A stretch of 64,000 nt of DNA from Paraglaciecola sp. L3A3. GTDB taxonomy: Bacteria > Pseudomonadota > Gammaproteobacteria > Enterobacterales > Alteromonadaceae. Each line of letters starts with the position of its first letter. The first letter of the stretch is position 1. The position numbers and the translations under genes are program-made. The DNA is taken from positions 2,773,501 to 2,837,500 of the forward strand of contig NZ_CP047023.1 in NCBI RefSeq assembly GCF_009796765.1, given 5' to 3'. The notes below the pieces were generated by a model. It worked only from the letters and a program-made list of their open reading frames with translations. It did no database searches and was not told the origin of the DNA. Of this stretch, positions 1 through 64,000 are shown one piece after another.

Positions 1-185
1 CAGCGGTCGAAGGGGCTATTGGACACATTGGTTATGCTTCTCAAGTGAACAATGAGCAAGCTGCCGATTTAACTAACTTAGCAATGGTTGGGCAAACCAC
101 ACCTTGGGTGTTAGGGCTGATTGCGGTACTGGTTATTATCCCCGCAATATGGCATTCACGCAAAGTTAGACAACGCATGCGTTAA
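1..185 (+). CDS. C-terminal end of a membrane protein, probably a transporter (partial)
   Basis: The frame is open from the window edge and ends at TAA 183-185, leaving about 60 residues. The visible part has a polar loop, one hydrophobic helix (WVLGLIAVLVIIPAIW) and a short basic tail (HSRKVRQRMR). This is how many major-facilitator or glycoside-cation symporter proteins end, with the basic tail in the cytoplasm. The family cannot be fixed from this fragment. The next gene is on the opposite strand and converges on it. Confidence 0.5.
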   Translation, partial: AVEGAIGHIGYASQVNNEQAADLTNLAMVGQTTPWVLGLIAVLVIIPAIWHSRKVRQRMR

Positions 186-343
186 ACCGTATTAGACATT
201 ACACCACTTATGTTTTTATCAATAAAGGCCGCTAAATTATCAGCCTTTACTATAGCTTTAAAATAGCGAAGCCTTTAGTTGAAACAAAATGTATATATTA
301 AAGATCAACAGCCTCTAGTTGGTTGCAATATGATTTTACTGCT

Positions 344-2692
344 TTACTCAACACTCCCCCAAAGCATTACTTGATTACGCCCTAAAGCTTTACATTTAAG
401 CAAAGCGAAATCTGCTTGTTCAATTAGCTCACGGGGGGTTTTAGCTTTGAATTTGATTGAAGAAACGCCAATACTACAAGTGACTTTAATATCTTCAAAA
501 CATGCTTCTTGTACAGTTTTTCTTATGGCCTCAACAATCAATATGGCCTGATTTTTGTCTGCAGAAGATAAAACAATACAAAACTCTTCACCACCATAGC
601 GAGCAACAATATCATTTTTACGAACGCCATTTATTAAAATATTGGCAACACCTTTCAATACAGAGTCCCCAACACTATGGCCATAGGTATCGTTGACCGC
701 CTTAAAATGATCTATATCTAGCATAACAACACAATACTCATCAAGAGGACTTAAGTTGGCAAAATCCTTATTCATTAAATCAAATAAAACTCGACGGTTG
801 TAACAGTTTGTTAGCGGATCTCGCATTGCTAATACATTAAGCTCTTTATTGTGCTTTTTCGATTTTACAAAACGAATATAAATAAATAACGCTAATAAAA
901 TACTCAAGACCAATAAAGATGCTAACGCGATACTTGCATATTTATTTTTCATCAATTGCAAATCTGTTATGATTTTAGCTTGCTCAGCAATTTCTATTTC
1001 ATCATTTTTTTTCGCTATATCAAGCAGATGCAATTTTTCTTTTTCTCGCAATGTTTGCAGTTCTATTTCCATTTTATGTGAATGTAAATTTGCGGTTTCT
1101 AGTATAATTTCATCTTCGTCTATTTTAGCTTGAATAGTTTTAGTTAAGGCTATTTGTTTTTCTGCGTAACTTAACGCTTGTTTAAAATTCCCTAATTTTT
1201 TTTCAGCTTTTAGTAACAAGTGAATAACATACAAGGCCTCAGGTATGTCATCTATTTCCATAGCTAATTTTTCTGATTGTTTTAATAAAAATATTACATT
1301 TTCAGGGTTGTCAGCAATAAGCAAACTAGCAAGTGCCGTTTGGGCTTTTATTATGTTTAATGTATTTTTCGCTTGGGTTGCCGCGGCTACTGACTGTCTA
1401 AAATGAGATATAGCGTCACTAACAGCACCTTGTTTCTGGTAAATGTGGCCGATAATTCGTTCAGTTATAGCTTCTTTATTTTTATCCTTTTCAAGAATGT
1501 ATAATTGTAGGGCTTTTTGCGCCATATTTAAGGCGTTTTCATAACCGCCTGATTCAAAATAAATAACAGCCATTTCTCTATAGGCCGAGGCTAGGGTGTT
1601 TCTATCAACCTCCTCCCCCTCCAAATCAATGGTAAGTTGATAAAATGATTGGGCGTGATCAAACTGTTTCAATTCTGTGTATATCGATCCCATTTGATTT
1701 GATGTTTTGCCCATCCCATTAGTGTCTCCAACGTCCTGATAATAAAGATATGCCTGATGAATTTGCTCTAGTGATTTTTCATAACGACCAATATGTCTAA
1801 GTATGATACCGGCTCCATTTAGCGCCTTAGCTAGGCCAATTGGGTCATCAAGATCATGATACATTTTTACTGAGCGATTTGAATAATCAAGAGCCTGCAT
1901 ATAATTCCCTAAATAACGCTCAGCTTCAGCAAGAGATGTAAGGGTGCGGGCCATTGATTTTTTAATGTTTAATGCAGTATAAACGTCTAGTGTTTTTTTA
2001 TAATAAAATGCAGATTGTTCTCTATTGACTAATCGTTTGTATGACTGTGCAATCCTTTTATAAATATCACCTAGTCTTTCCTGAATCACTTCATTTTCAT
2101 TAGTTAGATAGCTTGTAGCGAGAATGTAGCTGTCAATTGATTCTTGGTAGTTTTTTTGACTGTAGTAACCATCCCCTTTAACAACAAGAACTTGTGCAAT
2201 AGAATATTTATCGCCATTCCGTTCAGCAATAGGTAGAAGCGTATTAATTAACTGCAGCCCTTGTTCGTAGTATTTTTCGCCCCACATGTTTTTAATAAAA
2301 TCAATCGCAAGAAAAATGTGATTATCCTTGTCATTAATATTGTTTAAATGCTCCAAAACTTTTAGATAATGCAGTGATGAAAGACCAGCTTGCTTTTCTT
2401 GAAAGGCTATATTTGCAAGTAATGTGTGAGCCTGCATTGCTAAAAGGTGGTTATTATTACTCTCTGCTAATTTAAGCGCTTTATTCACTAAACTTTTGCT
2501 TAATACGGGATCAATATCGCTAACACTTTGAGCCTTAGCTAAAAATTCGGTAGAAGAATGTGACTGCTGCTGAAGAGTATCTAATGACGAGTATGTAGTA
2601 CTTTGTTGAAGAAAAGCCTTATTAGCATATAAGACCAATGGAATGAAAAATAACATCCGTAATACAAGTCGAGAAAAACAAATGAACTGCAT
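344..2692 (-). CDS. TPR-repeat membrane diguanylate cyclase (GGDEF)
   Basis: This 782-residue protein should make cyclic di-GMP from two GTP. It starts with a hydrophobic export signal (LVLRMLFFIPLVLYA), followed by a long helical region of tetratricopeptide repeats (about residues 60-510), a coiled-coil stretch, one membrane helix at about 588-612, and a C-terminal GGDEF domain from about 618. The active-site loop reads RYGGEEF, an active-type signature, and the DIDHFKAVND motif before it is intact. The TPR part should lie outside the inner membrane and sense a protein or peptide; this is inferred from the topology. There is no EAL domain. It is a single gene with no operon partner; the gene on its 3' side converges. 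Confidence 0.9.
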   Translation of the reverse strand: MQFICFSRLVLRMLFFIPLVLYANKAFLQQSTTYSSLDTLQQQSHSSTEFLAKAQSVSDIDPVLSKSLVNKALKLAESNNNHLLAMQAHTLLANIAFQEKQAGLSSLHYLKVLEHLNNINDKDNHIFLAIDFIKNMWGEKYYEQGLQLINTLLPIAERNGDKYSIAQVLVVKGDGYYSQKNYQESIDSYILATSYLTNENEVIQERLGDIYKRIAQSYKRLVNREQSAFYYKKTLDVYTALNIKKSMARTLTSLAEAERYLGNYMQALDYSNRSVKMYHDLDDPIGLAKALNGAGIILRHIGRYEKSLEQIHQAYLYYQDVGDTNGMGKTSNQMGSIYTELKQFDHAQSFYQLTIDLEGEEVDRNTLASAYREMAVIYFESGGYENALNMAQKALQLYILEKDKNKEAITERIIGHIYQKQGAVSDAISHFRQSVAAATQAKNTLNIIKAQTALASLLIADNPENVIFLLKQSEKLAMEIDDIPEALYVIHLLLKAEKKLGNFKQALSYAEKQIALTKTIQAKIDEDEIILETANLHSHKMEIELQTLREKEKLHLLDIAKKNDEIEIAEQAKIITDLQLMKNKYASIALASLLVLSILLALFIYIRFVKSKKHNKELNVLAMRDPLTNCYNRRVLFDLMNKDFANLSPLDEYCVVMLDIDHFKAVNDTYGHSVGDSVLKGVANILINGVRKNDIVARYGGEEFCIVLSSADKNQAILIVEAIRKTVQEACFEDIKVTCSIGVSSIKFKAKTPRELIEQADFALLKCKALGRNQVMLWGSVE

Positions 2693-3052
2693 GAAAAATA
2701 CTTCCTAGAAAATCAACAAATATCATCAAGCAAAGGGAATTGAGAGTTCAATAGCAAATTACATTATTAAATATAATAACCATAGAGACATACTTGAATA
2801 GAACTGCCTATAATGATACATCGAAACATAATGATTTTCTGCAAATCAACACAAACTTTAGTCTAATTATATATATTAAAAGACAGCAAATGGTCTTAGA
2901 CAGAGGGTTAATGGGATTTAGCTATTGAATTATATTGTTAATATTTAGCTTGAACGATACTTCTTATCCAGAACTTAGGTTTATTATATTAAACGAACCT
3001 GCAGCGCAGGTTCTCTACAATTTTATATATAGGCTTCAACAAATTTTAGTGT
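2693..3052. other. intergenic region, A+T-rich
   Basis: The stretch holds the presumed promoter of the reverse-strand diguanylate cyclase gene. An 8-bp stem with a 3-nt loop at 2995-3013 (gaacctgc / gcaggttc) lies just after the Sel1 gene stop and is followed on the reverse strand by only a weak T-rich run. It may be a terminator for the Sel1 gene. No other gene is visible. Confidence 0.4.
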
Positions 3053-3670
3053 TTAGCGTTTTGCTAGATATTTGTCTAAAACAATTAAGGGGGTTTGAGT
3101 GTCAATCATTTGATTGGAAAGTTCTTGCGCGGCAGCAACCATATCTGGCGTTAAATTACGGATCATTGAAATGTTTCTTTTCGCAATGTTTTCTGGTGAG
3201 CTATCTAAAGTAGTCGACATTATCAATAACGCTAAACCTGCTTCTTTATTTTCTACCACACCATCGGCACGAATATACAACATCCCCAAATTACCGGCAG
3301 CTAAGCCATCTCCTTGCAAAACAGCTTTTCGATACCAGTCATTCGCTTGAGCAAAATCAACTTTAGTCCCTTTTCCATTTTCGTAAAAAACCCCAGCATT
3401 GTATTGTGCGAACATATTGCCAAGCTCGCCGGATTTTTTATACCAAATTAACGCCTTTTCAAAACTTTGCTCAGTACCTATACCTTGTTCATGCATTAAA
3501 CCTAAATTAAATTGTGCCCTTGGATCCCCAAGCTCGGCAGCTGATTTAAATTCTATTAATGCCAAAGGAATATCATTGCCAGTATAAGCCGCTACGCCTT
3601 TATCAAAATCTGCATTCACCGATGTACTGATACCAATCAACATCAGCGCTGTTATTAACTGTTTTCTCAT
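3053..3670 (-). CDS. Sel1-repeat (SLR) secreted protein
   Basis: This 205-residue protein starts with a cleavable signal peptide (MRKQLITALMLIGISTSVNA). It then has about four Sel1-like repeats with the usual pattern of A..G...AQ.NLG.MYE.G.G..D...A..WY.KA. Examples are AQFNLGLMHEQGIGTEQSFEKA and AQYNAGVFYENGKGTKVDFAQA. Sel1 repeats are alpha-solenoid protein-binding scaffolds. The location is probably periplasmic. No enzymatic motif is visible and the partner is unknown. Confidence 0.8.
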   Translation of the reverse strand: MRKQLITALMLIGISTSVNADFDKGVAAYTGNDIPLALIEFKSAAELGDPRAQFNLGLMHEQGIGTEQSFEKALIWYKKSGELGNMFAQYNAGVFYENGKGTKVDFAQANDWYRKAVLQGDGLAAGNLGMLYIRADGVVENKEAGLALLIMSTTLDSSPENIAKRNISMIRNLTPDMVAAAQELSNQMIDTQTPLIVLDKYLAKR

Positions 3671-3911
3671 GCTTTAGATTTCCAATTTTTCTTCAAATTT
3701 TAATTATCGACAGATTATATACTGATGTAACAGTAGAAAACATAAAAGCAGTTGATAGTAGCTAGGAATAGGAAAAACAATGTTCAATGATCAGATCCAA
3801 AAAATGGCCCCGTATTAGCCTCTGGCTTTCAATGTAATTCGTTTCTTTTTACTTCTTGCTCGTAGCTGCTTTTAGCTATTCACCTTAGGGACATTCTGTA
3901 ATATATATAAT

Positions 3912-4592
3912 TTATTGAGTCGTTAAACTGTAACCAATACCTCTGATAGTTTTTATTTGATGTTGAGTACCATTTGTTAGTGCGAGTTGTTTTTTTAAGT
4001 TGTATATAAAGTTATCGATAGTGCGGTTGTCAACATACACATTTTCACCCCACACCGCATCTAAGATCTGCTCTCTGCTGCAGGTAGTATTCATGTGTTC
4101 AAATAAATAACTCAAAATATCAAAAGCGGTTTTCGTTAAATGGATATCTTTTTCATTATGCTGAATTTTACGCAGCTGCCAGTTAACAGAATAATCATTT
4201 ATCATGGTTACCTGAGCAATCGATGTTTTACTTTTTCTTCTTAATAGCGCTTTTATTCTAAGTAGTAATTCGTTAACTCTATATGGCTTACTAACATAGT
4301 CGTCTGCACCTGAAATAAACCCTTCCACAACATCTTTTTCTAAGCTTCTAGCGGTAAGCATCAGTATCAATACGTCGCAATGTGTTCGGATCCATTTGGC
4401 TAGTTCATAGCCATCACCATCTGGTAGCATGATATCTAATATCACTAGATCCACATTATTATTCGACAGCCATTGACGGCCCGCTTCGATCAGCGCAAAA
4501 GAATGAACTTGATATCCTTCAATTTCTAAATTATCAACTAATGAATCCCGCAAGTTGTCATCGTCTTCAATAATTAAAATATGATTTTCCAC
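3912..4592 (-). CDS. OmpR/PhoB-type response regulator
   Basis: This 226-residue protein has an N-terminal receiver domain (about 4-115) with the acidic pair EDD near residue 10, the phosphorylated Asp in LVILDIMLPDGDGY (about residue 52) and the conserved Lys in YVSKPY. A C-terminal winged-helix DNA-binding domain (about 130-224) follows, ending in RTIDNFIYNLKKQL and IKTIRGIGYSL. Its start overlaps the 3' end of the sensor kinase gene by 19 nt, so the two are co-translated and form a cognate pair. The target genes are not evident, but the VWA lipoprotein gene in the same operon is the natural suspect. Confidence 0.92.
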   Translation of the reverse strand: MENHILIIEDDDNLRDSLVDNLEIEGYQVHSFALIEAGRQWLSNNNVDLVILDIMLPDGDGYELAKWIRTHCDVLILMLTARSLEKDVVEGFISGADDYVSKPYRVNELLLRIKALLRRKSKTSIAQVTMINDYSVNWQLRKIQHNEKDIHLTKTAFDILSYLFEHMNTTCSREQILDAVWGENVYVDNRTIDNFIYNLKKQLALTNGTQHQIKTIRGIGYSLTTQ

Positions 4593-6379
4593 GTGGTTCC
4601 TTGTGAAGTTGAGTGATGAATTTCAATTTCAGCATTGTGCTGTTGTAAAATCAACTTACATAGTGATAAGCCAATACCGTTACCACTCACCGATTTTTGT
4701 TGTGGCAAACGTGTAAACTCGTCAAAAACCGACAACCATTGAGTCGAATCAATACCACAAGCATTATCGATAATAGTTAATTCGTTTTTAGTTTTGTCGT
4801 ATGAAAACTCAATTCGAATGATGCTTTTATCATTATATTTTATTGCGTTTGAAATCAGGTTTGATATTACAAGTTCAAATAACAATTCGTCTGCATTAAC
4901 AGTAATACTTTTGCCAATATTATTTATTGGTTCTAAAGGAAGATCACAATACTCACTCGACTTTTCTAAACAATAGTTAACCATTACATGCAAGTTAATA
5001 CGTTGATAATTAAGATTAATTTCATTTGATTTAAGTCGGTTCATAGATAACAAATTATCGACCATTAACCATAACCGGTCGACTTCATTGACTATTCGGT
5101 TAGGGTAGTCTTTTAAACTCAGTAGCCTTTTATGCCGTTTATCAACTGTTTCTGCCATCACCCTTATTGCAGCTAATGGGGTTTTTAACTCATGGCTGAC
5201 TAAGCTAATAAATTGTTCTCGCATGGCTAAGTAATCTTGTTTTTTCTTTTGTTGATTAATCAACAATCTGGTCACAAATATTAATGAAATGACTGAGATT
5301 AACAGTAAAGTAAATTTGCTGATCAAAAACAGTTGTTGTTGTGACGACCACATTTTCCACTCGGGTTTGTCTATAACCAAAAGTAAATGATGCAAGGTAG
5401 TTAAAGCACTATTTGGCTGCAATTGAATACTGTCTTCGTAAGACAATACACCTTGTTTCCTTAGTTCTTTTACTGTTTCTGCAAGTGCCTCAATAATGTT
5501 GTATGGCATTATCAAGTTGTATTGCTGATTTAGCTCCACATAAATAAACTGCTTATTTTCTTTACTTAATAATGTGAAGTTTTCTATTGCTGCAGAATGC
5601 TGGTTAAATTCAGGGGGGGCGAGTGTCATTAGTTCACTGTTTTTTATAAACCATTTTGTGCTGATGTTCGCTGTTTCTAATAACCTTTTAATAGTAGTTT
5701 GCATATGCTGTAGATCGGCTTGGCTAAAACCTGAGTTTTCTTTGAAAATGTAATAAGAAACAGGTTTAAAGAGTGAATTCCCTGTCATTAATACCTGTTT
5801 AATTAATTCAGGATTCCATTGTTCTTGTTGGTCAATGGTTAAAAAAGTTAACGCTGATACAACTTCACTTAGCGGGCTAAGTTGATAATTTGCGACTAAA
5901 TTGAAGTACTCTTGGGTGAGAGCATTGATATCACTACTGGCTTTATTATGTATAGCTAATTGTAATCGATTAAGCACAGATGAACGTTTAAGCTCTGCTT
6001 CAGACAGTTCAGCACTCATTGTTGTAAATTGCTGCCACTTTGGTGACATTTTCAAGGTGTTATTACCTAAGAAAGCATAGGGGTATATCTGTTTACCTTG
6101 CTGATATAGAAACACTTCAGTAGCAATAGTTTGCCAGTGTTTTTCGACCTCTTCCATTGATTGTGGATATTGCTCTAAGGAACTTGCTAATTGTGCGACT
6201 AATGTTTTTCGTACCGTGTCATGGAGTAATTGTTTATGGCTATTAAGTTGGCGCTTATTTTGCTGTGCTTCCACAACAAATAAGCTAGCAATGCTTACTG
6301 CAATTACGCCAATAATGACGTAAATGAGTAAGGTAAGTTTAGATTGATTGTGGTTAATCAAGTAAAGGCACTCTGTCAA
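4574..6379 (-). CDS. membrane sensor histidine kinase
   Basis: This 601-residue protein has a membrane helix at about 15-36, a long periplasmic sensor region (about 37-345) with no recognised domain, and a second helix (LFLISKFTLLLISVISLIFV). A dimerisation/phosphoacceptor domain with FISLVSHELKTPLAAI follows, then an ATPase domain with the N box (ELVISNLISNAIKYN), G1 box (IIDNACGID) and G2 box (GNGIGLSLCKLI). It overlaps the VWA gene upstream by 26 nt and the response regulator downstream by 19 nt, forming one operon. The long all-alpha-looking sensor region is unusual, and its signal is unknown. Confidence 0.92.
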   Translation of the reverse strand: MTECLYLINHNQSKLTLLIYVIIGVIAVSIASLFVVEAQQNKRQLNSHKQLLHDTVRKTLVAQLASSLEQYPQSMEEVEKHWQTIATEVFLYQQGKQIYPYAFLGNNTLKMSPKWQQFTTMSAELSEAELKRSSVLNRLQLAIHNKASSDINALTQEYFNLVANYQLSPLSEVVSALTFLTIDQQEQWNPELIKQVLMTGNSLFKPVSYYIFKENSGFSQADLQHMQTTIKRLLETANISTKWFIKNSELMTLAPPEFNQHSAAIENFTLLSKENKQFIYVELNQQYNLIMPYNIIEALAETVKELRKQGVLSYEDSIQLQPNSALTTLHHLLLVIDKPEWKMWSSQQQLFLISKFTLLLISVISLIFVTRLLINQQKKKQDYLAMREQFISLVSHELKTPLAAIRVMAETVDKRHKRLLSLKDYPNRIVNEVDRLWLMVDNLLSMNRLKSNEINLNYQRINLHVMVNYCLEKSSEYCDLPLEPINNIGKSITVNADELLFELVISNLISNAIKYNDKSIIRIEFSYDKTKNELTIIDNACGIDSTQWLSVFDEFTRLPQQKSVSGNGIGLSLCKLILQQHNAEIEIHHSTSQGTTWKIIF

Positions 6380-8197
6380 AGTTCATACCCGCAATTGGAT
6401 AGTTTGCTTCATAAATATCGACTCTGTTATCAAGTCTTTGCGCCTGACTTATTAACTCCAGTAAGTTATGCACTTGAGTTTGTTGACGATATTGAATGGG
6501 TAATGCGTTGAGCATTGTTGAGATGTCATGGTATTGGTAATTCCTAGACCAATAAGTTTGGCGTAATTTTTCAGCAAAAGCAGAGACTGCTGATGCTAAC
6601 TGACTATCAGGAGAAGCTTGGTTCATGGTATCGGTAACCACTTTACTGGGGATGTTCTTTTTAATGTACTGTACTTTATTGCCCATTGGCTTTTTATAAG
6701 CAACAGCGACCTCAGCTAAATTGCTGGTATGGCTTAACTGCTTTAGTTTTACTTCATAGATAACAGTCACACTATGACCTGCACCAATCTCACCGCCATC
6801 TTTATTTGGATCAGTAAAGTCCTCGGTTTTTAATGCTCTATTTTCGTATCCTAATAAACGATAATTATGCACCGTTGTTGGATTAAATTTCACTTGAACT
6901 TTAGCGTCTTTAGCCACGGTTTGTAATTCTTTGGTTAACCCATCAACAAAGTTTTCTTGAATGTCTTTCTCATTTCCCATGTATAAATAATTACCATTCC
7001 CTTGATTGGCTAGTTGTTCAAGTAAATGATCATTGTAATTACCCTTCCCTACACCAACAGTCGTGAGGAATATGCCTTTATTTTTACTTTCTGTAATTTT
7101 ATTTAAAATCATTTCTGGTGAAGTATCACCTACATTAGCCATACCATCTGACGTTAAAATAACGCGGTTATTAAACCCTGGCATATACATTTTTTCAGCT
7201 TGTTGATAAGCCAGTTTTATACCTGCAGCGGCATTAGTGCCACCTTCAGTAGATAGCGAGTTAATAACCTGAAAGATCTTACCTTTATCGCTTATTTTAG
7301 TTGCAGGTAGAGCAATAGTGGCAGAGTCACTATAGGTAATTAGAGCAATGCTGTCTTGCTCATCTAATTGTGAAACCAAGGTGGTAAATGCTTTCTTTAA
7401 TAAGGCTAAATTATAGCCGCGCATTGAGCCTGATATATCCGCCACTAAACACCAGGTTACTTGGGTTGCGCTCATTATCTGTTAATTTTTTTGTTTGTAC
7501 GCCTAAATGAAGAACGTGATAGCCTTCCCTAAAAGGTGAAGGAAATACCTGTGCACTGATGCCAAATACGTCCTTACTTTCTTGATAGTTATAGTCAAAC
7601 GCATTAACAAACTCTTCAATGCGGATACCAGCAGCATTGGGGAATCTATTATTACTCAACATGTTTGCTGCTAATTTATATGAAGCTGAAGTCAACATCC
7701 ATTGAAAAAGTTGAAATAGCTTTGTTTGAGGTCTCTATTGTGGGGTTCACCCCGTATTTCTTGAAAATCTGATAAGGGGAACGAAGGTTTATCTGCTCAA
7801 TTTTTTTCACATTGCTAGGCTGACTATCAATGTTGCCATCTTCATCACGGCTGATAGAAATACCAGATATACGCTGCAAAGCTTCTGCAACGTTGGCATC
7901 ATCCATTTTACCTACATCTTCAGCGATAATAGAATCGACAATACCTTTCTCATGGCGCTTACGAATATTTTGTTCTTCAACTGAGCGCCTATAACCTGAG
8001 ACTTCAATCATTTCAGACTCTCTGTCATTTTTTGCTTTTTGTTGCTGCCTAGCTTCTTCAGCAATGACATCTGACGATTGAGCTGGTACCGCTTCAGACT
8101 CTGTGTTTTTATTTTTATTTTGAGAGGTTGAACAGCTAGATATTGTTAAGACCGTTGATATAGTGAGTGATAGCAACTTCAGTCGATTGTTTCTCAT
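6354..8197 (-). pseudogene. YfbK-like VWA lipoprotein with TonB-plug-like N-terminus, broken by two frameshifts
   Basis: Three overlapping frames make one protein. Piece 1 (8197-7676) has a lipobox with Cys at about residue 22, then a stretch like the start of TonB receptor plugs (GYRRSVEEQNIRKR, IAEDVGKMDDANVAEALQRI), then STFSMDVD, where YfbK-type proteins begin their conserved core. Piece 2 (7698-7411) continues with SASYKLAANML and RIEEFVNAFDYNY up to NPSNLVF. Piece 3 (7475-6354) resumes with ADISGSM, the VWA metal site (DxSGS), and runs to the C-terminal domain. Both junctions, near 7685 and 7450, need a +1 (or -2) shift. Either the gene is decayed or the assembly has two small errors. 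It is first in an operon with the kinase and regulator. The plug-like insert is in frame with the lipoprotein start, so it is not a product of the shifts. Confidence 0.75.
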
Positions 8198-8570
8198 TGT
8201 AATTTCCTTTTTTAGGCTAATGAGATCATGGTAGGCAATTGTTTATCGTTTATTGTCATGGTTTCATCATGATTTAAAAGATAATTATCATTTTTATTTC
8301 ACTAAATCTCACTTTGAGAAATTAGCTTGTAGATTATATAGGCAGCTATAAAAGCTTATCACAGAGTGAAAAGATTAGCTGCGGGTTACGAAATTCAAGT
8401 TGCGAGGTTAACCAAGATTTGAAACAGCTACGATCTTTTAAGCATAATATAAAGGCTTGCCTGATAAGCTCACGAGACTATATTGAACATTAACAAATAA
8501 TAGTTACGCATAACCCATTATATCCTACAGTACATGCTACTTCCGATATGTAAAGACAAGCATGGTTAAC
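8198..8570. other. intergenic region upstream of the VWA operon
   Basis: It should hold the promoter of the reverse-strand VWA-kinase-regulator operon. An A+T-rich stretch with GATAATTATC at about 8280-8289 resembles part of a Fur box but is too incomplete to call. No gene is visible. Confidence 0.3.
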
Positions 8571-8838
8571 TAGGGCGTGTTGATCTTTGCTGTATAAATT
8601 TTGTTCTAACTAAACGCCTTTTAATCGCGGCGCTGGTTTGTAGGCCTAGTGGGCTAAGTCAAAAATCAGCAACAAAGAGTAAAAAGCGTTTAGGACGAAC
8701 CCTTCGGGCAGCGTTTGTGCGGCATTTCTACTGCTTCAGCACTCATTCATGTAGAACAACTACATCACAATCGCGCTTTATTGTATAAATACCGCACAAC
8801 TCGCTGCAAAATCGTACAGCAAAGATCAACACGCCCTA
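8571..8838. mobile_element. MITE-like element with 23-bp perfect terminal inverted repeats
   Basis: The left end (8571-8593, beginning TAGGGCGTGTTGATC) and the right end (8816-8838) are exact reverse complements over 23 bp. The 268-bp element has no open frame of useful length, so it would need a transposase in trans. Both ends carry TA, which could be a TA target duplication of the kind made by Tc1/mariner-IS630-type elements; this is inference. It lies between the VWA operon and the DUF1592 cassette. Confidence 0.75.
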
Positions 8839-8979
8839 ATAACTCTCCTTTTTAATCGTTAATTTCACCCACACACCTTCCTGACCAGTTGGACAGCTTT
8901 TTGGCACAGAAGCTGCTCTATGCCATGACTTACTCGTTTTTCTTATTTTTACAGCAGCAGTTGCTCAAAGAGAGTGCAA

Positions 8980-11550
8980 ATGACCCTTAATATCTCACCA
9001 AGTTGGTGTGCCCAGCGTTTACCTGTTGGTTTTTATATCTTGTTTGGCTTGACCCTTTTGGGTCTTAGCTCCCCTTCTTTATCACAAACAGAAGACCAAA
9101 GCTTTACACCAGAGCAGGCATACCAGTTAATTTATGACCGCTGCGAAGGTTGCCACAATGATTATATTTTTGACGGTAACTGGTCGGTAGAAGACGTTGA
9201 CGCCAGCGATATCGCCCATGGCAAAAATCAAAAACTATGGGAAGCCATGCTCAAAGCCGTGTCTATGGGAGACATGCCACCTGCCAAGAAAAAACAACTA
9301 ACTCCACAGCAAAAAACGTCATTATTAGCTTGGCTTGAAACGTCTTTAGATAGTTACAGCAAGCAAAATCCCAACCCTGGTCGCGCGACCATTCGCCGTT
9401 TAAATCGCAGTGAGTACGCTAATTCAGTAAGAGATTTACTGGCATTAGATGTGGATGTGACCGACTCCTTGCCGGGTGACGACTCTGGTTATGGCTTCGA
9501 TAACAATGCCGACGTACTAGGCGTGTCGACTACGCTGCTAGAAAGATACCTGTCTGTAGCCGGAAAACTCAGTAAACTCGCCACGGGTGTGGCTGGAAGT
9601 ACGGCCAGTAAAAAAAGCTATCTTGTGCCTAAAGATGGCCCTTTACAAAATAGCGGTGTGCCTGCTTTTGATCTTCGCATGAATGATGATTTACCTTTGG
9701 ACTCTCGAGGCGGTGGCAGTTTTGATTTTTATGCGCCAAAAGCTGGCCTGTATGAAGTGGCAGGTTTTATCAATGCCAACACCAATAACGAAGTAGATCG
9801 CCTAGACATTCACCGTCATAGTTATACTCTTACCTTACCCGCCGGCAGCCATAATATTGGCCTGAGCTTTCGTAAAAGTTTAGCACTGAATGAATACGTG
9901 CCGACTGCGCGCGAAGGTACCGACTATGTAGTGCTGCCTGAAAGTGAGCCTACCGAATTAGACCTAGACTTTATTCTTAATGGCAGCCGTGTACATACTA
10001 AAAAAGTGCCCTCGTATCATATGTCATCACGGTTTTCCCAAGCTGCTTTTTTACGAGATGTTCTCGAAATAGAAGTCATTGGCCCACTGGATACAAACAA
10101 TCCATCACAGCATACAGATAGGACAAGTCAGACAACCCAGACTGACGCTATCGATACAAACACAATCCAGACTGACATCAATAAAACCCCAAGCTTGGCT
10201 AAAATTTTTGTTTGCTTGCCTGACTCGGCAGACTCTGCAGTGCCAACACAGCAGAGCAGCAAGGCAGAAATTGATTGTGCCACCCAGATCATTGCCAAAC
10301 TATCAGCCGAGGCTTACCGCCGCCCAACAAATAACGCTGATATTCAGCCGCTACTGCATGTGTTTAAGCAAGCAAGAGCAGACTTAGATTTTACAGCCAG
10401 TATTGCCACTACCATACAGGCATTGCTGGTGGCGCCCAGCTTTTTATACCTACAAGAAACCACACCTAACACCGCCGCAGCCGGAAGTATTTACAAAATT
10501 AATGAGTATGAATTTGCAGCGCGACTGGCACTGTTTTTATGGAGCAGCTTACCCGACCAAGAATTAACTAATTTAGCCAAACAAGGAAAGCTACGAGAGC
10601 CAAGCATTCTGCGCCAGCAAATTAAACGCATGCTTGAGTCAGAAAAAGCCCAAGCCCTTACCGATAACTTTGCTGGCCAATGGTTGTATTTGCGTAACCT
10701 TCCCCATCATTTTCCAGACGTATTTGAATTTCCGCAATTTACTATACCGTTACGACATGCAATCAAACGGGAAACTGAATTGTTTTTCACCCGTATTTTA
10801 AAAGACGATCTGGCGATTTTTGATTTTCTTAATGCCGACTATAGCTATCTCAATGAACAGCTAGCCAATCACTATGGTATTGAGGGCGTAAAAGGCAGTG
10901 CGTTTCGAAAAGTGACCTTAGGCAAACACACTAATCGTGGCGGCTTATTAGGCCAAGCTAGCATTTTGACCTTAACATCGAATCCAAGTCACACCTCTCC
11001 CGTTAAACGAGGTAAATGGATATTAGATAACCTGCTCGCAGCCAGCCCTCCTCCGCCACCGCCAGATGTACCTTCATTGATAGCTGAGCACGATGGATTA
11101 GCCTTATCAGCTAGAGAACAATTAGCCCGGCACAGAGCCGACCCAGTGTGTGCAGCATGTCATGTGCGCATGGATCCTCTTGGCTTAGCATTAGAAAAAT
11201 ACGATGCCGTAGGCGCTCAGCGCACTATGTACGCAGGTCAAAAAATTGATGTAACCGCCCAAATGCCAGACGGCACCCACTTTGAAGGATTAAACGGCTT
11301 ACATTCGGTTTTATGGGATCGCAGAGAACGTTTCGCCCAAGCCTTTATTGACCGCTTGCTCACCTACGCCCTTGGCAGAGGCTTAGAGCCCTCAGATCAA
11401 CCCACTATTAGAAGTATCGCCAGACAAGCAAGTCCCGAAAATTATCGTATCCATAGTATTATTGAAGCTGTTGTTAGCAGCACTCCGTTTAACTTTAAAA
11501 AAGCTCCAGAGGCTAGCAATGAAAATCAACAGATCGCTCAAACACGTTAA
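8980..11550 (+). CDS. DUF1587/1595/1592/1588/1585 cytochrome c-type protein
   Basis: This protein of about 856 residues has a signal peptide and an N-terminal c-type heme site CEGCH near residue 55. The set of domains typical of planctomycete-style proteins follows in order: DUF1587 (RRLNRSEYANSVRDLL), DUF1595 (LSAEAYRRP), DUF1592 (FAARLALFLWSSLPDQEL), DUF1588 (NRGGLLGQASIL, SPVKRGKWILDNLL) and DUF1585 (MDPLGLALEKYDAVG). A second heme motif, CAACH, precedes the last domain. A Thr/Gln/Asp-rich low-complexity linker lies at about residues 368-405. I chose ATG 8980 because a purine-rich site (8966-8974) is well placed for it; GTG 8974 is possible. It overlaps the DUF1552 gene by 32 nt. The family has no settled function; a periplasmic redox or degradative role is inferred. 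Confidence 0.85.
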   Translation: MTLNISPSWCAQRLPVGFYILFGLTLLGLSSPSLSQTEDQSFTPEQAYQLIYDRCEGCHNDYIFDGNWSVEDVDASDIAHGKNQKLWEAMLKAVSMGDMPPAKKKQLTPQQKTSLLAWLETSLDSYSKQNPNPGRATIRRLNRSEYANSVRDLLALDVDVTDSLPGDDSGYGFDNNADVLGVSTTLLERYLSVAGKLSKLATGVAGSTASKKSYLVPKDGPLQNSGVPAFDLRMNDDLPLDSRGGGSFDFYAPKAGLYEVAGFINANTNNEVDRLDIHRHSYTLTLPAGSHNIGLSFRKSLALNEYVPTAREGTDYVVLPESEPTELDLDFILNGSRVHTKKVPSYHMSSRFSQAAFLRDVLEIEVIGPLDTNNPSQHTDRTSQTTQTDAIDTNTIQTDINKTPSLAKIFVCLPDSADSAVPTQQSSKAEIDCATQIIAKLSAEAYRRPTNNADIQPLLHVFKQARADLDFTASIATTIQALLVAPSFLYLQETTPNTAAAGSIYKINEYEFAARLALFLWSSLPDQELTNLAKQGKLREPSILRQQIKRMLESEKAQALTDNFAGQWLYLRNLPHHFPDVFEFPQFTIPLRHAIKRETELFFTRILKDDLAIFDFLNADYSYLNEQLANHYGIEGVKGSAFRKVTLGKHTNRGGLLGQASILTLTSNPSHTSPVKRGKWILDNLLAASPPPPPPDVPSLIAEHDGLALSAREQLARHRADPVCAACHVRMDPLGLALEKYDAVGAQRTMYAGQKIDVTAQMPDGTHFEGLNGLHSVLWDRRERFAQAFIDRLLTYALGRGLEPSDQPTIRSIARQASPENYRIHSIIEAVVSSTPFNFKKAPEASNENQQIAQTR

Positions 11551-12874
11551 TACCGGCCCATCACGACGCTTTTTTCTAAAAGGCTTAGGTGCCGCCGTTG
11601 CGCTGCCTGTGATGGAGTCTTTAGTGCCTGCAGCTATGGCTAAAACCTTAGAAAAACGCCCCAAGCGCATGACAGTATTTTATTCGCCTAATGGCGTGAG
11701 AGTGCAATCCTACACACCTAAAACTGTGGGTAAAAACTACCACATGACACCCATTTTAAAACCACTGGAAAAAGTACGAGACAAATTTTCGGTGATCTCA
11801 GGACTGGCGCATTATCAGGCTAGCGCTTTTGGTGCGCCGCCAGCGGGTCATGGTCGAAGTTGTCCTGCATTTTTAACCGGTGTACATGCCAAAGCTACTG
11901 AAGGCTCTGATATATATTGTGGTATATCTGCCGATCAGGTCGCCGCCAACTATTTTGCGAAAGACACCCAACTTGCCTCTTTAGAATTAGGCATCGAGCC
12001 CCCAAGTTTGCTAGGCAGTTGCGACATTAACTACAGCTGTACGTACACCAATACCATTTCTTGGAAAAGCCCAACACAAGCCTTACCCGCTATGGTGGCC
12101 CCAGGTGATGTGTTTGAACACCTATTTGGAGACGGCAATAAAATCGACGAAACCACCCGTCAAATGCGCCTGACTCACAAAGCCAGTATTCTCGACTTTA
12201 TCAATCAAGAAGCCAAAAGGGTCAATCAAAAATTAGGAGTGAACGATCGCCATAAAATGGCCCAGTACCTCGAATCTATTCGTGATGTCGAGCGGCGCAT
12301 TGTAAAAGCACGAGAAACTACAATCGAAATGAATTTAGAAGGTTTTTCTGTGCCGGCCAACATTCCTAGCGACTATGAAGAACACGTCAAAATTATGCTA
12401 GATCTGCAAATGTTAGCCTTGCAAACTGATATGACCCGAGTCAGTACCTTTATGCTCGGACGAGAGCTCAGTAATCATGCTTACACCAATATTGGCGTTT
12501 CTGACGGTCACCATGAGTTAAGCCATCATGCCAATATACCCGACAAAATAGACAAGCTGGTTAAGATCAATACTTACCACATGCAGCTATTTGCTGACTA
12601 CCTTGAAAAGATGGCAAACATTCCCGATGGAGAGTCCAATTTACTCGACAATACCTTTGTAGTACGAGGCGCCTGTATAGGTGAATCTAACGATCATGAT
12701 CATATGGATCTGCCCATTATTCTCGCAGGTGGCGGGTTAGAAGGTAACAGACATATCGCCGCTGAAAAACATACGCCAATGTGCAATCTGCTGCTTTCGG
12801 TTTTACAACAAATGGGCGTACCTGCACAAAGCTTTGGCGACAGTTCCGCGCCACTTGCTGGCTTGCTAGGTTAA
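11519..12874 (+). CDS. DUF1552 family secreted protein
   Basis: This 451-residue protein has an N-terminal twin-arginine-type signal (SRRFFLKGLGAAVALPVMESL) that would send it, folded, across the inner membrane. The rest matches DUF1552, the usual partner of DUF1592 proteins, with blocks such as FYSPNGVRVQSYTP, GHGRSCPAFLTG, SADQVAA and SDGHHELSHH. A longer reading from TTG 11462 is possible but would lose the N-terminal Tat signal, so ATG 11519 is preferred. It overlaps the upstream gene by 32 nt, so the two are co-translated. The biochemical function is not established. Confidence 0.87.
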   Translation: MKINRSLKHVNTGPSRRFFLKGLGAAVALPVMESLVPAAMAKTLEKRPKRMTVFYSPNGVRVQSYTPKTVGKNYHMTPILKPLEKVRDKFSVISGLAHYQASAFGAPPAGHGRSCPAFLTGVHAKATEGSDIYCGISADQVAANYFAKDTQLASLELGIEPPSLLGSCDINYSCTYTNTISWKSPTQALPAMVAPGDVFEHLFGDGNKIDETTRQMRLTHKASILDFINQEAKRVNQKLGVNDRHKMAQYLESIRDVERRIVKARETTIEMNLEGFSVPANIPSDYEEHVKIMLDLQMLALQTDMTRVSTFMLGRELSNHAYTNIGVSDGHHELSHHANIPDKIDKLVKINTYHMQLFADYLEKMANIPDGESNLLDNTFVVRGACIGESNDHDHMDLPIILAGGGLEGNRHIAAEKHTPMCNLLLSVLQQMGVPAQSFGDSSAPLAGLLG

Positions 12875-12881
12875 GGTTTTA

Positions 12882-13997
12882 ATGATGAAAACAAACAGAT
12901 TACTCAAAACCAATAAGCACCAAAACGCTCAAGTAAAAAGCATCATCAAAATGTGTGTTTTTAGCTTTGTTATGACCACCATAGTTGCCTGCAACACTGA
13001 GTCTCAACTCAATTCCACTGAGCAAAAATTAACAGACCAAGAGCACCAGCAGTTACTACTAGAAACCAAACAAGCCATTTTAAATTTAGATCTAGCCATG
13101 GTAGATAAGTTAACGGCTAAAGCCGATATCAATCAGCCACTTCGCGACCATTCCAGTCTTTTAGCTTGGGCGGTAGAAACACAAGAGCCCCAATTAGTTG
13201 AGCTACTGCTTAAAAAAGGCGCAAAGGTACAGCTTGCTAATAGCAACCGTTTTACTCCCATCATTCAGGCGTGCCGATACGGTAATTCTGCAATTATCAA
13301 TGCCTTGTTAGATAAGGGCGCAGATGCAAGTAGCACAATAGAAGACGGCACTAGCGCTTTTCAGCTATGTGCTGGCTCGGCGACCACAGAGGATCTGGCT
13401 AGAATGGTCAGCCTAGGTGCGAATATCAACGCCCAAAATAGTGATGGCCAAACGCCTTTAATGTGGGCGGCCAATTTTGCTAAAGCAGAAAATCTCAATT
13501 ACCTAGTGAGTAAAGGTGCCAACATTAATCAGCAAAGCCAACAAGGTTACAGCCCTTTGTTTTTCGCCATAAAAAGCAACAACCTAGAAGTAGTCAAAGC
13601 GGCGATAGCTCAAGGTGCTGATTTGTTTGCCACCACTAAAGATGGCACCACAGCGACGCAGTTGGGTGTGTATACCAAGAATTATGAATTTTTAACCTGG
13701 TATGCCAGTGAACTGAATACACTTATGGGCGCTGTAGCCATCCAACAAATTCTAACTGCCTTTGATCGTGATGGTTACCAACTACTGCATGCCGCGGTAA
13801 AAGCCAATCAAGCAGAGTTAGTGTCGAATTTATTAACATTAGGCGCAAATAGCACAACCCAAAGTGAACCCGCAAAACTGAAATGGCGTTATGAGGCAAA
13901 CTTTAAAACCGAAAGATACTACCCGCCCCAGTTCACCCCTATTGAGTTGGCCGAGAAAAAAGAGTACAAAAATATTGTATCGATGTTGAGCAGGTAA
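12882..13997 (+). CDS. ankyrin-repeat lipoprotein
   Basis: This 371-residue protein has an N-terminal hydrophobic segment ending in a lipobox-like VACN near residue 36. About six ankyrin repeats follow, with helices such as HSSLLAWAVETQEPQLVELLLKKGA, FTPIIQACRYGNSAIINALLDKG and DGQTPLMWAANFAKAENL. It starts 7 nt after the DUF1552 stop and is the third gene of the same operon. Ankyrin repeats bind proteins, so it may scaffold the DUF1592/DUF1552 pair at a membrane; this is inferred from co-location. ATG 12885 is an equally good start. Confidence 0.85.
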   Translation: MMKTNRLLKTNKHQNAQVKSIIKMCVFSFVMTTIVACNTESQLNSTEQKLTDQEHQQLLLETKQAILNLDLAMVDKLTAKADINQPLRDHSSLLAWAVETQEPQLVELLLKKGAKVQLANSNRFTPIIQACRYGNSAIINALLDKGADASSTIEDGTSAFQLCAGSATTEDLARMVSLGANINAQNSDGQTPLMWAANFAKAENLNYLVSKGANINQQSQQGYSPLFFAIKSNNLEVVKAAIAQGADLFATTKDGTTATQLGVYTKNYEFLTWYASELNTLMGAVAIQQILTAFDRDGYQLLHAAVKANQAELVSNLLTLGANSTTQSEPAKLKWRYEANFKTERYYPPQFTPIELAEKKEYKNIVSMLSR

Positions 13998-14282
13998 CTG
14001 CAGTAAATAGGAGCTAGGAGATGGCAGCATAAAGCAGTGAATAGTAGCTAGGAGATAGAAAAACCACGGTTAGAATTCGTCATTCCTGCATGTTTTTAGC
14101 AGGAATCCATTCTTTTGAAACATTAAACGCAAAATTACGAAGACACTCATCACAATAAGATGCAAAACAAGGAATGCCATTTAAGCCACCAAATTTTACA
14201 AAATAAAATAGTAATATTATTTTAAAAAAGTGAATAACGTCGATTTAATGTGTGTAACGCAAGCTAATTACTCTGGAATAAT
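13998..14282. repeat. intergenic copy of a dispersed repeat (GTAGCTAGGAGATAG / attcctgc hairpin)
   Basis: The stretch has two tandem pieces of a sequence like AGCAGTGAATAGTAGCTAGG. A hairpin follows at 14082-14106 (attcctgc ... gcaggaat). Related copies lie at about 16887-17060, 17727-17885 and 60395-60495. No gene is visible. Confidence 0.6.
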
Positions 14283-14384
14283 TATCCCTTACAGGGGATA
14301 CACACCATGCTATGCTTTAGAGGGTATATTTGCTTAAATATCCTTTACAAGGGATATAAACATCGATATCCTCTAGAGAGGATA
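14283..14384. promoter_or_regulatory. hipBA operators: four sites phased at 28 bp
   Basis: Three exact TATCC-N8-GGATA palindromes are at 14283-14300, 14339-14356 and 14367-14384. A degenerate one (TATGC-N8-GTATA) is at 14311-14328. The four start exactly 28 bp apart. TATCC-N8-GGATA is the known HipB operator of E. coli, so HipB bound here should repress hipBA. The last site lies 20 bp before the hipB start. Confidence 0.9.
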
Positions 14385-14403
14385 ATTACGTGGAAATGCA
14401 AAC

Positions 14404-14670
14404 ATGATTTACGGCCCTCAACAATTAGCAAATCACCTCAAATTAATCCGAACCAATAACAATTGGTCGCAAGCAGAAATTGCGAAACGTGTGGGTGTTA
14501 AGCAGGCTACCATCTCAAATTTTGAAAACGAGCCCGATCGTTGTCAACTTCAAACCTTGTTCAAGATAATGCAAGCGTTACATGTCAGTATGTTAATTCA
14601 AACACAAGACAATGGATCTCAATATCCTTTAAGCGATGCCGAAGATAAAAAGGTCACAGAGGACTGGTAG
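14404..14670 (+). CDS. hipB: HipB antitoxin, Xre-type repressor
   Basis: This 88-residue DNA-binding antitoxin neutralises HipA and represses the operon. A helix-turn-helix covers about residues 8-62 (LKLIRTNNNWSQAEIAKRVG, KQATISNFENEPD), closely resembling E. coli HipB. The C-terminal tail ends in Trp, as in E. coli, where the tail contacts HipA and controls turnover. Its stop is immediately followed by the hipA ATG with no gap, so the two are translationally coupled. The upstream operators match the E. coli HipB consensus, which supports the identity independently. Confidence 0.95.
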   Translation: MIYGPQQLANHLKLIRTNNNWSQAEIAKRVGVKQATISNFENEPDRCQLQTLFKIMQALHVSMLIQTQDNGSQYPLSDAEDKKVTEDW

Positions 14671-15993
14671 ATGACAAAGTTATCGATTTACATGAATGAT
14701 GAATACGTTGGCGAATTAGTAAAAAGTGCTAATGGGGCGCATCAACTTCACTATGCTACTGATTGGTTAACGCATCCTAAAGCGCGGCCATTATCGTTGT
14801 CACTGCCGCTGCAAAAAGGCAAAATCACTTCCGCACAGGTATATAACTATTTCGATAACTTGTTACCTGACTCTCAGCTGGTCCGTGAACGAATAGTGAA
14901 ACGATTCACGGCAGCATCAGCACAGCCTTTCGACCTTCTCAGTGAAATAGGTAAAGACAGCATAGGTGCGATTACCCTATTAACTGAATCGATTGCGCAA
15001 ACATCCTTACCACTAAATAACAGAACATTGTTGTATGCCAAACTCGCCGATGAGCAATTGATAACCTTATTGCAAGGCCATAAAGCTGATGCGCCACTGG
15101 GAATGATACAAGAACAAACAGATTTTCGTATTTCCGTTGCCGGTGCACAGGAAAAAACAGCGCTACTAAAGATTAACGATTCGTGGTGTGTGCCAAAGGG
15201 GCTGACCCCTACTAGCCATATTATTAAGTTACCTATTGGTCAAATAAAAGGTCCGAGCGCTACACTAGATTTATCTGATAGCGTAGAAAACGAATGGTTA
15301 TGCATTGAACTTGCCAGAGAGCTGGGCTTTTCGGTGCCTAATATTGAAATCATTAAGGTTGCTGATGTAAAAGCCTTAGCGGTAGAGCGCTTCGACCGGC
15401 GTTGGAGTGCCGATAAAAACTGGCTTATTAGATTACCGCAGGAAGACATGTGCCAGGCTCACGGTGTACCACCAGCTATTAAATATGAATCTGACGGCGG
15501 GCCGGGTATAGCAGAAATAATGAAACTACTAATGGGTTCAAAAAATGCTCTGCTAGACAGAGATTCTTTTATGCGATTTCAGGTATTCCAATGGCTAATA
15601 GGTGCTACAGATGGACATGCTAAAAACTTTTCTATTTTTCTGGACGCGGGAGGAGCATATCGAATGACGCCGTTTTACGACATCTTATCGGCATACCCCA
15701 TACTGGGTGGCACAGGTTTGAATATTCGTGAACTCAGTCTCGCAATGGGATTAACCGCAACCAAAGGCAAAAAGCGCAAGCTCGAAATGATCTTTCCTCG
15801 GCATTTTATTAGCACGGCTAAAGCAGTTGGCTTTGACACTAGTCGCATGAAAGATATTATGGATGAATTCGCAGTTAGCCTTCCACTTGCAATTGAAAAA
15901 CTCCAACAGCGCATCCCCCCTAATATCCCAGTTCGGATCCAGGACGCTATCTTTTCTAATGCATTGAAACAAGCCCAAAGACTGAAAATTTAG
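14671..15993 (+). CDS. hipA: HipA serine/threonine kinase toxin
   Basis: At 440 residues this is the length of E. coli HipA and is similar to it along its whole length. In E. coli, HipA phosphorylates glutamyl-tRNA synthetase and causes growth arrest and persistence. The flexible autophosphorylation loop DFRISVAGAQEKT is present, with the expected Ser near residue 155. The kinase core follows, with the catalytic GATDGHAKNFS and the metal-binding YRMTPFYDIL. Nothing is truncated, so the toxin is predicted active. It is coupled to hipB upstream. This looks like a canonical chromosomal hipBA module on an accessory segment, probably acquired horizontally. Confidence 0.95.
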   Translation: MTKLSIYMNDEYVGELVKSANGAHQLHYATDWLTHPKARPLSLSLPLQKGKITSAQVYNYFDNLLPDSQLVRERIVKRFTAASAQPFDLLSEIGKDSIGAITLLTESIAQTSLPLNNRTLLYAKLADEQLITLLQGHKADAPLGMIQEQTDFRISVAGAQEKTALLKINDSWCVPKGLTPTSHIIKLPIGQIKGPSATLDLSDSVENEWLCIELARELGFSVPNIEIIKVADVKALAVERFDRRWSADKNWLIRLPQEDMCQAHGVPPAIKYESDGGPGIAEIMKLLMGSKNALLDRDSFMRFQVFQWLIGATDGHAKNFSIFLDAGGAYRMTPFYDILSAYPILGGTGLNIRELSLAMGLTATKGKKRKLEMIFPRHFISTAKAVGFDTSRMKDIMDEFAVSLPLAIEKLQQRIPPNIPVRIQDAIFSNALKQAQRLKI

Positions 15994-16267
15994 AGTTATC
16001 AGGTAATGTATTCGTGAACTAGGTAAGCTAATACCCAGCTAGCTCCTTCAGTCAAAAAAATACCACCACAGAGCGCTACGCTGAACAAAAGACCCGGCGG
16101 AAAATAGAAAACACAGGATTGTTTTAATCCCCTCTCCTCACACCATTTTTGATGACACTCTCAGAATATTCATTTCAACGCATTTATTATTGGACGTATC
16201 TATCATCACTTATCTATATATACCTTATTAGAAACCTGCAGAAGTTCACATGTATGTTAACAATGAG
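15994..16267. other. intergenic region with repeat fragment
   Basis: A sequence reading ccaccacagagcgctacgctg at about 16068 recurs at about 17093 and, with one change, 17911. The rest holds the promoter region of the higBA-like locus. No gene is visible. Confidence 0.4.
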
Positions 16268-16614
16268 ATGAAAACTATTAAGTTTTATACAACACAAGAA
16301 GGTAAAACACCCGTTGTTGAGTTCTTAGATTCATTAACAGCAAAGCTCAAAAAATAACTTGGGTATTACAATTGGTTGAAGAGCTAGATGTTATTACTAC
16401 TACTTATTTAAAGAAGCTGGTGAATACCCAAGACATTTGGGAAGTAAGAGCGCAAGTGGGCAATAATATTTTTAGATTATTAGGCTTTTTCGATGGTGAT
16501 AACTTAGTGGTACTAAACCATGGTTTTCAAAAGAAAACTCAAAAAACGCCAGCTAAAGATATCAAACTTGCAGAACAAAGACGTAGAGATTATCTACGGA
16601 GGAAAATACAATGA
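16268..16614 (+). pseudogene. HigB/RelE-type toxin, copy 1, frameshifted
   Basis: From ATG 16268 the frame reads MKTIKFYTTQEGKTPVVEF and stops after about 29 codons. The remainder continues in another frame as KAQKITWVLQLVEELDV through [19 protein letters not shown] to the TGA at 16612-16614. One lost A in the run near 16341-16345 (gcaaaagct to gcaaagct) would restore a full-length toxin of about 115 residues. The family is the phage-derived Gp49/HigB-like mRNA interferases, normally encoded before the antitoxin, as here. An internal TTG start at 16372 would give 80 residues lacking the first strand and is unlikely to be active. The stop overlaps the antitoxin ATG (ATGA). Confidence 0.8.
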
Positions 16615-17041
16615 GCGATCTAAAAAAGTACGTAGCAAAACGCAAAGCCGATGATAAGGGTTTTGCCGAAGGATATGATGAAGGTTACCAAAATTTAAAA
16701 TTTGGCATCATGCTGAAGACGGCTAGAAAAGAATCAGGCATTACCCAACAAGCATTGGCCGAAATGCTACACACTCAAAAAAGTGCGATATCTAGAATTG
16801 AAAACCATGCTGATGATGTAAAGCTATCCACACTTGAACGTTTTGCATCTGCTTTAGGTAAAAAGATAGAAATCCGATTGGTATGAGTAAATGCAGCAAA
16901 AGCAGATAAAATCAGAATGGAGCTGAGTGAAGCAGAATAAAGCAGTTAATAGGAGATAGAAAATAGAAAAACCACGGTTAAAAATTCGTCATTCCTGCAT
17001 GTTGTTAGCAGGAATCCATTCTGTTGAAGCAGTAAATAGTA
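16402..17041. repeat. higBA duplication, copy A
   Basis: About 640 bp here are repeated almost exactly at 17242-17880, at an offset of 840 bp. The repeat covers the 3' part of the toxin gene, the whole antitoxin gene and the downstream hairpin repeat. Confidence 0.9.
16611..16886 (+). CDS. HigA-like Xre antitoxin, copy 1
   Basis: This 91-residue protein has a helix-turn-helix over about residues 30-88 ([47 protein letters not shown]). It should repress its own operon and neutralise a HigB-like toxin. Its ATG overlaps the toxin stop by 4 nt. It differs from the second copy at only three residues (Gly17/Asp, Met/Ile in AEML, Ala/Ser in HADD). Its own toxin is frameshifted, so it survives as an orphan antitoxin. 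Confidence 0.88.
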   Translation: MSDLKKYVAKRKADDKGFAEGYDEGYQNLKFGIMLKTARKESGITQQALAEMLHTQKSAISRIENHADDVKLSTLERFASALGKKIEIRLV

Positions 17042-17241
17042 GCTAGGAGATAGCGGCTAGTAAAAGCAAAAGATCAAAGCAAAAGCCATTCACCACAGAG
17101 CGCTACGCTGCACAGAGAACACGGAGAAAAGATCTAATATTGGATAGGTTTAAGCCCTGCCCTTATCTATGGCTTTTACTTTCAACCTGACCCCGCAAGT
17201 CTTTATGGCTTTTACTTTCAACGAACCTGACCCCGCAAGTC
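16887..17241. repeat. spacer between the two higBA copies, made of short repeats
   Basis: It contains a copy of the dispersed repeat with the attcctgc...gcaggaat hairpin at 16992-17016, a cacagagcgctacgctgcac copy at about 17095, and two direct copies (17168-17202 and 17204-17242) of a unit beginning tatggcttttactttcaac and ending cctgaccccgcaagtct. No gene is visible. Confidence 0.7.
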
Positions 17242-17454
17242 TCTTATTTAAAGAAGCTGGTTAATACCCAAGACATTTGGGAAGTAAGAGCGCAAGTGGG
17301 CAATAATATTTTTAGATTATTAGGCTTTTTCGATGGTGATAACTTAGTGGTACTTAACCATGGTTTTCAAAAGAAAACTCAAAAAACGCCAGCTAAAGAT
17401 ATCAAACTTGCAGAACAAAGACGTAGAGATTATCTACGGAGGAAAAAACAATGA
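17242..17454 (+). pseudogene. HigB/RelE-type toxin, copy 2, 5'-truncated
   Basis: Only the last 60-70 codons of the toxin remain (from [16 protein letters not shown] to the TGA at 17452-17454). No start codon or ribosome site is attached. The break is sharp: to the left lies the short direct repeat ending gcaagtct, which marks a duplication or recombination junction. The sequence is nearly identical to copy 1. Confidence 0.85.
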
Positions 17455-17726
17455 GCGATCTAAAAAAGTACGTAGCCAAACGCAAAGCCGATGATAAGGA
17501 TTTTGCCGAAGGATATGATGAAGGTTACCAAAATTTAAAATTTGGCATCATGCTGAAAACGGCTAGAAAAGAATCAGGCATTACCCAACAAGCATTGGCC
17601 GAAATACTACACACTCAAAAGAGTGCGATATCCAGAATTGAAAACCATTCAGATGATGTAAAGCTATCCACACTTGAACGTTTTGCATCTGCTTTAGGTA
17701 AAAAGATAGAAATTCGATTGGTATGA
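17451..17726 (+). CDS. HigA-like Xre antitoxin, copy 2
   Basis: This 91-residue helix-turn-helix protein is the near-identical paralogue of the copy at 16611-16886, with the same ribosome site (ggaggaaaa) and the same ATGA overlap with its toxin remnant. Because the toxin here lacks its 5' end, this antitoxin also has no intact local partner. It could still bind the shared operator or neutralise a related toxin elsewhere in the genome. Confidence 0.88.
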
Positions 17727-17880
17727 GTAAATGCAGCAAAAGCAGATAAAATCAGAATGGAGCTGAGTGAAGCAGAATAAAGCAGTGAATAGGAGATAGA
17801 AAATAGAATAACCACGGTTAAAAATTCGTCATTCCGGTGTGCTTTTAAGCCGGAATCCATTCTTTTGAGCAGTAAATAGT

Positions 17881-18092
17881 TGGTAGAAAAAGCAAAAGAC
17901 AAAAGCTAATCACCACAGAGCGCTTCGCTGCACAGAGAACACTGAGGAAAGAGCAAATGCAGGCTTGACTGACAACCTACCCCGCAGGTCTAGTCGTCTA
18001 AAACAACCTTGTTCTGAACCTGATATTTCTTGTGCTTTTTAGGAAAAAGATAAAACTAAACACCCACACAAATAAACCATAACGATATGATT
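17881..18092. other. intergenic region with repeat fragments
   Basis: It has another cacagagcgcttcgctgcac fragment (about 17911) and an acctaccccgcaggtct fragment (about 17974) like those left of copy B, so the repeats bracket the duplication on both sides. No gene is visible. Confidence 0.4.
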
Positions 18093-18188
18093 TAATTTGG
18101 TTTTTACTATTTTGTTACAGTGGGTGTCTTCGTAATTTTGTAATTTGGTTTTTACTATTTTGTTACAGTGGGTGTCTTCGTAATTTTT
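18093..18188. repeat. two tandem 48-bp repeats
   Basis: A unit starting taatttggtttttactattt and ending gtgtcttcgtaattt occurs at 18093-18140 and again, with its last base changed, at 18141-18188. A shorter echo (cgtaatttttttcg) follows. It lies just after the stop of the YobI-like gene. Confidence 0.85.
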
Positions 18189-18244
18189 TTCGTAATTTTT
18201 TTGTTCTGGCCTCGATATTATTACCCCGAAATTTATTCTAATTC

Positions 18245-21200
18245 TTAAAGCCAATCTCTGCTTTTCCTAATTGGATAGACCCCATTTTCGCTTGTATAAT
18301 CTGAAAGAATTTTTTGTTCTTTTAGTATTTCGAGTAACTGTCTATTAATTTCAGTTACTGCCAAGTTTGGACGTTTTCCACTGCTGGTTAAATCACTTAA
18401 TTTTTCATTTGGGTGTTTAGATAAAGCATTCTTAATTTTCGACTTGGTTAGCTTGTGGCCAAGTTTAACAATAATCTGAGTGTATTCGTTTTCCGGAACT
18501 AATGATAAAAGTCTGTCAAACAAGTCACTAATATTTGTATTCTTTGATGTGTGAAGAATCAAGGTTTCAATGAATTTGGGATTAGTATTATCAGGTTCAA
18601 GTAATAAATATGTTTCAGTTAGCTTATCGCCGTCAATATTATATTCTTCGAGAGAAAAGCTAGGTAGTAGCTCGGCAATAAACACGGCCAAACTATATTC
18701 AGGATTAAGCTTCAATATCTCTGAAATATCTTTAAAGTCCAACGAAGATAATTCATTGTTATGTTTCAAATATTCCGACGTGTTGTTTACAATTAAGTGT
18801 GCCAACAGTGTTGGTTTATCTGCGATATTTTCATAAGTATTTGAATTCAGTTTTACTACTTTTAAATCCAGTAGTATCTGCATTTTTTCATCTGAAATTT
18901 TAGGCCACTGATCTAGGGAGTTGTCTATAATAACGTTGGCTATCTTACTGTAGGCAGTGTCATTAATATCATTAGAATTCAAAAGAAAATTTTGTAAATC
19001 ACTAAAAACATCAATATTCTGTTTTATTTCATTGATGTTACTTTTCAGTAGCCTTTCAATAGTATTTTTATCTGATACGTAATCAACAAATGTATTATTA
19101 TTAACCATTTCAGAATCATAATACTCTGCTAACAATTGCCACGAAGGTAGAATTTTTCGGTGCTCAAAAATAAAATCATGACCTGAATTTACGTTCTCTA
19201 AACTTTGAAATACGTGTAATTGTTGATCTATTACTTTTTCTCTATTTTTGTCTGATAACTTAATGTTATTGATAAGATGAAGAAGAGCTGCTTCGGGTTC
19301 TTCTGTATTTTCTGTATTTTGAAACATAACATTTTCAACATAAGTGTCTATATTGGAATCAATGCGTTCGCGCAATTTTGTATTGTTGGTATTCAAAACC
19401 TGCTGATATGTTTGTTTTTGAATACTTGTTGTATCCAAACCATAATGTGCCAAAGCTAATTGCATATTATTTAAGGATAGTTTGAATCTAGCTTCTTCAA
19501 TAATCGAAGCGTAGCTAATAGGAAAGTGACTTAAAGCATCAAGCGAAGGGATATTTAGTTCGAAATGAATAATCAATTCAAGTGCATTACTTGAGTCTTG
19601 ATTGTCACCTTCTTGAATAAAAATTTCAGGCTGCTCTTCTAAAATATTTAGTAGTAATTCATGAGACGGTAATTTATCCAGATAATACTTATCAATTGTA
19701 TTAATTAACCATTGTGCTTCAGTACCACTTTGGGACTGATTAAATACGACTTCTAGGTATTCAGGCCATTCCTTGAGAAGCTGTTTCGATAATGTATGCA
19801 AATTATTTCCAACCGATAAATAACTACTCAAAAACTTAGCTCCCTCTTCCGAGTAATGTTCTTTTATGGTTTGTAAAAAATTCGAGGTTTTAGCATTCTT
19901 TGGACAGTGTTCGAGAATGCACTCAAGTATACTAACATTGAAAATATAAATTGATTTAAAATCAGAACCCGTCAATCTTTTTACCAGTTCAGCTGGATTG
20001 TCTAATGTAAAGCTATATTCAGATTTCTGACGAGATTGAATTTTTAGAAATAATTGTTGATCTTTTATTGTCCAGTGTTCTTTGTTGTTGAATACGGTCG
20101 AATACAATTGGTAATTTTCATTTAGTAACCCTTTGCGGACAAGATACTTAACCAAAGCAACGTGCTGCCATGGTGAATCTTTAGAATTACCATCCTCAGA
20201 AAACTTTTCATCAATAATTTTAATTATCGTTTCATCATACTCTGACAGTTCTCTTAGTTTGCTAAGTTCAATATCCTTAAGTTTTTTTCTGAGCTTTTGC
20301 GATTGTTCTCTGAGCTGTTTTAGCTTGCCCTCCGTTTTGTTCTTTGCGGCTATTAGACGCGCATCAATAGTGGTTCCTGGGTTCAGTTCTTTTTCTAAGG
20401 CTTTAACTGATGTAACTAAATGAACACGATGATTATTAAAATTGACACCTGCTATTTGACTATCTTCTTTTGGAATTAATTCTTTAAGCTTGGCGATAGT
20501 TTTAATATCACTGAGGTCCTGACGAGACTGATTTTTAAAAATACTGCAAATTCCTTGTCGATAAAGTTGAGCTATATAAATATTTAACAACTCATTTTCT
20601 GAAAAAGAGTTTTCATAATCAGCATTAGCAATTTTTACTTCTAAGTCATCTATCTCAGATACAATCCCTTGCTTAATTATTAACTTATATTCTTCAGTAT
20701 GAGTCAAAACGTCATATAACATTCCTTTGCCGTAATGTAGCTCATCAAAATCTTTTACGAATATATTTTTGTATAGGACCAGCGAAAATAGCTGTGCAGA
20801 GTCAAGATTTGGACTGTTTATGGCTGTTTTATAGATCACGTATTCATTGAAGGTATTATTGATAGTGCGTGGGTCTGTGATGAATTGTGAAATATCACGA
20901 AGCAGATTCTTATCAACAGTGAGTTCTGTGCTGAGTTTTTGATTTCGGGCAATAAATTCATCTTCTGAATTTGCAGTACCAGTTACAGGTACTACCGGCA
21001 AAATAAAGTCAAAAAACTTAGTACGGTCGTTTACTGCAAACATTGAATCTTTTAGAGCATAGATAAACTGTATATCTCGTTTTATCCCTCGATTTTGATT
21101 TAGTAATGTATTTAGCTCGCGCAGCTTAGTAAAAATCTCAGGCTCTTTGAATCTGTCTAGGTCTTCGAAAATAACTAGTTCATAAGGGTGTCTATCGAAG

Positions 21201-21898
21201 AAATATAAAATTTCATCAAAGTATTTGTTGAGGATCGACGTATCATCATCTTTTGATTTTTCAAACTCTAAGTTTTTAAGTGATATTTTGCTAAAGGTTT
21301 TTGAAGATAAAAAATGGAAAAACCACTCTAATCCCAAAATTGTCAGAACGCTGTTAATCCATACCATTAGAAATACAAGGAAATATTCATATGACCATGG
21401 TTTGTAGATGGTTAAGATGGAACTATGAGCAAACAAAAAATAAGAAATTATTGACCAAATTGTAATTAACAAAGGCGCTAATAAAGACCTTTTTATGTTT
21501 TTTATTCGATTAAATCTAGAACGGGGAAGTTCAGCACCAGTTTCTGTGTATAAAATCTGCTGTAGAATTTGTAACTGTAAATCTTCCACATCCCCCTGGG
21601 GCGATTGTCTTTCTTGAAAGGTCGCAATAGCAATTGTGAGAACTTTGTGAGATTTGTTTTTTGTCTTATTATTGAACCAGTTAGTAAACAAATTATTAGT
21701 TTTTTTATTATCTTCAGGTGTATCAAGATAATGTTTGAGGTATTTATTAATTACAGAACTTTTTCCAGCAGCATAAGGGCCAGCAATAGCTATATTTTTT
21801 ATATCTGGATTTCCAATGCATTGAGATAATACATCCATATAAATACCTGTTTCATCTGGGTGTTCTATTGGGCCCAAATGTTTAAAACGGTCGTCCAT
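18245..21898 (-). CDS. YobI-like P-loop NTPase with inserted membrane helices
   Basis: This 1217-residue protein has a Walker A motif at residues 40-48 (GPYAAGKSS) and two membrane helices at about 138-156 and 172-196. A Walker B/acidic region follows (ELVIFEDLDRF, 240-250), then REL and ALKDSMF motifs like those of KAP/YobI NTPases. The last 850 residues are a long, mostly helical region with coiled coil (about 525-560) and no known enzyme motif. Insertion of membrane helices between Walker A and B is the hallmark of this group. The cellular role is not established; related NTPases are suspected of defence functions. It is a single gene, visibly richer in A+T than its neighbours, sitting next to toxin-antitoxin genes and repeats, which suggests acquisition. 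Complete, with no frameshift. Confidence 0.82.
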   Translation of the reverse strand: MDDRFKHLGPIEHPDETGIYMDVLSQCIGNPDIKNIAIAGPYAAGKSSVINKYLKHYLDTPEDNKKTNNLFTNWFNNKTKNKSHKVLTIAIATFQERQSPQGDVEDLQLQILQQILYTETGAELPRSRFNRIKNIKRSLLAPLLITIWSIISYFLFAHSSILTIYKPWSYEYFLVFLMVWINSVLTILGLEWFFHFLSSKTFSKISLKNLEFEKSKDDDTSILNKYFDEILYFFDRHPYELVIFEDLDRFKEPEIFTKLRELNTLLNQNRGIKRDIQFIYALKDSMFAVNDRTKFFDFILPVVPVTGTANSEDEFIARNQKLSTELTVDKNLLRDISQFITDPRTINNTFNEYVIYKTAINSPNLDSAQLFSLVLYKNIFVKDFDELHYGKGMLYDVLTHTEEYKLIIKQGIVSEIDDLEVKIANADYENSFSENELLNIYIAQLYRQGICSIFKNQSRQDLSDIKTIAKLKELIPKEDSQIAGVNFNNHRVHLVTSVKALEKELNPGTTIDARLIAAKNKTEGKLKQLREQSQKLRKKLKDIELSKLRELSEYDETIIKIIDEKFSEDGNSKDSPWQHVALVKYLVRKGLLNENYQLYSTVFNNKEHWTIKDQQLFLKIQSRQKSEYSFTLDNPAELVKRLTGSDFKSIYIFNVSILECILEHCPKNAKTSNFLQTIKEHYSEEGAKFLSSYLSVGNNLHTLSKQLLKEWPEYLEVVFNQSQSGTEAQWLINTIDKYYLDKLPSHELLLNILEEQPEIFIQEGDNQDSSNALELIIHFELNIPSLDALSHFPISYASIIEEARFKLSLNNMQLALAHYGLDTTSIQKQTYQQVLNTNNTKLRERIDSNIDTYVENVMFQNTENTEEPEAALLHLINNIKLSDKNREKVIDQQLHVFQSLENVNSGHDFIFEHRKILPSWQLLAEYYDSEMVNNNTFVDYVSDKNTIERLLKSNINEIKQNIDVFSDLQNFLLNSNDINDTAYSKIANVIIDNSLDQWPKISDEKMQILLDLKVVKLNSNTYENIADKPTLLAHLIVNNTSEYLKHNNELSSLDFKDISEILKLNPEYSLAVFIAELLPSFSLEEYNIDGDKLTETYLLLEPDNTNPKFIETLILHTSKNTNISDLFDRLLSLVPENEYTQIIVKLGHKLTKSKIKNALSKHPNEKLSDLTSSGKRPNLAVTEINRQLLEILKEQKILSDYTSENGVYPIRKSRDWL

Positions 21899-22088
21899 TT
21901 TTACTGCACCTTATATTACCTGTGAATATGTATTGTTTTACTTACAATTTATTATTGGTTGTTGGTTGTTGGCTTGATTGTATTTGTGGAGTGAATAATA
22001 CCCTAAACTTATAGTTAACCGAAGGCCTATGTAATTAGCCGACTGAAGATGGTACAAACTACTAATTCCTAATGTGTTTTGAACCAAA
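21899..22088. other. intergenic region upstream of the YobI-like gene
   Basis: A+T-rich, with a short direct repeat (ttggttgttgg, twice near 21956-21972). It should hold the promoter of the reverse-strand NTPase gene. Confidence 0.3.
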
Positions 22089-22286
22089 CTACCACTCTCT
22101 CAACTGCTGCATTTCTTTTAACCTTCCACGCTGTACCACCAGCGCTTGAAACAAGTCGTCGATTGATTGGTTGTTTGAGTTTAAGCCCGGTAAGGCGATA
22201 TTGGCTTCGGCAAAAAAACGTTTATTTTGCCATGGCTGGTTAGTTGCTGTTTGTGTTAGTACCGTTGAGGTGTTTATCCACTTAAA
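22089..22286 (-). pseudogene. remnant of the C-terminal end of an unrecognised gene
   Basis: On the reverse strand about 65 codons run from just after an in-frame stop to a TAG at 22091-22089. They end in NNQSIDDLFQALVVQRGRLKEMQQ plus LREW. The composition and the helical, charged ending look like real protein, but there is no start codon and the frame is closed upstream. I do not recognise the family. It fits a tail left behind when the accessory segment was inserted or deleted. Confidence 0.45.
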
Positions 22287-22433
22287 TTAACACCATCCTA
22301 ACAAGTTTTCGGATAAAAAAAATACCATAGATACACCTAGGTTGATCTAAATACGCCTTTTAAACAGGCTCTTAGCAAGAAATTACAAAAATCGTAATGC
22401 CGCTAGCCACTTTGCTTATGGGCTACGGGTTGA

Positions 22434-22481
22434 GTTTACGTTTAAGTTTAAGTTTAAGTTTAAGTTTAAGTTTGCGTTTAG
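22434..22481. repeat. GTTTAA hexanucleotide array
   Basis: Eight consecutive hexamers: gtttac, five exact gtttaa, gtttgc, gtttag. It lies directly after the stop of the membrane protein gene at 22490 and could change length by slippage. Confidence 0.9.
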
Positions 22482-22489
22482 ATTAAAGC

Positions 22490-22954
22490 TTATTTTGATG
22501 GGCTTTTGATTTTTTTAAGCCAAAGTCCGCCAAGTACAAAGGCAAAAAATAGAATATGTAGCCAGAGTTTAGGGCCAATTTCTGTGTTCAATCCAGCCAA
22601 AGCGCTGATATCTGGAAATTGTTGTGTGGTGACTAGTTTTACCACCCATTCATTAGCGGGGGTTGCGATAAGTGTAGTGAACCAACCTAAAACAAGGGTC
22701 TGGATTAGGCTAACGGTAACCGAGTGATTAACATTAAAAATAATGGTAGATAGCAACGCATAAAAGATTGAGACACTAATGTGTACCAACCAAGATAGGC
22801 AAAGTGCGGCAAATTCGCTGTAACCACCTAGGTTGACATAAGCGGCGGCGTGTCTTGATGTTAGTGTGGCCAAACCAAAAAGTGGCTGAACAAGAATAAA
22901 AGCAATGCTAGCAATTAAACCCACGATACATGCTGTGATAAAGGTATTTTTCAT
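22490..22954 (-). CDS. small integral membrane protein, function unknown
   Basis: This 154-residue protein has four predicted membrane helices: FITACIVGLIASIAFILVQP, AALCLSWLVHISVSIFYALL, VSLIQTLVLGWFTTLIA and LWLHILFFAFVLGGLWL. The short loop between helices 3 and 4 holds QQFPDISALAGLNTEIG. The tail is basic, as expected for a cytoplasmic end. I do not recognise a family and no partner gene is adjacent. The next gene upstream, sodC, is separated by 215 bp. Confidence 0.65.
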   Translation of the reverse strand: MKNTFITACIVGLIASIAFILVQPLFGLATLTSRHAAAYVNLGGYSEFAALCLSWLVHISVSIFYALLSTIIFNVNHSVTVSLIQTLVLGWFTTLIATPANEWVVKLVTTQQFPDISALAGLNTEIGPKLWLHILFFAFVLGGLWLKKIKSPSK

Positions 22955-23169
22955 TAAATATTTAACTTAAAGTCATTTCGATAACCATTAGATAGCTGTA
23001 GGCCAATAATAATTTCAAAAATATATTATTATCTACACTCTAAACTGCCTAGCGCCACCAACTGAACAAACTTAGCCATTTATCAAATCATTCATCAATG
23101 CGTCACCATCGACACCCAAGCTCTGGTCACGCCGCACTTCGCCATTGAGCAAAATTGATTTCAACCTTT

Positions 23170-23709
23170 CTAGCTTTTTGCAATAACACCACAAGCTACG
23201 CGTTCGCCACCACCACCTAAGGGTTTTGGTGAATCAGAATAATTGTCACCGTTAGCATGGATCATAATGGCCCGCCCCTCGATGTCTTCCAGTTCAAGTT
23301 CTGGTGCAAATACGGGTAAGTCGGCATTACCATCAATATCAACATACAAGGTAGGTAAATCACCTTCATGGCCTTTTTCAGACCATGGAACACTATGTTT
23401 ATCTGTTTTTTCGGGATCATAGTGCCCCCCAGCAGCGCCACCTAAAACTTTTTTACCATCTTTCATGGCCGCTGAACAATCACCATTTTGATGAATATGA
23501 AACCCATGTATACCCGGTGTTAATCCTGCCAATTTAGGACTAAACACAACCCCATCATCGTCGTAATTGCTGAGTGTTATTTGTCCAATACTTTCACCCG
23601 TTTTTAAATCATTTATTGTCACTGTTTTTTCTTTATCTCCTGCAAAAGTCACAGTGCTGAGAGCCAAAGAAACCGAAGCAACTAAAACGGCTATAGAATG
23701 TTTTTTCAT
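23170..23709 (-). CDS. sodC: periplasmic Cu,Zn superoxide dismutase
   Basis: This 179-residue enzyme converts superoxide to oxygen and peroxide in the periplasm. The signal peptide MKKHSIAVLVASVSLALSTV is followed by a single SOD domain. The copper/zinc ligands are visible in GIHGFHIHQNGDC, GGHYDPEKTDKH and IMIHANGDNYSD, and the late structural region GGGGERVACGVI is complete. The two Cys of the structural disulfide (in GDCSA and VACGV) are present. The ribosome site aggagaac precedes the ATG. It stands alone. Confidence 0.95.
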   Translation of the reverse strand: MKKHSIAVLVASVSLALSTVTFAGDKEKTVTINDLKTGESIGQITLSNYDDDGVVFSPKLAGLTPGIHGFHIHQNGDCSAAMKDGKKVLGGAAGGHYDPEKTDKHSVPWSEKGHEGDLPTLYVDIDGNADLPVFAPELELEDIEGRAIMIHANGDNYSDSPKPLGGGGERVACGVIAKS

Positions 23710-24035
23710 GATGTTCTCCTTAGAAATAAAATTGAATAAATCACCAAACTAAAACTGTGATAAACCTTTCCCCATCACAAAAGCATAAACCACACCAAGT
23801 AACATAACATTCCACAACGCCTTGATTTTATTGGCTTACATGAAGTTAGTGGTAATAATAAGTATTAAAAATATAAATATCAGATTACTTAATAGCGCAG
23901 CACAGTGAAAAATTTACAGTACGATTTGAATAATTAACAATAATGGTTACGGCTGATTAAATTTATATGCTCTGCGAAACAGACGAGCAACATAGATGTT
24001 GTGAACCTGAACCAAACGCTTTTGATTTACAGCTT
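23710..24035. other. intergenic region between sodC and the REP array
   Basis: A+T-rich with no gene. At about 23969-24015 a stretch (tctgcgaaacagac ... gatgttgtgaacctgaacc) is related to one on the far side of the REP array at about 26155-26200. Confidence 0.4.
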
Positions 24036-24871
24036 TGTAGGTTGGGCTTTAGCCCATCAACCTATTATTCAAATTTGATATTATTGACGGCATTAATGCC
24101 GACCTACCTAACATGACGCCCTAAAGGGCGACCTACAAAAATAATTGCTCAACATGGAGGTTTGACAATCTAAAAGGTTCTTCGATTCTGTAGGTTGGGC
24201 TTTAGCCCATCAACCTATTATTCAAATTTCAAATTATTGACGGCATTAATGCCGACCTATCAAACATGACGCCCTAAAGGGCGACCTACATAAATAATAG
24301 CCCAATATGATGTTTGACTATTTAAAGGGTGTTCTACGATCCTGTAGGTTGGGCTTTAGCCCATCTGCCTATTATCCAAATTTGATATTATTGACGGTAT
24401 ATATGCCGACCTACCTAACATGACGCCCTAAAGGGCGACCTACATAAATATTAGCCCCATAATGAAGCATGAATATCTAAAGGGCGTTCTACGATTTTGT
24501 AGGTTGGGCTTTAGCCCATCATCATATATCTAAATTTGATATTATTGACGGCATAAATGCCAACCAACCTTACATGACGCCCTAAAGGGCGACCTACATA
24601 AACAATAACCCAACATGAGGTTTGACAATCTAAATGGTGCTTCGATTCTGTAGGTTGGGCTTTAGCCCATCAGCCTATGATTCAAATTTTATACTGTTGA
24701 CGCCCTAAAGGGCGACCTACAAAAATAATAACCGAATATGAGGCATGAATATCTAAAGGGTTCTACGGTATTGTAGGTTGGGCTTTAGCCCATCAACCTC
24801 ATATGCAAATTTTGTATATTGGCGGTATAAATGCCGACCTATCAAACATGACGCCCTAAAGGGCGACCTAC
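24036..24871. repeat. REP/BIME array, left block
   Basis: Six units, spaced about 151-155 bp apart (the last step is 123 bp). Each opens with GTAGGT plus the hairpin GGGCTTTAGCCC. Most then carry, in the opposite orientation, a GGCATTAATGCC hairpin and a CGCCCTAAAGGGCG hairpin, each followed by ACCTAC (the complement of GTAGGT). Unit starts: 24036, 24189, 24343, 24498, 24649, 24772. The conserved GTAG head and inverted pairing are typical of REP elements mobilised by RAYT transposases. Confidence 0.92.
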
Positions 24872-25320
24872 AAATATACTGAATTCCAAAATGGGTAATC
24901 GTTAAGGTGTTTCACTAAACCTTTTCTTAATGGATTAGCGACAATATATCGCGCTATAGTTTTTCTATCATCTTCATCCCGTAGCGCACGATCATAAAAC
25001 GAAGACTGCCAAACTTTACCATTCCTACTTATTTTCTTATTAACTCTAAAACCGCTGACTCCTTTTAAAGCCCCCACTACTTTTGACAAGTTAGAGCCTT
25101 TATTACCTAAGCGTAATAAACCGTGAAAATGGTCTGGCATTAATACCCAGGTTAACCAAGTACAATGATGTTGAGTTTCATTAACGTTAATCTGTCGACA
25201 AAACAAACACGCTAAATTGAATTCACTAAAATAGCACTGTCGGTTTTGTGTGTTAAAGGTTATGAAGTATTCGCCGTGAGCCTGCGAATAACGGCCTTTT
25301 CTTAAATCATCCCATGACAT
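24868..25320 (-). CDS. REP-associated tyrosine transposase (RAYT, Y1/HUH-like)
   Basis: This 150-residue protein is a single-domain Y1 transposase. The HUH-type metal pair lies in MPDHFHGLLRL (His64, His66), and the catalytic Tyr is expected at about 125 in ARYIVANPLRKGLV. The family cuts single-stranded DNA beside GTAG-headed REP hairpins. A strong ribosome site AAGGAG lies 6 nt before the ATG. The gene is enclosed by REPs: one begins at 25334, next to the ribosome site, and at the other end the TAG stop (24870-24868) is itself the TAG of a REP GTAGGT head. All key motifs are present, so it is probably active. Confidence 0.93.
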   Translation of the reverse strand: MSWDDLRKGRYSQAHGEYFITFNTQNRQCYFSEFNLACLFCRQINVNETQHHCTWLTWVLMPDHFHGLLRLGNKGSNLSKVVGALKGVSGFRVNKKISRNGKVWQSSFYDRALRDEDDRKTIARYIVANPLRKGLVKHLNDYPFWNSVYL

Positions 25321-25333
25321 CGTTCTCTCCTTT

Positions 25334-25964
25334 GTAGGTTGGGCTTTAGCCCATCTCGCTATAATTCAAATTTTGTATGTTGACGGCATAAATGTCGACC
25401 TATCAAACATGACGCCCTAAAGGGCGACCTACATAAATAATAGCCCAACATGAGGTTTGACTATTTCAAGGGTGTTCTACGGTTTTGTAGGTTGGGCTTT
25501 AGCCCATCAACCTGTGATTCATATTTTGTATGTTGACGGTATAAATGCCGATCTATCAAACATGACGCCCTAAAGGGCGACCTACAAAAATAATTGCGCA
25601 ACATGGAGGTTTGACAATCTAAAAGGTTCTTCGATTCTGTAGGTTGGGCTTTAGCCCATCTGCCTATTATTCAAATTTGATATTATTGACGGCATAAATG
25701 TCGACCTACCACACATGACGCCCTAAAGGGCGACCTACATAAATAATAACCGAATATGAGGCATGAATATCTAAAAGGTTCTACGGTATTGTAGGTTGGG
25801 CTTTAGCCCATCAACCTATTATTCAAATTTCAAATTATTGACGGCATTAATGCCGACCTATCAAACATGACGCCCTAAAGGGCGACCTACATAAATATTA
25901 GCCGAATATGAGGTATGACAATCTAAATGGTGCTTCGATTCTGTAGGTTGGGCTTTAGCCCATC
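25334..25964. repeat. REP/BIME array, right block
   Basis: Five units of the same structure as the left block, starting at 25333, 25486, 25638, 25790 and 25942, with a very regular period of 152-153 bp. The last unit has only the first hairpin. The units are close to each other in sequence, including linkers such as atgaggtttgac, so the array probably grew by whole-unit duplication. Confidence 0.92.
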
Positions 25965-25988
25965 AACTTTAGCTATGAAAATATAAAG

Positions 25989-26104
25989 GTTGTGAACACC
26001 TGAACCGCACGCGTAGCGTCGGTTTAAGTACAGCTATTTACCTGAACTTAAGAGATATTTTAATGTTTGGATTGATCTAAATACTTGAAGGTATAAATGG
26101 TGCC
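25989..26104. repeat. 116-bp direct repeat, copy 1, ending in a tRNA-Leu 3' tip
   Basis: It is repeated at 26181-26296 (offset 192 bp) with only minor changes. Its last 7 bases, tggtgcc, equal the complement of the tRNA-Leu 3' end including CCA, although no tRNA follows here. The tip therefore looks like a scar of a tRNA-end duplication. Confidence 0.85.
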
Positions 26105-26180
26105 AAGGCGTCGGAAAATATTTTAGGGAACAATATTTGACAGCTTCAGCTGGTCTGCGTAGCAGATGAACAACATGGAT

Positions 26181-26296
26181 GTTGTGAACACCTGAACCGC
26201 ACGCGTAGCGTCGGTTTAAGTACGGCTATTTACCTGAACTTAAGAGATATTTTAATGTTTGGATTGATCTAAATACTTGAAGGTATAAATGGTGCC
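26181..26296. repeat. 116-bp direct repeat, copy 2, running into tRNA-Leu
   Basis: This is the second copy of 25989-26104. Its end overlaps the first 7 bases (on the + strand) of the intact tRNA-Leu gene. Confidence 0.85.
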
Positions 26297-26376
26297 CGGG
26301 GCCGGACTTGAACCGGCACGTCCTTACGAACGAGGGATTTTAAATCCCTTGTGTCTACCAATTTCACCACCCGGGC
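26290..26376 (-). tRNA. tRNA-Leu(TAA), copy 2
   Basis: This 87-nt gene folds as a class II tRNA with a long variable arm. The acceptor stem pairs gcccggg with cccgggc, the CCA is encoded, and the anticodon loop has TAA (UAA). It is identical to the copy at 26463-26549 and is the last gene of the tRNA cluster. Confidence 0.97.
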
Positions 26377-26462
26377 ATCGGGGGGATACTTACAAAAATT
26401 GTAAGTTGGTAATATTAAAGCATTTTAAATTTTTGAATACACATATACATGAATGTATAAAA

Positions 26463-26549
26463 TGGTGCCCGGGGCCGGACTTGAACCGGCACGTCCTTAC
26501 GAACGAGGGATTTTAAATCCCTTGTGTCTACCAATTTCACCACCCGGGC
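26463..26549 (-). tRNA. tRNA-Leu(TAA), copy 1
   Basis: An 87-nt class II tRNA with anticodon UAA and encoded CCA, identical to the copy downstream. It corresponds to leuZ of the E. coli glyW-cysT-leuZ cluster, here duplicated. Confidence 0.97.
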
Positions 26550-26598
26550 ATCGAGGGGTACTTGCTAAATTAACAAGCTGGTATTACTAAAGCAATAA

Positions 26599-26672
26599 TG
26601 GAGGCGGAACCCGGAGTCGAACCGAGGTCCACGGATTTGCAATCCGCTGCATAGCCATTCTGCCATTCCGCC
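26599..26672 (-). tRNA. tRNA-Cys(GCA)
   Basis: A 74-nt cloverleaf with acceptor stem ggcggaa/ttccgcc, anticodon GCA, and CCA encoded. It lies in the order Gly-Cys-Leu-Leu, as in the E. coli cluster downstream of pgsA. Confidence 0.97.
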
Positions 26673-26716
26673 ATAGCTTTTATCATAAAACAAAAATACT
26701 TTATTTTATAAAAATT

Positions 26717-26791
26717 TGGAGCGGGAAACGAGATTCGAACTCGCGACCCCAACCTTGGCAAGGTTGTGCTCTACCACTGAGCTATTCCCGC
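26717..26791 (-). tRNA. tRNA-Gly(GCC)
   Basis: A 75-nt cloverleaf with acceptor stem gcgggaa/ttcccgc, anticodon GCC, and CCA encoded. It is the first gene of the cluster transcript. Confidence 0.97.
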
Positions 26792-26968
26792 TTCGTTTAT
26801 TGCGCACCCTGTGCGACTTATTTAGGTTGTAACATAATTAAATGTTACTTTGAAATACATCCTGTTATTCACCATTCGAGTAAACTTAACCCGTTTTTTA
26901 CTTAGTTTTCTTGGTAACTTTGACTAACGTTTTTGCGTTTTGTCTTGCTCTCCTCAAACTGTGGGGGC

Positions 26969-26996
26969 ATTCTACATCGACAATCAGAAGTGTCAA
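26969..26996 (-). promoter_or_regulatory. stable-RNA promoter of the tRNA cluster
   Basis: On the reverse strand a perfect -35 TTGACA (26996-26991) is separated by 16 bp from a -10 TAGAAT (26974-26969). The next bases are GCCCCC. A G+C-rich discriminator is the mark of promoters under stringent control. The transcript would begin about 170 nt before tRNA-Gly. Confidence 0.7.
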
Positions 26997-27085
26997 CAAC
27001 AAAAAGTATCTTTTTGAACTGACTGGCTGAATTTTAAACCGAAAGCGCTAAAAACAGACAATTTGATTTTTTTGTAGCCAACTAA

Positions 27086-27649
27086 TTAACTGTTTTTTTG
27101 ATCTTTCCATGCCGCCATAGTGTATTCGAGCATAGACCAAAAAGATAAAATAGCAGCAAAATACAATAAACCATAACCTAGGCTTACCCAATAAATAGGG
27201 ACCCCCATAAAATATTCTAGTTCAGACAGCAAACCAATTAGAGCTAACATTTGTGCCATCGTTTTTGCTTTGCCGGTGAAATTAACTTTTACTAAGTCTT
27301 GTTTACCTTGCTGCCCCATCCATTCTCGTAATGCCGAGATATAAATTTCTCGAAACATTAATAACACAGCAGGAATAGTGATCCACAGGCTGGCGTAACT
27401 ATGAGTAATTAATAATAACGCCGCGGCAACTATCAGTTTATCGGCTACAGGGTCTAAGAAAGCCCCAAAAGCAGTGGTTTGATTAAGTTTTCGGGCAAGG
27501 TAGCCGTCAAACCAATCAGTTATAGCAGCAAACCAGAAAATAAAAGCTCCTGCTTGGTGAGCCCATTTCCAATCTAAAAAATAAACCACTACAAACACTG
27601 GGATCAGTAACACTCTGACCATGGTAATAATATTAGGAATTGTCCACAT
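27086..27649 (-). CDS. pgsA: CDP-diacylglycerol-glycerol-3-phosphate 3-phosphatidyltransferase
   Basis: This 187-residue inner-membrane enzyme makes phosphatidylglycerophosphate from CDP-diacylglycerol and glycerol 3-phosphate, the first committed step to phosphatidylglycerol. The CDP-alcohol phosphotransferase signature DWFDGYLAR...GAFLDPVADKL is complete with its four Asp residues. Four to five membrane helices are visible. It lies between uvrC and the tRNA-Gly/Cys/Leu cluster, exactly as in E. coli, which supports the assignment. Confidence 0.96.
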   Translation of the reverse strand: MWTIPNIITMVRVLLIPVFVVVYFLDWKWAHQAGAFIFWFAAITDWFDGYLARKLNQTTAFGAFLDPVADKLIVAAALLLITHSYASLWITIPAVLLMFREIYISALREWMGQQGKQDLVKVNFTGKAKTMAQMLALIGLLSELEYFMGVPIYWVSLGYGLLYFAAILSFWSMLEYTMAAWKDQKNS

Positions 27650-27731
27650 TTACTCGTCTCAGTATTTCTTTGTTATATATTTTAAATATTCATTATCGCT
27701 ATTAACCCATAAGCAGGCTTTTTTTCATAGC

Positions 27732-29558
27732 TCAATTATGAATATGTTCATAAATTGTATCTGCTAATTCAACACTAATGCCAGGTACTTTGGCAATTTC
27801 GTTTTTACTCGCTTGTAATACTCCGTGTAAGCCTCCCATGTATTTTAATAAACTTTGGCGACGCTTAGCGCCCACTCCAGGTATAGATTGTAATTTAGAT
27901 GTTGTCTTTTCTTTCTGACGTCTCTGTCTGTGACCTGTAATCGCAAAACGGTGGCTCTCATCACGAATATGTTGAATAAGATGTAACGCAGGGTTATCTG
28001 ATTGCATAGGAATAGTAGCGCGACTGCCAGCCAAAATCAGGGTTTCAAGGCCAGCTTTACGACTGGTACCTTTTGCGACACCAATTAATAAAGGTTTTTT
28101 CGCGTGTTTCCAATCAGCAAAATATTCTTCAGCTTGGGTCAATTGACCTTTACCACCATCAATAAATAAAATATCCGGAATTTTACTCTCTTCTTTAACA
28201 TTACGGTAACGACGAGCTAACGCTTGGGCCATAGCGGCATAATCATCGCCTGGGGTAATGCCCTCGATATTAAATTTTCGATAATCGGTTTTATAGGGCC
28301 CTTCCCTATTAAACACTACACATGAGGCAACAGTTTGTTGCCCAGAGGTATGGCTGATGTCAAAACATTCCATGCGTTGTATTGGGGTTTCAAATTGAAG
28401 AATTTTTTCTAACTCTAGATACCGGGCAAACACAGACTTTTGATGATTTTGTCGAGATTCTAGTGCGGTATCGGCATTAGTATTGGCCAAGTCTAAATAT
28501 TTGCGTTTTTCATCTCGGACGCCTTTAAAAAATTGAATTTTTCGGCCAGCCTCTGCAGTCAGTAGAGCTTCGATAGAGGTTTGCTCTTCTATCGCGCAAG
28601 GGATAACAATTTGTTGGGGGATTAGTTTATTGCCAGCTAAATAAAATTGTAAGATAAAAGATTGAAATACTTCTTCGGCAGTTGATTCACTGGGTACTTT
28701 GGGATAAAAACTTTTACTACCCAATAGTTTGTTGTCACGAATAAACAACCCTTGAATACAGGCTATCCCATTACGATAGGCAAACCCGAAGACATCCATT
28801 TCTTGTTGTTCACCACTGACCCACTGCTGCTCTTGAACTTTATTCAGAGCAGAAATTTGATCACGATAACGAGCGGCAGCTTCAAACTTTAATGTTTGGC
28901 TGGCTTGTTCCATTTTGCTAATTAGAGAATCGATTACTTGTTTATTTTTACCCTTTAAAAATAATCTAGCTAGTTCTACCTGCTGATTATAATCTTCATC
29001 ACTAATATATCCTTCAACACAAGGTGCTGAACATCTCTGCAATTGGTGCTGTAAACATGGGCGAGTTCTGGCTCGATAATAGCTGTCTTCACATTGGCGA
29101 ATGGGAAATAATTTTTGCATGGTATTTAAACTTTCACGCACAGCCCATGCACTAGGGTAAGGACCAAAATATTCACCTTTGTGTTTTTTCGGTCCTCTAT
29201 GATTACTTAACCTAGGATGAGTATGTGCAGACAAAAAGATGAAGGGGTAACCTTTGTCATCACGCAATAAAACGTTGTATCTAGGCTTATATTTTTTGAT
29301 AAAATTGTTTTCAAGAATAAAAGCTTCGGTTTCGCTATGTACAACAGTGACGTCCATTTCGACAATTTGTTTAACTAAAGTACGGGTTTTAGCACTGTCA
29401 ACTTTGTCTCTGAAATAACTAGCCACACGTTTTTTAAGGTTTTTCGCTTTACCTACATAGATGACTTCTTCTTTCTGGTTGTACATCCGGTACACACCAG
29501 GTTGATGAGTCAAATGTTTTAGAAAGGATTGGTAGTCAAACGGTTCTGGAGTACTCAT
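27732..29558 (-). CDS. uvrC: excinuclease ABC subunit C
   Basis: This 608-residue nuclease cuts both sides of a lesion in UvrABC nucleotide excision repair. The domains in order are: a GIY-YIG nuclease (about 16-95, HQPGVYRMYN, IYVGKAKNLKKRV), a UVR motif (about 205-240, FEAAARYRDQISAL) that binds UvrB, an RNase H-like 5' nuclease domain (FDISHTSGQQTVAS, FIDGGKGQL), and tandem helix-hairpin-helix motifs at the end (IPGVGAKRRQSLL, VPGISVELADTIY). Its start is 14 bp after the uvrY stop, in one transcription unit. Confidence 0.97.
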   Translation of the reverse strand: MSTPEPFDYQSFLKHLTHQPGVYRMYNQKEEVIYVGKAKNLKKRVASYFRDKVDSAKTRTLVKQIVEMDVTVVHSETEAFILENNFIKKYKPRYNVLLRDDKGYPFIFLSAHTHPRLSNHRGPKKHKGEYFGPYPSAWAVRESLNTMQKLFPIRQCEDSYYRARTRPCLQHQLQRCSAPCVEGYISDEDYNQQVELARLFLKGKNKQVIDSLISKMEQASQTLKFEAAARYRDQISALNKVQEQQWVSGEQQEMDVFGFAYRNGIACIQGLFIRDNKLLGSKSFYPKVPSESTAEEVFQSFILQFYLAGNKLIPQQIVIPCAIEEQTSIEALLTAEAGRKIQFFKGVRDEKRKYLDLANTNADTALESRQNHQKSVFARYLELEKILQFETPIQRMECFDISHTSGQQTVASCVVFNREGPYKTDYRKFNIEGITPGDDYAAMAQALARRYRNVKEESKIPDILFIDGGKGQLTQAEEYFADWKHAKKPLLIGVAKGTSRKAGLETLILAGSRATIPMQSDNPALHLIQHIRDESHRFAITGHRQRRQKEKTTSKLQSIPGVGAKRRQSLLKYMGGLHGVLQASKNEIAKVPGISVELADTIYEHIHN

Positions 29559-29572
29559 TTAAAATGTCTAAA

Positions 29573-30217
29573 TTACAGCATTTCTGATTGGATAAGTTTG
29601 TGCCTTAAAGCTAGATGAGTTAGCTCTACATCTGTGCTTATATTTAATTTTTCAAACAAACGATAACGGTAAGTATTCACAGTTTTGGCACTTATATTCA
29701 AATAAACTGCTATGTCTGGTACTTTTGCCCCTTTTGTCAACATCATGGTAATTTCTAACTCTCTATCAGAAAGGGCTTCGAACGGGTTACCACTTTGTAA
29801 ATTGAGTTGACCTATTGCAATTTGTTGGGCTATATCTGGTGATACATATTTTTGTCCAGAATGTACTTTATAAATAGCTCGGATCATTTCATTAGGATCA
29901 GAGTCTTTGGTCAGATAACCATAAGCACCTATTTGCATGACTTTTGCTGGAATCGGGTTTTCTTTGTGCACTGATAAAACAATCACTCGTGTGTCTTCCG
30001 AGAAACGTAAAATCTGTTTAGTTGCTTCAATGCCGCCCATACCAGGCATACTCATATCCATTAGCACTAAATCAGGAGCATTGGCTCGACAAAATTTTAC
30101 AGCATCTTCGCCATTGGTAGCTTCACCGACCACATCAAAATCGTCTACATCTTCCAGTATTCGTCTTATACCAGTTCGAACTAATTCATGATCATCAACT
30201 AACAATAGTTTAATCAA
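29573..30217 (-). CDS. uvrY: GacA/UvrY-type response regulator
   Basis: This 214-residue protein has a receiver domain with the phosphorylated Asp in LVLMDMSMPGMGG (about 54) and the conserved Lys in GYLTKDSD. A C-terminal LuxR-type helix-turn-helix follows (LSDRELEITMMLTKG, SAKTVNTYRYRLFEKLNI). In related bacteria UvrY/GacA is activated by BarA/GacS and drives Csr small RNAs; that partner is not in this window. The order uvrY-uvrC-pgsA is conserved in gammaproteobacteria. Confidence 0.95.
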   Translation of the reverse strand: MIKLLLVDDHELVRTGIRRILEDVDDFDVVGEATNGEDAVKFCRANAPDLVLMDMSMPGMGGIEATKQILRFSEDTRVIVLSVHKENPIPAKVMQIGAYGYLTKDSDPNEMIRAIYKVHSGQKYVSPDIAQQIAIGQLNLQSGNPFEALSDRELEITMMLTKGAKVPDIAVYLNISAKTVNTYRYRLFEKLNISTDVELTHLALRHKLIQSEML

Positions 30218-30274
30218 AGTACGGCCTTTTTTGTTGCTTTTGTTTAACTAATGAATACAGCATTAAGATAAATA

Positions 30275-30508
30275 TTAGCGATATAAATGTTCACTTAGTC
30301 TATTCCAACCTTGAATAGTATCAGCTAATCCTTGCCCTATGTTATATGCATAACAGCGTTTAACTTTACAACCAATCAGCCAACGATCTCGGCATCCGGG
30401 AATGCGTTCAGGTTTTGTGGGCATGCCTCCACATCGACAACCTATTGGGGTATATCTAACTTGTGCTTTGGCACTTAAATTACTTCTTTTTCTTTTTAGC
30501 AGTTTCAT
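30275..30508 (-). CDS. small Cys-rich protein, possibly Lar-like zinc ribbon
   Basis: This 77-residue basic protein has Cys at 24, 26, 39, 47 and 52 (GCRCGGMP, GCRDRWLIGCKVKRC) and ends with ADTIQGWNRL. The layout resembles the Lar (restriction alleviation) zinc-ribbon family: CPFCGG near the start, a second Cys pair, and a closing AIEAWNRR. The first pair here is CRC rather than CxxC, so metal binding is uncertain. It lies 57 bp upstream of uvrY on the same strand. This is a suggestion, not a firm family call. Confidence 0.5.
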   Translation of the reverse strand: MKLLKRKRSNLSAKAQVRYTPIGCRCGGMPTKPERIPGCRDRWLIGCKVKRCYAYNIGQGLADTIQGWNRLSEHLYR

Positions 30509-30709
30509 AATTGATATTTTTTACAACTGTCAATTCAGCAACCAGCATAAATCATTAATTAAAAAAGCCAAAGAAAAACCCGACAACTAAAGCTAGTTTT
30601 GCCACAAAACCTGCATAAATAGTGATTATTTACACAAAATATTATGACATTTGTTATCGGCAGTATAAAAATACAGCAACTATGGTTTACTAAGGAATAT
30701 GTAGAATAA

Positions 30710-31018
30710 CTAAAGGATGGGATCACATGCGGTTTTGATGGTGGCAAAACATTCTACTTCTTTATTTAACACCATAGGCGCCACTTTATTTGCAAAAGAT
30801 TTAAAATGCTCTGACACTAAATGCAATGTAAAGTCTTGTTTACTGGCGTAAATTTCATATAAATAAATCAAACTTGCTTTGTCTTCTGCATGACACACAT
30901 CAAACTGTAAGCAGTTTTCTTCAAGGGTTAAAGAATCTTCTGCTTGTTTTAGCATCAACTCGGTGAATTCTGTTAGTTGACTCGGTTCAACATCAAATTT
31001 TACTGTGACTACGTACAT
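30710..31018 (-). CDS. ABM-domain protein (putative quinol monooxygenase type)
   Basis: This 102-residue protein is a single antibiotic-biosynthesis-monooxygenase (ABM) domain, a dimeric ferredoxin-like fold. Typical blocks are VTVKFDVEPSQLTEFTELML, CLQFDVCHAEDK, LIYLYEIYASKQDFTLHLVSEHFKSF. YgiN and LsrG are family members. It is the last gene of the otnK-otnC operon, 34 bp after otnC. A role in isomerising or oxidising a pathway intermediate is possible but not shown. Confidence 0.8.
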   Translation of the reverse strand: MYVVTVKFDVEPSQLTEFTELMLKQAEDSLTLEENCLQFDVCHAEDKASLIYLYEIYASKQDFTLHLVSEHFKSFANKVAPMVLNKEVECFATIKTACDPIL

Positions 31019-31052
31019 TTTATTTTCCTAGATAACCAATTAAGAGATAGTT

Positions 31053-31691
31053 TTATTTTTTAAATTTATTCAGTAAAAAATTAATTTGTTCAGCCGTTAA
31101 CGTATTGGCATTCTCATTTTTTAATAATAAAGCTAATTTACAACTTTCTTCCAATTCTTCCATGCCATAAACACAAGACTCAACAGTTTCGGCAGACACT
31201 ATAGGCCCATGATTAGCCATAATTATGCCTGCATGCTTAGCCGCAACTTTACCTACAGATTCAGCTAAAGCATCATCACCTGGGGCAAAATAAGGCACCA
31301 TGGCAATAGGCCCTAAACGCATGGTTAAATAAGGGGTAAAGGTAGGGACAACATTACTGTTATCTGTTGCAGATATGCAAGACAAAGCTGTCGCATAAGT
31401 CGAATGCAAATGTATGATACATCGATCATTAGGTCTTTGATCGTACATAGCTTTATGTAATCTGAATTCTTTTGATGGAGGTAACCCTTTTAATAGAGTG
31501 CCATCTAATCCAACAACCGATAACTCCTCTGCATTTAAAAAGCCAAAGCAGGTATTCGTGGGTGTCATCACCCAAGCGTTTTCTATCCTGACACTCATAT
31601 TGGCAGACGCGCCAGATGTTAATCCACGGTCGAATATTGACTTTGCAAAAGCGACAATTTGTTGTTTGGCAGTGTGTTCGTCTAAGAACAT
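31053..31691 (-). CDS. otnC: class II aldolase, 3-oxo-tetronate 4-phosphate decarboxylase type
   Basis: This 212-residue member of the class II aldolase/adducin family should decarboxylate 3-oxo-tetronate 4-phosphate to dihydroxyacetone phosphate, if it follows OtnC. Visible motifs are the substrate/phosphate-binding TSGASANMSVR, the zinc site CIIHLHSTYATAL (His-x-His), and MANHGPIVSAETVE with the third His. It overlaps the kinase gene by 10 nt. OtnC and OtnK work in sequence in L-threonate, D-threonate and D-erythronate catabolism, and related pairs act on branched apionate intermediates, so the exact substrate is open. Confidence 0.8.
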   Translation of the reverse strand: MFLDEHTAKQQIVAFAKSIFDRGLTSGASANMSVRIENAWVMTPTNTCFGFLNAEELSVVGLDGTLLKGLPPSKEFRLHKAMYDQRPNDRCIIHLHSTYATALSCISATDNSNVVPTFTPYLTMRLGPIAMVPYFAPGDDALAESVGKVAAKHAGIIMANHGPIVSAETVESCVYGMEELEESCKLALLLKNENANTLTAEQINFLLNKFKK

Positions 31692-32971
31692 GTTAATTTC
31701 CCCTTGGCTTTTTGAAAAAAGTCTGTTTGACCAAAATTTCCTGATTTTAAAACTAAATGAATTGGGTTGTCTTCTACCGTTTGTACAATTGGCACACTAG
31801 GTACTATGCTCGAGCCTATTTCAAAAACAGTTATATCTAAAGCTTTAACCACAGCACCAGAGGTTTCTCCTCCCGCAACTATTATATTTTTGACATTTTG
31901 TTGTTTGGCAATTATGGCTAACTGGCAAAAAAATTGCTCAACCATCTCAGCAGCCGCTTCCCTGCCTAACTCCGCATGCACTTTTTGAACACTCAAAGCA
32001 TCAGCGCTGGCGTAAATGATTGGACTAGCAGGCAGATTATCTAACATCCATTGACTGACAGTTTCAATACTCTGCTGACCGGTATAAATGTCTATTGGAT
32101 TTAATTGTAATGATGGATGCTGTTGTTTATATGTAGCGACTTGTTTTTGGGTCATAGCAGAACAACTACCACTAAAAATAACCACAGGTTTATCACTTAA
32201 AGGTCCAGCATCTTGCTGTTGTGCAAGTTTACCGCCTTTAGCCATATACTCCGCGGCTAAATCTATGGCTAAACCAGACCCCCCAGTAATTAACTTAAAT
32301 TGGCTAACACTATGCGCAATGGTAGTTAAGTGCTGTGTATTTAAAGCATCGACAATAATGTATTCAGCTTTATTAGCTGCGGTTTCTAATGCTTTAGTTA
32401 GTTCAGTTTCGCCTTGTTCGACAATATCTACGTTTACGACTTGTGCTTGTCCTTGGCCTTGAGACTCTAATAAACGTTTCAATTGTGATTCTGTCATTGG
32501 GGTTAAGGGATGATCTTTCATCGGACTTTCACTTAACAGTTGTCCATTAACAAAAAGATAACCGTTGTAAACAGTTCTACCATTTACAGGTAATGCTGGA
32601 CATACCACTGTACTCGAGACCTGTAAGGTATCCATTAACGCGTCAATCACAGGGCCAATATTCCCTTCAGCGGTTGAGTCAAATGTAGAGCAGTATTTAA
32701 AAAAGAATTTTTCACACCCTTGTTGAACTAAGTATTCTGCACATTTCACACTATCATTAACGGCTAAATTGACAGCACAGGTTCGTGACTTTAATGCTAT
32801 GACTACTGCATCGTATGGAGATAAATCAATATTTAAGCTGCTATCTGGTAATCCATTAAGTTGTATTGTTTTTAATCCACTGGCGACCAAAAAACTGGCT
32901 AGATCAGTGGCACCAGTGTAATCATCTGCAATACAACCCAACCAAGGGTTTAAAACTAATTTATTTATCAT
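31682..32971 (-). CDS. otnK: four-carbon acid-sugar kinase, 3-oxo-tetronate kinase type
   Basis: This 429-residue protein is of the two-domain acid-sugar kinase family (formerly DUF1537). The N-terminal domain begins LGCIADDYTGATDLASFL, which includes the catalytic Asp and the sugar-binding DDYTGATD. The C-terminal nucleotide-binding domain has VIFSGSCSAMTQKQV, IIVAGGETSGAVVKAL and LVLKSGNFGQTDFF. It phosphorylates 3-oxo-tetronate, or a close analogue, with ATP. It is first in an operon with otnC and the ABM gene and divergent from the dehydrogenase-transporter operon. A regulator-like site lies in between (33037-33047). Confidence 0.83.
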   Translation of the reverse strand: MINKLVLNPWLGCIADDYTGATDLASFLVASGLKTIQLNGLPDSSLNIDLSPYDAVVIALKSRTCAVNLAVNDSVKCAEYLVQQGCEKFFFKYCSTFDSTAEGNIGPVIDALMDTLQVSSTVVCPALPVNGRTVYNGYLFVNGQLLSESPMKDHPLTPMTESQLKRLLESQGQGQAQVVNVDIVEQGETELTKALETAANKAEYIIVDALNTQHLTTIAHSVSQFKLITGGSGLAIDLAAEYMAKGGKLAQQQDAGPLSDKPVVIFSGSCSAMTQKQVATYKQQHPSLQLNPIDIYTGQQSIETVSQWMLDNLPASPIIYASADALSVQKVHAELGREAAAEMVEQFFCQLAIIAKQQNVKNIIVAGGETSGAVVKALDITVFEIGSSIVPSVPIVQTVEDNPIHLVLKSGNFGQTDFFQKAKGKLTCS

Positions 32972-33036
32972 TATTTACCTAATATTTGTCTAGCATTAGC
33001 AAATCTATTACTTTATATTAACATCAATTGGGGTTA

Positions 33037-33047
33037 TTATATTACAA
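33037..33047. promoter_or_regulatory. candidate FadR-type (GntR/FCD) operator between divergent operons
   Basis: TTATATTACAA matches the perfect TTGTATTACAA site at 49966-49976 at 10 of 11 bases. It lies 65 bp from the otnK start and 35 bp from the dehydrogenase start, so it could control both directions. It fits the TNGTNNNACNA FadR-family consensus with one mismatch. Confidence 0.45.
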
Positions 33048-33082
33048 TTAAACGAAAAATATAGAGAAACTTAGAGATAAAT

Positions 33083-34186
33083 ATGACAAAAACAAATTTT
33101 ACAATCACAGTACTTCCAGGTGACGGCATTGGACATGAAATCACAGAAATCTGCTTAGACTTATTAAATGAAGTCGCTACAAAAGTAGGAAATATTGAAC
33201 TAGATTTTCAAAGCTTTGCCGCTGGAGCCGCCCATTATAAAGAAACTGGCGTGTCTTTACCTGATGAAGCGATGCAACATGCCTTTAATAGTGATGCCAC
33301 TTTATTAGCTTGTATGGGATTACCGAGCATTCGTTATCCAGATGGTCGAGAAATAGCGCCACAACTAGAGTTACGAGAAAAAATGGACTTGTTTGCCGGG
33401 GTCCGCCCAGTTAGAACCATGCCGGGTCTACCTCTACCTTTAACTTCAGAAGCCGCTAAAAATCTAGACTTTATATTAATTAGAGAAAGTACAGAAGGTT
33501 TATTCGCCAGTCGCGAAAACTTTAAGATCGAAGGCGAAGGGGAATCTGCAGCGGCCTATGATACGCAAAAAATCAGTTATCAAGGTTGTAAACGTGTGTT
33601 TGATTTTGCCTTTGAATTAGCGACACAACGAAAATCTCAGGGCTATCAAGGTAAAGTCACTTGTGTAGATAAAGCCAACGTTTTAGGTTCATTTTATTTC
33701 ATGCGCCAAGTGTTTGATGAAACGGCTAAAAATCATACAAATATAAAAGCGGAACATATATATGTTGATGCAGCTGCATTACAACTTGTAGCAAAGCCTT
33801 GGCAGTTTGATGTATTAGTCACTGAAAACATGTTTGGTGATATTTTATCTGACTTAGGTGCTGGTTTAATGGGCGGCATGGGTATGGCTCCTTCAGCAGA
33901 TATAGGCTTCGAAAAAGCAGTGTTCCAGCCATGTCACGGCACAGCGCCAGACATAATTGGTCAAGGTAAAGCGAATCCAACCGCTATGTTTCTTTCTGGC
34001 GCAATGATGTTAAATTGGTTAGGGCATAAACATGATAATAAACAATTGATAAAGGCAGCAGTTTTACTTAATAAAGCTGTGGAAAATGCCTATGCCAGTG
34101 AAGAACTTTTACCTTTCGAACTGGGTGGCACTTCTGGCACCAAAGTGATTAGCGATAAAGTGTTTTCTGAATTAGCCAAGTTATAA
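33083..34186 (+). CDS. isocitrate/isopropylmalate-type dehydrogenase
   Basis: This 367-residue NAD(P)-dependent beta-decarboxylating dehydrogenase is complete. It has an N-terminal VLPGDGIGHEIT, the substrate/metal region RESTEGLFASR, VDKANVL, ENMFGDILSDLGAGLMGGMGMAPSADIG, and the nucleotide-binding CHGTAPDIIGQGKANP. Members oxidise isopropylmalate, isocitrate, tartrate or D-malate. A tartrate- or tetronate-like 2-hydroxy acid is plausible here because of the acid-sugar kinase next door and the TTT transporter immediately downstream (17 bp). It is not leuB by context: no leuACD genes are near. Confidence 0.85.
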   Translation: MTKTNFTITVLPGDGIGHEITEICLDLLNEVATKVGNIELDFQSFAAGAAHYKETGVSLPDEAMQHAFNSDATLLACMGLPSIRYPDGREIAPQLELREKMDLFAGVRPVRTMPGLPLPLTSEAAKNLDFILIRESTEGLFASRENFKIEGEGESAAAYDTQKISYQGCKRVFDFAFELATQRKSQGYQGKVTCVDKANVLGSFYFMRQVFDETAKNHTNIKAEHIYVDAAALQLVAKPWQFDVLVTENMFGDILSDLGAGLMGGMGMAPSADIGFEKAVFQPCHGTAPDIIGQGKANPTAMFLSGAMMLNWLGHKHDNKQLIKAAVLLNKAVENAYASEELLPFELGGTSGTKVISDKVFSELAKL

Positions 34187-34203
34187 AATAGGAACCGATA
34201 ATA

Positions 34204-35205
34204 ATGAAAAAAGTGGCCTACCTGTTAAGTTTTATTCTATGTGTTGTCGCAATACAAGCCAATGCCAAAAGAGCTTATCCAATTCGACCCATTACTAATA
34301 CTGTAGTCTGGTCTGCCGGTGGCGGTACAGATTCTATTAATCGTATGTTGATGGCTGAAATGGCTAAGGAATTAGATGTGCGAATCAATGTTGTTAATAA
34401 AACCGGTGGGGTGTCCGGCTCTATTGGCATGAGTTCGATACTGAGAAAAAGACCCGATGGTTACAATTTAGTCGGTCTTTCAAGTTCTAATGTAGTGGCG
34501 GCGGTGAACGGCGGATGGAAAGAAAAATTTGATGTGTGGTCACCTTTCATTGTCGGCAGTTCACCTGATGTTGTGTCTGTACCTTACGACTCACCATACA
34601 AGACCTTAGATGATTTAATTCAGGCTGCAAAGACAACCTCTGTAAATGCCTCTGCTGGTGGTATGGGTGGCATCCACCATATCTATTTATTAGAGTTGGA
34701 AAAAGCCACAGGGGTTAGTTTTAAATATATTCCTTATCCGGGCTCAGCTCCTGCACAAACTGCAGCGATAACTAAGGAAGTTGATTTTGTTATTACTTCT
34801 ATGGCCGAACAAGCTCCCCTGTTAAGAGGAAAAAGGTTGCGGGCGCTAGCCATGTTACATCCAGATAATTACACATTAGAAGGTGTAGGTGAAATCACGA
34901 CTGCTTTTACCTCCTACCCCGCTTTGGCTAAACGCTTACCGCTAAGCCAAGCAATTGGATTTGCAGTTAATAAAAAAGCGCCTAAAGAAGTATTATCCAC
35001 CTTATCGACGGCATTTAACAAAGCTATGCAATCGAATAAAGTACAAGAGTGGGCTAAACAGAATCATTATCAACTATCGGGCATGTCTGGCCAGGAAGCT
35101 GAACAAGAGTTTGCTCGTTTGGAGTCAATTTTTACTTGGGCTCTAGATGATTTAGGCGCTAACAAAATATCGCCAACTCAGTTCAACATTTCTAAACCTA
35201 ATTAA
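34204..35205 (+). CDS. TctC-like (Bug) periplasmic solute receptor of a TTT transporter
   Basis: This 333-residue receptor has a signal peptide (MKKVAYLLSFILCVVAIQANA) and the Bug-family fold. Typical blocks are YPIRPITNTVVWSAGGGTDSINR, GGVSGSIGMSSILRKRPDGYNL, and NASAGGMGGIHHIYLLELEKATGVSFKYIPYPGSAPA. It should capture a carboxylate, such as an organic acid or sugar acid, and hand it to the TctA/TctB membrane pair encoded next. It is 17 bp after the dehydrogenase stop. Confidence 0.9.
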   Translation: MKKVAYLLSFILCVVAIQANAKRAYPIRPITNTVVWSAGGGTDSINRMLMAEMAKELDVRINVVNKTGGVSGSIGMSSILRKRPDGYNLVGLSSSNVVAAVNGGWKEKFDVWSPFIVGSSPDVVSVPYDSPYKTLDDLIQAAKTTSVNASAGGMGGIHHIYLLELEKATGVSFKYIPYPGSAPAQTAAITKEVDFVITSMAEQAPLLRGKRLRALAMLHPDNYTLEGVGEITTAFTSYPALAKRLPLSQAIGFAVNKKAPKEVLSTLSTAFNKAMQSNKVQEWAKQNHYQLSGMSGQEAEQEFARLESIFTWALDDLGANKISPTQFNISKPN

Positions 35206-35207
35206 GA

Positions 35208-36002
35208 ATGATAAACATGAGTGACAAGGATCCTAACAAAGCAAAAGACCGGCAATATGACTTTAAGTTTGTCATCGTTTTACTGCTTATATTGGCTTAT
35301 ATACTTAAAATTACTCTGTCGTTCCCTATGTCAGGTAGTTATGGTGGGGTCGATAACCAGTGGTACGTATCGCCTGCTTTATTCCCGTTAATTTTATTAA
35401 GTGCGTTATTTTTATGTTGTAGCGCCTTATTTTTTAGCGCTTTAAAAGGTAATGGGGCAAAAAACTTTTTTAGTTTGCCTCATTGGTTTGGTGATAAAAA
35501 CAATCAACACACAAAAGATAGATGGCTGATTATTGCTTTATTGATTGTGTATGTTTATATATTGATCCCATCCACTGACTTTTATCTAGCCACCACAATC
35601 TTTGTTGCCTCTTTGACTAGCATCTTTTATTTACAGCTAAACAATTGTAGAAAATGGGTCATAACAGTGAATTGTCTGTTGGTGATTAGCTTGGTAAGCA
35701 TACGCACTATATTAAAAGAAGATCCGTCCATTGGTATTTTGGATATTAATGACTTAGAAAATAGTATTTTATATTGTGATATTAGTACAAGTGTAGCACT
35801 ACTAATTTTACTAGGTTGGCAGATAAAAGACGGATTTAGTTCACATAGAACTAAGCTTATTTATACGGGAATTGCGGTGATTGTTGTGCCTTTGATTTTA
35901 GTCATGATGTTTAGCTTTTTACTTTATGTACCCATGCCAGTTGAATATGGCAAGGTTATCAGTTTTCTTAACTGGTTAATCTACGAACAGTTAGGACTTT
36001 AA
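35208..36002 (+). CDS. TctB-like small membrane subunit of a TTT transporter
   Basis: At 264 residues it is longer than the usual 150-200 of TctB. It has about six hydrophobic helices (FVIVLLLILAYILKITLSF, PLILLSALFLCCSALFF, WLIIALLIVYVYILI, FYLATTIFVASLTSIFYL, ALLILLGWQI, IAVIVVPLILVMMFSFLL). It starts 2 bp after the receptor gene and stops 2 bp before TctA. The position and topology identify it more than the sequence does. Confidence 0.8.
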   Translation: MINMSDKDPNKAKDRQYDFKFVIVLLLILAYILKITLSFPMSGSYGGVDNQWYVSPALFPLILLSALFLCCSALFFSALKGNGAKNFFSLPHWFGDKNNQHTKDRWLIIALLIVYVYILIPSTDFYLATTIFVASLTSIFYLQLNNCRKWVITVNCLLVISLVSIRTILKEDPSIGILDINDLENSILYCDISTSVALLILLGWQIKDGFSSHRTKLIYTGIAVIVVPLILVMMFSFLLYVPMPVEYGKVISFLNWLIYEQLGL

Positions 36003-36004
36003 TT

Positions 36005-37513
36005 GTGATTGAACAGTTTTCTCAGTTTTTTAATATTTTACTGGATTTGGTTAGCACCCCTTCCAATCTAGTGGTGTTATTTGTCGCCAGTTTTTTAGGT
36101 ATCATTTTTGGTGCTATGCCTGGCTTAACCGCTACTTTAGGAGTCGCCCTGTTAACCGCTTTAACTTATGGCTTAGGTGCTGATACCGCTTTGCTGGCAT
36201 TGTTAGGTTTATATGTGGGAGCCATTTATGGAGGTTCATATCCAGCCATTTTGATTAATATCCCGGGTACTCCTGCTGCCGCAGCGACAGCAATGGATGG
36301 ATACCCATTAACCTTAAAAGGCCAAGCAGGTAAAGCCTTAGGGTTAACCACTACAGCTTCTTTCATTGGTACTATCATTGGTTTACTATTTTTAGTCACA
36401 CTGTCACCATTAATTGCCAGCTTAGCCTTACAATTTACTTCTTGGGAATTTTTCTTACTCGCCTTATTAGGCATAGTATTAAGTGGTAGTTTAACCTCCC
36501 CTGACTTAGTGATTAAAGGCTGGATTATGGGCTTACTTGGACTATTCTTAGCCACTGTTGGCCGTGACGCTTTACAGTTTTTCCCTCGTTATACTTTTGA
36601 CCAACCCCAATTAGACAGTGGCCTTGAAATTGTGCCGGTACTGATTGGCGCATTTGGTATTCCTCAAGTGATCAGAGCATTAACTACTAAATCAGTCAAA
36701 AAGCCACCTGCATTTGTCGGCAATATCATGCCTGAATTTAAAGCAATTAGGCGTAATCTGAAACACATTTTTCGTTCCGCCACTATTGGCGTGAGTGTAG
36801 GTGCTGTGCCAGGTGTGGGTGAAGATATTGCCGGTTGGGTGTCTTATTCTACTGCCAAAAAAACCAGTACCAAAGAACAACAAGCTGAGTTTGGTAAAGG
36901 CTCAGAAACAGGTATCGTCTCCTCAGAAACTGCCAATAATGCTTGTGTAGGCGGAGCCTTAATACCTCTTTTAACCTTAGGCATTCCTGGCAGTCCACCT
37001 GCCGCCATGTTACTGGGTGCATTGTTATTACACGGTATTACTCCAGGCCCCAGTATTGAAATTGATCATCCTAACTTTTTACTTGAAGTCACCGCAATTA
37101 TGGTGCTGGCTTCATTTGCAATGTGGGCCAATGGTTTATTAATGGCCAAACAAGTATTAAAAGTTCTGCAATTACCCACTGCCTTATTTATTCCTGTCGT
37201 TGCTGTGTTATGTATTTTGGGAGCTTATGCTCTTAACTTGAACATGTTCAGCCTCTATATCATGGTGCCCATTGGTATCATTGCCTTTATTTTGGGTGAG
37301 ATGAAATTCCCTATTTCACCATTAGTAATAGGTTTGGTATTAGGCGGTATGGCCGATGAAAGTTTACGTCGTGCGTTATTATTAAGTGAAGGCAGCTTTC
37401 TACCCATGTTTGAACGCCCTGTCGCTGTTGTACTGGTCATCGTTATGACCATATTTATCTTGGCTCAATTTACATGGTTTAAGCGTTTGCTACCTAGCAA
37501 GGACAAAAAATGA
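36005..37513 (+). CDS. TctA-like large permease of a TTT transporter
   Basis: This 502-residue permease has 10-12 membrane helices and both TctA hallmark regions (GAMPGLTATLGVALLTAL with INIPGTPAAAATAMDGYPL; GAVPGVGEDIAGWVSYSTAK with LGIPGSPPAAMLLGAL). It couples carboxylate uptake to an ion gradient. Translation starts at GTG 36005, 2 bp after tctB, and the stop overlaps the next ATG by 4 nt, so the operon is tightly coupled. Confidence 0.92.
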   Translation: MIEQFSQFFNILLDLVSTPSNLVVLFVASFLGIIFGAMPGLTATLGVALLTALTYGLGADTALLALLGLYVGAIYGGSYPAILINIPGTPAAAATAMDGYPLTLKGQAGKALGLTTTASFIGTIIGLLFLVTLSPLIASLALQFTSWEFFLLALLGIVLSGSLTSPDLVIKGWIMGLLGLFLATVGRDALQFFPRYTFDQPQLDSGLEIVPVLIGAFGIPQVIRALTTKSVKKPPAFVGNIMPEFKAIRRNLKHIFRSATIGVSVGAVPGVGEDIAGWVSYSTAKKTSTKEQQAEFGKGSETGIVSSETANNACVGGALIPLLTLGIPGSPPAAMLLGALLLHGITPGPSIEIDHPNFLLEVTAIMVLASFAMWANGLLMAKQVLKVLQLPTALFIPVVAVLCILGAYALNLNMFSLYIMVPIGIIAFILGEMKFPISPLVIGLVLGGMADESLRRALLLSEGSFLPMFERPVAVVLVIVMTIFILAQFTWFKRLLPSKDKK

Positions 37514-38541
37514 TTCAACAAAAGTTAAAGGTAGCCTGTTCTGGGACAGGATATTTTAGTCAATTTCATTACCAGGCTTGGTCTAGAATTGATCAGGTCG
37601 ACTTAGTGGGGGTATGCAACCGTACCCTACAATCAGCTGACGACTTTGCTAAAAAATACCAAATAGACCATAGTTTTGATGATCTAGAAAATATGCTAAA
37701 GAAAACTCAACCAGATCTATTAGATATTATTACGCCGCCAGCGACTCATTTAAACTCAGTCAAGATAGCGGCTAAATTAGGTATAGATGTAATTTGCCAA
37801 AAACCATTTGGAGAAACCTTAGAGGTGGCTAGACAAATGGTCGAGATAGCAGAGCAAGCTGGTATTAAACTTATAGTACATGAAAATTTTCGCTTCATGC
37901 CTTGGTATCGTAGCATCAAACAAACCTTGGATACTGGTGTTTTAGGTGAGGTTTTAAACGCTGAATTTCGCTTGCGTACTGGCGATGGTCAAGGGCCCGA
38001 GGCCTATTTATCTCGCCAGCCCTATTTTCAACAAATGCCTAAGTTTTTAGTGCACGAAACGGCTATCCACTTTATTGATACTTTTCGTTATTTATTTGGC
38101 GAACCTAAATCAGTTTATGCCGATTTACGCCGCTGTAATCCACACATTAAAGGTGAAGACTCAGGTATAATATTGTTCGGTTTCGATAATAATTTACGGG
38201 CCATCTTTGATGGCAACCGTTTATTAGATCACGCCACCACTAACCCTAGGCGCACTATGGGCGAGCTGAGTATTTGTGGAACCAAAGGAGAACTCACCCT
38301 AGATGGCGAAGCTCGAATTTGGTTACGTGCTTTTGCTGAAGATAAAAGTAAAGAATTGGTTTATTCATGGAATGACCAAAATTTTGGTGGCGATTGTGTA
38401 TTCAATACCATAGAGCACATAGTTGAACATTATTTAGCTGCGGGAAAATTAGAAAATACTGGTAAGCAGTATCTACAAAATATTCTGTTAGAAGAAGCCG
38501 TTTATCAATCTGCCGCAGAATCTCGCAAAATCAACCTATAA
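37510..38541 (+). CDS. Gfo/Idh/MocA family sugar dehydrogenase
   Basis: This 343-residue enzyme has an N-terminal Rossmann fold (KVACSGTGYFSQFHYQAWSR, VGVCNRTLQSADDFAKKYQ), the conserved catalytic EKP-type motif as CQKPFGETLEVARQMV, and the C-terminal alpha/beta domain with HETAIHFIDTFRYLFGEP. The nucleotide loop is GTGYFS rather than GxGxxG of most members. It would oxidise a sugar C1 to a lactone using NAD(P)+. With the lactonase directly downstream it forms an oxidation-delactonisation pair. Confidence 0.85.
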   Translation: MIQQKLKVACSGTGYFSQFHYQAWSRIDQVDLVGVCNRTLQSADDFAKKYQIDHSFDDLENMLKKTQPDLLDIITPPATHLNSVKIAAKLGIDVICQKPFGETLEVARQMVEIAEQAGIKLIVHENFRFMPWYRSIKQTLDTGVLGEVLNAEFRLRTGDGQGPEAYLSRQPYFQQMPKFLVHETAIHFIDTFRYLFGEPKSVYADLRRCNPHIKGEDSGIILFGFDNNLRAIFDGNRLLDHATTNPRRTMGELSICGTKGELTLDGEARIWLRAFAEDKSKELVYSWNDQNFGGDCVFNTIEHIVEHYLAAGKLENTGKQYLQNILLEEAVYQSAAESRKINL

Positions 38542-38584
38542 ATAACTTAATCAATCCTAGTTATTAATTACAAAGAAGCCCAAC

Positions 38585-39556
38585 ATGTTACCTCTATCTG
38601 ACATAAAGTTTTTTGCACAAGGTTTAGTGCGTCCCGAATGTGTTTTGGCCACGGCTGATGGTTATTTTTATACTGCTGATTTTCGAGGTGGTGTATGTAA
38701 AATCGGTCCTGATGGTAATCACCAACTCATATTACCTAAGGAAAGTAACGGCTGCCCAGAATTAAAACCAAACGGTATCTGTTTGTTAGAAAATGGTGAC
38801 TTTCTTATTGCTCATTTGGGCGATGAAATTGGTGGCATATATAGACTAACGCAAGATGGCGTAGTTTCGCCATTTATTACACATACTGATGGAAAACCTT
38901 TACCCCCTTCTAATTTCATTTATTTAGATCACCAAGGTAGGTTGTGGCTTACAGTCAGTACCCGAAAAATACCTAGAGCTGACGCTTATCGTTCTGACGT
39001 GAGTGATGGTTATATTGCATTAATTGAAAATGGCCAAGCCACAATTGTCGCCGATAACATAGGTTATACAAATGAAGTGTATGTGACTGAAGATGGAGCA
39101 AAACTTTTTGTTAACGCGACCTTTACTAGAGAAACACTTAGCTTTGATATCACAGCAGATAATCAACTGATTAATAGAAAAGTCGTTGCCTCTTACGATA
39201 AAGGTATTTTTCCTGATGGATTAACTATGGATACTGAAGGTTATTTGTGGGTAACCAGTATAGTTAGTAATACAGTGCTGCGGGTCGATCCAAAAACTGG
39301 GCTCAGCCAAGTCATATTAGAAGACAATGATGCAGCCCATTTAACTTGGGTAGAAGAAGCTTACAAAGCCCATACAATGGGCCGCCCTCACCTAGATAAT
39401 GTCAAAAGCCAAGTGCTGCAAAATATTAGTTCATTAGCCTTTTGTGGAAATAATTTATCGACTTTGGCCTTAGGGTGTTTACTTGGTAATTCCATTGGTA
39501 AAATTGAATCTAACTTTTCAGGTGTAAAACCAGCTCATTGGAATTTTGATGGTTAA
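38585..39556 (+). CDS. SMP-30/gluconolactonase family lactonase
   Basis: This 323-residue six-bladed beta-propeller has SMP-30 blocks: GLVRPECVLATADGYFYTADFRGG, NGICLLENGDFLIAH, FIYLDHQGRLWLTVSTR, IGYTNEVYVTEDGAKLFVNATF, and FPDGLTMDTEGYLWVTSI. The divalent-metal ligands expected at Glu (RPE), Asn (YTNE) and Asp (FPDGL) are all visible. No signal peptide, so cytoplasmic. It hydrolyses a sugar lactone, presumably the product of the upstream dehydrogenase. It is the last gene of the operon. Confidence 0.87.
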   Translation: MLPLSDIKFFAQGLVRPECVLATADGYFYTADFRGGVCKIGPDGNHQLILPKESNGCPELKPNGICLLENGDFLIAHLGDEIGGIYRLTQDGVVSPFITHTDGKPLPPSNFIYLDHQGRLWLTVSTRKIPRADAYRSDVSDGYIALIENGQATIVADNIGYTNEVYVTEDGAKLFVNATFTRETLSFDITADNQLINRKVVASYDKGIFPDGLTMDTEGYLWVTSIVSNTVLRVDPKTGLSQVILEDNDAAHLTWVEEAYKAHTMGRPHLDNVKSQVLQNISSLAFCGNNLSTLALGCLLGNSIGKIESNFSGVKPAHWNFDG

Positions 39557-40054
39557 TTAAAGCTAAAATGTGAAACAGTTAGATAGAAAAATTTTATTTT
39601 TGTAATATTTCAACTTATTTTACATCTATAAAAGCAACATTAACATTGTTATCAACATTAAGACAAACACTGAACATTAAGACAAACAATGTGAACAACA
39701 TGCTAACCATTTGCGCATATATTTATGCCACAGTTAGCAATCCCCAAATGAGTATTAAAACCACTATTTCTCTACTCAACCAAGCTCTTATATTTGATAA
39801 ATTTTAGTTTGATTATTCATAATAATTAACTATGTAAACTAAATGTTAAAGACATTAGCTTAATCTAAAAGCCAACCAACCAAGAAAATTACACATAATT
39901 TAACACAGTTTACGTGTGTCTTTATTAGATTCATTTTAAAAAACATCCTTGTTTACCAAAATACCACATGCTTTACATAATATTTACATGAGCCTAGTAT
40001 AGAGAATGCACATACAAAATATTGATTTTATCCACAAACACACGGGCAACTAAA
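39557..40054. other. leader region of the TonB-dependent receptor gene
   Basis: Nearly 500 bp, A+T-rich. A unit acattaagacaaaca is repeated at about 39654 and 39675. No gene, no clear operator of the type seen at 49962, and no convincing terminator after the lactonase gene. It should contain the receptor promoter. Confidence 0.4.
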
Positions 40055-43000
40055 ATGAATAATAAATTTAAACTCAAGCCGTTAGCAATCGCAATGTTAC
40101 CTATTCTAATAGGCAGTAGTACAAGCCTTGTACAAGCTCAAGAAACCCAAAAAGACCAAGTAGAAGTTATAGAAGTAACTGGTTTTAAGGGGAGTCTACT
40201 TCGTTCATTAAATAACAAGCGATCTAGTGACGCCATAAGCGACTCTGTTTTTTCTGAAGATATAGGTAAATCTGCAGACCAAGATATAGGTGAAGCTCTT
40301 CAGCGTATAACTGGTGTATCTATTCAGCGTGGTGGGGGTGTTGGCGATGGCGGTGACTCTACAACCGTTAGTGTGCGTGGCGCGAGCCCTGACTTAAACG
40401 TCATCAGTTTAAACGGGGTAACATTAACTAGTAGCTCCGAAAACCAAACAGTAGATTTAAGTGCTTTTTCTTCCGATATATTGAATTCTATTGAAGTTTT
40501 AAAAACTGCCACGGCTGACCAAAATGAGGGAAGTTTAGGTGCAAGTGTTATATTAAAAACTTTCCGCCCTTTAGATGCTAGCGAAAACAAACGAGTGGTT
40601 GAATTTCAAGGACGCCATAGTGATTTTGCTGACGAGCAAGATTATAAACTTTCTGGCTCATTTTCTGAAAAATTCTTAGATGATACCTTAGGTTTTTATG
40701 TAACAGCATTTAAAGAAACACAGGCATATCGTCAAGACCGCTTTTTCGCTAATGGATATAAAACGCAAACTTTTGACGACGCTTTAAATAAAAACACAGG
40801 TCAACCCATGGGCGGCCCAACTACAGGTCTTATAAATGACCAAAATGGTTATTCATTATCTACTAACCAATTAGAGCGCGAAGGGTTTACCACAGCAATA
40901 CAATGGCTACCAACTGAAGAAACAGAAGTACTACTAGATATCACCATGTCAGACCAATATGTTGCTTATGATGAAGCAACATTTACAATTATTGGCCCTA
41001 ACGATAAATATTTACCAGAGGATCCGATAGCAACTGGCGATGATCCTTGGGTAGTATATAATCCCGACAATCAATTGTTTGAGAAAGTACTTAATCGATA
41101 TTCCCGTGGTCGTATTGCCCAACTAGAAAACGGAATTGAAACCACTAACCGGGTTTATAGCATTGATGTTAATCATTATTTTACAGATAATTTTAGTATG
41201 AAGTTCCGCGCAGGTTATTCAAAAACCGTTGCAGATGATGACTATTACACCTACATCAATACCAATAACTTTGCGCACGTTAGCGATGCTCAAACCGAAG
41301 GGTTAGCGGTTGGTGTGGTTGAACCAGTAGGTTACGACTGTACATCAGGCATATGTTTGGCCCGCTTTGGCTCAGGTATAGTTGGCTACGGCCCTGATAT
41401 TGATGGCGTTCCTCAAACGGGTGCACCAGATGAAGATCCTTTAGATAATACGTCTACAACCATGTTCAACCCTGATGACTTAAATGCCCTTCACCTGCAA
41501 CAAGTGAACACTCGTGATCGTGATTTGAGCGATAAACAAAAACAGGTATTCTTAGATTTTGATTATGAAACAAATTGGGGCCCAGTCACTAAAATTGAAT
41601 TTGGGGCTAAATATCAAAAACGTAATAAAGATGTGTTTAACCAAAATAACTTCTTTGAAAATGCTGATGATGCTTGGGTACCTGACGGACAAAGTAGTCC
41701 TAGTTTAGGCGCAGGTGTTGCCTCTATACGTTTAGATCAAGTAACTAAAGGGCAAACTAAACACGGTGATGACTTCTTAGATATTTTAGGTTACCCAAGA
41801 GATAACGCTACTGATGGTTGGTATACTATTGACGGTCAAAAAGCGTTAGACTTACTATTTACTACGCCTGATGTACGCAGAAGACCTGATTTATCTAATG
41901 ACAGACAAGTTGAATTAGAGAACAAAGCACTCTATTTCAAAATGAACTTCTCATTATTAGATGACGACTTAACCGGTAACTTTGGTATTCGTTATGTTGA
42001 AAGCTCAGTAGACAGCATTGGTTATTCAGGTGTTAAACACAAAACAGGACCATTTGCTTCTGATTACAAATTATTACAAATAGCTGCTGATTCATCCTTA
42101 GCCCCTTGTACAGCTGCGCAACTATATAATAATGGCGTTGACTATAACCCTGATGCTAATGATATTGAGGGTGCCAACCTTGCTGGTGCCTTAGATGAAA
42201 ATGGTAATTGGGGTCCCGCTCCAGGACAAAGTTGTTATGATGCAGATTGGAACTCGACTCCTCTAGCTCGTTCGCGTTACTGGTACGCCCCTGGCTTAGG
42301 AGAGAATCCTGCCCAGTATCAAGCAACAGGCTCAAATACTTACGATAACTGGTTACCTAGTTTATCCTTAAATTACCAGTTAAATGACGAAACGGTATTA
42401 CGTGCCGCAGCATCTACAACAATGGCCCGTCCTAGAATTGACAGTTTAAAACCAAGTTATACATTGAATCAAAACCTATGGGGTGGAGGAGATTCAAACG
42501 GTACCATTAACAACCCGAATTTGATTGCTTTAGAATCAAATAATTTTGATTTATCTTATGAGTGGTACTTTAACGATGGTGGCGCATTAAGTGCAGCTAT
42601 TTTCTATAAAGATATGACCAACTTTGAAGAAATAGCCACACGTAGTGAACACTGGATTGATTTACGTGGTTATACTACTGAGCAATTAGAAGCGCTTGAC
42701 CCGCTTGGTGAAGCCTTAATTCAACCAAAGGACGATGGTTCACCAAAAACAGTGTTTGAAGAGCCAAACTGTATGCCTAACTTCCGCCATAGATGGGAAA
42801 GTAACGCTATCGATTTGGTTACTCAATGTGACATTATTAACGTAAACGTAATACGAAATGGTAAAGGTGCCTCAATTCAAGGCTTAGAATTAGGCTATAA
42901 CCAAAACTATGACTTTTTACCCGGCATATTGAGTGGATTAGGTGTTTCCGCTAACTACACTTACTCAGACTCAAAAACCGAAGCAGAAATCATTGGTTTT

Positions 43001-43396
43001 GACACCCAACTTTCATCATTACCGTTAGAAAACGTGTCTAAGCACCAGTACAACCTTTCTACTTTTTGGGAAAAAGACGGTAATTTAATCCGTTTAGCTT
43101 ATAATCACAGAAGTGATTCGTTATCACGCCGGTCTTACCGCAATGGGGCTATTTGGAATGATGGAGGTGGGTCTCTAGACTTGTCTGCAACATATAAGAT
43201 AAATGAAACATTCACGTTAACATTTAATGCAGTTAACCTAAACGAACGTATATATAGACAATATTATACAAACTTAGTTGATGCGACGTTTGAGCTTGAA
43301 GGTAATGCCTTAGAAGGTGAAGCTAACAAGTCGAGAACAGTTCGAGAATGGGCTAGCGGTGCTACATATCGTTTAGCCATTCGTGCAACATTCTAG
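40055..43396 (+). CDS. large TonB-dependent outer-membrane receptor
   Basis: This receptor of about 1113 residues has a signal peptide (KLKPLAIAMLPILIGSSTSLVQA), a TonB-box-like region (QVEVIEVTGF), a plug with GSLLRSLNNKRSSDAISDS and DIGEALQRITGVSIQRG, and a 22-strand barrel ending in aromatic Phe (YRLAIRATF). The size and N-terminal style are those of the Alteromonadales receptors that import oligosaccharides. ATG 40055 is chosen because it gives a normal signal peptide; the frame is open to TTG 40022. The context suggests uptake of the glycan processed by nearby enzymes. A strong terminator follows. Confidence 0.93.
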   Translation: MNNKFKLKPLAIAMLPILIGSSTSLVQAQETQKDQVEVIEVTGFKGSLLRSLNNKRSSDAISDSVFSEDIGKSADQDIGEALQRITGVSIQRGGGVGDGGDSTTVSVRGASPDLNVISLNGVTLTSSSENQTVDLSAFSSDILNSIEVLKTATADQNEGSLGASVILKTFRPLDASENKRVVEFQGRHSDFADEQDYKLSGSFSEKFLDDTLGFYVTAFKETQAYRQDRFFANGYKTQTFDDALNKNTGQPMGGPTTGLINDQNGYSLSTNQLEREGFTTAIQWLPTEETEVLLDITMSDQYVAYDEATFTIIGPNDKYLPEDPIATGDDPWVVYNPDNQLFEKVLNRYSRGRIAQLENGIETTNRVYSIDVNHYFTDNFSMKFRAGYSKTVADDDYYTYINTNNFAHVSDAQTEGLAVGVVEPVGYDCTSGICLARFGSGIVGYGPDIDGVPQTGAPDEDPLDNTSTTMFNPDDLNALHLQQVNTRDRDLSDKQKQVFLDFDYETNWGPVTKIEFGAKYQKRNKDVFNQNNFFENADDAWVPDGQSSPSLGAGVASIRLDQVTKGQTKHGDDFLDILGYPRDNATDGWYTIDGQKALDLLFTTPDVRRRPDLSNDRQVELENKALYFKMNFSLLDDDLTGNFGIRYVESSVDSIGYSGVKHKTGPFASDYKLLQIAADSSLAPCTAAQLYNNGVDYNPDANDIEGANLAGALDENGNWGPAPGQSCYDADWNSTPLARSRYWYAPGLGENPAQYQATGSNTYDNWLPSLSLNYQLNDETVLRAAASTTMARPRIDSLKPSYTLNQNLWGGGDSNGTINNPNLIALESNNFDLSYEWYFNDGGALSAAIFYKDMTNFEEIATRSEHWIDLRGYTTEQLEALDPLGEALIQPKDDGSPKTVFEEPNCMPNFRHRWESNAIDLVTQCDIINVNVIRNGKGASIQGLELGYNQNYDFLPGILSGLGVSANYTYSDSKTEAEIIGFDTQLSSLPLENVSKHQYNLSTFWEKDGNLIRLAYNHRSDSLSRRSYRNGAIWNDGGGSLDLSATYKINETFTLTFNAVNLNERIYRQYYTNLVDATFELEGNALEGEANKSRTVREWASGATYRLAIRATF

Positions 43397-43416
43397 TCAG
43401 TTAATTTAGTACTTTT

Positions 43417-43451
43417 AAGCCAATCTATTTTATTATAGATTGGCTTTTTTG
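43417..43451 (+). terminator. rho-independent terminator after the TonB receptor
   Basis: An 11-bp perfect stem (aagccaatcta / tagattggctt) with an 8-nt loop and six T directly after. Confidence 0.92.
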
Positions 43452-43599
43452 TTGCTATTTTTTAGTATGGTTAAACCATGGAGTTAAAAAAACCTAACTT
43501 ATAAGTTTCTAGAACTGGGAATAAAAAAAAACACAAGTCATTGTAATTGATAAGTTTCTGTCTTCAGCTCAAGCAATGATTTAACAGGTCACTACAAAC

Positions 43600-44109
43600 A
43601 TGTGTGATCTACCACCAGAACAATGTAGCTACTCCGGAATTCGTTGCCCAATACAAAATCCGCATATTTAGTATTAATCCAAAACACCATAACTGCCATC
43701 ATCAAAAACATAATTTTACAGTTCACAAAATGAACAAGATTTCGTCCCCAATTATTAGATACCTCATTTTTAACCCAAGACATTATACCTTAGCGGTTTT
43801 ACACTATTTAAACACTGGCGACTTTGGCGGTACTGCATTTTATAAACATACGTCTACACAATTTAAAACAATACAGCAAATAGAGTGTGAAAATAGGTTG
43901 AGACAGCAGAACAATTTTATATTAAGAACTCTAGTTATTTGAAAAGATATTTTACAAAATCTACCAATCACTTTGAGTTAATTCAAGTTATTAACTATAT
44001 GCCAAATAGACTGGCTGCGTACCCTACTTCGATATTACATATTGCATTTATAGAAAACCAACAAAAGGAACGTTTAACCACGAATATACTTTTTATTAGC
44101 CTTCTGTGA
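43600..44109 (+). pseudogene. degraded DUF6445-family gene
   Basis: Pieces of one protein lie in different frames. MCDLPPEQCSYSGIRCPI begins at ATG 43600. After a gap, FNPRHYTLAVLHYLNTGDFGGTAFYKH appears at about 43770-43850. Then NHFELIQVINYMPNRLAAYP and ERLTTNILFI appear in another frame up to 44109. The order and blocks (LHYL..GGT.FY.H, FE.I, NRL..YP, RLT.N) are those of DUF6445 proteins, which often accompany TonB receptors in Alteromonadales. At least two frameshifts and an internal loss show it is dead. Confidence 0.65.
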
Positions 44110-44204
44110 TCATAATTTATCAAGGATTGTATTAGGCAAATAATTTAGAAAAAACGCAAGGGTTATCAGGTAACAGCCCTATTCATGCTTATTTTAGTAT
44201 CAAG

Positions 44205-44240
44205 AATGCCACTTACCTAAGGTAAGCGGCATTTTAATTT
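44205..44240 (+). terminator. rho-independent terminator
   Basis: A 13-bp stem with one mismatch (aatgccacttacc / ggtaagcggcatt), a 3-nt loop and a T-rich tail in the + direction. It fits the end of the degraded DUF6445 gene. Confidence 0.7.
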
Positions 44241-44262
44241 TAGTTAAGTAAAACTATCAGGG

Positions 44263-44853
44263 CTAATGAGTTCTACCAGGACTTGCCGACATATTAAAGA
44301 CTTGCATAGTCACACTGCTAACCACACCGCCTGTATCAGAAAATGATAGGTCGACTTTATTATTAACTTCTAACAAAGCATAAGGTATGGCCACTTCTAC
44401 TACACCAAAAAATTCAGGGCGAGTATTTTGATCGTATCCACGAATGTCTTCAATCACTGTCACATCATGACCGTTAATTTTAACAGTTGGTGTAATCGAC
44501 TTACCATGTGCACGACCAAGACCTATTCTTAATACGGCTTCACCAAAATCAGCAGAGTTATCCACGCCATTCACATTAAAGGTAATGTCGTTATTAGCTG
44601 TGATGGTTTGACGATAAGTATCTGAATAGTATTTGGTTTCTTGTGATGTTTGATCCACAACCACATCATTAGCATATGTAATTTTAAGAATGGCTGTTGA
44701 CTCAGTGTCTACAGTATATTCAGTAATGCTCTTATCTAATTCTAACTTTTCTAATACTGGGGCTTTTGTGGCTTCATCAAAATACAGATGTTTAACTTCT
44801 ATCTTTTCTATTTCGTTGCCGTTGGCACCTGCAATATTTAGAGCGGCAATCAT
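44263..44853 (-). CDS. beta-rich protein, probably a truncated C-terminal fragment
   Basis: This 196-residue frame starts MIAALNIAGANGNEIEKIEVKH and is rich in beta strands (DSTAILKITYANDVVVDQ-like pattern, ITFNVNGVDNSADFGEAVLRIGLG, VDLSFSDTGGVVSSVTMQVFNM). There is no signal peptide, no convincing ribosome site, and a terminator stands just upstream (44911-44945). It looks like the C-terminal carbohydrate-binding part of a secreted glycan-active protein whose front was lost. I do not recognise a precise family. Confidence 0.5.
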   Translation of the reverse strand: MIAALNIAGANGNEIEKIEVKHLYFDEATKAPVLEKLELDKSITEYTVDTESTAILKITYANDVVVDQTSQETKYYSDTYRQTITANNDITFNVNGVDNSADFGEAVLRIGLGRAHGKSITPTVKINGHDVTVIEDIRGYDQNTRPEFFGVVEVAIPYALLEVNNKVDLSFSDTGGVVSSVTMQVFNMSASPGRTH

Positions 44854-44910
44854 GGTTTGATGTTAAAGAATCACAAGGTGGGATGGCTTCGGTCAGAGAA
44901 AATTAAACAT

Positions 44911-44945
44911 AAAAAAAGGAGCAAAAAATATTTTTTTGCTCCTTT
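44911..44945 (-). terminator. rho-independent terminator after the CBM-like lipoprotein gene
   Basis: On the reverse strand a 14-bp stem (aaaggagcaaaaaa / ttttttgctccttt) is followed by a T run. It separates the lipoprotein gene at 45077 from the fragment at 44263. Confidence 0.9.
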
Positions 44946-45076
44946 AATGGTTTTACACTAAGAACGTGGAGTGATTTAACATAACAAAGCCAATATACGA
45001 CTCACTATTTTCCCACCAACTGATGATAAAAAGACTAAATCGTACTTAATGTATATTGACCAATATCAGATACAGT

Positions 45077-46315
45077 TTATTCGGCGAGTTGTAATACCAA
45101 ACCACGCCATCTACCACGAGAAAATGCAGTGATATCACCCTCTGGTATCTTACCATTGGTAACGGCATTGGACTGAATCACAATTTCATCTCCCTTTGAT
45201 AACTCTACTAGACCAATATCAAAGGTAGCCTCTTTATAATCTACATTAGTTTCAGGGTTTTTAACTTCGGCTAACACTTTACCATTTAATAAAACTTTAT
45301 ATTCAGACTCACCGTCTAGTTCGGTTAATGTCACCAATTTTAAATTAAATTTATTACCGTCCCAGTTATGTTTTATTTTATGACTAGCAGAAATAAACTT
45401 ATTTCTCATAGCTGCATTAGCTGCATTTACCGCTAAAACATCACGGGCTTTATCAAAATAAAAACTATTTAGTGGCCCATTTTCGTACTCGAACCCTGAA
45501 TTTGAATGAAAGATATAGGCGTAGTTATCTATATCAAGGTAGGTTTTCTTTTCAGCTAATTTTGCAGGATTATAAATGGTCTCTGCTGGACCTAAACCAT
45601 TTGGCGTAAAGCTTTCATCAAGAGTTAAGATGATTTTATCTAATTCTGAACCATCTTCACGCATTGACATCATTAAGTTGTGTTGTCCGGCTTCAGCGAC
45701 ATCAATCCATAATGTTTTAGGTGTACCACAATGGTTACTATCAACCCTTTGTTGTGAAGACCATGTCCACATGTGTTTACCCTGGCAAAATTGTAAGCGT
45801 TGTGAGCTTTCTTGCCAAATTCCGTCTAAGCCAAAATGAAAACCATTATCTTCAGGTCCTGTACTAAACGCCCTTCCCCAAATGTAATAACGGCCAGGTT
45901 GAGTAAAATAAACAGGATAACTAAGTACAGCCATAACTCCTGCTGTATTAGAAAAATTTTCACCTGGTATCAGTTTTTCATCATGATTAGTGCGGTTATC
46001 AGGTAGAATTTCTATATAACTATTACCACTTGCGCCAATAAAATGTGGCACATCTGGATCAGCAAATAAGCCTGCTTCGCTAGCTTGGCCTTTTTCATTA
46101 AACACCAACCAACGTCTTGTATCGGCCAATGTTTGGGAGGCAAAATGTTCAGCTTCAATTACTACAAAACCATTTTGTTCGACAAACGTTTTACTCATGA
46201 TTGTAGGACTATTTTGTACTATAGTTTGCATTGTACTATTGGTATCGGCAGTTGTATTACTGCAGCCAGAAGCCAATACACTTAAGCCAATTAAACTTAA
46301 AGATAATAATTTCAT
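45077..46315 (-). CDS. secreted lipoprotein with carbohydrate-binding-like domains
   Basis: This 412-residue lipoprotein has a clear lipobox (LSLSLIGLSVLASGC, Cys18). The first domain begins GFVVIEAEHFASQ and continues with WLVFNEKGQA, YPVYFTQPGRYYIWGRAFSTGPEDNGFHFGLDG and LDKIILTLDESFTPNGLGP, the pattern of sugar-binding modules at the ends of glucuronidases and agar-active enzymes. The second, C-terminal domain (KFNLKLVTLTELDGESEYKVLLNGKVL ... RGRWRGLVLQL) resembles the N-terminal domain of the DUF5060 protein at 47526. No catalytic motif. It probably holds a glycan at the cell surface. A regulator-like site lies at 46400-46416. Confidence 0.75.
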   Translation of the reverse strand: MKLLSLSLIGLSVLASGCSNTTADTNSTMQTIVQNSPTIMSKTFVEQNGFVVIEAEHFASQTLADTRRWLVFNEKGQASEAGLFADPDVPHFIGASGNSYIEILPDNRTNHDEKLIPGENFSNTAGVMAVLSYPVYFTQPGRYYIWGRAFSTGPEDNGFHFGLDGIWQESSQRLQFCQGKHMWTWSSQQRVDSNHCGTPKTLWIDVAEAGQHNLMMSMREDGSELDKIILTLDESFTPNGLGPAETIYNPAKLAEKKTYLDIDNYAYIFHSNSGFEYENGPLNSFYFDKARDVLAVNAANAAMRNKFISASHKIKHNWDGNKFNLKLVTLTELDGESEYKVLLNGKVLAEVKNPETNVDYKEATFDIGLVELSKGDEIVIQSNAVTNGKIPEGDITAFSRGRWRGLVLQLAE

Positions 46316-46399
46316 TTGGTTATTCTCACTTTTTAGCTAAGACTTTACATTTCATTTCAACAATATGAAGGATTTTATACATAGTAAACAACCGAAATC

Positions 46400-46416
46400 A
46401 TATTGTAATACATTAT
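46400..46416. promoter_or_regulatory. candidate FadR-type operator upstream of the lipoprotein gene
   Basis: ATATTGTAATACATTAT contains, on the reverse strand, ATGTATTACAA, 10 of 11 bases identical to the site at 49966-49976. It is about 85 bp upstream of the lipoprotein ATG. Confidence 0.5.
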
Positions 46417-46474
46417 GATTAATTAGTTTATGTTGATTAGATTGAAATGTAAACAAAATGAAAAGATTTAACAT

Positions 46475-46507
46475 AAAAAAAGCCTAATACCGATCGATAT
46501 TAGGCTT
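46475..46507 (-). terminator. rho-independent terminator after the GntR regulator gene
   Basis: On the reverse strand the stem aagcctaata / tattaggctt with an 8-nt loop (tcgatcgg) is followed by seven T. Confidence 0.92.
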
Positions 46508-46522
46508 AAATGATTGGCTGGA

Positions 46523-47239
46523 TTAAGCTTGGGCTAATTTTTTTTCTATAATACTGAGAGCTTCATCAATTAGTAAAAACATACTATTTTTTGCTCTTTC
46601 AGCATTGCCTGTTTTTATGGCATTAAAAATACGAGCATGTTCTTCAACCACCCCCTCAGGATCATCAATTGCAGGGGTAGTATGTTGAATACTGACATTC
46701 AAAGCTGTGCTAGTAAAATCGCGCATATGAATATAAAAACGGTTTTCAGTGGCATACAAAATGGCCACATGGAAGTCGATATCAGCCTGTAATTCAGCAG
46801 CTTGATCATTATTTTTTACTGATAATTGCATACGAGTGAGCGCATCTTCAATATCAGCTAAGCGTTCGGGAGTCGCGTGACGCGCAGCTAAAGCGCACGC
46901 TTCAGGCTCAACAGCCATCCGCATTTGGGTGAATTCTTTCAACACACTTAAAGAAGGCTTAGCTTGTAAAGACCAACTTAACATTTCAGCATCTAGAATA
47001 TTCCAATGTTCTTCCGGTAAAATTCTGATCCCTTGTTTGGGTTTACTTGAAATTAAGCCTTTTGCGGTTAGCATTTTTATTGCTTCACGCACAGCTGTCC
47101 TACTCACACCAAATTTATCGCATAATGCGGCCTCTGTGGGTAAACTCACATCCCTAGGATATTCTCCACAAACTATCGCTCTTCCTAATTCACTGGTCAT
47201 TCTTTGTGATAAATTTTTACTGCCTGCAAAATTAGCCAT
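46523..47239 (-). CDS. FadR-subfamily GntR transcriptional regulator
   Basis: This 238-residue protein has an N-terminal winged helix-turn-helix (about 10-75, LPTEAALCDKFGVSRTAVREAIKMLTAKGLISSKPKQG) and a C-terminal FCD ligand domain with the metal-binding Asp/His pattern (DIDFHVAILYATENRF, EEHARIFNAIKTGNAERAK). FCD regulators usually bind a carboxylate or sugar acid and release DNA of the form TNGTNNNACNA. Three matching or near-matching sites lie upstream of the catabolic units in this window, so it is the likely local repressor. Confidence 0.92.
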   Translation of the reverse strand: MANFAGSKNLSQRMTSELGRAIVCGEYPRDVSLPTEAALCDKFGVSRTAVREAIKMLTAKGLISSKPKQGIRILPEEHWNILDAEMLSWSLQAKPSLSVLKEFTQMRMAVEPEACALAARHATPERLADIEDALTRMQLSVKNNDQAAELQADIDFHVAILYATENRFYIHMRDFTSTALNVSIQHTTPAIDDPEGVVEEHARIFNAIKTGNAERAKNSMFLLIDEALSIIEKKLAQA

Positions 47240-47483
47240 TTAATTTTTCCACTTACCTATTTATATGAAGATATTATTAAATTATGTGCTTTGTATAAAT
47301 ACTTAAACTACAACAATTTACAATAAATAGCACGTAAGAATATCCTCTTAAGCCCATATATGACGCAAGAAATTGTTTAATTTTGTGATTCGTATAAATA
47401 TTATGTGTAAAAGAAAAACAATACTGTGGGTTAATTAAATGGGGAAATTATTAATAATGATTTAAAGCAGATTTATGGAACAT

Positions 47484-47510
47484 AAAAAACGCCAACCCCG
47501 AAAGGTTGGC
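47484..47510 (-). terminator. rho-independent terminator after the DUF5060 gene
   Basis: On the reverse strand gccaacc-tttcgg-ggttggc is followed by GTTTTTT. It starts about 15 bp after the stop codon. Confidence 0.9.
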
Positions 47511-47525
47511 AACATTCAATATAAA

Positions 47526-49907
47526 TTATAGTTTACGGATTACCGCTAACCAATCTTCATTTTTTTCTGTTTTAGGCTGACCTATATTGACCACACCACC
47601 GGCACTCAAATTGCTAACCGTGCCTCTTTCCAAACGTCCACCTGTACGAGGATTGAACCAACGTACACTGAATTTTCCTTTGTCTAAACTAAGATCTAAA
47701 GTCGTTTTGTTTGCTGTGTGTAAGTACACTAAATATATTTCACCTTCATTAGCAAAAACATAAGGGTCTTCAACATTTTTATCCGTTGCAGCTAACTGAT
47801 CCATATTACGCATACGATGGAAGGGTACGTCATTATCTGCAAAAAACTGCACAGCTATGCCCGCATAATCCCATGATTTATCGCGGCTTCTAAAGTCTTC
47901 AGCCACTAAGTCATTTTCTAAAAGGCGATAACCGAAATAATACTCAACGCCTGCTCCACCGGCCATTAGATTACCCCATAAAGTCTTCTTACGAATATCA
48001 TGTAGGTTATATTTCATTTCACGGTCTTCAGCCCAGCCATCAAATCCTTTATAACCAGGATCCGGTGGTACACCCATACCTGCTGGATTTTGTTCATCGT
48101 TGGCCACTACCCAAGGTTTACCTGCAGCTCTAGATGCCGTAATCCAACGTAAGGTTTTTTCATGGGCATGTTTCCAACTGTTTTGCAGTGACGCGCCCGT
48201 TAAAACAGATTGAGCACCTAATAACTGCTGATAAACTTTTTCTTGTTGATTGGGGAATGAATGAATAACAGTATTATGATCATACGGGTCGACATTTAAA
48301 ATGTACTCAGCCATATCTCTTTGCTCTTCATAACTTTGTGTATTTTCTTCGCCTAAATTCCAATTTAACGCTAGGTGATGTGAATAACGGGCAATGATTT
48401 CTCTTAGGTATAACTTTCTTTCAATACCCAATAAACCACCATCTAAAGATTCTTTGATGATAACTGGACCTTTTTTGCGGTTATCATCGTTTTCATTTTC
48501 TTGCAGTTTGAAGTGCAGGTACAAGCCTAATTTTTGTGCATGTGAGAATAGAATCCCCCACTGATCTAACTTAGACGTATCAAAGTGAAACTTGCCGTTA
48601 CGTTCAACATAAGGCCAAATATTGTCGCCGTCACCTGCGGCATTGTAGGTTAAGAATGAAAAGGCATTTAATCCTTTGTCAGATAAATAGTTAAATGCAC
48701 CTAATAAGTTTTTACCTTTACCACCCTGCCAAGTTGGATCATTTGATTTTGCATCTTGTGCATGAGGCTGCCATGTTTTAATAGCAAGGTTAGGTTTAAC
48801 ACCAAAAGTATTATCAATATCGGCATAAGCCAGCATAGTTTCAGGAGCATCAGGGCCGGCTTTTAAGAAATATTCACCTGTTCCAGCGTGACGTAAATAG
48901 TGTCCTCCAACATATTGTAGACGGCCCTTAGCTCTAAAATCTTTGCCTTTCTTATCCGTTTTAGCCACTTTAAATGTGCCATAAACACCTTGATAAGGAA
49001 AAACATATTCTCCTACAGATGGTGTGACAGAAGCATTCTCACCTTTAACGAAGGACACACGATAACTCCACTTCCCAGCTTTATCAGGAGATACATGTGC
49101 ACGCCATTTTACCCCTGATTCTGCAGAACTTTCAGCAGCGTTACCATCAGCAGCAAAATAACCTGGTACAGTATAAGTCGGTACACCTGACTCGTGGGCA
49201 AAAGTGACTGACATTCTATAATCTAAAAATGGATTAGGCTCGATATCTTGCTCATAAGCAAAAGGTCCATCCATAGTTAATATTACATCATGCCATTGTT
49301 TTTTCTCACCCGAGATAACTACACTTGCATTTCCATCAGCATGCCTAGGTGATATTAAAGCAGGTCCTGCTTCTATTTCTTCTTGTAAACGTAAAGTGGC
49401 TAAATCAGATTTTGCTTTACCTGGATCATAATCAATCGGTTTAAAAACAATTTTTGACCAATATCCACGACTAAAGTCTTTGCCGTTTTTACTAGAATTT
49501 TTGACACTAACAGTAAACTTTTCACCTTCATTTACTTCCACACGTTTAAAAGTGGCAATAAATTTATCAGAGTTATCTATATCTTTATTGGTTTCAGGTG
49601 CAGTAAACGAACCCACTACACTTTCACCTACTTTCAATGTATAGGTAGATTGCCCATTTTTGTCACCGGCTGTATGTAAACTAATATCAAAACGACCGTT
49701 GCCCATTGGCACTGTTGAACTAACCTGCCCTGTGGTTTTGCCATCACGTTCTCGAAAAGCGATCATCCCTTCCCGGATAAAAAAACCACTACCCTGTAAC
49801 ATGAGTGCATCAGCACTAATTTCTGCACTGTTAACTTGTGCGGTTCCACTACTACTAAAAAAGGCCAGCATTAAGGCTTGGCTACAGCCAATTATTAATC
49901 GTTTCAT
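47526..49907 (-). CDS. secreted DUF5060/TIM-barrel protein, putative glycoside hydrolase
   Basis: This 793-residue protein has a signal peptide, an N-terminal beta domain (about 30-160), a DUF5060 domain (about 200-305: WHDVILTMDGP, NPFLDYRMSVTF, VPGYFAADGNAAE, KWRAHVSPDKAGKWSY), a TIM barrel like DUF4038/GH140 proteins (about 330-690), and a C-terminal collagen-binding-like beta domain (YLVYLHTANK ... KFSVRWFNPRTGG). Candidate catalytic acids are Glu520/521 (NWNLGEEN) and Glu605 (VVANDEQNP). GH140 enzymes release apiose from pectin; whether this one does is unproven. A perfect palindromic operator lies 55 bp upstream. Confidence 0.8.
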   Translation of the reverse strand: MKRLIIGCSQALMLAFFSSSGTAQVNSAEISADALMLQGSGFFIREGMIAFRERDGKTTGQVSSTVPMGNGRFDISLHTAGDKNGQSTYTLKVGESVVGSFTAPETNKDIDNSDKFIATFKRVEVNEGEKFTVSVKNSSKNGKDFSRGYWSKIVFKPIDYDPGKAKSDLATLRLQEEIEAGPALISPRHADGNASVVISGEKKQWHDVILTMDGPFAYEQDIEPNPFLDYRMSVTFAHESGVPTYTVPGYFAADGNAAESSAESGVKWRAHVSPDKAGKWSYRVSFVKGENASVTPSVGEYVFPYQGVYGTFKVAKTDKKGKDFRAKGRLQYVGGHYLRHAGTGEYFLKAGPDAPETMLAYADIDNTFGVKPNLAIKTWQPHAQDAKSNDPTWQGGKGKNLLGAFNYLSDKGLNAFSFLTYNAAGDGDNIWPYVERNGKFHFDTSKLDQWGILFSHAQKLGLYLHFKLQENENDDNRKKGPVIIKESLDGGLLGIERKLYLREIIARYSHHLALNWNLGEENTQSYEEQRDMAEYILNVDPYDHNTVIHSFPNQQEKVYQQLLGAQSVLTGASLQNSWKHAHEKTLRWITASRAAGKPWVVANDEQNPAGMGVPPDPGYKGFDGWAEDREMKYNLHDIRKKTLWGNLMAGGAGVEYYFGYRLLENDLVAEDFRSRDKSWDYAGIAVQFFADNDVPFHRMRNMDQLAATDKNVEDPYVFANEGEIYLVYLHTANKTTLDLSLDKGKFSVRWFNPRTGGRLERGTVSNLSAGGVVNIGQPKTEKNEDWLAVIRKL

Positions 49908-49961
49908 TCTAAATTTAACCCAGTGATGTAAAAAATTTGTAAAACAGATAATGACAAAAAA

Positions 49962-49980
49962 TATATTGTATTACAATATA
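49962..49980. promoter_or_regulatory. perfect 19-bp palindrome, predicted FadR-type operator
   Basis: Tatattgta-t-tacaatata is a perfect inverted repeat. Its core TTGTATTACAA (49966-49976) fits TNGTNNNACNA, the FadR-family GntR operator form, and the regulator gene lies immediately downstream of the DUF5060 gene. Confidence 0.75.
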
Positions 49981-50264
49981 TTAATATCAAGATTTGCAGA
50001 ATACACGATAGATCGTCTTTATATAGCGTTGAATGGATTATTGAAAATATCTAAACAGTTAATTTTATTGGGTATTTATAAATTCAGATGTTAAAAGTCT
50101 CATGCAACACCATAAGAGTGTGTCGTGTAATAAAATAACTACAATTGAGTATAAATATTATTATGAACAAATATGCTAAATGGTAATATGCCAACAGTAT
50201 TTAGAAATCACAAAATAAATTATATATTCAGTGTAAATAACTCTGATAAGAAACGAGTAAGAGA

Positions 50265-50819
50265 CTATTGCTTTTGTCTATTAGCAACTTGTTGTTTCCA
50301 TTGTTGTTGAGCCGCTTGTAAGAACTCATCATCAACGGGTTTATCACCGGCCAATTCTTTGGCTATTTGTTCGATCAGTTTGTTGCGTTTTTTTAATAAA
50401 GCATCCACTTTGACAAATAAATCCTGCGCTTCAGGATACTGCTCTTTTATTGGCGTGATATCTTCTATTGCATAATAAGCCTGTTCAACGGCGTCGTTGA
50501 ACAAACTCCGTTTAGCTTGAAACACTACAAATTTTTTGGCTAAATTGGATTGCAGATAGCTGATGTCCTCAGCGGGTAAACCGGCTTCTTCGGCTAAATC
50601 ACTGGCTTTTTCAAGCCACTCACTAATTGCTTGATCATTAACTTGTTGAACAGCTAGTTTAACGCCTGCTTTCAAATCAGTAGCGTTCAAAATATCTTCT
50701 CTAGAAATAACAGGGAAACTAGTTTCTTTCACTACTTGGGGACTATTATTGGTTTGCTTGATAAACCAAACAACGGAAACCAATGTGATAACAATGATAA
50801 TAGTAAATAGTGATTTCAT
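50265..50819 (-). CDS. small membrane-anchored protein, function unknown
   Basis: This 184-residue protein has one N-terminal membrane helix (SLFTIIIVITLVSVVWFI) and a charged, helical remainder (LEKASDLAEEAGLPAEDISYL, YPEAQDLFVKVDALLKKRNKLIEQIAKEL). It is probably anchored in the inner membrane with the bulk outside. Start ATG 50819 is chosen because AAAGG stands 8 nt before it and it gives a normal N-in anchor; an upstream reading to 50900 would bury the helix. I do not recognise a family. It stands alone. Confidence 0.65.
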   Translation of the reverse strand: MKSLFTIIIVITLVSVVWFIKQTNNSPQVVKETSFPVISREDILNATDLKAGVKLAVQQVNDQAISEWLEKASDLAEEAGLPAEDISYLQSNLAKKFVVFQAKRSLFNDAVEQAYYAIEDITPIKEQYPEAQDLFVKVDALLKKRNKLIEQIAKELAGDKPVDDEFLQAAQQQWKQQVANRQKQ

Positions 50820-51155
50820 ATTTAGACCTTTAATGACAAATTTTGAGCCGCCAAGAGTATATAGATCAAAGGAAAAACTGAAAAGCTGATAATTTATCAA
50901 AATCGATAATACTAATTGCTATCTATTGTTCATTCATAAGGCCATACTGATTTTGTTATACATTGACTTGGGTCTAGTTAATTTAAGTTAAGTTAATTTA
51001 ACTGACTAATAACAGGTTATTCATTGCTTTACTAAACCTGGGCTTTGAATAAGAAGCGTGTTTTTAAATTGAATTTCCATCTAAAAATTCAATTACTGAC
51101 GAATTTACATCCAATTATGTACAAATGGCTTAACTACAACAGGTGGTAAAATATT
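50820..51155. other. intergenic region between divergent small genes
   Basis: A+T-rich with agttaattta repeated about every 15 bp near 50977-51003. It should contain both divergent promoters. No RNA gene recognised. Confidence 0.3.
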
Positions 51156-51278
51156 ATGAGTAAAGGACAAGACAGTAAAAAAAATGCCAAGAAACAACCC
51201 TTATTAACCGCAAAAGAAAAAAAAGCAGCAAAGGCAGCGAAAAAATCGGAAACAACCATTTTAGGTCGAGATAAGTAA
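51156..51278 (+). CDS. 40-residue lysine-rich protein
   Basis: The frame MSKGQDSKKNAKKQPLLTAK ... ILGRDK is short but looks real. It has a ribosome site (aggtgg about 10 nt before ATG), is highly basic with alternating Lys/Ala (EKKAAKAAKKSE), and is followed 20 bp later by a strong terminator. Similar short Lys-rich proteins of unknown function exist in marine gammaproteobacteria, as far as I recall. Nucleic-acid binding is a guess from charge only. Confidence 0.6.
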   Translation: MSKGQDSKKNAKKQPLLTAKEKKAAKAAKKSETTILGRDK

Positions 51279-51298
51279 TCCTTAATCACAAGATTAGG

Positions 51299-51327
51299 GG
51301 CCATTGATAATTATCAATGGCCTTTTT
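51299..51327 (+). terminator. rho-independent terminator after the lysine-rich ORF
   Basis: Stem ggccattga / tcaatggcc with loop taatta, followed by TTTTT. It lies just before the stop of the convergent GFA gene. Confidence 0.9.
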
Positions 51328-51334
51328 CATTGTC

Positions 51335-51745
51335 TTATTCTGGGTACTGCTTAAACCTATCTGCAGTTTGACCTTCTTCAAACCAACAAGGTGTTTCTGC
51401 AGAAAAAATATTCGCCATAGGGCGTATTTTTGGATCACCATCAAGATACCCAGCTGGTATTACTAATTGTGAACCATCTCGACTCAAGTAAGGCACCTGT
51501 GAGCCACAATTAGTGCAAAAGTTATTACTAAAACGTACCGCATTAGGTAAATCAAAGCGTTTGGTTTGTTCTTGACCTGAGTGCCACTCAATTCTATCAG
51601 GGCTCGTAAAAATTAAAGCCGCAAAAGCAGAGCCCGTCTTCTTTTGACATCGATCACAATAACATTGATAAAAGCGATTAAAAGGACCAGTTACTGTGCT
51701 TTTTACTGCTCCACACAAACAACTGCCATTCACAGTATTTCCCAT
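51335..51745 (-). CDS. GFA/CENP-V family zinc protein
   Basis: This 136-residue protein has the GFA zinc-binding Cys pattern: GSCLCGAVKS (two Cys), FYQCYCDRCQKKTGSAFA, and NNFCTNCGSQVPY. The family is named after glutathione-dependent formaldehyde-activating enzyme, but most members have unknown substrates. No formaldehyde dehydrogenase is adjacent. It converges on the small ORF at 51156. Confidence 0.87.
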   Translation of the reverse strand: MGNTVNGSCLCGAVKSTVTGPFNRFYQCYCDRCQKKTGSAFAALIFTSPDRIEWHSGQEQTKRFDLPNAVRFSNNFCTNCGSQVPYLSRDGSQLVIPAGYLDGDPKIRPMANIFSAETPCWFEEGQTADRFKQYPE

Positions 51746-51813
51746 TTTTCTTTCCTTTTATTAATTTCTAGTGTTATTTAAAAATCCCATAACAAGTAGG
51801 ATAAATATGATTA

Positions 51814-52920
51814 TTACTGAGTATATGCTTTAACCAAAGGTGGCGGTATAAAGTAAGGTTTTTCAATACTTTGGTACCCTCTATATACATACACACTATT
51901 GTCTTCACGAATAAATATAACAGCCCCTTTAGCGGCCGAAACATACTGCAAATTATGCCCTTTAGGCTTTTCATCAACATAAAAATCAGGGTTCAAGTTA
52001 ATATCTTCCCCCCAACACACTCCCTTGCCGTTTAGGGTCACAGCACAAGAACCTGTTGAATAAGTGGCAATAGACTTGGCCGTTAAACTATCAGGTACGT
52101 TTAATGCTTTACCGGATCCCCAACAAATAACATGGTCTGACATATCAATAGCACAAGCTTGCGCTGGAAACTTTGGTTTTCCTATTTTGCTATAATCAGG
52201 CCAACCACCCCCTACGGATATTTGTTTAGCTTTTAGAGCAAGGGGTGCTTGTAGCCCTCCCCAGCAAACCACTTTATCGTCCAACTTACGAATGGCACAA
52301 ACTGCATCACCCGTACTTGCGATAGCTTTGGCTTTAAGCCCTGCAGGTGGCCTTGGATATTTACCAGCCCAATTTCTATTGTAATTGGTTTGCTGAGCAT
52401 CACTAGTGGTTGGCCAACAAATGACATCACCATTATATCTAATACCACAAGCATGGCGATCACCACCTGATATGCTGACAAAATCTTTATAGTTAGGAGT
52501 ATCAGTATTCATCTCTGGGCCCCAGCATCGTATATTAGACAGGCTGTTTTTTGACTCAGCTAAAATGGAACAAACACCTGTATGAGTTTCAGCATTAGCC
52601 AACACCTTACCTAAATCATGTGGAGCATAAGCCCGACCAAAACAAGTATAAGGCTTGTGTTGCCCAGCTATTGACACCTCTGTAATTTGGCCCCACTTAT
52701 CAGGATGCAAACGACAATCAAAATCGGCATCTTTCTGCATGTAGTTCTTGCCCCAACAATGGGTATTAAGCTCTTGATCAATCACACAAGCACCGAATGG
52801 CCCTGCCGTTAAAACATTAGCTAAAGAAACTTGACCTACTTGAGGTGCTGGCTGTTGTTGGGCTTTTTGCTCACTAAATTCACAGCTCAATAGAAAACCG
52901 CAAAAAAGTGAAGTAACCAA
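51814..52920 (-). CDS. RCC1-like beta-propeller lipoprotein
   Basis: This 368-residue protein has a short N-terminal signal ending in a lipobox-like LLSC (about residue 13). Six or seven repeats follow, each with a Cys pair and CWG: ACVIDQELNTHCWG, CGIRYNGDVICWP, CAIRKLDDKVVCWGG, CAIDMSDHVICWGSG, CAVTLNGKGVCWGED. This is the bacterial RCC1/BNR-like propeller, probably outer-membrane anchored and disulfide stabilised. It lies 25 bp downstream of the GH16 gene on the same strand, so it may bind the same glycan. Confidence 0.8.
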   Translation of the reverse strand: MVTSLFCGFLLSCEFSEQKAQQQPAPQVGQVSLANVLTAGPFGACVIDQELNTHCWGKNYMQKDADFDCRLHPDKWGQITEVSIAGQHKPYTCFGRAYAPHDLGKVLANAETHTGVCSILAESKNSLSNIRCWGPEMNTDTPNYKDFVSISGGDRHACGIRYNGDVICWPTTSDAQQTNYNRNWAGKYPRPPAGLKAKAIASTGDAVCAIRKLDDKVVCWGGLQAPLALKAKQISVGGGWPDYSKIGKPKFPAQACAIDMSDHVICWGSGKALNVPDSLTAKSIATYSTGSCAVTLNGKGVCWGEDINLNPDFYVDEKPKGHNLQYVSAAKGAVIFIREDNSVYVYRGYQSIEKPYFIPPPLVKAYTQ

Positions 52921-52945
52921 GATTTTTAAATGACAAAATTGAAAT

Positions 52946-53884
52946 TTATTGATGCGTCAATCTCCATGTTCTTACCCAATCAATCTTCATAGTATTAATA
53001 GAGTCATCTAATAAATCTGTCTTTTTAGGCAAACCGCCAACCCAGGATGAATCTTGGGTCCATAGATCCCAAATTAGATGTAGCTCTAATGTGAATAGTT
53101 TTTTAGTTTTAATGCTACCAGCAGATTCGCCGTTTAAATAAAATTGCACATTGTGGGCATCTTTCCACCATGCACCAACCACATGATATTCATCATTCCA
53201 CTTAACGCCCTTGAGGGTATTTGCAGCAGATAAATTGCGGTTGTCAAAATTCCCTTTAGCACGTTCCGTTTGCCCATTTTTAACCACAAAATATTGTGAA
53301 CTCATTTGCCATGGATAATCTTCATTGACATAGTCTCTAGAAGGGTTCGAATTATTCTCGATTATGTCTATTTCATCACGGTTATTAACATTACCATTAT
53401 TCAACCAGAAGGTATTATAAGCAGAAATATGTGCGGTTTTAATCCGGCTTTCTGTGTACATAGGGAATTTAATTTTTGCTATGGAGCGTACACGTGATGT
53501 TTCGAACCATCTGTCTTCACTCTTGTCATTTAATGTGGCTTTTATCCATAAATTACTATCACTTACCCCAGAGTTTTTATCCAACATATTGACGGGTGTG
53601 TTGCCATAATTCCAATTAGTTTTAGTCCATTTTTTAGCATCCCAATGATCGAACTCGTCTGATAATCTTGCTACTTTTTGCCAAACCATTCCTTTAGGGG
53701 TTTGATCGTTAAAAGAAGTAAAGCTGGGTTGATTCGGATCCGCTTTATTGACATCAATCTCGGGCATTAATTTATTAGCATTTGAATTACTGACAAGTGA
53801 AATAAATACGACAGTGGCCAACCTAGAAAATTTTGTTAAATAACGACCAAATTCATTATTAAACATATTGAATAAACCTTTCAC
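52946..53884 (-). CDS. GH16 family endo-glycanase (agarase/porphyranase-like)
   Basis: This 312-residue secreted enzyme has a signal peptide (FSRLATVVFISLVSNSNA) and one GH16 beta-jellyroll domain. The retaining active site reads NRDEIDIIEN, with Glu171 as nucleophile and Glu176 as acid/base, the E-x-D-x-x-E form. Neighbouring blocks DEFDHWDAKKWTKTNW, SRVRSIAKIKFPMYTESRIK and FWLNNG are closest in style to marine beta-agarases and porphyranases rather than laminarinases. The exact polysaccharide is not decidable from motifs. ATG 53866 is an alternative start. Confidence 0.88.
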   Translation of the reverse strand: MKGLFNMFNNEFGRYLTKFSRLATVVFISLVSNSNANKLMPEIDVNKADPNQPSFTSFNDQTPKGMVWQKVARLSDEFDHWDAKKWTKTNWNYGNTPVNMLDKNSGVSDSNLWIKATLNDKSEDRWFETSRVRSIAKIKFPMYTESRIKTAHISAYNTFWLNNGNVNNRDEIDIIENNSNPSRDYVNEDYPWQMSSQYFVVKNGQTERAKGNFDNRNLSAANTLKGVKWNDEYHVVGAWWKDAHNVQFYLNGESAGSIKTKKLFTLELHLIWDLWTQDSSWVGGLPKKTDLLDDSINTMKIDWVRTWRLTHQ

Positions 53885-53945
53885 AAAAATTTAAACTGTA
53901 CGATATAAATAGACAGAATCAATATTAAAAATGGAATAACCATCT

Positions 53946-55364
53946 TTACAAGGTGACATAACTTACGCCAGTCACCACAAAGGCAAGAATAATATTCAAT
54001 ACAAACCCTTCTCTGGCCATAGTTTTAATACTGAATTTATCCATACCATAGACAATTGCATTGGGTGCAGTTGCGACAGGTAACATAAATGCGCAGCTTG
54101 CACTAATGGCGGCAGGCATCATGATTAAGGCAGGATCGATACCCACGGCTATACCAGTTGCAGCCAAAATCGGCATAAATAAAGTGGCTGTAGCGGTATT
54201 TGAGGTAATTTCAGTTAAAAAAGTAATGAATAGGCAAATAGATAAAACTAATAGAGGTATGGGCAAACTAGACAACCCACTCAATGCATCCCCCAATAAA
54301 AGGCTCAAACCTGATTCAGCAAAAGCTTTAGCAATACAGATACCGCCAGCAAATAATAACAACATACCCCACGGAATCGACACTGCGGTTTGCCAATCGA
54401 GTAGTTTATTCGATCCTTGACTTTCAGCCACTTCACCAAATCTAGTGGCAGTTTTAGTAACCTCTTTAGGCTTATTGCCGTTGGGGATCAGAAACATCAT
54501 AACCACGCCCGCCAATGCAATACTACTGTCACCGATTGTGGTGACGTGTAGCCATACGGTCCAATAAGGTCGAAACATCCATGCTAATGCCACAAACAAA
54601 AACACAGCTAATACGCGTTTTTCGGCAGGTTGCCATTGCCCTGATTTAGGTAATATATATTCTTGTGTATTTTCTAGGTTACGGGTTAACCACCAAGCAA
54701 TAATAGGAATACCAATGACAACAATAGGAACGCCAGTTTTCATCCATTCTAAAAAGCTGATTTCTTTACCTTGGGTTTCAAGATAAACACTCATAAAAAT
54801 AATATTCGGCGGTGTACCCACAGGTGTACCCACGCCACCTAAACTAGCGGCATAGGCAATCCCTAATAACATTGCAACAGTCAATTTAGGATCTTTCACA
54901 TGTTTTAATACTGCAAGGGTGATAGGTAATAACATTAAAGTAGTGGCTGAGTTAGAAATCCACATACTTAAAATCGCAGCGGTTAACATAAAGCCTAGCA
55001 CCAATCGTTTGGCACTTTTACCGCCTGTTACGTTTACTAGATAATAAGCTAAACGACTATGCACGTTGGACTTCTCTAATGCTTTTGACAACATAAATGC
55101 CCCCATCAGCAATATAATGACATGACTCCCTAAAGCCGATGCCGCTTGTTGATGGCTTAATACTCCGGCCATAGGAAAAGCAAAAAATGGGATTAAAGAG
55201 GTAACAGGAATAGGTAAAGCTTCAGTCACCCAGAGCATAGCGGTGAATAAGGTGATGGCCGCAGTAGCCGAAACAACTGAGGTGTTACCTAAATAATTCA
55301 AAATAAAATAAAAAGCCACAGACGAAAATATCGAAAGCAGAAGTAATTTGTTTTTAGTCTGCAT
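53946..55364 (-). CDS. DASS/SLC13 family sodium-dicarboxylate (divalent anion) symporter
   Basis: This 472-residue permease has about 11 membrane helices and both family substrate-sodium motifs: WISNSATTLMLLP and LTEITSNTATATLFMP (SNT). The GVGTPVGTPPNII region and the ending MLPVATAPNAIVYG are also typical. It imports dicarboxylates such as succinate, or sulfate. Its start overlaps the 3' end of nagZ by 11 nt, which couples the two though their functions are not obviously linked. Confidence 0.92.
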   Translation of the reverse strand: MQTKNKLLLLSIFSSVAFYFILNYLGNTSVVSATAAITLFTAMLWVTEALPIPVTSLIPFFAFPMAGVLSHQQAASALGSHVIILLMGAFMLSKALEKSNVHSRLAYYLVNVTGGKSAKRLVLGFMLTAAILSMWISNSATTLMLLPITLAVLKHVKDPKLTVAMLLGIAYAASLGGVGTPVGTPPNIIFMSVYLETQGKEISFLEWMKTGVPIVVIGIPIIAWWLTRNLENTQEYILPKSGQWQPAEKRVLAVFLFVALAWMFRPYWTVWLHVTTIGDSSIALAGVVMMFLIPNGNKPKEVTKTATRFGEVAESQGSNKLLDWQTAVSIPWGMLLLFAGGICIAKAFAESGLSLLLGDALSGLSSLPIPLLVLSICLFITFLTEITSNTATATLFMPILAATGIAVGIDPALIMMPAAISASCAFMLPVATAPNAIVYGMDKFSIKTMAREGFVLNIILAFVVTGVSYVTL

Positions 55365-56367
55365 GGAATTGATCTAATATTTTCTGCACACCTAGATACC
55401 TATCTGTTTTTTGTAAAGATTTAAAATCTAAACAGGCTTGTTTACGCAAGCTATTAGCTCGTAAAGAATGGGGCATATTGCTAGGTAAACCATCAATCAC
55501 CTTGGTCGCACCAGTGGCATCATTACACACTAAAACCATATCACAACCTGCAGTTATCGCTAATTCAGCCCTCTGTACAATATCTCCCATTTGTACCGCA
55601 CCTTGCATAGATAAATCATCAGAAAACACCACACCATCAAATGCAAGTTGCTCTCGCAAAATTTGTTTGATCCAAGTGCTTGAAAATCCAGCAGGTAAAT
55701 CATCTACATCAGGGTAAATAACATGGGCTGGCATCACTGCATCTAACAAGCCTTGTTGATGAATAGCGGCAAAAATTGCCATATCGTGTTCAAAAATGTC
55801 TTGGCGAGTGCGTTTATCTACTGGCATAGCAATATGGGAATCTTCTAAGACATTACCGTGACCTGGAAAATGTTTACCAGTGGCCTTCATACCGGCTTGG
55901 TGCATTCCTTTTATAAAATGACTAGCCAATTTAATAATTTGTGCTGGTTGCTGATGAAAACTTCTATCGCCTATAACTTCTGATACGCCATGAATGTCGA
56001 GCACGGGGGCAAAACTAATATCTATATCAAAAGCCTGTAATTCTGCTGCCATTAACCAACCTAAATGTTGACAGACATCTTCATCTTTCAGGTCATAATA
56101 GTCCGATTTTATTGCTATATCACCCATAGCAGGTATTTTACTAAAACCTTGTCGAAAACGCTGAACTCGCCCTCCTTCATGGTCTGTAGCAATGATCACA
56201 TCATTACGCGTTACCATGCGAATGTGTTTTACTAAATCGGCCAACTGTTTTTGGTCATAATAATTTCGGCTAAATAAAATTAAGCCTCCGACAAGTGGAT
56301 GGTCTAACTTATCTATTTCCTCCAATGACAGTTCATAACCTGCAATGTCTAACATTATTGGCCCCAT
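55354..56367 (-). CDS. nagZ: beta-N-acetylhexosaminidase of peptidoglycan recycling
   Basis: This 337-residue cytoplasmic GH3 enzyme cleaves GlcNAc from anhydro-muropeptides. It starts MGPIMLDIAGYEL, as in known NagZ. It has the His-Asp catalytic loop KHFPGHGNVLEDSH and the nucleophile in VVFSDDLSMQGA. The frame is open further upstream (to 56559), but ATG 56367 has an AGGA site just before it and matches the family start. The following DASS gene overlaps by 11 nt. nadK diverges 160 bp away. Confidence 0.95.
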   Translation of the reverse strand: MGPIMLDIAGYELSLEEIDKLDHPLVGGLILFSRNYYDQKQLADLVKHIRMVTRNDVIIATDHEGGRVQRFRQGFSKIPAMGDIAIKSDYYDLKDEDVCQHLGWLMAAELQAFDIDISFAPVLDIHGVSEVIGDRSFHQQPAQIIKLASHFIKGMHQAGMKATGKHFPGHGNVLEDSHIAMPVDKRTRQDIFEHDMAIFAAIHQQGLLDAVMPAHVIYPDVDDLPAGFSSTWIKQILREQLAFDGVVFSDDLSMQGAVQMGDIVQRAELAITAGCDMVLVCNDATGATKVIDGLPSNMPHSLRANSLRKQACLDFKSLQKTDRYLGVQKILDQFHAD

Positions 56368-56527
56368 CAATCCTTTCCTATTTATAATAATTATTGAACG
56401 ACTATAAAAAGAATCCATTCTTGCAGTCAATGAAAACTTAAAGAATGCACTAAATACACAGAAAGAAATGACTTTCATTACATGCAATGGGTATACTTCT
56501 GCCCATATCGCTATATATCGTAATTCT

Positions 56528-57403
56528 ATGAAATTTAATACTGTTGGTTTAATCGGCAAACAAGCACATGCAGATGCTAATCTTAGCTTTAAAGCATTAA
56601 TCGTTTATCTCACTAAACGCGGCTGCAGGGTGTTAGTTGAAGAACGCACCGCAAAAAAATTAGACTCTCAAGGTTTTGAAGCCGCTGATATTCACACTAT
56701 TGGCAAACAAGCAGACTTAGCTATTGTTGTGGGTGGGGATGGCAATATGTTAGGCGCCGCTCGGATTTTAGCTGAATACAATGTGGCTGTAGTAGGTATT
56801 AACCGGGGGAACTTAGGCTTTCTGACCGACATTAATCCCGATGATATAGAACCTCAATTAGATAGTATTTTTGATGAAAATTATCAAATAGAAGAAAGGT
56901 TTTTATTAACCGTCGAAGTCTATCGCCAAGGAGAATTACAAAGCCATGATACCGCGGTCAACGAAGTAGTTATACACCATGGGAAAGTAGCTCACATGAT
57001 GGAGTTTGAAGTCTATTTAGACAACCATTTTGTTTTTAGCCAACGTTCTGATGGATTAATAGTCGCCACGCCTACAGGTTCTACTGCTTATTCCTTATCA
57101 GGTGGTGGCCCAATTCTTACTCCAACCTTAGATGCGTTAACTTTAGTACCAATGTTCCCTCATACTTTAAGTAGTCGCCCTATAGTGGTAGATGCCAACA
57201 GTATAGTAAAATTAAAAGTTTCTCCTGATAATTCAGACAACTTACAAGTGAGTTGTGACAGCCATATAGTATTAACTGTACTACCAGGCGACCAAGTTAT
57301 TATCAGTAAAAACCCAGCTAAACTTACTCTAATACACCCTGAAAACTACAACTATTTCAATGTATTAAGAACAAAACTTGGTTGGGGTAGTAAACTTTAT
57401 TAA
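56528..57403 (+). CDS. nadK: NAD kinase
   Basis: This 291-residue enzyme phosphorylates NAD to NADP. The active-site GGDG appears in [15 protein letters not shown], followed by [19 protein letters not shown] and [18 protein letters not shown] 56528 is chosen because the protein then begins [17 protein letters not shown], as in the family; a frame upstream to 56468 is an extension only. recN follows after 108 bp, the usual gammaproteobacterial order. Confidence 0.97.
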
Positions 57404-57481
57404 GCCAAGTTCCTGAACAAAGTTTAAACTTTTTTATTTGAATGCTAGACACAACCCCAAAGCATGGTTATATTTACACCA

Positions 57482-57497
57482 CTGTATAATTAAACAG
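57482..57497. promoter_or_regulatory. LexA (SOS) box upstream of recN
   Basis: CTGT-ataattaa-ACAG is a perfect CTGT-N8-ACAG LexA box, ending 14 bp before the recN ATG. recN is one of the most strongly LexA-controlled genes in E. coli. Confidence 0.9.
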
Positions 57498-57511
57498 GTA
57501 TAGGTATTACT

Positions 57512-59185
57512 ATGCTAACTCACCTTTCCATTCGAAACTTTGCGGTTGTAAAAACACTAGATATTGAATTTAATCTTGGTATGACAGCCGTCACCGGCGA
57601 AACAGGTGCGGGAAAATCCATATCTGTGGACGCCTTGGGATTGTGCTTAGGTGACAGAGCTGATAGTGGAATGGTCAGAACTGGCGCAGAAAAAGCTGAA
57701 GTAAGTGCGAGTTTTGATATTTCTAAACTGCCTGCGGCCTTAAGTTGGCTAGAACAGCATGAATTGGCTGATGACCATGATGTACTCATTAGACGAGTGA
57801 TCTCTTCTGAGGGACGTTCTAAGGCATTTATTAATGGCACACCTGTACCTTTGCAACAACTTAAAAGTTTAGGTTTTTATTTACTCAGTATTCATGGCCA
57901 ACATGCCCATCAACAAATTCTTAAAAATGACCACCAACTTCACTTACTCGATCAATATGCTGAACATCAAAAATTAATCAATTCGGTCAGTGAACATTAC
58001 CAAACTTTACGGAACCAACAAAAACAATATCAAGCCTTACTAGAAGGTCAGCAACAAAGAGATGATCGTAGCCAGTTACTGTCTTACCAAATTGTTGAGT
58101 TAGACGAATTTGCGTTAGCAGAAGGTGAATTTATAGAATTAGAGTTAGAACATAAAAAATTAAGTCATAGCCAAACCCTTCTAGAACAAAGTCAAATTAG
58201 TTTTCATCAACTATATGAGGCAGAAGAGTTTAATGCCCTGTCTGCGGTGCAAAATAGCCTAGACAGATTAACTGAATTGCAACAGCACGATGCCAGTTTA
58301 ACCCCGATTGTTACTATGCTAACTGAAGCTAGCATTCAAATTGAAGAAGCGTCAACTGAACTCAGAGCGTATACCGAACAGCTTGAAATTGATCCTATGC
58401 GTATGCAAAACGTCGAAGCTCGTTACTCCCAAGCCCTAGACTTAGCAAGAAAACATAATGTACAGCCTGAAACTTTATATGACTTACACCAAGAGTTAAG
58501 CCAAGAATATCAAGACTTAGTGCAAGATGACTCTTTATTAGATGGCTTGAAAGAACAATTACAAGTGCTTGAAACCGAGTATCGTGCTGTCGCCCAAAAA
58601 TTAAATATCTCTAGACAAAAAGCGGCAAAATCCTTTGCTAAACAAGTTGAACAACATATCCATAAAATGAATATGGCTGATGCTGAATTTACTATTACAG
58701 TGAAACACGATGAATTTGGCACGCCACATAAATTAGGCTTAGATCACATTAGTTTTATGGTTTCCACCAACAAAGGTCAAGCCCAAGATAAATTAGAGAA
58801 AGTAGTATCAGGCGGGGAATTATCTCGAATTGGCTTAGCGATTCAAGTTATCAGTTCTAGTAACAATCAAGTAGCCACTATGATTTTTGATGAGGTTGAT
58901 AGTGGGATCAGTGGTTCAACCGCTTCTGTAGTAGGAGAATTATTAAGAAAATTAGGCACATCGACTCAGGTTATTTGTGTTACTCACTTGCCCCAAGTCG
59001 CTGCCAGAGCTCACAATCAGATGTTTGTCACTAAGTTTAGCGATAAAAAAACCACAGAAACACACATGATTTGTTTAAAAGAAAATGAACGAATTAAGGA
59101 GTTAGCACGTCTATTAGCTGGAGATACACTCACCGAGTCGGCTATTGCTAATGCAAAAGAATTGTTACAAATAAGCAATTCTTGA
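57512..59185 (+). CDS. recN: DNA repair protein RecN (SMC-like)
   Basis: This 557-residue SMC-family ATPase acts in double-strand break repair. Walker A is GETGAGKSISVDALGLCLGD (about 29-48). A long coiled coil runs from about 150 to 400, followed by the signature VSGGELSRIGLAIQV and Walker B MIFDEVDSGISG. The C-terminal VCVTHLPQVAARAHNQ D-loop/H region is present. A perfect LexA box lies just upstream. Confidence 0.97.
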   Translation: MLTHLSIRNFAVVKTLDIEFNLGMTAVTGETGAGKSISVDALGLCLGDRADSGMVRTGAEKAEVSASFDISKLPAALSWLEQHELADDHDVLIRRVISSEGRSKAFINGTPVPLQQLKSLGFYLLSIHGQHAHQQILKNDHQLHLLDQYAEHQKLINSVSEHYQTLRNQQKQYQALLEGQQQRDDRSQLLSYQIVELDEFALAEGEFIELELEHKKLSHSQTLLEQSQISFHQLYEAEEFNALSAVQNSLDRLTELQQHDASLTPIVTMLTEASIQIEEASTELRAYTEQLEIDPMRMQNVEARYSQALDLARKHNVQPETLYDLHQELSQEYQDLVQDDSLLDGLKEQLQVLETEYRAVAQKLNISRQKAAKSFAKQVEQHIHKMNMADAEFTITVKHDEFGTPHKLGLDHISFMVSTNKGQAQDKLEKVVSGGELSRIGLAIQVISSSNNQVATMIFDEVDSGISGSTASVVGELLRKLGTSTQVICVTHLPQVAARAHNQMFVTKFSDKKTTETHMICLKENERIKELARLLAGDTLTESAIANAKELLQISNS

Positions 59186-59301
59186 AAAATAGGCATTGAT
59201 TGAGCTAACTGGGCTGGGTTAGGATGCTCCGCTAAAAGTAGGTTGGCTTTACCTAAAAATAGGTAGTCGCAGTTTTCAAATGCTAAAAATATTGAGTGAA
59301 A

Positions 59302-59658
59302 ATGAAGTTTAAGAATTTACTAGTTGTAGTCGCCGTTACCCTTATGTTCTCATCTTGTGCAGATTGGATTTTCCGAATTGATGTACCGCAAGGTAACTTT
59401 TTGGATAAAAAAGACGTCGCAAAACTGCGAATTGAAATGACCAAAGAACAAGTTGAATTTGTCTTAGGTAAGCCGGTTGTTGAAGATTCATTCGATCATG
59501 ACACTTGGTATTATTTATATCAAATGAAACGTGGCATGAAAAAACGCGGAGAAGATTTTCGTAAAGAGTTAATAATAAAGTTTGTTGATAATAAAATAAC
59601 TGAAGTAACCGGTGATTTTGAGTTAGCAGAAGATTTTAATACCCCCCTAGATCAATAA
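59302..59658 (+). CDS. bamE: outer-membrane assembly lipoprotein BamE
   Basis: This 118-residue lipoprotein is the small BamE (SmpA/OmlA) subunit of the BAM complex that inserts beta-barrel proteins. The signal ends in the lipobox FSSC. The BamE core is RIDVPQGNFLDKKDVAKLRI, EMTKEQVEFVLGKPVVEDSF and DTWYYLYQMKRG. ATG 59302 is preferred over GTG 59296. It follows recN as in E. coli. Confidence 0.93.
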   Translation: MKFKNLLVVVAVTLMFSSCADWIFRIDVPQGNFLDKKDVAKLRIEMTKEQVEFVLGKPVVEDSFDHDTWYYLYQMKRGMKKRGEDFRKELIIKFVDNKITEVTGDFELAEDFNTPLDQ

Positions 59659-59826
59659 AGCTATTCAGTTTACCTAGATTATTGATTTAGAAGTCTGTAG
59701 TTGTCGACCTGTTATAATTCATCAGCATTTCGGCAGCTATTGATTTTTATTTCCCCTGCTCTCTTCCTTCAAAACTCAACAAAAACCCTTTACACTGCTA
59801 ACCTACTCACCAACCAAGAAATGTAG

Positions 59827-60369
59827 ATGCAGCAACCAAATCACTTCTTATTAATGGCGCAGTATAATTTACGAATGAATGGTCAAGTATTCGAAGCTGC
59901 TCGTCAACTATCAAGTCAGGACTTAACTGAAAATAAAGGGGCTTACTTCGGCTCTATTATTGGCACCTTAAATCATTTATTGGTAGGCGATTTGATCTGG
60001 TTAAACAGATTCGCCACACATTCAGACACTTACTTAAGTTTACAAGCTTTAACTGAGTTTCCTATTACCACTAAATTAGACACAATCATTTATCCTGAGA
60101 TAGAAAGCTTATATGTGGCGAGGCAAGTATTAGATAACATCCTGATAAAATGGCTATCAACAGAGGTGAAGGAAGAAGACTTATCAGCCCCCCACACATA
60201 TACAAATACTAAAGGGGTGCAAAGTACACGTAATTTTGCGGAGCTGCTCAACCATTTGTTTAATCATCAAACTCACCACAGAGGGCAAGTCAGTACCCTA
60301 TTAAACCAATTAAATGTCGATATCGGCGTCACTGATTTTTTGATCGATATTCCAGAGGTTAAACAGTAG
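59827..60369 (+). CDS. DinB-fold metal-binding protein
   Basis: This 180-residue four-helix protein of the DinB/YfiT-like superfamily has the three expected metal-binding His residues: one in GTLNHLLVGDLIW and two in NHQTHHRGQVSTLL. Family members are often thiol-dependent enzymes or damage-induced proteins of unknown substrate. No LexA box is visible upstream. It is alone on its transcript. Confidence 0.85.
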   Translation: MQQPNHFLLMAQYNLRMNGQVFEAARQLSSQDLTENKGAYFGSIIGTLNHLLVGDLIWLNRFATHSDTYLSLQALTEFPITTKLDTIIYPEIESLYVARQVLDNILIKWLSTEVKEEDLSAPHTYTNTKGVQSTRNFAELLNHLFNHQTHHRGQVSTLLNQLNVDIGVTDFLIDIPEVKQ

Positions 60370-60624
60370 CGAGATTCGAGTTACAAGAAAGGGAAAGAAA
60401 CAAGCAGATAAAATCGGCTTGGAACTGAGTGGTTCGGTAAAAGAAAAAAGCTGGCAAAGCTGTAGCTAGGAGATAGATTTTAGTGAATAGCAAGAATCGA
60501 GTGTATATCTCAACATTCTGACTTTATAGAATGGACTTAGGACTAGAAGGGCACAGGAATGACAAGGTTTGAGTTCACGTTTTTTTAATGGCGAAGCCAT
60601 GCTTTATGAACAAAGTGAATGCTG
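60370..60624. repeat. intergenic copy of the dispersed repeat
   Basis: At about 60395-60495 a stretch (gcagataaaatcggcttgga ... gtagctaggagatag) resembles the repeats beside hipBA and the higBA copies, although 43 kb away. No gene. Confidence 0.55.
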
Positions 60625-61734
60625 TTACTCATTAATGTAACTAGGTTTCACACGACTAGGCATGCGTGTCACTAATTCATAACCAATAGTATCTGCCCAC
60701 TTGGCGACTTCATTAACTGACAGATTTTTACCCCAAAGTTCGACATCAGCACCAATTGCAACATCTGATATTCCGGTAACATCAACACAAATTAGGTCCA
60801 TAGACACTCTGCCTACTAAGGTTGCTCTTTGTCCATTCACGATAATGGGTGCACCAGATTTTATATTTCTTGGATACCCATCACCATAACCCACCGCGAC
60901 TGTTGCTATGACGGAGGGTTTGGAAGCGGTCCAAGTATTACCATAACCCACTGAATCACCCGCTTCAATATGGCGAACCGCAATCACCTCAGAACTAAAG
61001 GTCATAGCTGGGAGCAATTTGTCGCCCTGTGTATGAGGAGTATCGAATGGGCTAATTCCATACAGCATTAAACCCGGCCGTATCCAATCTAAATGATAAT
61101 CAGGCCAGCCACATATAGCAGCTGAATTGGCAAAACTCGTTACTATACAGTTTTTATTCACCCCTGCGTGATATTCAATTAGTTCGAGACATTCAGTAAA
61201 AGACTGATATTGCAGGCGAGTAAAGCCATTTTTTAGTTCATCCGCACAAGAAAAATGACTCATTAAAATGATTTGGCTAATATTCGGCGAGTCATTCAAC
61301 ATACTATACACAGAATGGGCAAACTCTGCAGATATCCCTAAACGATGCATGCCCGTGTCGACCTTTAACCAAACACGGATCGGTTGAGAAAATGTCATAC
61401 TCAATATTTCTATGACTTGTCTTTGAGTGTGCAAGACCAATTCGCAGTCATTAGCTAAGGCAAGATCAACCTCATCTACGGTAAAAAAACCTTCAAGCAA
61501 CAAAACGGGCTTACTAATACCAGCTTGTCGTAAATCTAAGGCTTCTTCCAAGCAAGTCACAGTTAACATGTCAACTAAAGGTTCTATCGCCTGCGCCACT
61601 TGACCAGCACCATGCCCGTAAGCATCAGCTTTGACAACCGCAAGTGTTTTAGAGTGTGGTGCTAAAGATTGTGCCAATTGACAGTTGGCCCGAATAGCGG
61701 CTAAATCTATAATTATTTTTGTAGGTCGTGACAT
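60625..61734 (-). CDS. alr: alanine racemase
   Basis: This 369-residue PLP enzyme interconverts L- and D-alanine for peptidoglycan. The PLP lysine is Lys35 in LAVVKADAYGHGAGQ. The second catalytic base Tyr is in VAVGYGDGYPRNIKSGAPI, and the substrate site is RVSMDLICVDVT. Its start lies 6 bp after the stop of the D-amino acid aminotransferase gene, so both are in one operon. Confidence 0.96.
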   Translation of the reverse strand: MSRPTKIIIDLAAIRANCQLAQSLAPHSKTLAVVKADAYGHGAGQVAQAIEPLVDMLTVTCLEEALDLRQAGISKPVLLLEGFFTVDEVDLALANDCELVLHTQRQVIEILSMTFSQPIRVWLKVDTGMHRLGISAEFAHSVYSMLNDSPNISQIILMSHFSCADELKNGFTRLQYQSFTECLELIEYHAGVNKNCIVTSFANSAAICGWPDYHLDWIRPGLMLYGISPFDTPHTQGDKLLPAMTFSSEVIAVRHIEAGDSVGYGNTWTASKPSVIATVAVGYGDGYPRNIKSGAPIIVNGQRATLVGRVSMDLICVDVTGISDVAIGADVELWGKNLSVNEVAKWADTIGYELVTRMPSRVKPSYINE

Positions 61735-61740
61735 AAGTGA

Positions 61741-62610
61741 TTAATAATTAAATTTATTTTTGCTGTATAAAGTTTGCGCCAATTGCCAAATATCCCCTAC
61801 TTTTCCATTCCCTATGGGTTTACCGTCTAGTTCAACAACAGGCACTATTTCTTTACTCGAACTGGTAACCCAAAGTTCATCTGCGTTACGCACTTCGTCC
61901 ATAGTCACCACTTGTTCTTCAATCGTTAATGTTGGCTCTTGACGTAAGATATCGATCAACATTAAACGGGTTATACCAGGTAATAATTGTTTATCCAAAG
62001 GAGGCGTCAACACACTAGTACCTTTGACTATAAACACATTACACGAGCTGGCTTCTGTTAATTCGTTTTGGGCATTATATAAAATAGTCTCATCTACACC
62101 TGATTCTTGACCCGATTGAAAATGCATAACGTTACCTAATAACGAAGTCGATTTTATATCGCAATGTTTCCAACGATGATCTTCAGCACTATTCGCTTTA
62201 AACTGCTTAGTCAGGGTTTTATCAGCAGCTGGCTCAGTTGGTATTTCATACACAAAGGCAAATATCGTAGGAGTAACTTTATCAGGAAATGCATGGAAAC
62301 GTTTAACATCGGCCCCACGACTTACGTGTAAATATACACCTAGATTTCCATTACCGTTTTTAGCCGTTAAGTTTTCTGCAATATCCCGCCAATATTTATC
62401 ACTTTTAGATAACTGAATGCCAATTGTAGCTAAACCTTGTTGCATTCTTTTAATATGCAAAGCAAAGCCAACGAGTTTACCGCTATATGAAGGTACCATC
62501 TCATAAATTCCGTCTCCAAATAAAAAGCCTCTATCCATTGGCGATATTTTCGCCTCATGCATCCGCATATATTCGCCATTTAAAAATACTATATCCGTGT
62601 TAGAGCCCAT
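61741..62610 (-). CDS. dat: D-alanine/branched-chain-like class IV aminotransferase, D-amino acid type
   Basis: This 289-residue fold-type IV PLP enzyme has the PLP Lys153 in HCDIKSTSLLGNVM, which matches the CDIKSLNLLGNV motif of D-amino acid transaminases. The start MDRGFLFGDGIYE is also typical. It should make D-alanine or D-glutamate from the 2-oxo acid. The pairing with alr supports D-amino acid supply for peptidoglycan, though pabC or ilvE-like activity cannot be excluded. Confidence 0.85.
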   Translation of the reverse strand: MGSNTDIVFLNGEYMRMHEAKISPMDRGFLFGDGIYEMVPSYSGKLVGFALHIKRMQQGLATIGIQLSKSDKYWRDIAENLTAKNGNGNLGVYLHVSRGADVKRFHAFPDKVTPTIFAFVYEIPTEPAADKTLTKQFKANSAEDHRWKHCDIKSTSLLGNVMHFQSGQESGVDETILYNAQNELTEASSCNVFIVKGTSVLTPPLDKQLLPGITRLMLIDILRQEPTLTIEEQVVTMDEVRNADELWVTSSSKEIVPVVELDGKPIGNGKVGDIWQLAQTLYSKNKFNY

Positions 62611-62775
62611 AAAACGTAAAATTCAGTCAACTTATTTATAATTAGATTATGCCATGGTTCCCGTTACTAATTGACTAATAAATGTGTCAAAATATATTTT
62701 TTATAGGCTTATTGCTATTGACTGGAATAAGTTACAATACGCTTAAGTTTTCAAAAAAAGATAATTGCTCAAACT

Positions 62776-63633
62776 ATGTTACAAGTTGGAATGGTTCACA
62801 CCTTAGAAGTCATCAATGAAGTTCCTTTTGGTTTTTACCTAGATGGTAAAGACAAAGGGCAAATTTTATTGCCTACCAAAAATGCACCACTGGGATGTAA
62901 AATGGGTGATATGGTTCACGCATTTATTTACCACGATAGTGATGATCGCATTATTGCAACAACTAGACGTCCTAAAGTGTTCGTTGATCATTGTGCATAT
63001 TTAAAAGTTGTGAGCATTACCCCAATTGGTGCATTTGTGGATTGGGGGCTAGAAAAAGATTTATTGGTGCCTTATAGCGAACAAGCTTACCCCATGTCTG
63101 AAGGAATTTCTTACGTGGTGTATGTATTCTGTGATGATGAAACTGGACGTCTTGCGGCATCTACTCGTTTAAGTGATTTTTTATATGAAGAATCAAGTGA
63201 GGAAGGCGGCACTTTTGAACCAAAACAAGAAGTAGATTTACTCATTTGTGGTAAAACAGATATGGGATACAAAGCCATCATTAATGGTTCTCACTTAGGC
63301 CTATTATTTAGAGATGAAGTATTCAAGCCGATCAAAATAGGCCACTCAATGAAGGGCTATATCAAATCAATTCGTGAAGACGGTAAAATCAATTTATGTT
63401 TCCAATTTCATGATCCCACTGCACGAAACACCCTAGAAGAACAAATAATAGAAGATCTTATTGCCCACGACGGCTTATCCACTTTGACTGATAAAAGCCC
63501 TGCTGATGAAATTTCTAAACGATTTAATGTCAGTAAAAATGTCTATAAAAAAGCGCTAGGCTCGCTATATAAACAAAAGCGTATTTTATTAGATAAAATA
63601 AAAGTGACGTTAATAAAAAAAACGGATAAATAG
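62776..63633 (+). CDS. CvfB/YitL-like S1-domain RNA-binding protein
   Basis: This 285-residue protein has tandem S1-like beta barrels: the first begins LQVGMVHTLEVINEVPFGFYL, then YLKVVSITPIGAFVDWGLEKDLLVP, then IKIGHSMKGYIKSIREDGKINLCFQ. A C-terminal winged helix follows (DEISKRFNVSKNVYKKALGSLYKQ), as in CvfB. The family binds RNA and tunes gene expression; the targets are unknown here. It is divergent from dat and followed 11 bp later by the DUF2214-like gene. Confidence 0.9.
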   Translation: MLQVGMVHTLEVINEVPFGFYLDGKDKGQILLPTKNAPLGCKMGDMVHAFIYHDSDDRIIATTRRPKVFVDHCAYLKVVSITPIGAFVDWGLEKDLLVPYSEQAYPMSEGISYVVYVFCDDETGRLAASTRLSDFLYEESSEEGGTFEPKQEVDLLICGKTDMGYKAIINGSHLGLLFRDEVFKPIKIGHSMKGYIKSIREDGKINLCFQFHDPTARNTLEEQIIEDLIAHDGLSTLTDKSPADEISKRFNVSKNVYKKALGSLYKQKRILLDKIKVTLIKKTDK

Positions 63634-63644
63634 CAGGATAAATC

Positions 63645-64000
63645 ATGGATGAAATACTGGTACGTTACTGCCATTTTATAGGTATTATCGTTTTAGCTGG
63701 TACCTTAGTCGCTAAACATATGATGCTGACAGGAGAGCTTAATCTGGCACAAATGCAGAAAATAGCGAGGATCGATAGAGTGTATGGCCTAAGTGCATTA
63801 ATCGTGTTATTGGCTGGTTTAACCCTTTGGTTTGGAGTGGGTAAACCAGCTGAGTTTTATGCTAAAAATTGGGTGTTTCATTTAAAAGTGAGCCTATTCA
63901 TTGTAATGGCATTACTGTCCATTTATCCGACAATTTATATTAATAAAATCTGTCGTGCTAAACAAAAATTGGTCAATGTACCTAAATCTATTATCAATAC
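63645..64000 (+). CDS. DUF2214-like membrane protein (partial)
   Basis: About 118 codons are present before the window ends. The start ATG follows AGGA (63635-63638). Three hydrophobic helices are visible: HFIGIIVLAGTLVAKHMML, GLSALIVLLAGLTLWFGVG and VFHLKVSLFIVMALLSIYPTIYI. The pattern with RIDRVYGLSA resembles DUF2214 integral membrane proteins. It is probably co-transcribed with the S1-domain gene. Confidence 0.75.
   Translation, partial: MDEILVRYCHFIGIIVLAGTLVAKHMMLTGELNLAQMQKIARIDRVYGLSALIVLLAGLTLWFGVGKPAEFYAKNWVFHLKVSLFIVMALLSIYPTIYINKICRAKQKLVNVPKSIIN

Follow-up and report, generated by a model that had tools for sequence, protein, structure and literature searches.

The window analysed here, a stretch of 64,000 nucleotides from the genome of Paraglaciecola sp. 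L3A3 (5.31 Mb, single contig), holds, between a sodC-like gene and a tRNA Leu-Leu-Cys-Gly cluster, an array of GTAG-headed REPs with a gene for a REP-associated tyrosine transposase (RAYT, TnpA-REP) inside it (Table 1). The 22-mer GTAGGTTGGGCTTTAGCCC, here called the plus REP, occurs 11 times, all copies exact and on the plus strand; allowing up to 3 mismatches leaves the count at 11, and 100 dinucleotide shuffles gave a mean of 0.03 matches and none with 11. Measured from start to start, the plus REPs are 153, 154, 155, 151, 123, 561, 153, 152, 152 and 152 bp apart, so that a preliminary description of 11 GTAGGT-headed copies every 151-155 bp is right as to the number of copies and, as to the period, for 8 of the 10 spacings. 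The 123-bp spacing arises because unit 5 has no inner hairpin (about 30 bp are lost there, and the inner REP with them, leaving a plain two-REP doublet); the 561-bp spacing includes the RAYT gene, which separates unit 6 from unit 7.

The whole array comprises 10 units and a terminal plus-strand REP, each unit running from the plus REP through spacer A, an inner REP on the minus strand, 6 bp and a minus REP to spacer B, whose slot in unit 6 is occupied by the RAYT gene (minus strand). REPs thus alternate in orientation and are repeated in tandem, the arrangement that defines a BIME. Two further, inverted hairpins had been described for most units: all 10 units carry the second, the minus REP (CGCCCTAAAGGGCG), without any difference, and 9 of the 10 have the third, the inner REP (similar to GGCATTAATGCC), in eroded form, its GTAG head being intact in 3 of the 9 copies, its 5-bp stem perfect in 3, and both only in unit 1. 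To speak of three different hairpins per unit is consequently an overstatement, the third being in the course of degeneration. All 21 copies of the plus and minus REPs, on the other hand, have a perfect 5-bp stem and a TTTA loop, 2 nt after the GTAG, and single-stranded DNA folding of 71-100-nt pieces of unit 9 gave z-scores of -2.2 to -2.6. A CRISPR-like array was considered and ruled out, as the spacers are mutually homologous and the repeated elements, next to a RAYT, are GTAG hairpins.

Table 1. Features of the REP array and its surroundings (window coordinates unless stated otherwise).
Feature	Position	Strand	Basis
sodC-like gene	23170-23709		named by eye
Whole REP array, RAYT gene between units 6 and 7	24037..25964	.	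repeat and motif search
Plus REP, unit 1	24037..24058	+	
Plus REP, unit 2	24190..24211	+	
Plus REP, unit 3	24344..24365	+	
Plus REP, unit 4	24499..24520	+	
Plus REP, unit 5 (123-bp unit without inner REP)	24650..24671	+	
Plus REP, unit 6	24773..24794	+	
Plus REP, unit 7 (adjoins RAYT start)	25334..25355	+	
Plus REP, unit 8	25487..25508	+	
Plus REP, unit 9	25639..25660	+	
Plus REP, unit 10	25791..25812	+	
Terminal plus REP	25943..25964	+	
Minus REP (GTAGGTCGCCCTTTAGGGCGTC), unit 1	24115..24136	-	
Minus REP, unit 2	24268..24289	-	
Minus REP, unit 3	24422..24443	-	
Minus REP, unit 4	24576..24597	-	
Minus REP, unit 5	24699..24720	-	
Minus REP, unit 6, overlapping RAYT stop	24850..24871	-	
Minus REP, unit 7	25411..25432	-	
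Minus REP, unit 8	25564..25585	-	
Minus REP, unit 9	25717..25738	-	
Minus REP, unit 10	25869..25890	-	
Inner REP, unit 1 (sole copy with head and stem intact)	24085..24107	-	
Inner REP, unit 9 (head intact, stem broken)	25687..25709	-	
Eroded inner REPs, units 2, 3, 4, 6, 7, 8, 10	starts ~24238, 24392, 24546, 24820, 25381, 25534, 25839		
RAYT (TnpA-REP) gene, 150 aa, HFH 64-66, Y125	24868..25320	-	PF01797, NF047646
RAYT TAG stop codon = TAG of GTAGGT head, unit-6 minus REP	24868..24870	-	
GGAG, ribosome-site-like tetramer, 3 nt from REP head at 25334	25327..25330	-	read from sequence
tRNA Leu-Leu-Cys-Gly cluster	26290-26791		
Second array, three REP doublets, 150-bp spacing, without RAYT	L060:1953-2330 = genome 810452-810829		

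Around the array, a 39-nt sequence occurs on either side (23968-24006 and 26151-26189, 85% identity), as if the array lay inside another repeat; a 125-bp element stands beside it in two copies (25980-26104 and 26172-26296, 96%) and matches nothing else in the genome; and the tRNA-Leu is duplicated in tandem (26287-26385 and 26460-26558, 99% identical). A gene nearby (18245-21898, minus strand) encodes a protein of 1217 aa with what resembles, by eye, an N-terminal nucleotide-binding motif. The genome's UvrC shares 91% identity with the Paraglaciecola aquimarina protein, in keeping with its genus.

The single-domain Y1/HUH-like transposase first noticed amid the array matches PF01797 and the NCBIfam equivalog for REP-associated tyrosine transposases (NF047646, 140.5 bits against a cut-off of 80), and the best of 6 matches to solved structures is TnpA-REP (4er8, E 1.2e-11). 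Its reading frame and catalytic residues are intact, the HFH motif and Y125 being invariant in 33 of 33 aligned sequences, the array's own included. Inverted GTAG-headed REPs lie on both sides of the gene, and a GTAG head followed by a hairpin is, as had been proposed, the form of known RAYT substrates (PMC8266576), so that the sequences support an identification as REPs and RAYT. Two further details of the preliminary description also hold: a ribosome-site-like tetramer abuts the REP of unit 7, and the stop codon coincides with the head of the unit-6 minus REP. The latter arrangement is seen in 9 loci, ours among them, of the 69 compared (our own and 68 of the best 80 relatives); TAG stops often supplied by GTAG REPs are already reported in PMC3733652, and REPs at or near the RAYT stop in PMC2817692 and PMC3733652.

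Shewanella, Colwellia and Marinomonas, besides Paraglaciecola, have close relatives of the RAYT. A tree of 71 RAYTs groups this one with P0011, a Paraglaciecola protein (75% identical), and with P0012, within a clade of 26 rows that includes the Shewanella rows and two Colwellia rows (support 87/82). A search of 21 other genomes of the genus found no close RAYT, the matches being 25-37% identical, which we read as other kinds of Y1 protein; a first genome scan with the single RAYT protein as query gave no match, and no relatives turned up in viral contigs. As the genome itself holds two other matches to the RAYT, 23-27% identical only, and its second array, at 810 kb, has no RAYT, we do not see the several copies moved as a unit with their transposase that are expected of an IS200/IS605 element. 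Among six Y1 transposase matches of this genome, three (L009, L010, L013) contain stop codons.

Pairwise, the units are 79-94% identical (differences 6-21%), and this array was therefore not recently amplified. The suggestion of a recent whole-unit amplification, which the regular period might favour, is thus very improbable here; it holds for the 810-kb array alone, where near-identical units (at most 1 difference) are found without a RAYT. The differences are unevenly spread. Variable columns number 0 of 22 in the plus REP and 0 of 24 in the minus REP (0 of 46 together), against 15 of 26 in spacer A and 25 of 51 in spacer B (40 of 77 in total) and 9 of 23 in the inner REP; the 6-bp stretch between inner and minus REP, with 2 of 6, is counted neither with the REPs nor with the spacers (inner REP, gap and spacer B compared in 9 units). 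By Fisher's test, the two REPs differ from the spacers at p 5e-11 and from the inner REP at p 1.4e-5. Each unit hence keeps two REPs in opposite orientation letter-perfect amid diverged spacers.

Such column invariance may also be attributed to gene conversion, and the units are indeed mosaic: units 2 and 10 agree letter for letter over spacer A and inner REP but differ by 23% in spacer B, and units 1 and 8 differ by 22% over the former stretch and by 2% over the latter. That exchange breakpoints fall only in hairpins was considered and rejected, as the two maintained REPs have no variants and patches seem to break within spacers too; a Mantel test for spacers A and B travelling together showed no correlation, and had no power, its within-spacer controls failing as well. 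Mosaicism, together with the other tandem duplications nearby (the tRNA-Leu among them) and the broken RAYT in a uniform Colwellia array described below, would fit a passive satellite, homogenised by gene conversion and unequal recombination, with no present role for the RAYT. We regard this as rather unlikely, since conversion alone should not spare two REPs wholly yet leave the third in the same unit variable, and the RAYT, for its part, has kept its frame and catalytic residues.

Less likely again is that the hairpins are kept for expression of the host or of the RAYT, their RNA ending or stabilising transcripts and the array serving as a regulatory region. Terminator-like sites are predicted 7 times, against 2.7 (sd 1.8) in shuffles, and five of them are minus REPs (5 of 10), one directly past the RAYT stop; a REP also stands within 3 nt of the RAYT ribosome site. 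Their T-rich tails are weak, however, ten copies exceed what such a role would need, promoter-like sites (14 against 10.3, sd 3.2) are in no clear excess, and head, stem and loop fit the substrate rules of the enzyme (PMC8266576).

For comparison with related loci we took the best 80 of 237 confirmed relatives and counted 68 (L065-L132), L133-L144 being excluded as too distant; the counts include at least 6 loci whose RAYT frame is broken (L073, L118, L119, L130, L131, L132). In this set, with our own locus added, tandem REPs flank the RAYT in 24 of 69 loci, ours among them, and a GTAGGT 22-mer is repeated at least 3 times in 40 of 69. At least 2 equal REP spacings are seen in 23 of the 68 relatives, and arrays of at least 5 regular units in 12, so that a period that had been called unusual is so in a weak sense; the arrangement as such is ordinary for the RAYT family. 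The 40 loci yielded 53 distinct 22-mers, chosen without a stem test and with non-hairpin ones retained, in which 239 of 318 stem positions pair, against 51-102 with the partner slid, and which comprise 34 different stems. In the 12 relatives with long arrays, counting one row per locus and only columns unused in choosing the units, 4 of 60 columns vary in the 3'-stem and 6 of 48 in the loop, compared with 248 of 928 others (p 2e-4 for the stems). The pattern of invariant REPs is common among the arrays of relatives, if not universal: of the two REP rows in L125, one varies almost as much as its spacers do. In Colwellia chukchiensis (L073:5001-5450), the RAYT has an in-frame stop, yet 27 perfect REPs surround it within 3 kb; over short times, then, an array can do without a functional RAYT. 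Across 20 relatives' genomes, a generic REP pattern, which misses some stem types, has 2 to 191 matches.

The same pattern has 34 matches in the whole Paraglaciecola sp. L3A3 genome, 23 of them in the array, 6 at 810 kb and 5 alone; the reversed control has 3. Most of the repeats are local. On a test set beforehand, whether GTAGGT hairpins occur elsewhere in the genome, the result is thus in between, and the REPs away from the RAYT that mark a REPtron or REPIN are there in a weak form (11 of 34, 6 of them in one place). The array at 810 kb is made up of two units of 150 bp each plus one more doublet, 78 bp long; aligned with unit 5, its doublet proves homologous (80% over 84 columns, E 1e-14). 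It is preceded by a gene of 590 aa, helicase-like by eye, whose stop TAG again lies in a GTAG head. Of this gene's 13 orthologues in the genus, 12 lack any match to the generic pattern over the stretch examined; the 13th, in the sister genome G003, has a single decayed copy of the 810-kb doublet plus flank, from which we infer that the 810-kb array arose by tandem copying of a doublet and flanking DNA already there.

G003 holds three such doublets, one intact and two decayed (one being that just mentioned), and a genome search detected no RAYT in it, which may reflect an assembly gap, because its contig ends 73 bp past the tRNA-Leu, the array's place here. Three draft relatives (L178, L188, L193) likewise have contigs that stop 73-162 bp past this tRNA-Leu, which looks like an assembly broken by a repeat. 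In a second sister genome, G009, a decayed minus-type REP and then an inner-type REP stand head to head within 200 bp after the tRNA-Leu, in the order and orientation seen here and 47 rather than 29 bp apart, the inner-type REP agreeing with that of unit 9 at all 23 nt; no RAYT was found in the 961 bp read or in a genome search. This relic suggests that a REPtron was already present at the tRNA-Leu site in the common ancestor. At the sodC-like loci of nine relatives no tRNA was found (about 1.5 kb of flank, some shorter), and the DNA downstream of the tRNA-Leu in our genome has weak matches only, at 2 of 30 relatives' loci, with no clean empty site among them.

Taken together, the locus is very probably a REPtron of the same type as Mb from Marinomonas sp. 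MWYL1: a single-strand transposase of the HUH/Y1 kind, now domesticated, surrounded by cognate REPs in a BIME-like tandem array. As described in PMC8266576, Mb belongs to the group 3 TnpA-REPs, and its REPs, concentrated near the gene, are perfect palindromes of 5 bp that enclose a TTTA loop and stand 2 nt from the GTAG; TnpA-Mb cuts at CT and CA, and its Y125F variant is inactive. REP form, Tyr125 and the closeness of REPs to the gene are all alike here, whereas our locus has a tandem unit of two maintained REPs and a decaying one, and one further array elsewhere. By REP form it would belong to group 3, Mb type, which corresponds to subclass 2.5 (PMC6006769), the protein tree holding relatives only. 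Inverted REP doublets in tandem around the gene, with REPs very close to the RAYT stop, are also described for the E. coli rayT BIME-2 and RAYT BIMEs, where the rayt 3' end is reported to be drawn into BIMEs (PMC2817692); E. coli REP stems are bulged (PMC8266576), unlike the perfect maintained stems here. In open-licence PubMed Central, we found no paper with both 'Paraglaciecola' and 'extragenic palindromic'.

By analogy with its family, the RAYT would recognise the REP as single-stranded DNA, with the GTAG as guide, and cleave at a nearby CT or CA through Tyr125. The array would have grown by tandem duplication of a doublet and neighbouring DNA, through recombination, slippage or strand transfer by the RAYT, routes that are indistinguishable here, and doublets would occasionally reach other sites, such as that at 810 kb. 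The presence of the RAYT may help to keep its substrate hairpins intact; high REP abundance, according to PMC3686654, appears dependent on a cognate RAYT.

A possible origin of the third hairpin is offered by the REPtrons of Shewanella nanhaiensis, S. hanedai, S. sp. MBTL60-007, S. abyssi and S. sairae (L065, L066, L067, L078 and L080), whose RAYTs are 64-71% identical to ours and whose REP GGGCTTTAGCCC is the same. In all five it is paired with GGCATTTATGCC, the ends mostly 68-73 bp apart; in our own units plus and inner REP span 71 bp, and the inner copies resemble eroded forms of this Shewanella REP. Unlike at the Shewanella loci, where GGCATTTATGCC is the partner, the GGCATTTATGCC-type REP decays here and GCCCTTTAGGGC, the minus REP, is kept; unit 5, the 810-kb array and G003 doublets have it as partner too. 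With Shewanella taken as outgroup, the third hairpin is probably a REP that was once in use and is now decaying, its kind surviving beside the RAYTs of Shewanella. In the G009 relic, a single case, the state is reversed, with the minus REP broken and the inner REP intact.

A change of substrate of this kind has been proposed under the name 'orthoswitch' in PMC3686654, the one paper with that word in open-licence PubMed Central, and has so far been drawn from strain comparison, its authors considering the mechanism only a matter for speculation. We put forward, tentatively, that the array could preserve such a switch within one repeat unit, the old partner REP decaying 29 bp from a perfectly kept new one, a reading that we hold to be quite possible, if short of probable. 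What sets the locus apart is this side-by-side of maintained and decaying REPs inside one unit, together with the relics in sister genomes: a single enzyme lies amid 11 and 10 intact REPs and 9 graded, naturally mutated candidate substrates, so that the limits of recognition are addressable from one locus, and sister genomes in which no RAYT was detected offer a comparison. The locus bears on how RAYTs change the REP that they recognise and on whether RAYT activity preserves REPs, and, if the orthoswitch reading is true, column variation in RAYT arrays would show which hairpins the enzyme recognises now.
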